Assembly: GCA_949298635.1 (NCBI GenBank)
Contig: CASFXG010000048.1
Span: forward strand, 1-32,769
Source of the DNA: an uncultured Coriobacteriaceae bacterium
Lineage (GTDB): Bacteria; Actinomycetota; Coriobacteriia; Coriobacteriales; Coriobacteriaceae
Direction of reading: 5' to 3'
Length of the DNA stretch: 32,769 bases
Below the pieces are notes generated by a model, which saw only the letters and a program-made list of their open reading frames with translations, searched no databases and was not told the DNA's origin. Numbering within the stretch: position 1 is the first letter of the stretch; each line of letters starts with the position of its first letter. A program made the position numbers and the translations under genes. Shown here one piece after another: positions 1-32,769 of the stretch.

Positions 1-2
1 AC

Positions 3-245
3 CGGCTCATCTCGTCGCTCGCAACGACCATCGCCTCGCTCGCCGTGGGACTTGCCGGGTACACCGCCGTAGCGCCGCAGCCCACCGATGCGCCCACGCC
101 GCTGCTCAAGGTAATCGGCCTCGCACTCTACTTCGGCATGCCCATCGCCTCGTGGGTGATCGGCCTTTTCGCCATGAAGCGCTACGAGCTCACGCGCGAG
201 CGCATGGTGGAGGTGCAGCGCGCCAACGCGGCGCGGCGAGCATAA
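3..245 (+). CDS. GPH-family sugar:cation symporter, C-terminal fragment (cut by window edge)
   Basis: The frame is open from the window edge and ends with TAA at 243-245, giving about 80 residues. Two hydrophobic stretches (LISSLATTIASLAVGLAG and ALYFGMPIASWVIGLFAM) are followed by a basic tail, YELTRERMVEVQ. That layout matches the last two helices and cytoplasmic tail of glycoside-pentoside-hexuronide (MelB/UidB-like) symporters, where helix 12 is followed by a 'Y.LTEER' type motif. The N-terminal ~80% lies outside the window, so substrate cannot be judged. The gene points toward tetR and ends in a strong hairpin. A role in uptake of uronides or other sugars next to the hexuronate cluster is only inference. 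Confidence 0.7.
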   Translation, partial: RLISSLATTIASLAVGLAGYTAVAPQPTDAPTPLLKVIGLALYFGMPIASWVIGLFAMKRYELTRERMVEVQRANAARRA

Positions 246-283
246 CGGAGCAGCCGGTACGTCCGGCATGCCCCGCGCAGGGA

Positions 284-335
284 GATGCCGGGGCGGGTGC
301 CGCGCAACCCCTCGCGCGGCATCCGCCCCGGCATC
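284..335 (+). terminator. Strong hairpin downstream of the GPH transporter
   Basis: Left arm 284-305 (GATGCCGGGGCGGGTGCCGCGC minus its last bases reads as the core) pairs with 314-335 with one mismatch in 22, leaving an 8-base loop. The following bases (TTGATGG) are not a good U-tract, so it may act as a bidirectional barrier between convergent genes rather than a classical intrinsic terminator. The remaining 245-470 gap shows no gene. Confidence 0.6.
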
Positions 336-469
336 TTGATGGTACGTCGCACACGGTGAGGCGCGGGCGCGAGGCAGCTCGGCAACTCAAGCGGAGCGGG
401 CTCCATGTCTCAGCGGCGGTGCCTCCCGCGCCCAGGGCACCGCGCCGCCCGAGCGTCCTCGCCCGACCC

Positions 470-1057
470 CTATGCCCCACCGTTCGCCATGCCCGCAATG
501 GCATCGGCGTTGGTGCGGACGATCGTCTGGACGAGCGCCCCGGGGTCGAGGTCGCCACCCTCGGCGAGCCAGTAGCGCACGAGCGCGAACGTTCCCGCAA
601 GGGAATAGACGCATTGCAGCAGATGCTGCTGAGCTTCCGGAGTGGTGCGCTCCCCCGCCGTGAGCGCCCGCATGCCGAGCGCGGTGAGCAGGCGCCGCTC
701 GAAGGTGGCGGAGCCGTGCGGACTCCACAGCACGCGAAACACGTCCTCGTGCCCGGCGATATACGAAATAGTCTCCTCCACGATGGCCTGCAGGCGCTCG
801 CGCGAGAAGCCGTTCTGCATCTCCATGTGGTCGACCTGCGCGACCAGCCCGTCAATTGCCGCGGCTTCAAGCTCGTCAAGCTGAGCGAGCGGATTGTCGA
901 AGTAGACGTAGTACGTCGAACGGTTCACGTGGGCGCGGCGGCAGAGCTCCGTCACCGTGACGTGCGAGATGGGCTCCTCGTGCAGGAGCGCGAGGAGCGT
1001 TTCGTCGAGGTGGCGACGCGTCGCACGGGCGCGTGCGCTCTCGGGCTTCTCGGACAT
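470..1057 (-). CDS. TetR/AcrR family transcriptional regulator
   Basis: 195 aa. The start is the ATG at 1055-1057 (MSEKPESARARATRR), preceded by a GGGGGAG ribosome site; an in-frame upstream extension would run through the inverted repeat at 1073-1159 and is rejected. The N-terminus has a TetR helix-turn-helix at about residues 30-53, with the family pattern VTVTELCRRAHVNRSTYYVYF, in which the recognition helix is followed by the aromatic 'YYxYF' motif. The C-terminal ~130 residues form the helical ligand/dimer domain, which has no recognisable specificity. It is convergent with the GPH transporter fragment and downstream of the KDG kinase, so it could regulate either or act autonomously. The ligand is unknown. 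Confidence 0.85.
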   Translation of the reverse strand: MSEKPESARARATRRHLDETLLALLHEEPISHVTVTELCRRAHVNRSTYYVYFDNPLAQLDELEAAAIDGLVAQVDHMEMQNGFSRERLQAIVEETISYIAGHEDVFRVLWSPHGSATFERRLLTALGMRALTAGERTTPEAQQHLLQCVYSLAGTFALVRYWLAEGGDLDPGALVQTIVRTNADAIAGMANGGA

Positions 1058-1072
1058 GCGACTCCCCCTCAC

Positions 1073-1159
1073 GCCAAGTGGGACTTTGTCACCAGGTCTC
1101 AAAGTCCCACCGCCAAGCCAAGTGGGACTCTGAGACCTGGTGACAAAGTCCCACTTGCC
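1073..1159. repeat. Long near-perfect inverted repeat upstream of tetR
   Basis: Left arm 1073-1110 contains AAGTGGGACTTTGTCACCAG and right arm 1122-1159 contains CTGGTGACAAAGTCCCACTT. Over ~36 bp the arms differ at one or two positions, around an ~11-base loop. It lies between the tetR start and the KDG kinase terminator. It may be a REP-like element or an operator/hairpin in the tetR leader; the sequence alone does not decide. Confidence 0.75.
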
Positions 1160-1162
1160 AAA

Positions 1163-1189
1163 AGGGGCGGCAGAAGCCCCGCCGCCCCT
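1163..1189 (-). terminator. Intrinsic terminator of the first KDG kinase gene
   Basis: AGGGGCGGC at 1163-1171 pairs perfectly with GCCGCCCCT at 1181-1189. On the minus strand the stem is followed by TTTT, the correct orientation to end transcription of the kinase gene whose stop codon is at 1201. Confidence 0.75.
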
Positions 1190-1200
1190 CATCCGGTCGC

Positions 1201-2304
1201 TTACCGCGCGACGCGGGTGCCGCCGCCGGCAGAAGCCGCCACAGCCGCGATCTCTGCCTCGGTCACGAGGTTCGAATCGCCATGGATGGTGAGCTTGAGT
1301 ACCGAGCCCGCGATGGCGTAATCGATCGCCGCCTGCGGGGCATACCTGTGCAGGAGCGCATGCAGGTAGGCACCGCTGAACGCATCGCCCGCAGCCACGC
1401 CCTCGAGCACGTGCACGTCATAGACGGGGCTGAACCACCAAGCGCCGGCGTCGTCGGAGCCTGCGGGAGCGGCGTCCTCGTTCGCGCGACCAACGAGCAG
1501 CGTGTCGCCCGCCGCGCTATAGAGCATGGCCATCCAGCGGGAATCCTCGACGCTCGCGATGTCGCGAATGACGGAGAGCACCTGCGAGCAGCCGTACTTC
1601 GCGCAGATCTGGCGCGCCATCTCCACGTAATCGTCGCGCTCGGCAATGCCGTTTGAAAGTGAGCCGGAGACGCACGTCATGCCAAGGCCCGCCGGCGCGT
1701 CCTCGTCATTCGCCACAACGATGTCCACGTGCGGCAGCAGGCGAGCCATGACCTCCTGCGAGCGCTCCGGACTCCACATCTTGCCGCGGTAGTTCACATC
1801 GCACGCCGTCACGATGCCGCGGGCGCGGCACGCCTTGAGCGCCTCCTCGCAGGCCACGGCCATCTCTTCAGACACCGCCGGCGTCACGCCCGAGAAGTAG
1901 AAGAGGTCGACGCCCTCCAGAATCGCATCCCAGTCGAGCGCCTCGTGCGAGGCGAGGTTGATGGCGGAATACTTGCGGTCGTACACGCAGCCGTTGCCGC
2001 GCACGCTCGCGCCCACCTCGAAAATGTAGCTGCCCAGGCGGTCGCCCTCGCGCACCACGCGCGACGTGTCGACGCCGTAGCTCCGCAGGTAGCGCAGGGC
2101 GCACTCACCGATGCGGTTCTGGGGCACCACCGACACGAACGCGGCGTTGTCGCCCTGGTACGCGAGCGAGAGCGCGGCGTTCGCCTCTGCACCGCCGAAG
2201 TTCACGTCAAAGCTCTTCGCCTGCTCGATGCGCAGCTGGTTGGGCGGCGAGAGACGCATCATGATCTCGCCGAAAACCAAAACGGTGCTGGTAGCAGATA
2301 GCAC
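1201..2304 (-). CDS. kdgK: 2-keto-3-deoxygluconate kinase (PfkB family), copy 1
   Basis: 367 aa. Translation starts at GTG (2302-2304), chosen because a perfect AGGAGG lies at 2311-2316, six bases upstream. It is a PfkB/ribokinase-fold sugar kinase: the N-terminus has the strand VLVFGEIMMRLSP and the substrate-binding NFGGAEANAALSLA. The C-terminal signature is GVAAGDAFSGAY with catalytic Asp near residue 307; the usual GAGD is AAGD here. The family phosphorylates KDG with ATP to KDPG. It sits at the distal end of the hexuronate cluster, which supports that substrate. A second kinase (4024-5028) is only moderately similar, so one copy may prefer a different keto-sugar. It is intact, with its own terminator downstream. 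Confidence 0.85.
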   Translation of the reverse strand: MLSATSTVLVFGEIMMRLSPPNQLRIEQAKSFDVNFGGAEANAALSLAYQGDNAAFVSVVPQNRIGECALRYLRSYGVDTSRVVREGDRLGSYIFEVGASVRGNGCVYDRKYSAINLASHEALDWDAILEGVDLFYFSGVTPAVSEEMAVACEEALKACRARGIVTACDVNYRGKMWSPERSQEVMARLLPHVDIVVANDEDAPAGLGMTCVSGSLSNGIAERDDYVEMARQICAKYGCSQVLSVIRDIASVEDSRWMAMLYSAAGDTLLVGRANEDAAPAGSDDAGAWWFSPVYDVHVLEGVAAGDAFSGAYLHALLHRYAPQAAIDYAIAGSVLKLTIHGDSNLVTEAEIAAVAASAGGGTRVAR

Positions 2305-2400
2305 GGGATACCTCCTAAAACAGGGCGTTCAGTCGAATAAAAGTATACCGCGCGGCGGCTATCGCACGAGGCTCCAGTGCGGCTTTGTTCTCTTGCTGAT

Positions 2401-2543
2401 GGGTTGGTCGGGGACGGGGCCAGCCATTGGGGACGGGGGTTATTGGCTGGCCGGAGGCGGTTTTCGTCACCAATTGCCCTGCCGGCCAGCCAATAACCCC
2501 CCGTCCCCAATGGCTGGCCCCGTCCCCGACCCACCAACCAACC
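2401..2543. repeat. ~143-bp palindromic element built on GGGGACGGGG
   Basis: Left arm 2401-2454 (cores GGGTTGGTCGGGGACGGGG and CCAGCCATTGGGGACGGGG) pairs with 2482-2543 with very few differences; the right arm has a small extension (ACCAACCAACCC). Arms of about 54-60 bp enclose a ~27-base centre. It sits in the 447-bp gap between kdgK and the GPH fragment, where I see no gene. The GGGGACGGG and GATGGGTTG words recur at 7730-7813 and 18340-18370. Confidence 0.8.
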
Positions 2544-2563
2544 CACCCTGGCGAGAACCACAA

Positions 2564-2636
2564 CATCGAACTCCACTGAAACAGCCATTAGAGGCGGCTT
2601 TTCTCTCCCTAATGGCTATTTCGATGGAGTTCGATG
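2564..2636. repeat. 73-bp inverted repeat (CATCGAACTCCA family)
   Basis: Left arm 2564-2591 begins CATCGAACTCCACTGAAAC and right arm 2609-2636 ends GATGGAGTTCGATG. The 28-bp arms have three mismatches around a 17-base loop. It is unlike the adjacent GGGGAC palindrome, so two different palindrome families lie back to back in this gap. Confidence 0.75.
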
Positions 2637-2715
2637 AAAGATGAGCGTAAAGCAAAGAGATAGGAGAACGGGCGAGCCCCGAAGGACCCGCCCGCTCACG
2701 GAGAGACTATGTGCG

Positions 2716-2746
2716 ATGTAAAAATACCCCTGGGGTAATTTTACAT
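2716..2746 (-). terminator. CCCCAGGGG-family palindrome at the end of the GPH fragment
   Basis: The sequence from ATGTAAAAATACCCC to GGGGTAATTTTACAT is a near-perfect palindrome six bases downstream of the minus-strand stop at 2752. A/T-rich outer stems flank a C4/G4 core, so on minus it can act as a terminator. The same word recurs at 3996-4022, 5041-5070, 11731-11761 and 24451-24535. Confidence 0.65.
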
Positions 2747-2751
2747 TACTC

Positions 2752-3426
2752 CTACTCGGCCGCAGCTTCCTGCTTGGCGATCTTCTCAGCGTGAATAGTC
2801 TCGAGCTCGGAAGCCATCTTGATGGTGGTCTTCTTGTCGATGTTGTAGATGAACTTCAGGCTGATGAACATCATCACGGCAGCGAAGCAATACATGGCAG
2901 GCACGAGGAAACGCATCGCGACGGCGACCGCCTCAGGCTGGCCGGCACCAAGGGCGCCATCGTAGCCAACGGCAACCATGATCACAAGGCCGAGCGAAGG
3001 GCCGATGCCCTGGGCGATCTTGCGGAAGAACGACTGCAGCGCGTAGATCGTGGCGTCCTCGCGACGGCCGGTCGTCCACTCCTGGTAGTCGATGGCGTCT
3101 GCGACGAGCGCGTTACCAACGCACATGAAGATACCGATACCCAGGCCATAGATGAGCATGAGCACCATGAAGATCAGAACGCCCGTCATGTTCTTCGGCA
3201 TGGGGAGGACGAGCATGAGCACCGTTGCGATAACGGAGACGAGGCACGTCCAGGCTGAGGCCTCCTGCTTACCGAACTTGGTCACGATCTTGCGCAGGAA
3301 CGGCATGAACAGGAACATCGGGAACGTCATGAACATCATGACGAGGCCGTAGAGCGCCATGTTCTGGAAGTAGGACTGGAAGAGCACGGTCGCAGCGGCT
3401 GCGGCAGCGTACATGCCGAGCTGCAT
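2752..3426 (-). pseudogene. 3' half of a GPH-family glycoside/hexuronide symporter, fused to a MATE gene
   Basis: 224 codons to TAG at 2752. About five hydrophobic helices are visible (for example NMALYGLVMMFMTFPMFLF, GVLIFMVLMLIYGLGIGIF and FLVPAMYCFAAVMMFISLKF). The loop ALVADAIDYQEWTTGRREDA is diagnostic of MelB/UidB-type symporters ('D..DY.E..TG.R.E'). The usual length is 450-500 aa, so helices ~1-6 are missing. The first ATG here (3424-3426) has no ribosome site and is merely the point where homology begins, directly abutting truncated MATE sequence. In a uronate cluster this was plausibly the glucuronide/uronate importer. As it stands it is a remnant, from either a genomic deletion or an assembly chimera. 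Confidence 0.8.
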
Positions 3427-3988
3427 GAATGAACACGAGGTCGAGCACGACGTTCACCGCGCAGGAAATCGCCAGGAAGATGAAGGGGTGGCGCGAATCT
3501 CCCACCGCACGCAGCACCGATGCCGAATAGTTGTAGAACATCGTAGCCGGGATGCCCGCGAACACGATGACGATGTAGATCGTCGCCATGTCGAGGAACG
3601 CGGCGGGCGTGCCCATCACCACGAGCAGCGGCCGCGCGGCGAACACCATGACCACGGTGAGCACCACGGAAACGGCCGCGGAGGCCCACGTGCCGTTCCA
3701 GAGGTAGCGGCGAAAACCATCCTCGTCATGCGCGCCGAAGCGCTGGGCGACCGGAATGCCGAAGCCAATGCCCGCACCCTGGACGAGCCCTAGGACAAGG
3801 AAGTTCAGCGCATACGTCGTACCGATGGCGCCGAGCGCATCCGGACTTACGAAGCGGCCGACCACCACGGTATCGGCGAAGCTGTACAGCTGCTGGACGA
3901 GCGACCCCAGCACGAGCGGCACGGAAAAACGGAGCAGCTGCGTAAGCGGCCGCCCCGTCGTAAGGTCTGTCGTAGTTCCTTGCGCCAT
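3427..3988 (-). pseudogene. 5' part of a MATE-family multidrug/Na+ antiporter, truncated
   Basis: From ATG at 3986-3988, about 187 codons read as a MATE N-terminal bundle: MAQGTTTDLTTGRPLTQL, then FSVPLVLGSLVQQLYSFADT with the family pattern 'P..L..L...LY...D...VG', then GAIGTTYALNFLV, and finally VNVVLDLVFI near helix 5. MATE proteins are ~450 aa, so more than half is missing. After VLDLVFI the frame runs into an out-of-frame reading of the GPH gene. Upstream I see no good ribosome site, only a decayed copy of the CCCCAGGGG repeat. A drug exporter has no obvious place in a hexuronate cluster, which makes a rearrangement more likely. Confidence 0.8.
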
Positions 3989-3995
3989 ATCAATC

Positions 3996-4022
3996 CATAC
4001 AATTACTCTAGGGGTTTGGCAT
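3996..4022. repeat. Degenerate CCCCAGGGG-family half element
   Basis: CATACAATTACTCTAGGGG followed by TTTGGCAT resembles the better-preserved CATGTAAAATTACCCCAGG unit at 11731. It fills the short gap between the second kdgK stop (4024) and the MATE start (3988). Confidence 0.4.
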
Positions 4023-4023
4023 G

Positions 4024-5028
4024 CTAGCGAGCCACGTCGGCGCCGGAGCGCATGAACTGCTCGACCTCGGCCGCCGTGAAGCGATTGCAATCGCCGGCAA
4101 CCGTGTGCTTGAGCGCGCCTGCCGCGCACCCGAAATCGATCGTGCGCTGGGCGTCCCAGCCGGAAAGCAGGCCATGCAGCACGCCGCCGGCGAAGGCGTC
4201 GCCGACTCCCACGCGGTCGACGATGGGCTCGATATGATGCATAGCCGAGTGAACAAGCTCGCCATCGCGCATCATGAGGTACCCGGTCAGGTCGTTGGAG
4301 CTGCTCGAATGCACCACGCGGCGCGTCGAGTACACCGCCTCGAGACGCGGCGCCGCGGCGAAGATCTGCCGGTACGCGGCAGCGAGCGCCTCCTCCGTCC
4401 AATCCGTGCGCTCAAGCTCCAACACGCTCTGGACATCGCCGATTCCCGCCGAGAGAACGGAAACGTACGGCAAGACTGCACGGAATGCCGCCATGCATTC
4501 GTCCCACGTCCAGAGCTTGCCGCGGAAATTCACGTCGTAGCTCACCTGAACGCCGCGCATCGCCGCCTCGTGTACGAGCCCTAACGTGAGCTCGCGCCAT
4601 GCAGGTGAAAGCGCTGGGCAGACGCCGCTTATGTGCATGAGCTCGACACCGTCGAAAAGCTCATCGAGGTTCCATTCGCACTCGGTCATTTCGGCAAATG
4701 CCGAACCGGCGCGGTCGTAGGTCGCCTGAGAGCCGCGCGCACCCACGCCTTCTTCGATGTAATACGTCCCCAGGCGAGCGCCACCGCGCAGCACCTGCGA
4801 GCAATCGACACCGAAGCGGCGCAAGTGCTTCACCACGCCCTCGCCCAACGGGTTCGCGGGAACCTTGCTGGCGAAAGTCGCATCGTGTCCGAATTGCGCG
4901 AGCGAGACCGCCACGTTCGCCTCGGCCCCGCCGTAGTTCGCCGCAAACGCGGACGCATCGGAAAGACGAACGCCGCCGCCAACGGAAAACCGCAGCATAA
5001 TCTCGCCAAGTGCTAGAACCTTCGCCAT
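4024..5028 (-). CDS. kdgK: 2-keto-3-deoxygluconate kinase (PfkB family), copy 2
   Basis: 334 aa. The start is ATG at 5026-5028 (MAKVLALGEIMLRFS) with AGGAGG at 5033-5038; an in-frame upstream Met would place the ribosome site inside the gene. N-terminal substrate motif NYGGAEANVAVSLA and C-terminal RVGVGDAFAGG (catalytic Asp near residue 277) mark a PfkB kinase of the KDG kinase group. The length matches KdgK well. It lies immediately downstream of uxaC and is the better positional candidate for the pathway KDG kinase. The paralogue at 1201-2304 shares the architecture but differs through most of the sequence. Both end in VAR, a minor coincidence. Expression from the uxuB promoter is inferred. 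Confidence 0.87.
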   Translation of the reverse strand: MAKVLALGEIMLRFSVGGGVRLSDASAFAANYGGAEANVAVSLAQFGHDATFASKVPANPLGEGVVKHLRRFGVDCSQVLRGGARLGTYYIEEGVGARGSQATYDRAGSAFAEMTECEWNLDELFDGVELMHISGVCPALSPAWRELTLGLVHEAAMRGVQVSYDVNFRGKLWTWDECMAAFRAVLPYVSVLSAGIGDVQSVLELERTDWTEEALAAAYRQIFAAAPRLEAVYSTRRVVHSSSSNDLTGYLMMRDGELVHSAMHHIEPIVDRVGVGDAFAGGVLHGLLSGWDAQRTIDFGCAAGALKHTVAGDCNRFTAAEVEQFMRSGADVAR

Positions 5029-5040
5029 CGCGCCTCCTGT

Positions 5041-5070
5041 CATGTAAAAATACCCCAGGGGTTCTGACAT
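5041..5070. repeat. CCCCAGGGG-family half element upstream of kdgK copy 2
   Basis: CATGTAAAAATACCCCAGGG then GTTCTGACAT. It is nearly identical in layout to the unit at 11731-11761 and to one arm of the perfect palindrome at 24451-24535. It starts three bases before the AGGAGG of kdgK, so it would be in the 5' end of that gene's translation initiation region. Confidence 0.6.
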
Positions 5071-5098
5071 CCCCCGGGGTCGTTGGCATCACCGCTCG

Positions 5099-6500
5099 TT
5101 ACTCGAAGAAGCCGAAGTAATCGTGCGCGTTGTTGTAGCAGATATCCTCGACAACCTTGCCCAGGTAGCCTTCGTCCTCGGGGACGCGACCCTGCTCGAC
5201 CCACTCGCCGATGGTGTGGCACAGCACGCGACGGAAGTACTCGTGGCGCGGATAGCTCAGGAACGAGCGCGAGTCCGTGAGCATGCCGGTGAAGTTCGCG
5301 ATGAGGCTCTGCTCGGCCATCATCGTGATCTGTTTCTTCATGCCGTCGAACTGGTCGTTCACCCACCAAGCGCAACCAAGCTGCAGCTTCTGCTTGCAGC
5401 CGCCCTGGAAGGACTGCATGAGCGTCACGAGGCCAAGCCAGTCGTTCTCGTTGAGCGAGTAGAGGATCGTGCGCGGCAGGGCATCGGCGCGCGCAGCGGC
5501 GTCGAGATAGCGCGCGACCTCGTGGGAGAGGGCGGACTGCTCGCCTGCGGAGTCGTAGCCCTTGTCGCGGCCGAGCGCCTCGAAGCCGCGCGTGTTGGCG
5601 TTGCGCAGCGCGTTCATGTGGAACTGGAAGACCCAGTTGTGCTCGGCGTAGAGGCGCATGAGCTCGAGGCAGAGCGCTGAGGACGTCGACCTCGGGGAGC
5701 TCCTCGCCCGCCAGGCGGCGAGCCACGATGTCTTCGAGCTCTTCCGGCGTCGCGGGCACGAAGCGCACCACATCGGTGCCGTGGTCCGCGAGACGACCGC
5801 CCACGCTGTGGAAGTAGTCCACGCGCGCGGCAGCGGCGGCGACGAGGCCGGCGTAGCTGTGCGCATCGACGCCGGCAACCTCGGAGATGCGGTCGCAGTA
5901 ATCGGCGAAATCAGGACGGTCGATGCCCATGAGGCCGTCGGGGCGGTAGGTGGGCAGCACCTTGAAGCCAAGATCTTCGACCTCGGCGAGCTTCTTGTGG
6001 TAGGCGAGGTCGTCCGCCGGGTCATCCGTGGTGCAGAGCGCCTTCACGCCGGCATTCTTGATGATCTCGCGCGGACGGAAATCGTCCGAGGCGATGCGCT
6101 CGTTCGCGCGGTCCCAAATGCTCTTGGCATTCTTCTCGCAAATGACGTCGTCGATGCCGAAGAAGCGGCGCAGCTCCAGGTGGCTCCACTCGAAGATGGG
6201 GTTGCCGGGCGCCTGCTCGACGGTCTTCACGAAGGCGCAGAACTTCTCGTAATCGTCGCCGTCGCCCGAAATGAGCTCCTCGGACACACCCGCCGCACGC
6301 ATGAGGCGCCACTTGTAGTGATCACCGGCGCCGTCCTTGCAGATCCAGATCTCGGCGAGGTTGCCGAACTTCTCGTTCTCCCAGATCTCCATGGGCGAGA
6401 GGTGGCAATGGTAGTCGATGATGGGCATGTGCTCCGCGTGGTTGTGGAAGAGCTTCTTGGCCCATTCGGTGGTGAGCAGGAAATCGTCGTTCAGTAGCAT
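5099..6500 (-). pseudogene. uxaC: Glucuronate (uronate) isomerase, frameshifted
   Basis: UxaC isomerises D-glucuronate to D-fructuronate. The N-terminal frame from ATG 6500 (AGGAG just upstream; a GTG at 6506 overlaps that site) reads MLLNDDFLLTTEWAKKLFHN and carries the amidohydrolase HxH at His31/His33 (DYHCHLSP). It stays homologous to about position 5685 (EELPEVDVLSAL). Homology then continues in another frame (CLELMRLYAEHNWVFQFHMN through GMLTDSRSFLSYPRHEYFRR) to TAA at 5099. The two frames differ by +1 (one extra base or two missing, mod 3). Compared with family members, the junction also looks a few residues short, which suggests a small deletion. If real, the mutation removes the active-site C-terminal part. 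A sequencing error is possible. It is the entry enzyme of the pathway. Confidence 0.87.
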
Positions 6501-6543
6501 GAGCACTCCTTTGCGCTTGCTTCATCTACAAGACCTATACAAG

Positions 6544-6589
6544 GCCTGTCCCCTATGTCCTGACATTGGGGACTGTCCCCAATGTCAGG
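6544..6589. repeat. 46-bp REP-like element, copy 1 (shared with pcrA interior)
   Basis: It begins GCCTGTCCCC and contains the perfect palindrome from TGACATTGGGGAC to GTCCCCAATGTCA. The outer AGGCC and GGGGCCT also pair. It matches 14271-14316 at 42 of 46 positions. It lies between uxuA and uxaC. Confidence 0.85.
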
Positions 6590-6608
6590 TGCGGGGCCTG
6601 GGGGAACC

Positions 6609-7694
6609 CTACTTGCTCTCCTTCTCGATGGCCTCCCACATGCCGTTGATGTAGGCGATGCCGAGGGCGCGATCGTAGAGGCCGTAGCCCGGACGGCCGG
6701 TCTCGCCCCAGATCATGCGGCCGTGGTCGGGACGCATGAAGCCCTCGAAGCCGTTATCGTGCAGCGCCTTCATCATCTTGTACATGTCGAGCGAGCCGCA
6801 GGGGCTGGGGTGCGGCGCCTCGTAGAAGTCCTTGTTGCCGGGCTCCTCGGGCGAGATATACTTGATGTTGCGCATGTGCACGAAGTGGATGCGGCCGCGG
6901 CGCGTGAACTCGGCGAGGATGTCGTAGATGTCGTTGCCCGGCTCCTCGGCGATCGAACCGCAGCAGAGCGTGATGCCGTTGTAGGGCGTGTCGACGGCGT
7001 TGCAGAGCCAGTCGAGGTCCTCGCGGTTCTTGATGATGCGCGGCAGCCCCCACATGGAGTACGGCGGATCGTCCGGATGGATGGCCATCTTGACGTCGTA
7101 CTCCTCGCACACGGGCATGATGGCCTCGAGGAAGTACACGAGGTTCTCGCGCAGCTTCTCCTCGTCCACGTCCTTATAGGCCTCGAGCAGGCTCTTCACC
7201 TGCGCCAAGCGCTCGGGCTCCCAGCCGGGGAGCGTGAAGTCGCCGGAACCCTCGGCCACGGTGTCGATGATCTCCTGCGGGTCGTCCGGGATGTTCGCCT
7301 TCACGAACGCAAGCGTGCTGGAGCCGTCCGGCAGCTTGTAGTCGAGGTCGCTCTTCACCCAGTCGAAGACGGGCATGAAGTTGTAGCAGATGACCTTCAC
7401 GCCTTCCTGGCCGAGGTTCTTGATGGTCTCCTTGTAGGCCTCGATGTGCGCGTCGCGCTTGTCGGTGCCGATCTTGATGTCGTCCGAGACGTTCACGCTC
7501 TCGATGACCTTGAGCGTGAGACCGTTCGCCTCGACCATCTCACGCAGGGCGTGGATGCGCTCGCGCGGCCACACCTCGCCCACGGGGATGTCGAACAGGG
7601 TGCCCACGATGCCCTTGCAGCCGGGGATCTGGCGGATCTGCTCGAGGGTGATCTTCTCCTCGTTCGGTCCGTACCAGCGGAATGTCAGCTCCAT
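6609..7694 (-). CDS. uxuA: Mannonate dehydratase
   Basis: 361 aa from ATG 7692-7694 (MELTFRWYGPNEEKI), preceded by AAAGGAAG. It catalyses D-mannonate to 2-keto-3-deoxy-D-gluconate plus water in the cytoplasm and needs a divalent metal. The family signatures are all visible: HPDDPP (His206), ITLCCGSIAE with Cys around 244-245, RGRIHFVHMRN (His270/His273) and RPDHGR at 321-326. The length fits the shorter Gram-positive UxuA type (E. coli is ~394). It is intact. It lies between uxuB and uxaC on the same strand, with palindromic elements in both flanking gaps. Confidence 0.95.
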   Translation of the reverse strand: MELTFRWYGPNEEKITLEQIRQIPGCKGIVGTLFDIPVGEVWPRERIHALREMVEANGLTLKVIESVNVSDDIKIGTDKRDAHIEAYKETIKNLGQEGVKVICYNFMPVFDWVKSDLDYKLPDGSSTLAFVKANIPDDPQEIIDTVAEGSGDFTLPGWEPERLAQVKSLLEAYKDVDEEKLRENLVYFLEAIMPVCEEYDVKMAIHPDDPPYSMWGLPRIIKNREDLDWLCNAVDTPYNGITLCCGSIAEEPGNDIYDILAEFTRRGRIHFVHMRNIKYISPEEPGNKDFYEAPHPSPCGSLDMYKMMKALHDNGFEGFMRPDHGRMIWGETGRPGYGLYDRALGIAYINGMWEAIEKESK

Positions 7695-7729
7695 TGATCT
7701 TCCTTTCTGACTCATTTGGGTGACTCATT

Positions 7730-7813
7730 TGGGGACGGGGTCAAAACGTTGCACTTTGCGTCATAGGGGGACAGGCTCGCCTGCAGGATGGGTTGAAACG
7801 AACCCGTCCCCAA
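7730..7813. repeat. GGGGACGGG inverted element between uxuB and uxuA
   Basis: TTGGGGACGGGGTCAAAACG near 7729-7748 pairs with CGAACCCGTCCCCAA at 7799-7813. The right half, 7783-7813, closely matches 18340-18370 (GGATGGGTTGAAA then GTCCCCAA). On its left edge TGACTCATTTGGG is tandemly doubled (about 7707-7733). Confidence 0.65.
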
Positions 7814-7821
7814 TCATCCAC

Positions 7822-9444
7822 TTACGCGGTAAGGTACTTCTTGAGGGTCGCGCGCACAGCGCCGGGGCCTTCGTTGAGTTCGGCGAACATGGCCTCGACG
7901 CGCTCGCCCAGGCCGGCCTCGTACAGGTCGCAATCGAAGATCTCCTTGTTGGAGAGAATCGGACGCACGGCGTTGTGGATGGCCGTCGCATCGGCGACGC
8001 ACAGCTTGATGCCGCCCGCCGCGAGCTTGCCCTGCAGCTCCTCGAGCATCGGGTCGGGGCTCGGGGTGAAGTCCTCGCCAGCATCCGTCTTCGCCTCGAG
8101 GTAGCGCAGCCAGCCAGCAATCACAAGCGGGATGCACACCAGGGAATCCGTGCTCTTACCGGCGGAAAGATACGCATTGATGGTATGACCGTAGCGGATG
8201 GGCAGCTTCTGCGAGGTGTCCTGCGCGATGCGCTGCGGGGCGTCCGGCAGGCTGGGGTTGGGCAGACGATGCTCCACGAGCACGTCGATGAACTGCTTGG
8301 GGTCGATGACCTTGGGATCGACCACCACGGGCATCCCCTCGTCGTAACCCAGGCGCTTCACGAGCGCCACGAGCTCCGGGTCGCGCATCTCGTCGGCGAT
8401 CTTCGTGTAGCCCAGGAGGCACCCGTACACGGCAAGACCGGTGTGCAGCGGGTTCAGGCAGGTCGTAACCTTCATGGTATCGGCCTTGTCCACGGTCTCG
8501 CGATCCGTGAGGATCACGCCGCCCTCCTCGAGCGCCGGGCGCCCGTTGGGGAAGCTGTCCTCCACCACAAGGTAGTGCACCTGCTCGGTGTTCGCGAAGC
8601 CGGCGAAGTTCACCGGGCCGTTCGGGATGAGCGGCAGGTCGCTCCAGCCCTCGTCCGCAAGCGTCTTGGCAACGCCCTCGGCAGGGTTCGGGGTGATGCG
8701 GTCGATCATGGACCAGGGGAAGCTCACGCGGGCCTCGTCGCTCACATAGTCGACGAAACCCTGCTCCACATGGCCGGCCTTGAGCCAGCCCTCGACCACG
8801 GTAAGGACGGCGTCGCGGAAACGACGGCCGTTCTGCGAGAAGTTATCGGTCGAAACGAGCGCGATGGGAGCGGCACCGGCGTTATAGCGCGCAAGCAGGA
8901 GCGCCGCGACGATACCCATGGTGCTCGCGGCTGCCGCAGGGCCGTTCGCGATCTCGTCGGCCACGTAGCCGAAGAACTCGCCCGCAGCGTTCTTGAGGGC
9001 ATACCCCTTCTCCGTGATCGTGAAGGTGGCAAGCTGCAGCTCGTCGCTCTCGAAGTAGGCCTTGACCTGCTCGTAGTGCTCGGGGCGCTTGGGGTTGCAG
9101 AAGAACGACGCCGCGGTGCTCGCAAGGACGCGCTCGTCGAGCGTGCCGTCTTCATGCATGATGACCTGCAGGATGTTCTGATCGTAGGGAGCGTAGACCT
9201 CATCGATGGTGAAGGGGCTGAACGTCTCGACCACCACGAGGCCGCGATCGAGCTCGCCGGCGTCCATGACGTCCTGGGCGATCTCGACGTGGAATGCGCG
9301 GTAGAGGTTGCCGCCGCCGAAATGGATCCAGCGCGGCTGCTTCACGCCGGCCTCACGCGTGGCGTCGACGTCGAATGCGGGGAGCTTCACCCCCATTTCC
9401 GCAAGTTCGTCACGGGACTGCTGCCATTGCTTCAGCGAAACCAT
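7822..9444 (-). CDS. uxuB: Fructuronate reductase / mannitol dehydrogenase family
   Basis: 540 aa. The start is ATG 9442-9444 (MVSLKQWQQSRDELAEM), supported by GGGAG eight bases upstream; an ATG at 9459 would put that site inside the gene. UxuB reduces D-fructuronate to D-mannonate with NADH. Visible features are the N-terminal Rossmann region (PRWIHFGGGNLYRAFHVEIA), VETFSPF, STDNFSQNG, and the mannitol-dehydrogenase-family segment MKVTTCLNPLHTGLAVYGCL. The carboxyl part is longer than E. coli UxuB (486 aa). Tagaturonate reductase or mannitol dehydrogenase are alternatives by fold, but the uxuA/uxaC context favours fructuronate. It is first in the cluster, transcribed from the operator-bearing region at 9445-9896. 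Confidence 0.88.
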   Translation of the reverse strand: MVSLKQWQQSRDELAEMGVKLPAFDVDATREAGVKQPRWIHFGGGNLYRAFHVEIAQDVMDAGELDRGLVVVETFSPFTIDEVYAPYDQNILQVIMHEDGTLDERVLASTAASFFCNPKRPEHYEQVKAYFESDELQLATFTITEKGYALKNAAGEFFGYVADEIANGPAAAASTMGIVAALLLARYNAGAAPIALVSTDNFSQNGRRFRDAVLTVVEGWLKAGHVEQGFVDYVSDEARVSFPWSMIDRITPNPAEGVAKTLADEGWSDLPLIPNGPVNFAGFANTEQVHYLVVEDSFPNGRPALEEGGVILTDRETVDKADTMKVTTCLNPLHTGLAVYGCLLGYTKIADEMRDPELVALVKRLGYDEGMPVVVDPKVIDPKQFIDVLVEHRLPNPSLPDAPQRIAQDTSQKLPIRYGHTINAYLSAGKSTDSLVCIPLVIAGWLRYLEAKTDAGEDFTPSPDPMLEELQGKLAAGGIKLCVADATAIHNAVRPILSNKEIFDCDLYEAGLGERVEAMFAELNEGPGAVRATLKKYLTA

Positions 9445-9558
9445 ACGAACAACTCCCATCGTTCGAAACTGCGGCGCATGCGCCTCTTCGATACCATCCG
9501 CGTTGATGCTGGATACCAGATGGATTGAGGAATGGTCTTCCTCAAACCGAACCAGTTT

Positions 9559-9570
9559 CTAATATATCAG
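9559..9570. promoter_or_regulatory. Candidate GntR operator, site 1 (uxuB-proximal)
   Basis: CTAATATATCAG, about 115 bp upstream of the uxuB start. It is an imperfect palindrome and the exact inverse of site 2. On the minus strand the TATATT inside it could be the -10 of the uxuB promoter, so binding would block RNA polymerase. Confidence 0.55.
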
Positions 9571-9662
9571 ATTGAAACAGGCTCAAACGTACGTAAACGT
9601 TTTTCCTGATAATTCATCTGTGAACGGTCGTTTTTCGCCGCCGAATAGCGTAATTTCGCCAA

Positions 9663-9674
9663 CTGATATATTAG
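9663..9674. promoter_or_regulatory. Candidate GntR operator, site 2
   Basis: CTGATATATTAG, the perfect reverse complement of site 1, 104 bp away from it. That spacing is close to ten helical turns, which would suit DNA looping by a dimeric FCD regulator. Confidence 0.55.
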
Positions 9675-9821
9675 TTGCTGAATTACGGTGATCTCCGCCC
9701 TCCTGTGGCCGCACACCCTACGGCGCGATAAACAATACCATCTACGTGGCGGAACACATGCCGAGCAACCTTTCATCAACCACATTCCAAGTGCTCCGCC
9801 GAATATACTTGTTGAATAAAA

Positions 9822-9833
9822 CTGGTATAACAG
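9822..9833. promoter_or_regulatory. Candidate GntR operator, site 3 (gntR-proximal)
   Basis: CTGGTATAACAG fits the consensus CTRRTATAWYAG shared with sites 1 and 2. It sits 64 bp before the gntR ATG, between a TTGAAT (9812-9817) and a TAAAAT (9839-9844) that could form a weak promoter (spacer 21). This suggests autoregulation. Confidence 0.5.
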
Positions 9834-9896
9834 TGCGCTAAAATAAGGTCACGATTTGCCACCTCTTGCGCCTGGCTGCGCTATGAAAGGCCTCTC

Positions 9897-10577
9897 ATGA
9901 CCGAGAACTCAGACTACCAGCCGCTTTCCCACATCGCCTATCACAAGCTGCGGCAAGACATCATTTACTGCGACCTCACGCCCGGGCAGAAGCTCTCGGT
10001 TCGCGATCTGGAGGAGCAGTTCGCGCTGGGTCGCACACCGGTGCGTGAAGCGCTCGTGCGCCTGTCGGAGCTTGGCCTCGTCTATACCATTCCGCAAAGC
10101 GGCACGTACGTCTCGCGCATCGACCTGCACCGCGCCGAGGACGCGCGCTTCATGCGCGAGCACCTTGAGAGCTGCGTTATCAGGGAGTGCTGCGCCCGCC
10201 TCACCGACGACGGAAAGGCGATTCTCGAGAAGATCATCGCCACGCAGGAAAAGGCCTTCGCGGAGAACGACGCCCGCTCGTTCTTCGAGTACGACAACGA
10301 ATTCCACCAAGCGATCTTCAACATCGCTGGCCGCCATACCGTCTGGACGACGCTCGAGGCCCACAACACGCACCTTCAGCGCTTCCGCTGGCTCCGCACG
10401 CAGGTGAAGGGGCTCGACTGGAGCAACATCATGACGCAGCATCGCCAGATGCTCCAGGCGATCATGGATCGCGACCCCGAGGAAGCGAACTTCCTCGCCA
10501 TCGCGCACGCGCACCTCATGTTCTCGGAGTATCGCGCCGTGATCGACGCCTTCCCCGATTACTTCGACCAGCTCTAG
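9897..10577 (+). CDS. GntR-family (FadR/FCD subfamily) regulator of the hexuronate cluster
   Basis: 226 aa. ATG 9897 has an AAAGG site a few bases upstream. The N-terminal winged helix spans ~10-75: IAYHKLRQDIIYCDLTPGQK, LSVRDLEEQFALGRTPVREA (recognition helix) and the wing YTIPQSGTYVS. An FCD ligand domain follows (~80-215) with metal/ligand residues in the usual places: the DNEFH motif (YDNEFHQAIF), a mid-domain His in MTQHRQML and the final helix HAHLMFSEY. It is divergent from uxuB, with three near-palindromes between them. FCD regulators of this type (UxuR/ExuR-like) usually sense a hexuronate intermediate. Repression relieved by fructuronate, glucuronate or KDG is inferred, not shown. 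Confidence 0.9.
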   Translation: MTENSDYQPLSHIAYHKLRQDIIYCDLTPGQKLSVRDLEEQFALGRTPVREALVRLSELGLVYTIPQSGTYVSRIDLHRAEDARFMREHLESCVIRECCARLTDDGKAILEKIIATQEKAFAENDARSFFEYDNEFHQAIFNIAGRHTVWTTLEAHNTHLQRFRWLRTQVKGLDWSNIMTQHRQMLQAIMDRDPEEANFLAIAHAHLMFSEYRAVIDAFPDYFDQL

Positions 10578-10584
10578 CCCAGGC

Positions 10585-10623
10585 GGATGTCCCAAAACGC
10601 TCCTGTCCCTTTTTGGGACATCC
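10585..10623. terminator. Terminator-like palindrome, GATGTCCC family copy 1
   Basis: GGATGTCCCAAAA pairs with TTTTTGGGACATCC around a CGCTCCTGTCCC loop, then GGGCGTTTTT follows. It lies between convergent gntR and the ROK kinase and can serve both. A second copy is at 21962-21997. Confidence 0.75.
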
Positions 10624-10631
10624 GGGCGTTT

Positions 10632-11594
10632 TTAGTGCGCATCCTCCTGTGCTTGCAGCGCCACATAGGCAGCGCCATAAATACCGGCATCGTTGCTGAG
10701 CGAGGCAATCTCGATGGGCTTGTCCGCGGTGACGGTGATGGCATAACGCCGGTAGCTCGCCTCGAGCCGATCCATGAACAGGTCGGACGAATTTGAGGTG
10801 CCGCCACCCAGCACGAATGCCTCAGGATCGACCACGTTCGCGATCATGGAAAGCGCGCGGCCCAGGTAGTCGCACATGATGTCGATGGCCGCCCATGCAG
10901 CCTCGTCGCCCGCCTTCGCGGCAGCGAACACAGAGCGCGAGTCCGAGGAGCCATCGAGCTCCACGGGCTGGCTTCCGCGCTTCTCGCACTCATCGAGATA
11001 GCTCGTCACGATGCCGGTCGCAGAAGCGTACTGCTCGAGATGACCCTTGCCACCGCAGCCGCAGGTGCGCTCTTCGTCCGGGTTCATGCAGAGATGGCCG
11101 ATCTCGCCACCGGCACCCGCGATACCCGAGACCACGCGCCCGTCGACGACGATGCCGCCGCCAACGCCCGTGCCGATCGTCACAAAAACACAGCTCGTAC
11201 GGCCGCGCGCCGCACCCGCCCACAGTTCGCCCATAGCAGCGGCGTTCGCATCGTTTTCGAACTTGACCGTCGCATTGGGGCAATGGCGCTTGAGCGCCGC
11301 CTCGAGCCCGGGCGCGTTGATCTGGACGTTCGCCTGCATGCGAATGACGCCGTCTGCCGGCACGGGGCACGGAATGGCAAGGCCGATGCCATAGACGTTT
11401 TCGGCCTGCGCGCTCGCGGCGGCGAGGACGTTCGTGATGCCACCGGTCACGGCAGCGTAGCCGTCGGAATCGATGAGCGGCGGCGTGGGCACGCTCCCGC
11501 GACCCACTAATTCACCCTGTTCGTCGAAAAGTCCCATCTTAACGGAGGTGCCACCCACATCGAGACCGATGAAAAGCTTGTCGTTCGCCGCCAT
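10632..11594 (-). CDS. glk: ROK-family glucokinase
   Basis: 320 aa. ATG 11594 is preceded by AAAGGA. Two actin-fold lobes are seen: the phosphate-1 motif FIGLDVGGTSVKMGLFD at 8-24, ENDANAAAMGEL, and IGTGVGGGIVVDGRV. The ROK zinc site reads CGCGGKGHLEQYAS, where the third canonical Cys is His, which can still bind zinc. The catalytic Asp lies in FENDANAA. The family uses ATP (sometimes polyphosphate) to phosphorylate glucose; no HTH is attached, so it is an enzyme and not a NagC-type repressor. Glucose is the default substrate; N-acetylmannosamine or another hexose cannot be excluded. It is unlinked in strand grouping to the hexuronate genes beyond adjacency. Confidence 0.88.
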   Translation of the reverse strand: MAANDKLFIGLDVGGTSVKMGLFDEQGELVGRGSVPTPPLIDSDGYAAVTGGITNVLAAASAQAENVYGIGLAIPCPVPADGVIRMQANVQINAPGLEAALKRHCPNATVKFENDANAAAMGELWAGAARGRTSCVFVTIGTGVGGGIVVDGRVVSGIAGAGGEIGHLCMNPDEERTCGCGGKGHLEQYASATGIVTSYLDECEKRGSQPVELDGSSDSRSVFAAAKAGDEAAWAAIDIMCDYLGRALSMIANVVDPEAFVLGGGTSNSSDLFMDRLEASYRRYAITVTADKPIEIASLSNDAGIYGAAYVALQAQEDAH

Positions 11595-11730
11595 ATTGCC
11601 GTCCTTTCACGATGCCATCGGGCGCACCACATACCCATGTGCCAGCGCCCGCAGATTTTAACCATCTGCCATTGTGGCACGGCACGCAGTAGCCGCTAGC
11701 GTCGTTTCGGTGAGCGCATGCAAAAGCACC

Positions 11731-11761
11731 CATGTAAAATTACCCCAGGGGTTTTTAACAT
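11731..11761. repeat. CCCCAGGGG-family half element
   Basis: CATGTAAAATTACCCCAGGG then GTTTTTAACAT, matching one arm of the perfect inverted repeat at 24451-24535. It lies 137 bp upstream of the ROK kinase start, in a 414-bp gap without a gene. Confidence 0.65.
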
Positions 11762-11821
11762 TTAGACGGGGCATGAAAGGAGCAGCGAGGGCGCGGCCAG
11801 CCAAGGCGGACGCGCCAAAAA

Positions 11822-11969
11822 CGAAGTTCGAGCCTCGAGTATGAGCGAGATTCTCGGACAGCGGAGTAGCCGACCAGCGCGCAACGGCGCTACCTGCTGA
11901 TTCTTATGCCGAGAAACGGGCTATACTCGGCCGATCGCAAATCTCACTCATACTCGCCGCCCGAACTTT
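11822..11969. repeat. ~148-bp element with inverted terminal repeats (MITE-like)
   Basis: Left end AAGTTCGAGCCTCGAGTATG (from 11824) and right end CATACTCGCCGCCCGAACTT (to 11968) are inverted repeats. About 24 of 28 positions match, extending into GAGCGAGATT and AATCTCACTC. The ~75-base interior forms further short hairpins (for example GTAGC and GCTAC) and has no ORF. It fills the gap between brnQ and the ROK kinase. No obvious target-site duplication could be confirmed by eye. Confidence 0.6.
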
Positions 11970-12008
11970 GAATGCAGCAGAATCGTTGCGCCTGCAGTCA
12001 GCAGCCGC

Positions 12009-13319
12009 TCAACCCCTATCGAGCTTTCCGCACATAAGCGAGGCCACAGCGCCCACCGCAGCGCCCACAAGCGCGGGGACAAGCCAGCCGAGCCCCAGCT
12101 CTGCAAGCGGAAGCGCATCGAACGGCAGCCACAGCGTAGACGCGAACGCATCGCGCGCAGCGGTGCAGACGCTCACCACGCCAACGAACAGAATCACGAA
12201 AAGCCACACGAGCGGCACGCGGTCGCACGCACGGTGCAGCATGCCCATGGCAACAAGGCAGATCGCCATGGGATAGAGGGCATTCAGCAGCGGCACGGAA
12301 AACGTGATGATCGCATCGAGGCCGAAGTTCGAAATGATGCACGAAACCACGGCGAAGGCGACCGCCCATCCACGATAGGGCACGCGCGGCAACTCTTCGG
12401 CAAAATACGTGCCACAGCAGCTGATGAGCCCCGTGCACACGTTCAGGCACGCAAGCAAAAAGATCGCTGCAACCACCACGGTACCGACGGCGCCGAAGTG
12501 CAACGTCGCCGAAGCCGTGATGACCGCGGCGCCGTTCGTAACACCCGCAAGCGGCGCGGAAAGCTCGACGCCCACCATGCACAGGCCGCCGTACACCGCA
12601 ATGAGCAGCGCGCCCGCGATAACGCCGGCCGTGCAGACGGAACGCATGACGCTACCGGGCTCGCTCACGCCGAGCGTGTTGATATTCGTGGCGATTACCA
12701 TCAGGAAGCCCTGGACGGCCGCGTTCCCATTGTACGGGGCGACAGGCGCGGGAGCCGTCTGGACGCCACCGCCCGCGAACGAGACGAGCGTCGCGCCAAC
12801 CACGGCGACGATAAGCAGGATGAGCGCGGGGCCGGTAATCTTGCCTAGAAAGCGCGTGAGCTTGCCGGGGTGCATGGCGAGCAGGTAAGCAACCGCGAAA
12901 AATGCGACGGAAAACACCAGGCGCACCGTCTCGAGCGGGGCTCCTTCGGGCAAAAGCGGCGCGAGCATCTCGAACGCCGTGGATGACGTGCGGGGAATGG
13001 CAAGGCACGGTCCGATTGCTAGGTACACCGCCGCCACGAAGATGCGCGAGAACACGGGGTTCACGCGGTCGGAAAGCTCACGGACAGTACCGGCGAGCGC
13101 CACCGCCACGATGCCGAGCACCGGCAGGCCAACGCCCGTTAGCAAAAAGCCCGCGAATGCTGGCAGCACAGAGGTTCCTGCCTGCACGCCCAGAAGCGGC
13201 GGCAAGATAAGGTTTCCCGCGCCGAAGAACATCGAGAAGAGCGTCACGCCCACGAAAAGCGTCTGCCGCGGTGCGAGGCGCTGCGTTTCTTTACACGTGT
13301 CCATATCCGAGCGTGCCAT
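12009..13319 (-). CDS. brnQ: Branched-chain amino acid:cation symporter (LIVCS family)
   Basis: 436 aa. ATG 13317-13319 has GGGGGAA upstream. About twelve hydrophobic helices are present. The N-terminal signature LFVGVTLFSMFFGAGNLILP is characteristic of BrnQ, followed by LTGVGLPVLGIVAVAL and, mid-protein, NINTLGVSEPGSVMRSVC, which resembles the conserved 'NA.....' helix region. It imports leucine, isoleucine and valine with Na+ or H+ across the cytoplasmic membrane. Length agrees with the family (430-450). It appears to be a single gene: a 75-bp gap separates it from pcrA upstream and the MITE-like element lies downstream. No T-box or other leader is visible in the short upstream gap. Confidence 0.92.
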   Translation of the reverse strand: MARSDMDTCKETQRLAPRQTLFVGVTLFSMFFGAGNLILPPLLGVQAGTSVLPAFAGFLLTGVGLPVLGIVAVALAGTVRELSDRVNPVFSRIFVAAVYLAIGPCLAIPRTSSTAFEMLAPLLPEGAPLETVRLVFSVAFFAVAYLLAMHPGKLTRFLGKITGPALILLIVAVVGATLVSFAGGGVQTAPAPVAPYNGNAAVQGFLMVIATNINTLGVSEPGSVMRSVCTAGVIAGALLIAVYGGLCMVGVELSAPLAGVTNGAAVITASATLHFGAVGTVVVAAIFLLACLNVCTGLISCCGTYFAEELPRVPYRGWAVAFAVVSCIISNFGLDAIITFSVPLLNALYPMAICLVAMGMLHRACDRVPLVWLFVILFVGVVSVCTAARDAFASTLWLPFDALPLAELGLGWLVPALVGAAVGAVASLMCGKLDRG

Positions 13320-13394
13320 GATTCCCCCGTAGCCATCCCTATCTATATTGAACAGCGAGGAACCATTCTAGCGCGTATTTCTCCGCGGCGCTCG

Positions 13395-15947
13395 CTACCC
13401 CACCTTCACGATGGGCGCAAAGCCCTTCATGAGCTTCTTCACCTGGCCGGTCTTCTCGAACTTGACCTCGATCATGTCGCCCGAGGCGGAGATGACGGTG
13501 CCCTGGCCGAACGTCTTGTGGCTCACGGTGTCGCCGGGCGCGAAGACCTCGGCCGCGCGCGCGGCGTCTGGCCTGCGCTGCTCAACCTTTGGCGCTGGAG
13601 CTGCACCGCGAGCAACGCGACTCGTGCCGCTGCCGAAGGTCGCCGGCTTAAGGCCGGCATCCGGGCTGATGCCGTGATGGCGCTGTGCGCCGCCTGCCGA
13701 GCGCGTAAACGAGCCGAATACGCGGCCGCCGTACATATCTGAGCCTCTGCCGGATCCGAACGTGCCATGTCGGTCGCCGCGCTTCTCCCAACCCGTGCCC
13801 TCGAAGCCGGCAGAGCCGACACCGGAAAACTCGATGTCCGTGGCCGGAATCTCACCCACGAAGCGGCTGCGCGGGTTCGTTTGCGTGGAGCCGTAGGTGC
13901 GGCGCGTGGCAGCATACGTGAGGAAGAGGCGCTTGCGAGCGCGCGTGATGGCGACGTAGGCGAGGCGGCGCTCCTCCTCGAGCTTGGCCGGATCATCGCT
14001 GAAGCCGGCGACGTGCGGGAAGATGCCCTCTTCGAGGCCGGCGACGAACACCGCCGGGAACTCCAAGCCCTTCGCGGAGTGCACGGTCATCATGGTGATG
14101 GCGCGACTCTCCCCTGCAAGGGCGTCGAGGTCGCTGCGGAGCGCAAGCCACTCGAGCAGCGCCGGCAACGCGGCACAGGCCAAGGGGCCATACGTGCGCT
14201 CGATCTCACCGGGTGCGGAGGCGGACGTCGGAGCGGGCACGACCGCGGAACCGGACTCGTTCGCCTCAACGCCTGTCCCCATCGTCATGACATTGGGGAC
14301 TGTCCCCAATGTCAGGTCGGCGAGGCCGGCGGCGCGGAGCTCTTCCAGGCTCTCGAGCGTGCCCTCGATGTCGTCGTGGCTCTCTTCAAATTCCGCTGCA
14401 ACGCCTAGGAATTCCTGAATGTTCTCCACGCGACCCTCGGACTCCATCGTGCCTTCCGCACGCAGCGCCTGCACCAGGCTGCTCTTCTCCACAATCGCCT
14501 CAACCACGCGCTGGAGCTCGCCGTCCATGCGACGACCCTCGCGCACGAGCGCCACGAAATCGCCGAGCGCGGCACGCACCTTAGCGCTGAACATGCTCGT
14601 CTCGGCGCAGGCGAACTCGCATGCCTGGAAGAAGCTGCAGCGGTTCTGGCGCGCAAGCAGCTCGATCTTCGCAATCGAGGTCGATCCGATGCCGCGACGC
14701 GGCGTGTTGATGACGCGCTTCACGCTCATCTCGTCCGCCGGATTCACCACCATCTTGAGGTAGGCCATGACGTCGCGAATCTCCGCGCGATCGAAGAAGC
14801 GCGTACCGCCCACGATCTTGTAGGGCACGCCCGCGCGCAAAAACATATCTTCCAGGATGCGCGACTGCGCGTTCGTGCGATAGAACACCGCGATGTCGTC
14901 GTAGCTCATGCCGCCGGCACGCAGTTTCTCGATCTCTCCGGCAATCCAGCGGCCTTCGTCGCGCTCGTCACTCGCCTGGTAGGCCTGGATCTTCTCGCCG
15001 TCGCCCTCCGCCGTGAAAAGGCGCTTGTCCTTGCGCTGCGAGTTATGGCGCACCACAGCGTTCGCGGCGGAAAGAATGTGCCCCGTGGAGCGGTAGTTCT
15101 GCTCGAGCTTCACCACGCGCGCCTGGGGGAAGTCCTGCTCGAAATCGAGGATGTTCGAGATGTCCGCGCCGCGCCAGCTGTAGATCGACTGGTCGTCGTC
15201 GCCCACCACCATGAGGTTCTGATACTTCGCGGCGAGCAGGTTCGCGATCTCGTACTGCACGTGGTTCGTGTCCTGATACTCGTCCACGCTGATATAGCGG
15301 AAGCGCTCCTGGTACTTCTCGAGCACCTCGGGGCGCGTACGCAACAGTTCGAGCGCCCGCACCAAAAGGTCGTCGAAGTCCATAGCGTTCGCTGCGCGCA
15401 AGCGCCGCTCGAGCTCGAAGTAGACCTGCGCGGCTTTCTGCTCGGGCGGCGTGTTCGCCATGCGGCTGAATTCCTCCGGCCCCACCATAGCGTTTTTCGC
15501 CGCACTGATCTTCGAGCGAATCATGTTGAGCGGGAACTGTTTCTGCTCGATACCCAACCCCTGCATGATGTCGCGCACCAAGCGGCGCGAATCGTCATCG
15601 TCGTAGATGGTGAACTGCCCGGTGTACCCCAGAAGATCCGCATCCTCGCGCAGCATGCGCACGCACATGGCGTGGAACGTGCACACCCACATGCCACGCG
15701 TGCCGTCAGGCAGCAGCGCCTGCAAGCGCTCGCGCATCTCAGCCGCGGCCTTGTTGGTGAACGTGATGGCGAGGATGCGCCACGGACGCACGTCCAGATC
15801 GGCCACGATATGCGCGATGCGATACGTGAGCACGCGCGTCTTGCCCGACCCGGCACCGGCAAGCACCAGGAGCGGCCCCTCGGTGGTGAGCACCGCCTCC
15901 TTCTGAGCGGGGTTGAGCGAGTCGATATCTATGGCGTAGCTGGGCAT
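13395..15947 (-). CDS. pcrA: ATP-dependent DNA helicase, UvrD/PcrA type
   Basis: 850 aa. The start is ATG 15945-15947 (MPSYAIDIDSLNPAQKEAV) with GGAGG upstream; a much longer open frame upstream has no coding character and overlaps a plus-strand gene. SF1 helicase motifs appear in order: Walker A GAGSGKT (31-37), VDEYQDTNHVQYEIAN (motif II), GDDDQSIYSWRGA (III), EQNYRST (IV), TMMTVHSAKGLEFPAVFVAG (V) and YVAITRARKRL (VI), then a C-terminal Tudor-like domain (DTVSHKTFGQGTVIS). It unwinds DNA in repair and plasmid or phage replication. It is odd in that ~residues 544-559 are encoded by a copy of an intergenic palindrome (14271-14316). This sits in an alanine-rich insertion before motif V that typical PcrA proteins lack. 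Confidence 0.95.
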   Translation of the reverse strand: MPSYAIDIDSLNPAQKEAVLTTEGPLLVLAGAGSGKTRVLTYRIAHIVADLDVRPWRILAITFTNKAAAEMRERLQALLPDGTRGMWVCTFHAMCVRMLREDADLLGYTGQFTIYDDDDSRRLVRDIMQGLGIEQKQFPLNMIRSKISAAKNAMVGPEEFSRMANTPPEQKAAQVYFELERRLRAANAMDFDDLLVRALELLRTRPEVLEKYQERFRYISVDEYQDTNHVQYEIANLLAAKYQNLMVVGDDDQSIYSWRGADISNILDFEQDFPQARVVKLEQNYRSTGHILSAANAVVRHNSQRKDKRLFTAEGDGEKIQAYQASDERDEGRWIAGEIEKLRAGGMSYDDIAVFYRTNAQSRILEDMFLRAGVPYKIVGGTRFFDRAEIRDVMAYLKMVVNPADEMSVKRVINTPRRGIGSTSIAKIELLARQNRCSFFQACEFACAETSMFSAKVRAALGDFVALVREGRRMDGELQRVVEAIVEKSSLVQALRAEGTMESEGRVENIQEFLGVAAEFEESHDDIEGTLESLEELRAAGLADLTLGTVPNVMTMGTGVEANESGSAVVPAPTSASAPGEIERTYGPLACAALPALLEWLALRSDLDALAGESRAITMMTVHSAKGLEFPAVFVAGLEEGIFPHVAGFSDDPAKLEEERRLAYVAITRARKRLFLTYAATRRTYGSTQTNPRSRFVGEIPATDIEFSGVGSAGFEGTGWEKRGDRHGTFGSGRGSDMYGGRVFGSFTRSAGGAQRHHGISPDAGLKPATFGSGTSRVARGAAPAPKVEQRRPDAARAAEVFAPGDTVSHKTFGQGTVISASGDMIEVKFEKTGQVKKLMKGFAPIVKVG
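14271..14316. repeat. 46-bp REP-like element, copy 2, inside the pcrA reading frame
   Basis: It shares 42 of 46 bases with 6544-6589, including the perfect palindrome from TGACATTGGGGAC to GTCCCCAATGTCA. Read in the pcrA frame it encodes LTLGTVPNVMTMGTG without a stop. The segment is located between the DNA-binding 2B-region helices and motif V, a tolerant position. Confidence 0.85.
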
Positions 15948-16152
15948 ACGTCCTCCGAGCATGTTTTCGAAAAAGCTTGCATCGCTATGCGAGTCAAACC
16001 AGTATAGCCGTGCGTCCGGACAAACCGCGCCACGCCCCAGAGTTCCACACGGCATCGCGGACAGCACATGGGCCGATGGCAGCGCGACACACATGCTCCA
16101 TATGAGCGTGATAGGATGCCCCGAAACCAGCATGCTCTTGGGGGTGCGAACC

Positions 16153-16785
16153 ATGAAACAGCACATTGCCCCGCACACCCTTATTTGGATTGCAGGCATC
16201 GTGGCAATTCTTGCCTGCTCGCTCCTGCTGTTCATCGACCTTCCACACGGCATCGCAGAGCTGGCGCTTTCCTCGCCTGCCGCCAACCCCATCGTGATCG
16301 GCCCAGTCGTGCTCGATAATCCTCCGCTGCTCGCGTTCGAAGCGCTTCTCGCCATCGGCCTTGTGTGCCTGCCAGTCGCCGGGATCATCCGCCTGAACAA
16401 GCGAGACAAGGGCCAGGCGCCGAAGCGCTCCGTGCTACGCATCTTCGCCACGGTCACATCGTCTTGTCTGGTCTTCCTAGTGGGTGCGGCGATGCTGTTC
16501 CTCGCCTTCATCATGGGATTATCCTCACCATACATCCTGCCGGAAGCAAGCCCGTCGGGGGCACGCATCATCGTGGTCGATCGAGCGTTTTTGCTGGTCG
16601 GAAAGGGCGACGTTTACTACCTGCCGCCTTATTCCATCGCCACCAAGCATATCGGGTACTACCTTACGGACGACGGCTACAACCCTGTCGCGCACGGTGA
16701 CTACTCCCTCAAGTGGAACGGCGGGGAGCCCATCATATCGATTTCCGACTCTTCAGGCTATGGGTCGTATTACCCCGACCGGTGA
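16153..16785 (+). CDS. Predicted three-helix membrane protein of unknown function
   Basis: 210 aa. ATG 16153 is chosen because an open frame farther upstream lacks coding character and overlaps the pcrA start; GGGG lies a few bases upstream. Hydrophobic helices are near residues 8-28 (LIWIAGIVAILACSLLLFID), 56-78 (PLLAFEALLAIGLVCLPVAG) and 92-116 (ATVTSSCLVFLVGAAMLFLA). They are followed by a ~90-residue soluble tail (GARIIVVDRAFLLVGKGDVYYLP, DDGYNPVAHGDYSLKWNGGEP), presumably outside the membrane. I do not recognise a family. The tail has Tyr/Gly/Asp-rich beta-like character. It is a lone plus-strand gene between two minus-strand genes. Confidence 0.65.
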   Translation: MKQHIAPHTLIWIAGIVAILACSLLLFIDLPHGIAELALSSPAANPIVIGPVVLDNPPLLAFEALLAIGLVCLPVAGIIRLNKRDKGQAPKRSVLRIFATVTSSCLVFLVGAAMLFLAFIMGLSSPYILPEASPSGARIIVVDRAFLLVGKGDVYYLPPYSIATKHIGYYLTDDGYNPVAHGDYSLKWNGGEPIISISDSSGYGSYYPDR

Positions 16786-16866
16786 CATGTTGAAACCGCA
16801 TAGCTTTGCCGCTGGAGCTGCATGGCTGAACACGCTGATGGGGCGGGCGCGCCATGCATCCGCACA

Positions 16867-16900
16867 GCCTTGCGTGCCTGCGTGCCTGCGTGCCTGCGTG
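16867..16900. repeat. 8-bp tandem repeat GCGTGCCT
   Basis: About four head-to-tail copies of GCGTGCCT/TGCCTGCG precede the palindrome at 16900. Copy number could vary by slippage. It is non-coding in the ancestral gene arrangement. Confidence 0.6.
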
Positions 16901-16971
16901 CTAAAAATTGCCGAAACCGTCACGAAGAGGCTCTCGACATCTTCTTCGTGACGGTTTCTCCAATTTTTAGC
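16900..16971. terminator. 72-bp palindrome downstream of the GPH-like transporter
   Basis: GCTAAAAATTGCCGAAACCG pairs with the reverse complement ending CCAATTTTTAGC. The arms are 29 bp with two mismatches around a 14-base loop. It lies between convergent genes and can terminate both. The A5/T5 tracts are inside the stem. Confidence 0.65.
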
Positions 16972-17029
16972 GCGCATGAGCTCTCGGCGCGCAAGTTCAG
17001 GCGTCGCGCGACAGCGCGTGGCTCGCCGG

Positions 17030-18324
17030 CTATTTTTGCTTGTACGCCTCCTCACGGCGAGCCACCTCGTCGATGAGGATCGTATCGCCATGTTTTGCGG
17101 CAAGCACCGTGAGCAGCATGAACGCGCCCATGAGACCATGCCGGACAGGATGGGCGTTACCACCTGCGCTGCCATGGAAACGGTGTAGTAGTAGCCCGAG
17201 TAGCGGCCGACGCTGTTCGAATCGCAGAGCTCGAGCAGCATGGGATACACGCACAGGTCCACGCCGCCCAACGCTGCGCCCATGAAGAGGAAGACCACGT
17301 AGAAGAGCGGGTTGAAACCCGGCACGAGCCAGATGATCGCCGAACCCACCACCACGACGGCAGACGTGATGACGGCCATGACCTTGCGCCCGTACTTGAG
17401 CGAAAGGTTCGCGATGGGCACGTACGAGAGCAGACCGCCCGCGATGGTCACGATGTTGATGATCGCGTAGCTGCCGCCCGCCATGCCGAAAAACGCGTCC
17501 GCGTAGCGCGAGATGTTCGTCGTCATCGCGTTGTAGCTCATGTAGTAGAAGAACGTCGCCGCAAGAATCATGATAATCGACATGCGCACGGACGGGTCGG
17601 TGATGCGCTGCTTGCCGCCGGCCTCGGGCGAGTCGTCCGTGTCGATCTCCGCCTCTTCGATGCCCATCTCGAGGCTCTTCTCGTGCATGCGCTCCACAAG
17701 CTTAGGCTCGCGAACGCGCCAGAAGTAGAGAATCGCAGAGCCTAAGATGAACGCTGCCTGAAGACCGAAAAGCGGCAGGTAATCTGGATGCTCGACATCG
17801 GGAACCAGCAGTGTGATCGCCACGAGCATCACACCCGTGCCCGCGTAGCCCACGATCTTCTCGATAGAATCCGCCTTGGTACGCAGAGGGCGCGGTGTGA
17901 TATCGGCCACGATGGCCACGGTCATGGTGCGATACGCGCAGATCGCCACGAGTGTGAGCAAGATCATGGCGATGAGCAGCGGGAAGCTGCGCAGGTTGTT
18001 CGCCACGGCGATGAGCGGCACCGCGATGGCAGCCACCACGGAGCCCGCCATGATGAACGGCGTACGGCGCCCGAGCTTGCTCGCGCAACGGTCGCTCAAA
18101 ATGCCGAAGAGCGGCAGCAGGAACAGGCCGAAAACGTTGTCGAGTGCCATGACCACACCCGTCGTGGCGTTATCCAGGCCGAAGGTATCGGTGAGCATGA
18201 GCGGCACGATACCGTCGAATACCTGCCAGAAGCTGATCATGCCCATGAATGGCAGGGCCGCGAACGCCACGCTCGCGTAATCAAGCTTGCTCGCGGCCTT
18301 CACCGCTTGTTTGCTGGTAGCCAT
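17030..18324 (-). pseudogene. GPH-like major facilitator transporter, frameshifted near the C-terminus
   Basis: From ATG 18324 (GGGAAAGGATTGAT upstream) the protein reads MATSKQAVKAASKLDYASVA and shows about eleven helices. The MFS/GPH loop motifs include FGILSDRCASKLGRRTPFI ('D......GRR.P') and ATFFYYMSYNAMTTNISRYA. Homology in this frame stops at VVTPILSGMVS (about 17134). The natural C-terminus, GAFMLLTVLAAKHGDTILID to KQK, continues in another frame from 17131 to TAG at 17030. The offset equals a loss of one base mod 3, and about a dozen residues expected before 'HGD' appear to be missing, so a ~40-nt deletion fits best. Untruncated reading of frame one would add ~110 meaningless residues through the palindrome at 16900. 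It is probably co-transcribed with the M20 peptidase, and so might import peptides or a conjugate; this is inferred only. Confidence 0.8.
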
Positions 18325-18339
18325 ATCAATCCTTTCCCT

Positions 18340-18370
18340 GCGGGATGGGTTGAAAGAAGCGCGTCCCCAA
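18340..18370. repeat. GATGGGTTGAAA...GTCCCCAA element
   Basis: Shares about 25 of 31 bases with 7783-7813 (GGATGGGTTGAAA then GTCCCCAA). It lies in the 84-bp gap between the M20 stop and the transporter start, followed by ACCAACCCATTCCCCATCC, which pairs with GGGATGGGTTG. Confidence 0.6.
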
Positions 18371-18408
18371 CCAACCCATTCCCCATCCGGCGCTGGAGTT
18401 CCTTGCCT

Positions 18409-19946
18409 TTATCCGGCAAGCTGGTCGAGATTCGCCAAAAACGCCATGTAGAACTCGATGCCGCGCTTGTAGACGTCGACGCCGATGCGCTCGTTTTCCG
18501 CATGGATGAGCCCGCGCGCCTCACCCGAGTACTCGAAGCCGCAGAAACGGTACACGCGCTCGCAAATCTCGTTGAACTCACGTGAATCGGTGCAGGAATT
18601 CTGCACGTACGGAGCGAATCCTGCCTCGGGATACACGCCGGATACACGCCGCTCACGCAGCGGTGCAGGTAGTCGAAGGCGGCGTCGTTCTCGAACGGGC
18701 TAATGGGAGCCGGCTCCGTATACGGTACGGCGTCGTTAATCTCGACCGTCACATGGTCGGGCGAAACACCGCTCGCCACGCATTTCTCTGCTGCCAGGGC
18801 GCGGGCGCGCTCCACAGCATCGGCAACCGTCTCGAAGGGTGCCACGCGCACGTTGAAGTTCGCGCGCGCCACCGGCGGCAACACGTTGTGCGCATTCGAA
18901 CCCTCGAGCTGCGTGAGCGCGTACGTGGTGCGCAGCATCGCCGCCATCTCGCCGTCGGCGGCCATGATCTTCGCGACCACCGGACGGGTGAGCCATAGGT
19001 TCGAGAACACCAGACGGTAGAGCAGGCTGCTGCGACTCGCCAGCTCGGCAAGCGTGGCGTCGAGCGCCTCCGTAAAACATGGTATGCCTGGATGCGCAGC
19101 GATGTGCTCGCACACACGGGCGAGCAGCCGCGGGGCGTCGATATCCGTGGGAGTGGAGGCGTGGCCACCGTCGGCGTGCGCCGTGACGGTAAGGTCCACA
19201 TGCCCCTTCTCCGAGACGCCTACCATAGCAACCGGCACCTTCACGCCGAGCGGGGTATCGCCGGCAACGGCACCGCCCTCATCGAGCACCAGGTACGGAT
19301 GGATATCGTGGTCACGCAGCCAGGCAACGGCGTCGCGCGCAGCAGGCCCGCTCGTCTCCTCGGCATTCGACGAGAAGTACCACACATCGCGTGGCGGCGT
19401 GTACCCGGAGCGGATGAGATGTTCGGCAGCCTCGAAGAACGCGCCGATGATGCACTTCGTATCGAGCGATCCGCGTGCCCAGATCTCTCCGTCGACGATC
19501 TCCGCGCCGAATGGATCGTGCTCCCACACCTGCCCTTCGACCGGCACGACATCGTGATGCGCCATCATGACAATGGGGTCGAGCGCGGAATTCACGCCCG
19601 GCCAGCGCATGAGAATGCCAAACTCATCGATCATGTGGAGCTCGCACGCCGCGAAGGTAAGCGGGTACAAACGCCGGAGCGTGGGCACCCAGCGCGCGAA
19701 GTGTCTGCGATCAACCAGCGCGGAATCGTCGCGCGAAACGGTGGGGATACGCAGCAGCTCCTGGAACCGCCCCACTGCGTCGTCACCAGCGTGGTAGCCA
19801 TTTGCCCCAAGCGGCGCACCATCTGGCCGCGAGGGCTTCATCTTCGCGGCGCGCACCGCGCAGACCGCTCCCACCGCCCCAAGCGCAGACCCGGCAGCAA
19901 GTGCCGCAGCGCCGCCTAATACCTTGCAGATCGTCTTAGCATGCAT
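18409..19946 (-). pseudogene. M20-family metallopeptidase (carboxypeptidase S-like), broken by an 11-bp tandem duplication
   Basis: ATG 19946 follows AAGGAGG. An N-terminal membrane anchor (about 5-30, VLGGAAALAAGSALGAVGAV) is followed by the M20 dizinc catalytic core: MMAHHDVVPVEG, GRGSLD-type ARGSLDTKC and the Glu-Glu pair in NAEETSGPAA. The dimerisation/lid domain follows, with SEKGHVDLTV. At about 18633-18654 the sequence GGCGTGTATCC (minus strand) occurs twice in tandem, adding 11 bases. Removing one copy joins LHRCVSGVYP directly to EAGFAPYVQNSCTDSREF and restores the frame to TAA at 18409. The lost C-terminus carries the last zinc-ligand region (RGLIHAENER). Family members hydrolyse N-acyl amino acids or dipeptides; the substrate is unknown. 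Confidence 0.88.
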
Positions 19947-20098
19947 AGAGCGGCCTCCTTATCTGGCATAAAACTCTTCGCCTATGCAATGCTATGTATT
20001 GTAGCCCTTACGGCGCGCGCATGCCGCCGCGAGCGTCAACGGCAAACCGGTGGAAACCAAGGCCCTCGTCGCGCCTGCCGCCGCACGACGCCCCTTGT

Positions 20099-20174
20099 TG
20101 TGCAAAAAGCATAGAAAGCTTCAATAAGGGCAACAAACGAGCTCCTTATTGAAGCTTTCTACGCTTTTTGCACA
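20099..20174. repeat. TGTGCAAAAAGC palindrome, copy 1
   Basis: TGTGCAAAAAGCATAGAAAG continues to 20129 and pairs with 20144-20174 with one mismatch in 31, around a 14-base loop. It sits between uppP's stop and the M20 start. A second, more decayed copy lies at 24634-24705. The 288-bp gap holds no gene. Confidence 0.8.
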
Positions 20175-20234
20175 GGAACGACGAGCGCACGCATGCCCCG
20201 CGCGTTGCCGCCGAACATCTACGCGGTGATGACG

Positions 20235-21176
20235 TTACGCGAGCAGGAAGAAATACGCCAGCACGAGCACGCCGAGCACGATGCGGTAGATGCCGAACAC
20301 CGTAAACGTATGCCGACGCACAAAGCCCATGAGCCACTTGATGGCGACGAGCGAAACCACGAACGCCACGACGCAACCGACCACCATAATCGAGATCTCG
20401 TTCATGCCAAACGTGCCACCATCGAGAAAGACGTACTTCCCGAGCTTGAGCGCACTTGCGCCGAACATGACGGGAATCGCCAGGAAAAACGTGAACTCGG
20501 CCGCGACGGAGCGCGTCGTACCCAGCAGCAAGCCGCCGATAATCGTGGAACCCGAGCGCGACGTGCCCGGAATGAGCGAGAGCACCTGGAACACGCCGAT
20601 GCCGAACGCCGTGGACCACGGCAAATCCTCAAGCCGCGTGATGGAGCCGAAGTCGCCGCCTTCCGTGGGTTCGACGTCTTCAGCGGGACGGGCAAAATGC
20701 GCCCCCGCGGGACGGCCCCCCGCTTGAAGACCCTCGGCAGCCACCCGGGCTTCAAACCGATGCGCACGCCACCGCTCAATTACGATGAACGCCACACCAT
20801 ACACGATGAGCGCCAGAGCAACCACCGTAGCATTGTAGAGATGTTCCTCCATGAAGTCGTCGAAGAGGATGCCGATGATCGCCGCCGGGATGCATGCAAC
20901 CACGATCTTGCCCCAGAGCACCCAGGTTCCGCGGCGCTCTCCGGCATCCTTGCGCGGCGAGAACGGGTTGAGCTGGTGGAAGAAGTACACGCACACCGCG
21001 AGGATCGCGCCGAGCTGGATCACGACCTGGAACATGTTCCAAAATTCGCGCGAGACATTCAGGCTGATGAACTCGTCCACCAAGATCATGTGGCCGGTCG
21101 ACGAGATGGGCAGCCACTCGGTGATGCCCTCGACGAGGCCGAGGAACGCCGATTTGAGCAGCTCGATGAAATCCAT
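20235..21176 (-). CDS. uppP: Undecaprenyl-diphosphatase (bacitracin resistance)
   Basis: 313 aa. ATG 21174-21176 ([17 protein letters not shown]) follows GGGAGG; an ATG 12 bases upstream would consume that site. UppP/BacA dephosphorylates undecaprenyl pyrophosphate at the membrane to recycle the lipid carrier for peptidoglycan. The two signature regions are present: [14 protein letters not shown] (Glu16, Glu20, His29) and [13 protein letters not shown]. Eight or so hydrophobic helices are evident. A ~45-residue hydrophilic, Glu/Ala/Gly-rich insert ([18 protein letters not shown] and on) precedes the second motif and makes it longer than the usual ~270 aa. A BceRS-like system lies nearby, a plausible envelope-stress context. 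Confidence 0.95.
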
Positions 21177-21361
21177 GGTGCCTCCCATACGCTTTGCCAG
21201 ATGCCATTATCGACCAGAAAAACGTACGCACACGGAGAAAGCCGCATCGTTCACAGAATACTTCAACCTCTTCGCGCGCAACGGGGTATAACCGACGCAA
21301 CCAAGGGCGTTCCGCACGGTGAGCGCCCGTCACAGTTGCATCCAACGCAAGGAGGCACACG

Positions 21362-21802
21362 ATGATTCAAGAAGGCTATTCCAAGGTATTCGTTGCACTC
21401 GATGGCACCGACCAGCAGGACTTTGTGCTCGCGCGCGCCATCAAGGTCGCCGCGAACAACGGGGCGAAGCTCTACATTGGGCACGTCATCGACTCGACGG
21501 CGCTCGAATCTGCGGGCGCATACCCCGTCGACCTCATCAACGGGCTCGAGACGGCATTCCGCGACTCCATCGCCCCGGCGGTCGAGGAGGCCAAGGCGAA
21601 CCCCGATATCGCGGATGTGGAGATTATCATCCGCGCCGGCCGCATCCGTGAGACGCTCAAGGATGAGATGCTCGATGTCATTCAGCCCGATCTGGTGATG
21701 TGCGGCGCCCGTGGCCTCTCTTCCATCAAGTACGCGCTCCTCGGGTCGATCTCCACGTTCCTGCTGCGCAGTACAGACTGCGATATCTTGGTCGTGAAGT
21801 AG
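21362..21802 (+). CDS. Universal stress protein (UspA family)
   Basis: 146 aa. ATG 21362 follows AAGGAGG. It is a single Usp domain: N-terminal strand SKVFVALDGTDQQDFVLARA, the acidic Asp at the ATP site (VALDGT), HVIDSTAL, and the C-terminal nucleotide-binding signature GARGLSSIKYALLGSISTFL followed by DCDILVVK. The pattern G-x2-G-x9-G-S/T is retained in variant form, so ATP binding is likely. Usp proteins modulate stress and anaerobic survival; no specific partner is evident. It is divergent from uppP with a TATAAC (21287-21292) that could be its -10 element, and followed by a compound hairpin terminator. Confidence 0.9.
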   Translation: MIQEGYSKVFVALDGTDQQDFVLARAIKVAANNGAKLYIGHVIDSTALESAGAYPVDLINGLETAFRDSIAPAVEEAKANPDIADVEIIIRAGRIRETLKDEMLDVIQPDLVMCGARGLSSIKYALLGSISTFLLRSTDCDILVVK

Positions 21803-21815
21803 GGGCGCTCCATCC

Positions 21816-21922
21816 GGGCTGAGGGCATTCCCGTCGTACTTCAAACAGTCCTGCGCAAGACGGAGGCGCCACTGGCGCCTCCTTTGCGTGCGGAACTCGT
21901 ATGACGGGAATGCCCTCAGCCC
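21816..21922 (+). terminator. Compound terminator: GGAGGCGCC hairpin nested in a 24-bp inverted repeat
   Basis: The inner stem GGAGGCGCC (21862-21870) and GGCGCCTCC (21874-21882) followed by TTTG is the likely usp terminator. It is enclosed by outer arms 21816-21839 and 21899-21922 (GGGCTGAGGGCATTCCCGTC core), with one mismatch in 24. The outer arms are far larger than a terminator needs and resemble an inserted element. Confidence 0.7.
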
Positions 21923-21961
21923 TGCGCTTACCTACTTGCACGAGCGGGCGGAGGGGAACGG

Positions 21962-21997
21962 GGATGTCCCAAAATGCACCTGTCCCTTATTGGGTCA
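21962..21997. repeat. GATGTCCC family palindrome, copy 2
   Basis: GGATGTCCCAAAATGCACCT then GTCCCTTATTGGGTCA. It matches 10585-10620 at about 31 of 36 bases. It lies just beyond the histidine kinase stop (22000), between convergent genes. Confidence 0.7.
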
Positions 21998-21999
21998 CC

Positions 22000-23070
22000 T
22001 CAGAGGAGTGCCCCCCCCCGGTCGACGAACCGGAACTTGTTGCGGGAGAAGGTGAGGGTGATCGCGAAGCCCTCGCCCGGTTGCGAGAATGCGGCAACGC
22101 CCACACCCATCTTGTCGCAGAGGCGCTTCACCAAATACAGGCCGATACCCGTCGAGCGCTTGCCGGTGCGGCCGTTCTCCCCGGTAAAGCCCTTGTCGAA
22201 CACGCGGGGCACGTCGGAAGCACTCACGCCGCAACCGTTGTCGCTCACGGTAAGCTCCACGCGCTCGTCAGCGCTTCCCTCGCCGATGAGCTTGCCTGAG
22301 AACTCGATGCGCGGGCTCTCTTCGCGCGCGTACTTCACCGAATTCTGAATGATCTGCCCCAAGATGAACTCGACCCATTTCTCGTCGGTGAACACCTCGA
22401 AGTCGAGCGTGCCGAGCACGGGCGCGACATGCGCTCCGATAAGCGTGGAGGCATTTGCGCGCAACGCCGCCGCAACGAGATCAGCGAGCGAATATGCGCG
22501 GATGAGGTAGTCGCGGTCGAGCGCCTCCGAACGGGCGTAGAACAGCACCTGGTCGATATAGCCCTCCACGCGTTTGAGTTCCTCGTCAATCGACTCCGTC
22601 TTCTCTGCAGCGGTGTCGGCAAGAGCTTCCGCCCGCAAGTTGTCGACCATAAGGTGCGCCGCGGCGAGCGGAGACTTCGCTTCGTGTACCCACGTCTCGA
22701 TGTACTCGCGATAATCGGCGACCTGCCGGCGGTACTCGGCTACGTCGTCGTTTGCCGCGTGCGCGATCGCACTCAGCGCGTCGTAGGTGATCGCACCCTC
22801 GAGATACTCCGGCCGATCGACCATCTCCGTCATCCACAGCGAATGATCGACCTCGCTCGCACACGCCTCCAAATCCCCGAAGAAGCGTTTCTTGCGCGTC
22901 CAATCGATCGCGAGCGCCGTCAGCGTGCCAATCACCTCGACGATCGCCGTGAACACGATGATGTTCACCGACACGCCGGCTACGAACAGCACGAAGGACG
23001 AGATTAACACCACGATGGCAAGTACGAAGCACGTTGAGGCGTGCGAGAGCACGAAGGGGCCGAACTTCAT
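22000..23070 (-). CDS. Intramembrane-sensing histidine kinase, BceS-like
   Basis: 356 aa from ATG 23070. Two closely spaced N-terminal helices (about 10-32 and 36-55) have almost no extracellular loop, the layout of BceS/VncS-type kinases that sense antimicrobial peptides through a partner ABC transporter. The H-box is YIETWVHEAKSPLAA (His129), the N-box IIQNSVKYA (Asn243), G1 SDNGCG (Asp277) and G2 STGIGLYLV. All are intact, so it should autophosphorylate. It is nine bases downstream of the regulator, in one transcript. No BceAB-type transporter is in the window. The last residues are read across a nine-C run (22011-22019), so the exact C-terminus is uncertain. Confidence 0.88.
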   Translation of the reverse strand: MKFGPFVLSHASTCFVLAIVVLISSFVLFVAGVSVNIIVFTAIVEVIGTLTALAIDWTRKKRFFGDLEACASEVDHSLWMTEMVDRPEYLEGAITYDALSAIAHAANDDVAEYRRQVADYREYIETWVHEAKSPLAAAHLMVDNLRAEALADTAAEKTESIDEELKRVEGYIDQVLFYARSEALDRDYLIRAYSLADLVAAALRANASTLIGAHVAPVLGTLDFEVFTDEKWVEFILGQIIQNSVKYAREESPRIEFSGKLIGEGSADERVELTVSDNGCGVSASDVPRVFDKGFTGENGRTGKRSTGIGLYLVKRLCDKMGVGVAAFSQPGEGFAITLTFSRNKFRFVDRGGALL

Positions 23071-23079
23071 GAACCCCTC

Positions 23080-23745
23080 CTAGACCGAGTATCCGCGCCC
23101 GCGATGCGTGGTGAGGTAATCGCTCACCCCGATCTTCGCGAGCGTCGCGCGCAGGCGGTTAATGTTTACGGTAAGCGTGTTGTCGTCCACAAAGGCGTCG
23201 GAGTCCCACAGGTCGCGCATAATTTCTTCGCGCGAAACGATCGTCCCGGCATGCGCCATGAGCAAACCTAGGATGCGCATCTCGTTCTTCGTGAGCTCGG
23301 TCTGACCGCCCGCCGCCTGCGCGATGGAGCGCGATACATCGAGCGTCACGCCCTTGTGCTCCAATACGGTGCGCTCCGCTCCCCCGGCGGCGCGTCGCAG
23401 CAATGCCTGGATGCGCGCCACAAGCACCCGCGCGCTGTACGGTTTGGGAATGAAGTCGTCGGCGCCCATGGTCATGCTCATGACCTCGTCGATTTCGGTC
23501 ACGCGCGAGGTAAGCACGATGATGGGCACCTCCGAGGCAGCGCGGAGCTCACGGCAGAGAAACTGGCCGTCGGTGCCCGGCAGCGTGAGGTCGAGCAGCA
23601 CGAGGTCGGGATTGCGCTCCTGCACATCCTCGACCACGTGGTCGAACGCCTCACACCACACGGTTTCGAACCCGTTGCGCTCGAGCGCCTGCACGAGCTC
23701 GCCGCGAATCGCAGCATCGTCTTCGACTACATAGATGAGGGACAT
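23080..23745 (-). CDS. OmpR/PhoB-type response regulator, BceR-like
   Basis: 221 aa. ATG 23745 follows AAGGAG. The receiver domain has the acidic pair Asp9/Asp10 (VVEDDAA), phosphoacceptor Asp52 (LLDLTLPG), Thr/Ser79-80 (VLTSR) and Lys101 (IPKPYSARVL). A winged-helix trans_reg_C domain follows (~125-220) with ELTKNEMRILGLLMAHAGTI and VNINRLRATLAKIG, ending RGRGYSV. It pairs with the adjacent kinase. Its targets are probably envelope-stress or transport genes; none has a recognisable operator here. It is the middle gene of a likely three-gene unit with the unknown protein upstream. Confidence 0.92.
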   Translation of the reverse strand: MSLIYVVEDDAAIRGELVQALERNGFETVWCEAFDHVVEDVQERNPDLVLLDLTLPGTDGQFLCRELRAASEVPIIVLTSRVTEIDEVMSMTMGADDFIPKPYSARVLVARIQALLRRAAGGAERTVLEHKGVTLDVSRSIAQAAGGQTELTKNEMRILGLLMAHAGTIVSREEIMRDLWDSDAFVDDNTLTVNINRLRATLAKIGVSDYLTTHRGRGYSV

Positions 23746-23784
23746 GCGTGGCTCCTTTACCCGATATGAATCAACGGGGGCTAC

Positions 23785-24435
23785 CTAGCGGACAGCATCG
23801 TAGAGCTTTTCAAAGGCAGCTGAAAGGAACGCGACGGTACCCGCATCTTCCTGTGCGCACCCCGCATTCGTTGCAGCAACGATGCCATGCTCGTCAGACA
23901 CGAGGAACGCCTCACCGTCCACGAGGCCGGATACCGCACGGAACGGCAGCGCCGGATCGCGTTTGAGCGCGATACCGCGCGTCTGTGCAAGATGTTCGAC
24001 CAAGCTCGTCGCGCCCGCCGCCGGAACATCCGTCGACAGCCCGATGGTGATTCCGCCGTCTTCCGCCGTGCACAGCACCTCGGGGGCGACGCCGAGCTCG
24101 GATGCTTCGATTTGAGCCGTCTGCGCGCGCAGGGCAAGATCTTCGAGCGATGCGTCGGCCAGAGGCTCATAAGCGCCCGTGCTCATCGCTGCTTGCCCCG
24201 CCTCGTCCACCACGATCATGAGGACACCATCCGCTACCGCAGCGGGGTCTTCCGCCAGAGACCATTCGATATGCTGCTTTACCCAGCCAAGCAGGTTCGT
24301 CGAGAGCGCCTCACCGTTCACGCGCCGCTGCGAGAGCGCGCGCATATGCCGGTTGAGGAGCGGCACATGTCGCCCCGCGAGGCGCCAACGGCACACAAGC
24401 GCCGGTTTGCCCAGCTGAAATGCGGTGTCCGTCAC
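23785..24435 (-). CDS. Protein of unknown function upstream of the two-component system
   Basis: 216 aa. The GTG at 24433-24435 is chosen because AAAGGAG sits five bases before it; an ATG at 24462 lies inside the palindrome at 24451-24535 and has no ribosome site. The sequence is soluble with no clear signal or membrane segment. It has an alternating alpha/beta look: RVNGEALSTNLLGWVKQHIE, GVLMIVVDEAGQAAMSTGAY, FRAVSGLVDGEAFLVSDEHG. The last strands resemble paired 'xGxxFLVSDExGIVxAT' elements. I considered a class IV aminotransferase-like fold but saw no catalytic Lys motif I could trust. It ends 39 bp before the response regulator, probably in the same operon. Confidence 0.7.
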   Translation of the reverse strand: MTDTAFQLGKPALVCRWRLAGRHVPLLNRHMRALSQRRVNGEALSTNLLGWVKQHIEWSLAEDPAAVADGVLMIVVDEAGQAAMSTGAYEPLADASLEDLALRAQTAQIEASELGVAPEVLCTAEDGGITIGLSTDVPAAGATSLVEHLAQTRGIALKRDPALPFRAVSGLVDGEAFLVSDEHGIVAATNAGCAQEDAGTVAFLSAAFEKLYDAVR

Positions 24436-24450
24436 AGCAGCTCCTTTTCT

Positions 24451-24535
24451 GGCATGTAACATTACCCCAGGGGTTTTTCGACATGAGTAAACTCACCGGG
24501 TATGTCGAAAAACCCCTGGGGTAATGTTACATGCC
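24451..24535. repeat. Perfect 34-bp inverted repeat, CCCCAGGGG family
   Basis: Arms 24451-24484 (GGCATGTAACATTACCCCAG to CGACAT) and 24502-24535 are perfect reverse complements, separated by 17 bases. Each arm is itself centred on CCCCAGGGG. It lies upstream of the unknown gene at 23785-24435, with the left edge close to its ribosome site. Half-length relatives are at 2716, 3996, 5041 and 11731. Confidence 0.85.
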
Positions 24536-24633
24536 GAACCTTTCGGAATTTCATCAATTGTACCCCTTGCGCCAGATGTCAACCTCTCGGCGCTTCGCGT
24601 GGCGGAGCTCCGTCGACCACAATCACATCGCTC

Positions 24634-24705
24634 TGTGCAAAAAGCGTAAAAAGTCTCAATAAGAACCTTTCGAACGACTCTTATTGAAGCTTTCTACGCT
24701 TTTTA
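24634..24705. repeat. TGTGCAAAAAGC palindrome, copy 2
   Basis: TGTGCAAAAAGCGTAAAAAG to 24663 pairs with CTTATTGAAGCTTTCTACGC (24680 onward). The right end has lost GCACA. It is homologous to 20099-20174; the loop sequence differs (CCTTTCGAACGA versus CAACAAACGAGC), so the stem is what is conserved. Confidence 0.75.
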
Positions 24706-24732
24706 ATCAATAAGGCACGATGCACGTTGAAA

Positions 24733-24764
24733 AACGGCCGCCAAGGTATCCCTCAGCGGCCGTT
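24733..24764 (-). terminator. Intrinsic terminator of purH
   Basis: AACGGCCGC and GCGGCCGTT form a perfect 9-bp stem; on minus it is followed by a TTTTTC tract. It is 47 bases downstream of the purH stop. Confidence 0.8.
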
Positions 24765-24810
24765 GCGGCTCATCTTCTGCCAAGCAGCGCTCCGTTGCCG
24801 CGCGCCCTCA

Positions 24811-26445
24811 CTAGTGGCGGAAATGGCGCGTCCCGGTGAAGATCATTGCGATATCGTGGTCGTCGCACGCCTTGATGGACTCGTCGTCGCGCACCGAACC
24901 ACCAGGCTGGATAATCGCCGTGACGCCGTGCTCGGCGAGGACATCGACGTTATCGCGGAACGGGAAGAACGCGTCGCTCGCCGCGACGAACCCGCCCGCC
25001 GCGAGCCCCATGCGCTCGCAAGCGTCTTCCGCGCGCTCGCAGGCCAAAAGCGCCGAGTCCACGCGGTTGGGCTGGCCCGGACCCATGCCGATACCCGCCT
25101 GATCCTTGGCGATCAAGATGGCGTTCGACTTCACCGTCTTCACGACGTTCCATGCGAACACGAGGTCACGCATCTCCTTGTCCGTGGGCTTGCGGCTCGT
25201 GGGGCACGTGAACTCGGTGGGATCCTCGTCCACCGTGTCGACGCACTGCACGAGCATGCCGCCATCGACGGAGCGCACCTCGAGCGTGGCATGACCCTCG
25301 GCGCCGCCCGTAGCGAGCACGCGAAGGTTGGCGCGCTTGCTCAGGCGCTCAAGCGCCTCGGGCGTATAGCTCGGTGCGATGAGCACCTCGACGAACTGCT
25401 TGTTCTGGTCTGCGAAATGCTCGACGAGCGCCAGCGGAACCTCGCGGTTCACCGCGATGATGCCACCGAATGCGCTCTTGGGATCGCAAGCGAAGGCGCG
25501 GTCGTACGCCGTCGTGACATCCTTCGCCACGGCGGAGCCGCACGGGTTCTGATGCTTCAGAATCACGCACGCCGGCTCGTCGAATTCGCGCACCGCATTC
25601 CACGCGGCGTCAGCATCGAGCAGGTTGTTGTACGAAAGCGGCTTACCCTGGATCTGCTCGGCACCCACCAACGGGTTCGGCGAGCTCACGAGGTTCGCGA
25701 GCTCTCCGGTGAGCTTGTAGACTGCCGCAGCCTGGTGCGGGTTCTCGCCGTAGCGAAGATCCTGCGCCTTGGTGAGGTGCAGGTCGAGCAGCGCGGGCGG
25801 CTCGAAGGGATCGTCTGGGTCGATCTCGCGATTCTGCAGCTCAAGATACGCGCTGAACCACGTGGAAATCGCCGTGTCGTAGGCAGCGGTGCGAGCATAT
25901 ACCTTCGCAGCGAGGCGACGACGCGTGACCTTCGTGGTGGTGCCGCCGTGTACGCCCATCTCTTCCAGGACGGGTGCGTAATCGTCTGGGTCGCAGATCA
26001 CCGTCACCGCATCGTTGTTCTTCGCGGCCGAGCGAAGCATGGAGGGACCGCCGATATCGATGTGCTCGATGGCGTCTTCAAACGTCACGTTCGGATCGGC
26101 AACCGTCTTCTCGAACTCGTACAGGTTCACGCACACGAGGTCGATGAGCTTGATATCGTGCTCGGCAGCCTCGGCCATGTGCTGGTCGGAATCGCGACGG
26201 GCAAGCAGCGCGCCGTGGACCTTGGGATGGAGCGTCTTCACACGACCGTCCATCATCTCCGGATACCCGGTAAACGCCTCGATGGGGGTAACGGGCACGC
26301 CCGCCTCCTCGAGCGCCCTCGCCGTTCCGCCCGTCGAGATGATCTCGACGCCGAACTTCTCGACGAGCGCCTGTGCGAACTCGACGATGCCCGTCTTGTC
26401 GGTCACCGATATGAGTGCGCGTTCGATCTTCCGCTCAGATCCCAT
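24811..26445 (-). CDS. purH: Bifunctional AICAR transformylase / IMP cyclohydrolase
   Basis: 544 aa. ATG 26443-26445 (MGSERKIERALISVTDKTGI) follows AGGAGG; an upstream in-frame extension lacks coding character. It catalyses the last two steps of de novo purine synthesis, AICAR to FAICAR to IMP. The N-terminal MGS-like cyclohydrolase domain (1-~200) has SVTDKTG, IISTGGTA, FTGYPEMMDGRVKTLHPKVH and NLYEFEKTV. The C-terminal transformylase has the catalytic ILKHQNPCGSA (usual KHxNPCG), SAFGGIIAVNR, and the terminal SDAFFPFRDNVD then IIQPGGSVRDDE. It is complete. A single-gene transcript is likely, with a terminator downstream and a 172-bp gap upstream with no recognisable regulatory RNA. Confidence 0.97.
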   Translation of the reverse strand: MGSERKIERALISVTDKTGIVEFAQALVEKFGVEIISTGGTARALEEAGVPVTPIEAFTGYPEMMDGRVKTLHPKVHGALLARRDSDQHMAEAAEHDIKLIDLVCVNLYEFEKTVADPNVTFEDAIEHIDIGGPSMLRSAAKNNDAVTVICDPDDYAPVLEEMGVHGGTTTKVTRRRLAAKVYARTAAYDTAISTWFSAYLELQNREIDPDDPFEPPALLDLHLTKAQDLRYGENPHQAAAVYKLTGELANLVSSPNPLVGAEQIQGKPLSYNNLLDADAAWNAVREFDEPACVILKHQNPCGSAVAKDVTTAYDRAFACDPKSAFGGIIAVNREVPLALVEHFADQNKQFVEVLIAPSYTPEALERLSKRANLRVLATGGAEGHATLEVRSVDGGMLVQCVDTVDEDPTEFTCPTSRKPTDKEMRDLVFAWNVVKTVKSNAILIAKDQAGIGMGPGQPNRVDSALLACERAEDACERMGLAAGGFVAASDAFFPFRDNVDVLAEHGVTAIIQPGGSVRDDESIKACDDHDIAMIFTGTRHFRH

Positions 26446-26617
26446 GCAGCCCCTCCTTGCCTGCAACGTCGCCACCGTGCACGGGCGACGAAATCCGATA
26501 CGCCCTCTAATGTAGCGCATCTGCAAGGGAAATAGGTGGAGCGGCGATACTCGGTGCAAAGAATCCTCCGAGTGGCGCGCTTACGCCGAAAACAAGAACG
26601 GTTCCAGCGGCACGCGG

Positions 26618-28567
26618 TTAGAACGAGCCTCCCCCGCCGCCACCGACGCCACCGCCCCCACCTCCAGAGAACCCGCCGCCTCCGCCGCCGCCCGAGCTGA
26701 ACCCGCTCGCCGCCGCGGCAGCGCTCGGCAGCACGCACACGTTCGAGGCATGTTGAACCGGCGTAACGCGGCGGCCATCGCCCGGCAAGTACCACCAGTA
26801 CGACGGGTACCAGCCGGTGGCGGCGATGCCCTCGATGGGCGCGAGGAGCGCCAGATCGCGCACGAGCTCGGTAGAGACGCCGAGTGCGACGGCACACACG
26901 AGCACGCTGTTCCACCTGCCCAGATCCTCGGGAACCGCGGCGCGGAGCGTCGTGAAATCTTCCAACCAGCGCGTGAAGGCGTCGCAGCGTGCACGGAGCT
27001 CAACGCCCTCGGGCGTCAGGCGCTTGAACCTCGTCCCGATTACCATGCCTGCGATCGCGAGCACTATCGCGGCGACCATGGGAATCCAGAGCTCCTCGAT
27101 AATTCCTATGATGAACGAGAAGGCTGCGAGCACGCCTCCTATCGCAATGGATGCCACCGCGGCAGCCGTGCCCTTCGATGCGATGAGCTGGCGTGCCTCG
27201 AGCGCATCGGAGACCTTGTGGACGAAGTCGACGCGCAGCTCCTCGTAGCGCTCGGGGTTATCGTTTTTGTAGGAACCGAGGGACGAGAAGCTCGCCGTCG
27301 TCTTGCTCGTGCGGAAGAAGAGCCTGAGCGCCGCGCCGTCGATATCGTCCGCGTCCTTGCGCGCGGGCTGGAGCAGCTCGAGGCGGTACTGCCTGCTTTC
27401 TGTTCGAGTCTCGTCTTCCCACGCCGCGTCTTCATCTGCAAACGGATCATCTGCGTAGGCAGCGCCCAAGGTGCGCTTGAGATACGTGCGCCGCTGCTCC
27501 TCCATATCCTGGATGCCCACCACGCCCTCGGCGGTGAGCTTCATGAGCGTCGAGACGAGCGCGCGCTCCGTCACCGCGCCGTTTTCGATGAACGCCGCCA
27601 AAACGGCAGGATGGTCGTGTGATGGAACGTCGTCGCAGTACGTTTCGGCAAACTGCGGCTTGGGCTCGCGCCGCAAGCACTTGAGCGCAACGAGCACCGC
27701 CATGAAGAACGTCGGCACGGCGACCATACCAGCACCTAAAAACGTTCGCTGATCGCGCGCACGCTGACGAAGCGCATTCGCCTCATCTGCCCACGCCCGC
27801 TCTTCCTCCAAAATCGTCGGCAAGCGCTCTTCGGAGGACGCCTCGCTACTCGCGGCAAGCTGGGGAACCCATGCGAGGGGAAACGCCACGCGCGCCTCGG
27901 CGAACTCACCTGTCGCCACGCGGGGAGCGCGGTACGTCACCTGAGGGATATCGGCATCGAGCGCTACCGCGCCGTCGAGCGGGCCATGCCCCCAGGCACG
28001 GAAGTCCTCACCCACGGTGACGGAACCAGGTTCAGCCTCGGGGAAACGAACCACGAGCTCGACATCTTCGGAATCTTCCTGCCAATCGGCACCCACGAAC
28101 TGCCAATAGAGCTCCGCGGTATCTCCCCAGGCCATCACGGCACCAGTGATCGTGTATCCCACCGAGACGAGCTGGACGTCATCCTCGGCATGCGGGGCGT
28201 ACACCATGAGCCGGCATACGCCTCTCGTCTGTTCCACGGTGTAGACCCCATCGTACCCAAGCTCGGCAGATGGTACCTGGGTAAACACGCGCGCTTCCCC
28301 GTCGTCCACCATGACGCCGTCGATGGCTACGCTCGACGCCGCGCCCTGTTCGTTGCTCGCCAAAGGGATCGTCCAGTACACGCCGTTGCCATCGTCGTCG
28401 AATCTGAACGCCCGCGTCTCGACCACGCGAAGGCTGCCATTTCCCAGAACCGACGCCTCGATGCGCACGTTCGGATAGGAGTCGGCATGCGCGGGCACGG
28501 GCGCGATCAGCGCAGGCATCAGAAACAATGCGCAGAGCACCAGCACCTTCCGAATGTTTCGCATCAT
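26618..28567 (-). CDS. DUF2207-domain membrane protein
   Basis: 649 aa. Start at ATG 28565-28567 of an ATGATG pair, with GGGAGGGGAG upstream. A signal peptide (about 1-29, VLVLCALFLMPALIAPVPAHA, cleaved near AHA-DS) is followed by an extracytoplasmic beta-rich DUF2207 domain: SYPNVRIEASVLGNGSLRVV, RFDDDGNGVYWTIPL, VGYTITGAVMAWGDTAELYW. Helices lie near residues ~280 and ~485-530 (two adjacent). The C-terminus ends in a very Gly-rich, Ser/Phe tail (FSSGGGGGGGFSGGGG), a hallmark of this family (YPP-type membrane proteins). The function is unknown; a role in envelope assembly is often supposed. It stands alone, divergent from the region leading to gluQRS. Confidence 0.88.
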   Translation of the reverse strand: MMRNIRKVLVLCALFLMPALIAPVPAHADSYPNVRIEASVLGNGSLRVVETRAFRFDDDGNGVYWTIPLASNEQGAASSVAIDGVMVDDGEARVFTQVPSAELGYDGVYTVEQTRGVCRLMVYAPHAEDDVQLVSVGYTITGAVMAWGDTAELYWQFVGADWQEDSEDVELVVRFPEAEPGSVTVGEDFRAWGHGPLDGAVALDADIPQVTYRAPRVATGEFAEARVAFPLAWVPQLAASSEASSEERLPTILEEERAWADEANALRQRARDQRTFLGAGMVAVPTFFMAVLVALKCLRREPKPQFAETYCDDVPSHDHPAVLAAFIENGAVTERALVSTLMKLTAEGVVGIQDMEEQRRTYLKRTLGAAYADDPFADEDAAWEDETRTESRQYRLELLQPARKDADDIDGAALRLFFRTSKTTASFSSLGSYKNDNPERYEELRVDFVHKVSDALEARQLIASKGTAAAVASIAIGGVLAAFSFIIGIIEELWIPMVAAIVLAIAGMVIGTRFKRLTPEGVELRARCDAFTRWLEDFTTLRAAVPEDLGRWNSVLVCAVALGVSTELVRDLALLAPIEGIAATGWYPSYWWYLPGDGRRVTPVQHASNVCVLPSAAAAASGFSSGGGGGGGFSGGGGGGVGGGGGGSF

Positions 28568-28699
28568 CGCTCCCCTCCCTCGCGCAGACAATTGCCTTGC
28601 CCAAAAGTCTACGCGATTTATCCATCTTTGTGTGGGAGTTGCGAGGGAGCATGTTCGCCCGTTTACCTGCGCCCGTACGGGTATAGAACGCAATGAGTG

Positions 28700-28898
28700 A
28701 AGATGCCGGAGCCCATTCGCATCGAAGCCCTCTCGGCTCACGCAGAGAGAGCACACGACGGGCTGCATGCAAACGGGTTCCGCTCTGAACTACCGATCCT
28801 TGCGGGCGGTTGGAAGCGACTCGCCGACCGCCCGCCTACATCGCCCCCCTTTTCCGAGGAGCCCCCAGGCGCGAACCTGGGGGCTTCTTCGTTTTTTT
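28700..28898 (+). ncRNA. Possible non-coding transcript ending in a strong terminator
   Basis: The plus strand carries a classical intrinsic terminator at 28860-28898: AGCCCCCAGG and CCTGGGGGCT, a 6-base loop, then a T-rich tract ending in T7. No plus-strand gene precedes it. Just before it is a 12-bp GC-rich stem (28802-28813 with 28824-28835, loop AAGCGACTCG). A small open frame (28702 on) runs straight through the terminator and has no ribosome site, so coding is doubtful. I could not match it to SRP RNA, 6S, tmRNA or RNase P. The 5' end is unknown. Confidence 0.4.
28860..28898 (+). terminator. Strong intrinsic terminator upstream of gluQRS
   Basis: A 10-bp perfect stem (28860-28869 with 28876-28885), then TCTTCGTTTTTTT. 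Its orientation shows that something is transcribed on the plus strand from further left. Confidence 0.85.
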
Positions 28899-28955
28899 GC
28901 CTGAAGCCGCGGGACAACGCACCAGGGCGTGTTTTAGGTTCCGCCGCGGTTCAAC

Positions 28956-28961
28956 TATACT
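28956..28961 (+). promoter_or_regulatory. Candidate -10 element placing gluQRS on a leaderless mRNA
   Basis: TATACT ends seven bases before the gluQRS ATG at 28969, the distance at which transcription would begin on or next to the A of ATG. No ribosome-binding site lies in those seven bases (TTCGGGC). A weak -35 (TTTAGG, 28933-28938) is 17 bases upstream. Confidence 0.5.
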
Positions 28962-28968
28962 TTCGGGC

Positions 28969-29961
28969 ATGAACACCACCCGGCACACACCTCAAAGCGC
29001 TCATGCAGGCGAAGCTCTACGCGTCGTGGGGCGCTTCGCCCCCACGCCGTCGGGTCGCATGCACCTCGGCAATGTGTACGCCTCACTCGTGGCATGGCTC
29101 TCCGCGCGAAGCCAGGGCGGAAGTGTGACACTGCGCGTCGAAGACCTCGATCCGCGCACCCAGTCCGGCCCGTGGACGGAGCTCTTGCTCGACGACCTGC
29201 GCTGGCTCGGACTCGAGTGGGACGGAGACCCCGTCTACCAGCACGAGCGCGTCGATCTCTACCGAGCTGCCGTCGAGAGGCTCGAGGCAGCCGGGCTCAC
29301 CTACCCATGCTTCTGCACGCGCGCCGAACTTCATGCCGCGAGCGCGCCGCATGCAAGCGACGGGACGCCCGTTTATACCGGCACATGCCGCGGCCTCACA
29401 CCCGAAGAGATTGCCGAGCGCCGCGCGACGCGCCTGCCAGCGCTTCGACTGCGCGTGCCCGACAGCGACGATCCCCGCGGCACCATCGTGTTCGAAGACC
29501 GCGTATACGGGTCGCAGCGTCAGGTGCTTGCACAGGAGTGCGGCGACTTCCTCGTGCGGCGCAGCGACGGGGTGTTCGCGTACCAGCTAGCAGTGGTAGT
29601 CGACGATGCCGCTACGGGCGTCACGGAGGTCGTGCGCGGGTGCGACCTCATGTCGTCGACGCCGCGGCAGATCTACCTTGAGCAGCTGCTCGGCCTGCCG
29701 GAGCCCGCCTACGCCCACATCCCGCTGCTCCTCGCGCCCGACGGGCGGCGCCTTGCCAAGCGTGATCGCGACCTGGATATGGGCGAGCTCAGGACACGCT
29801 TCGGTACGCCGGCGGCACTCCTAGGTTGGCTCGCCGGAATCGCAGGCCTCGCGCCCGATACCGCACCGCGTACCGCCGAGCAGCTTGCCGAGACGTTCTC
29901 TTGGGAGACCATGCGCAAGCACCGGGAGAACATGGTCATCACCGCCGACATGAGCATCTGA
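28969..29961 (+). CDS. gluQ: Glutamyl-Q tRNA(Asp) synthetase
   Basis: 330 aa from ATG 28969. It is a shortened glutamyl-tRNA synthetase catalytic core lacking the anticodon-binding domain; the family attaches glutamate to queuosine at position 34 of tRNA-Asp. Class I motifs are GRFAPTPSGRMHLGNVYASL (HIGH-type, 21-40) and RRLAKRDRDLD (KMSKS-like). The zinc site C114-x-C116...Y136-x3-C140 (YPCFCTR then VYTGTCRG) is the GluQRS form. VTEVVRGCDLMSSTPRQIYL is also diagnostic. Discriminating GluRS would be ~470 aa or more, so length supports the call. No DksA partner is adjacent. Transcription appears leaderless. Confidence 0.93.
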   Translation: MNTTRHTPQSAHAGEALRVVGRFAPTPSGRMHLGNVYASLVAWLSARSQGGSVTLRVEDLDPRTQSGPWTELLLDDLRWLGLEWDGDPVYQHERVDLYRAAVERLEAAGLTYPCFCTRAELHAASAPHASDGTPVYTGTCRGLTPEEIAERRATRLPALRLRVPDSDDPRGTIVFEDRVYGSQRQVLAQECGDFLVRRSDGVFAYQLAVVVDDAATGVTEVVRGCDLMSSTPRQIYLEQLLGLPEPAYAHIPLLLAPDGRRLAKRDRDLDMGELRTRFGTPAALLGWLAGIAGLAPDTAPRTAEQLAETFSWETMRKHRENMVITADMSI

Positions 29962-30004
29962 CACCAGCCGCAGCCTTCACTTCAGCAAAGACGTGAGCAT
30001 CTAT

Positions 30005-30122
30005 GTACCGGGCAGATATTCTCGCTCTTTTTGGGTTGGGATGCAGATGTATCCGTTTAGGTGCGCTTTAACGGAATAATCTGCATCGCAAACGCTTAAG
30101 GTGAGAATCTGAGTCCCGGACG
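30005..30122. repeat. ~118-bp imperfect palindrome upstream of tRNA-Ser
   Basis: Outer arms GTACCGGGCAGATATTCTCG (30005-30024) and GGTGAGAATCTGAGTCCCGG (30100-30119) pair imperfectly. Inner arms GATGCAGATGTATCCGTTTA (30040-30059) and TTTAACGGAATAATCTGCAT (30067 on) pair well, with three or four mismatches in ~20. The centre is a short loop. It resembles neither the GGGGAC nor the CCCCAGGGG families. The 258-bp gap contains no gene. Confidence 0.6.
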
Positions 30123-30219
30123 GAATTTCTCCAAAAACGAAGACTGAATAAAATTACGGCAATTTTAGTTCGCCCTTGTAACACGTCCGGTGGGTACGCT
30201 AATATTGTTAGCTGCTAAC

Positions 30220-30302
30220 GGAGAGCTGACCGAGAGGCCGAAGGTGCTCGCCTGCTAAGCGAGTATTCCCCACAAGGGAATCTGGGGCCCAGCTCTCCGC
30301 CA
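30220..30302 (+). tRNA. tRNA-Ser(GCU) lacking the T-loop
   Basis: Acceptor GGAGAGC (30220-30226) pairs with GCTCTCC (30292-30298), then discriminator G and encoded CCA (30300-30302). The D-arm, the anticodon stem CTCGC/GCGAG with loop CTGCTAA (anticodon GCT, 30254-30256) and a long serine-type variable arm (ATTCCC/GGGAAT) are all normal. The T-arm is not. Where TGGGG-TTCGAAT-CCCCA is expected there is only TGGGGCCCA, about 8 nt short, making the gene 83 instead of ~91 nt. As read, it could not form the T-loop and would be inactive. The prophage begins to its right, so it may be the attachment site. Confidence 0.85.
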
Positions 30303-30313
30303 GCCGAAAATTT

Positions 30314-30356
30314 CGCCATCTGGGTTATTGCAGCTCAGGTGGCGTTTTCTTTTTTC
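30314..30356 (+). terminator. Terminator of tRNA-Ser
   Basis: CGCCATCTG pairs with CAGGTGGCG (one wobble), followed by TTTTCTTTTTT. Orientation fits tRNA-Ser transcription. Confidence 0.8.
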
Positions 30357-30493
30357 GTATCTCCTTCTAACTCCCTCTAATTTCTGCGAAAAACATGCGA
30401 TTCGAGGGGGCAAATGTTAAAAAATGCGAATGGCCGATGGCGCGTTTCCGCAGGTATACAAAGGCGGTAAAACGGGCGCATGCGAACGCAAAG

Positions 30494-30523
30494 AACCCCT
30501 CCCCGCCGAGGCGGAGAGGGGCT
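30494..30523 (-). terminator. Terminator of the prophage lysis operon
   Basis: CCCCTCCCCGCC and GGCGGAGAGGGG form a GC-rich hairpin; on minus it is followed by TTCTTTG. It lies 22 bases past the endolysin stop. The rest of 30357-30493 is A/T-richer, without a gene. Confidence 0.65.
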
Positions 30524-30544
30524 AGATCGAGGTCTATCAAGCAT

Positions 30545-31447
30545 TTAGAACTTGCCGGAATTAAGCGCCTTCTGCATCGCCTTGACGGTGAGGCTCTCGT
30601 AGTCGAGCTTGCCGTCGAGGACCTTCGCGCCGCTGCCCTTCTTCATATAGTAGGCGATCAGCTTGTTGATGGTCTCCTCGCCGAGGATGCCGTCAACCTT
30701 CGCGCCGGTCTTCTTCTGAAGCAGCGCGATGGTCTGCGACCCCTCGCCATATCCGCTCTGGAGCCATTCCCAGCCGTCGGTGCAGCCGGGGCAGGACCCC
30801 TTCCAATACTTGTTCTGGCGGCTGATGATGCCGTCCTTGAAGGGGGCTCCGAGAACCTGCTGTAGGCGCAAGGACGTCTTCGGCCCCCACAGGCCGTCGA
30901 CATCGAGCACGGGCTCCTCGACCTCCGGCTCGTCGGGAACCTCGGCGCCGGTCATCTTGTCGTACCAGTACTGTGCGCGCTTGATGTACGCGTCCTTCTG
31001 GCTGCCGTAGATCTGGCCGGGGCAGGACGTAGCTGAGAAGTGCTTGTGCGGGAACACGACGTTGAGCCACGTCGGTCGGCCGAGGCCGTAGTACTTGCAG
31101 ACCGCGGCCACGAGGTGCGCGCCGTTGTCGAGCGCCGCCTCCGTGATCGTGCCGTCCTTGAGGTTGGCGTGCTCGATGCCGATCGACTTGCAGTTGGCCA
31201 CCCAGTCGCCCGCGTGCCAGGCGGTGTTGCCGTCCCACACGAGCTGGCCGATGTCGCCGTCGTCCTCAACCTGGTAGTGCGCGGACGCCTCGCGCGCCTG
31301 CCACACCGAGTAGCAGCCGTTTATCGTGAGGTTGCCGGCGTTGTAATGCACGACGACGAACTCGACCTTGTATCCGCCCCTGCCCTTGGTGTAGTGCTTT
31401 GTGAGGAGCTTGTTCACGTCGGCTTCGAGCTTCTCCCAGTCCTTCAT
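30545..31447 (-). CDS. Phage endolysin, N-acetylmuramoyl-L-alanine amidase
   Basis: 300 aa. ATG 31445-31447 overlaps the stop of the preceding 44-aa frame (ATGA). The N-terminal Amidase_2 domain (~25-165) has zinc ligands His34 (VVVHYNAG), His134/136 (FPHKHFSATSCPG) and Cys142, with SIGIEHAN giving the structural Glu. It cuts the bond between muramic acid and L-Ala. The C-terminus (180-300) has repeated elements, LDVDGLWGPKTSLRLQQVL and KVDGILGEETINKLIAYYM, resembling peptidoglycan/cell-wall binding repeats. No signal peptide, so export depends on the holin. It is the distal gene of the lysis cassette. Confidence 0.9.
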   Translation of the reverse strand: MKDWEKLEADVNKLLTKHYTKGRGGYKVEFVVVHYNAGNLTINGCYSVWQAREASAHYQVEDDGDIGQLVWDGNTAWHAGDWVANCKSIGIEHANLKDGTITEAALDNGAHLVAAVCKYYGLGRPTWLNVVFPHKHFSATSCPGQIYGSQKDAYIKRAQYWYDKMTGAEVPDEPEVEEPVLDVDGLWGPKTSLRLQQVLGAPFKDGIISRQNKYWKGSCPGCTDGWEWLQSGYGEGSQTIALLQKKTGAKVDGILGEETINKLIAYYMKKGSGAKVLDGKLDYESLTVKAMQKALNSGKF

Positions 31448-31578
31448 TCGGGCTTCACCTGCTCGGTGCCGTCTCCGTCGTCAAAGTCTCCCTCGCGGTC
31501 GCCGCGCGGGTTGTCGTCCTCGAGCGACGCCAGGTACTCCGCGATCTCCTCGGGGGTCATCTCTTCGCGTGCCGCCAT
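31444..31578 (-). CDS. 44-aa acidic ORF, translationally coupled to the endolysin
   Basis: ATG 31576-31578 (MAAREEMTPEEIAEYLASLE) follows a perfect AGGAGG. It ends with TGA overlapping the endolysin ATG by four bases (ATGA). About half the residues are acidic (DDNPRGDREGDFDDGDGTEQ), so it is soluble and disordered-looking. It sits nine bases after the holin stop, in the operon holin, this ORF, endolysin. It is likely a small regulatory or coupling protein; the function is not recognised. Confidence 0.7.
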   Translation of the reverse strand: MAAREEMTPEEIAEYLASLEDDNPRGDREGDFDDGDGTEQVKPE

Positions 31579-31587
31579 GTCTTCCTC

Positions 31588-31836
31588 CTATTCCGTGTCG
31601 TCGCTGCCCGTGGCGTCCACGGTGCCGTCCTCGGGGTCGCCTGTGCGCATCATGGCCATGAGCGGCGAGAGCACGCACATGATCGCGGCGGTGGCGAGCG
31701 AGGCCGTGGTGGGGTCCTCGATCACGCCACCCATCGCGAGCGGCACCGCCACGATGAGCACCGACAGGAGGCCTTGCACGATCGAGCGCGCGAGGCGCAT
31801 CTCCGTCTTCTCGCTGGTAAGGAATTCGTCAAGCAT
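31588..31836 (-). CDS. Putative phage holin
   Basis: 82 aa from ATG 31836 with AAAGGAG upstream. Two transmembrane stretches (about 18-39 IVQGLLSVLIVAVPLAMGGV and 44-63 TASLATAAIMCVLSPLMAMM) are joined by a short loop, with a charged N-terminus and an acidic tail (GDPEDGTVDATGSDDTE). Size, topology and position immediately before the endolysin are those of a class II holin, which makes the membrane lesion for endolysin release. Confidence 0.8.
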   Translation of the reverse strand: MLDEFLTSEKTEMRLARSIVQGLLSVLIVAVPLAMGGVIEDPTTASLATAAIMCVLSPLMAMMRTGDPEDGTVDATGSDDTE

Positions 31837-31863
31837 CTCTGCTCCTTTCCGCGGCCTGGGCCG

Positions 31864-32268
31864 CTAGCCCAACTTCTCCCAGTGCTCGCCGTCGGTGGAC
31901 GGCCTCCACTCGGCGAGCGCCGTGTGCTTCTTCTTGCATCGGTACAGGTCGCCGCCGTCGAGCGCGCGGTCGGCCTTGTCGTACTCCGCGCCGACCACCC
32001 ACTCGCCGTAGAGCGCCTTGACGGTCACGGCCTGCTCGTCGGTGAGGTCGCGCGCGAGCATCTTGGCGAGCCTGCGAACGGCGTCTTCCACGCCGCCCTC
32101 GACGGGCACCGCCTCCCACGCCTGCACGATGCGCGTGCCGTCGTCGCGCCAGCTCGGTTTCATCTCGTATCCCTCTGGCGCTTCGGGCGCGGCGGTCTCG
32201 ACGATCGGCTTGCCCGCGCCGTCGGGCGACACCACGAGCGCGCCGCCGATCAGCTCCCCCGTCAGCAT
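31864..32268 (-). CDS. Phage protein of unknown function with CBM-like C-terminus
   Basis: 134 aa. ATG 32266-32268 follows AAAGGAGGGG. Its start overlaps the stop of the preceding gene by seven bases. There is no membrane segment. The middle, EDAVRRLAKMLARDLTDEQA, is helical. The end, YDKADRALDGGDLYRCKKKH then TALAEWRPSTDGEHWEKLG, resembles carbohydrate-binding CBM5/12 modules ('Y.C...H.....W.P....W'). A role in tail-tip or receptor contact is conceivable. It lies just before the holin, as tail-end or baseplate accessory genes often do. Confidence 0.7.
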   Translation of the reverse strand: MLTGELIGGALVVSPDGAGKPIVETAAPEAPEGYEMKPSWRDDGTRIVQAWEAVPVEGGVEDAVRRLAKMLARDLTDEQAVTVKALYGEWVVGAEYDKADRALDGGDLYRCKKKHTALAEWRPSTDGEHWEKLG

Positions 32269-32615
32269 CTCCCCTCCTTTCTGCCGCCCACGTAGGCGGC
32301 CATGAGCTCCTCGTGGATGTGCGTGCCGGTGCCGTTGCCGCCGAGCGCGTGGTAGACGCGGTAAATGCTGTCGGCGCGCTCCTTCTCGTCGTACGGCATG
32401 GGCTCGGCGCGCACCACGTAGCGTTCGTGCATCTCGTAGAGCCGGGCGCGCATCTCCTCGCGCATGCCCATGCAGAGCGCGACGTGCTCGGCATCCTTCT
32501 TCGCGCTGCGCTCCCTCTCGCGCTTTCGCGCCGCGCGCAGGCTCGCGCCGAGCCAGGCGATCACCGCCGCCGCAACGGGGCCGGCCACCCATCCGGCGGC
32601 TGTCTGCCAATCCAT
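32262..32615 (-). CDS. Small phage membrane protein, single N-terminal helix
   Basis: 117 aa. ATG 32613-32615 follows AGGAGG (32623-32628). An N-terminal transmembrane helix (about 7-27, AGWVAGPVAAAVIAWLGASL) is followed by a strongly basic segment (RAARKRERERSAKKDAE) and a helical soluble part. Its segment VYHALGGNGTGTHIHEELMA recalls short phage proteins downstream of tail fibres that carry LGGNGT. It is perhaps an accessory lysis or assembly protein; the family is not certain. Confidence 0.7.
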   Translation of the reverse strand: MDWQTAAGWVAGPVAAAVIAWLGASLRAARKRERERSAKKDAEHVALCMGMREEMRARLYEMHERYVVRAEPMPYDEKERADSIYRVYHALGGNGTGTHIHEELMAAYVGGRKEGRC

Positions 32616-32626
32616 CGCATCGCCTC

Positions 32627-32767
32627 CTAGGTGATGTCTGAATTCATTCGGTTTTCGGTGATTTCCCAGGTAACGGCCATTATGTCGAGCGCTACGAGCT
32701 TTACAGGCAGTCGGATATGCCGAGGCGCGGAATAGACCTCTTCACGTTCGGCAACGTCGGCTTGTTG
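32627..32767 (-). CDS. C-terminal end of a phage gene (cut by window edge)
   Basis: The minus-strand frame is open from the edge for 46 codons, ending with TAG at 32627-32629 (APRHIRLPVKLVALDIMAV then TWEITENRMNSDIT). The stop overlaps the AGGAGG of the next gene, as in a compact phage operon. The same DNA also has a plausible-looking plus-strand frame (RYELYRQSDMPRRGIDLFTF), which lacks a start, so strand assignment rests on context. Confidence 0.45.
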   Translation of the reverse strand, partial: QQADVAEREEVYSAPRHIRLPVKLVALDIMAVTWEITENRMNSDIT

Positions 32768-32769
32768 GT

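Follow-up and report, generated by a model that had tools for sequence, protein, structure and literature searches.

Genomic islands that integrate into tRNA genes carry an attP that restores the tDNA, and a displaced tDNA fragment is found at the far end of the element; their crossovers fall in the anticodon loop, the T-loop or the T/acceptor junction (passages of PMC4383910 and PMC8371274). The locus described here shares with Islander-type islands and prophages a tRNA gene at one end, a 3' tDNA fragment and an integrase at the other, and host neighbours that are contiguous in relatives. It differs from such islands in two ways: the gene expected to be restored is eight bases short as assembled, and the ends sit on two contigs that we infer to be linked. 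Anomalous prokaryotic tRNA genes that arise from fragments or from reference errors (PMC9897764) are similar in that a poorly scoring gene occurs in one genome and tRNA fragments occur in mobile elements, and an error in the reference sequence was also considered there where an essential isotype lacked one base. Here, in contrast to those cases, the T-arm lacks eight bases, and further events of this kind occur in the same draft. We propose, from comparison with related genomes, that the eight-base gap is probably a small assembly error in the tRNA-Ser(GCU) gene.

The tRNA-Ser(GCU) gene as assembled

The window, meaning the whole 32,769-bp stretch of DNA that was analysed, is the entire contig C48 of a draft genome (G000) of 83 contigs and 1.93 Mb, estimated to be 86.3% complete. 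The features that bear on the tRNA gene are the following.

28810-29961, + strand: host gene with a tRNA-synt_1c domain (PF00749, 1.3e-47), upstream of the tRNA; same neighbour in relatives G002 and G004
30220-30302, + strand: tRNA-Ser(GCU) gene (GGAGAGC...GCCA), eight bases short in the T-arm; the gene of relatives is eight bases longer
30283-30291, + strand: collapsed T-arm TGGGGCCCA, with eight bases absent between 30287 and 30288
30288-30308, + strand: part of the attachment core, likely attL side; 21 bases, 100% identical to C44:7869-7889
30314-30355, + strand: terminator-like hairpin and T-run on the phage side after the core, read by eye
30545-31447, - strand: phage endolysin gene (Amidase_2; PF01510, 9.7e-25; phrog_14048, 2e-59) inside the element

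From 30220 to 30302 the gene reads GGAGAGCTGACCGAGAGGCCGAAGG...CTGCTAA...TATTCCCCACAAGGGAATC-TGGGGCCCA-GCTCTCC-GCCA. An earlier note on this DNA had described a tRNA-Ser(GCU) with normal arms that lacks a T-loop of about eight bases near 30282-30292, and this description was correct in each part: the short T-arm falls inside that interval, eight bases are missing relative to the full T-arm of relatives, and the acceptor, D, anticodon and variable arms are complete, with a 3' end of GCCA. The gap corresponds almost exactly to the T-loop, as seven bases plus one. ARAGORN called no tRNA anywhere in the window, and Rfam gave no tRNA at the gathering threshold in the window and none at E<=10 in 30000-30500.

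The complete T-arm is the rule among relatives. The gene was searched in 40 genomes (G000 and 39 relatives) and matched in 35 of the 39, four relatives giving no match; the T-arm is complete in all 29 loci that were fetched from these 35 relatives. When named loci in genome_contigs were picked by the exact 5' 44 bases of the gene, which gave at least 120 loci, the T-loop was present in 118 of 120 among the matches listed, and the other two run into a contig end. The deleted string TCTGGGGCCCAGCTCTCCGCCA occurs in one of 395 genomes of the order, namely G000.

Used as a DNA query against the draft, the gene matched itself and, beyond that, just a 21-base piece of contig C44; each of four same-genus relatives has a single match. 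The earlier note had offered a second copy as one option; the whole-genome tRNA check found no second Ser-GCU gene in the 1.93 Mb of a draft only 86.3% complete, and none of its 46 Rfam tRNA matches (two of them identified by eye) is a Ser-GCU. AGY codons need this tRNA-Ser isotype. They account for 63 of the serine codons in six window ORFs (165 in all), so the cell would require a functional tRNA for them.

The likely prophage edge

The other end of the element is probably represented on contig C44 of the draft.

C44:6672-7844: tyrosine integrase gene (PF00589, 4.1e-18; phrog_1, 1.9e-55)
C44:7859-7889: intact 31-bp copy of the core, GGTTCGAATCCCCAGCTCTCCGCCAGCCGAA, T-loop included; a displaced 3' tDNA fragment in the same orientation as the gene
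C44:8121-10463: host gene after the core; it lies downstream of tRNA-Ser(GCU) in G002 and G004, about 0.1 kb away in G002

The tRNA-Ser(GCU) gene is likely the integration site of a prophage. Host collinearity with G002 and G004 spans the upstream gene and stops at 30306/30308, and both flanking host genes are contiguous in these uninserted relatives (G002 C90, G004 C2). On this evidence attL is probably in the window and attR on C44; the simplest view is that both belong to one prophage, whose two contigs we infer to be joined. The earlier note had placed the gene at a prophage edge and proposed a search for the same 3' segment at the far end. Both points are supported: collinearity ends at the gene with the endolysin beyond it, and C44 carries integrase, host gene and the segment itself, as an intact 31-bp core. 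An intact regenerated tRNA gene is expected at attL; there the T-loop is absent as assembled.

Neither the deleted junction, the phage-side stretch nor the intact core had any match in viral_contigs, a collection that may omit records near the window's genome, and no relative of the integrase was confirmed in it. The attP sequence could therefore not be taken from a free phage. Near both ends of the element (window 30419-30464 and C44 ~7805-7845) there is a similar stretch (GTTAA...AATGCGAATGG...GTTTCCGCAGGT), possibly an integrase arm site or a remnant of the integrase gene.

Other losses and doublings in the same draft

Contradictions of the same kind between the draft and its relatives were found elsewhere in the assembly, at five further tRNA genes and two protein genes.

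Further affected tRNA loci of G000: C43:597-651, C78:3896-3978, C27:24489-24565, the tRNA-Ala of C15 and the tRNA-His of C53
Window 18629-18651: exact 11-bp tandem doubling in ORF 18300-19946 (- strand); frame shifted relative to G004; absent in G002, G003, G004 and G006
Window 17134-17135: loss of 40 bp in ORF 16753-18324 (- strand); frame shifted relative to G004; the 40 bp are present in G002, G003 and G004, and G006 did not align at this site

Six of the 47 tRNA genes of the draft are odd relative to relatives, the other 41 being covered only by ARAGORN calls or the tandem scan. In four of the six the change affects the T-arm or the 3' portion of the gene: Ser-GCU lacks 8 bases, Thr-GGU 24 and Ser-CGA 7, and one of two Pro-CGG genes has 3 extra. 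In the alignments of the last three, some rows were read by eye as reverse complements (G003 for Thr; G001, G002, G004 and G005 for Ser-CGA; G001 for Pro). In the remaining two, an exact doubling of 55 bases of its own 3' part follows the Ala-TGC gene on C15, and a 37-base doubling precedes the His tRNA gene on C53; both doublings are absent in G002 and G004. A Thr(CGT)-like gene with an unusual T-arm (G000 C17:20669-20740) was dropped as an odd tRNA, as G002, a second species, has it at 99% identity over 81 bases (C35:29203-29274).

An initial screen for frameshifts flagged 10 rows, two of which were the 11-bp doubling, and a stricter screen was used instead. This found two events in the 12.7 kb of the window matched to G004 and none in the 6.5 kb matched to G002. 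It found none in 16.1 and 12.4 kb of C23 (a 20-kb stretch), a result that we count against an assembly origin of the gap. On C44, the 3.7 kb compared had no event and the 8.5 kb compared had a single flag, near 19181-19237, which proved to lie outside any matched gene and was dropped; this, too, we count against an assembly origin. Four control comparisons between G002 and G004 (9.8 to 13.2 kb) gave no event, and with G000 as reference one further event was flagged, in window ORF 21265-21931 relative to G002. The two frame-shifted genes of the window could be real pseudogenes.

Bulk counts do not clearly set the draft apart. Rfam scores below 45 bits were obtained for 2 of 46 tRNAs in G000, 2 of 50 in G002 and 0 of 48 in G004, the latter two genomes being searched at a looser E-value. 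Exact tandem repeats with a unit of 9 or more number 10 in 132 kb of the draft and 12 in 247 kb of relatives' loci; with a unit of 10 or more, there are 6 in 132 kb of the draft and 31 in 879 kb of named loci. Because these counts show no clear excess, only events contradicted by aligned relatives were used in the argument.

Origin of the eight-base gap

An assembly error is the likely source of the gap: elsewhere in this draft, too, short stretches are lost or doubled in conflict with its relatives, five of these cases being at other tRNA genes. We hypothesize the following course of events. The phage would have inserted itself through recombination by its tyrosine integrase within the 3' part of the tRNA gene, and integration would have left the regenerated gene at attL, in the window, and the displaced 3' fragment at attR, on C44. 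Contig ends are likely to fall in tRNA genes, whose sequences hardly differ between species; the 3' part of this one is moreover repeated on C44, where 19 of its bases occur twice more (at 7869 and 8061). Contig ends would probably have come to lie in this repeated and conserved 3' part and been joined at the wrong length, such that some genes lost bases and others kept the overlapping ends in doubled form. The cell itself would have a normal tRNA-Ser(GCU). Counting against this course of events, flanking microhomology is present at several of the other events and absent at the T-arm gap, and the gap coincides almost exactly with the T-loop, which could be the overlap region of a recombinase. 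Among the options that the earlier note had offered, that of a loop dropped in assembly is the best supported, on the strength of those other losses and doublings. The cause that the note had named for it, a palindrome, is probably not the right one; no palindrome lies at the 40-bp loss, at the 11-bp doubling or at the doublings of the Ala and His loci, and palindromes as a cause of the losses were set aside.

The strongest alternative, which we nevertheless consider unlikely, is that the chromosome truly lost the T-loop once the phage had integrated, for instance when strand exchange or repair failed at attL, with a second Ser-GCU gene lying in the missing 14% of the draft or with a mixed population having been sequenced. 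The gene is the likely target of the integrase, the loss of seven bases plus one is about the size of a tyrosine-recombinase overlap, and parts of PMC8371274 and PMC4383910 place crossovers and overlaps in tRNA loops. The incompleteness of the draft leaves room for a second gene; however, no such copy was found in the draft, and the four same-genus relatives, with one match each, argue against it. In addition, the draft's other losses and doublings include protein genes and are not tied to any integration site that was found. The narrower proposal that the phage integrase itself made the loss, a failed strand exchange in the T-loop having removed the overlap region from attL, is more doubtful still.

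It is very improbable that the core of the phage attP itself came without a T-loop, so that lysogeny breaks the tRNA. The position of the gene at the likely attL end fits this idea, but the integrase-side end has the full 31-bp core. Exchange within the T-loop needs attB and attP to match there, and as attR has the T-loop, it follows that the T-loop was present; exchange to the right of the T-loop means that attL kept the host's own. In either position attL would be complete as well, and to the left of the T-loop the phage arm has nothing in common with the tRNA but GG, which would be too few bases for an overlap. Judging from the C44 core and the window sequence, attL should have had a T-loop at integration. 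The gene may well be at attL, as the suggestion of a phage-derived attachment remnant had it, but with the core at C44:7859-7889 intact the phage core is probably not the source of the defect.

That the gene encodes a tRNA working without a T-loop, as in nematode mitochondria, where T-armless tRNAs exist (PMC4013460) and likewise could not form a normal T-arm, can scarcely be credited even though the other arms and GCCA are intact: the mitochondrial cases accompany adapted partner proteins (PMC12221289), whereas here one gene in one bacterial draft is concerned, its form occurs in a single genome among 395 of the order, and the relatives read retain the arm.

Repeats in the draft and its relatives

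One GC-rich repeat, about 135 bp long, opens with an inverted T-arm-like string. In 35 of the 37 loci examined (91 matches listed), a tRNA or tmRNA gene is found 35-240 bp upstream of it on the same strand. Of the two exceptions, one copy is next to the displaced Ser-GCU fragment of C44, and the other belongs to G002 and has no tRNA close by. Although the query contains the T-arm-like string, the matches extend well past it. Copies were recorded at the following places.

G000: C23:65937-66071 (L030:1618-1752), C44:7943-8062, C38, C15, C72, C78 and C27:11589
Loci L275-L311

A second copy of the 3' end of the same tRNA follows the repeat in five of the seven loci printed. Among the matches listed, the repeat is present in at least 25 of 37 genomes of the family and in 0 of 23 outside it; these counts are lower bounds, the first look having scored at most 14 candidates per genome. 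The repeat resembles a short element that targets tRNA T-loops. A literature search for repeats of this kind turned up one paper, about flowering plants.

Two further repeats were seen. The string TGACTCATTTGGG is directly doubled, as 13 bp, at window 7708-7733 near the start of ORF 7720, and may be an interspersed repeat since its complement is doubled on another contig (L248:17772). An interspersed repeat of about 35 bp, matching L246:14062-14097, occurs in many copies, on many contigs of G002 and G000 and in both orientations.

Implications

Taken as a biological claim, the missing T-loop would mean that the cell had lost a tRNA it needs. If the loss were real and the work of the phage integrase, integration or excision could destroy the host's only AGY-decoding serine tRNA, and the tRNA T-loops of this lineage, where a repeat family is found too, would be general hot spots of recombination. 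If the gap is instead an error of assembly, as we think probable, the lesson is one of caution. A tRNA gene used as an attachment site occurs in repeated form within its genome and is nearly the same from species to species, so drafts may show such genes as damaged when they are intact in the cell. What should be checked in such cases is whether the core at attR is intact and whether unrelated indels occur in the same draft.
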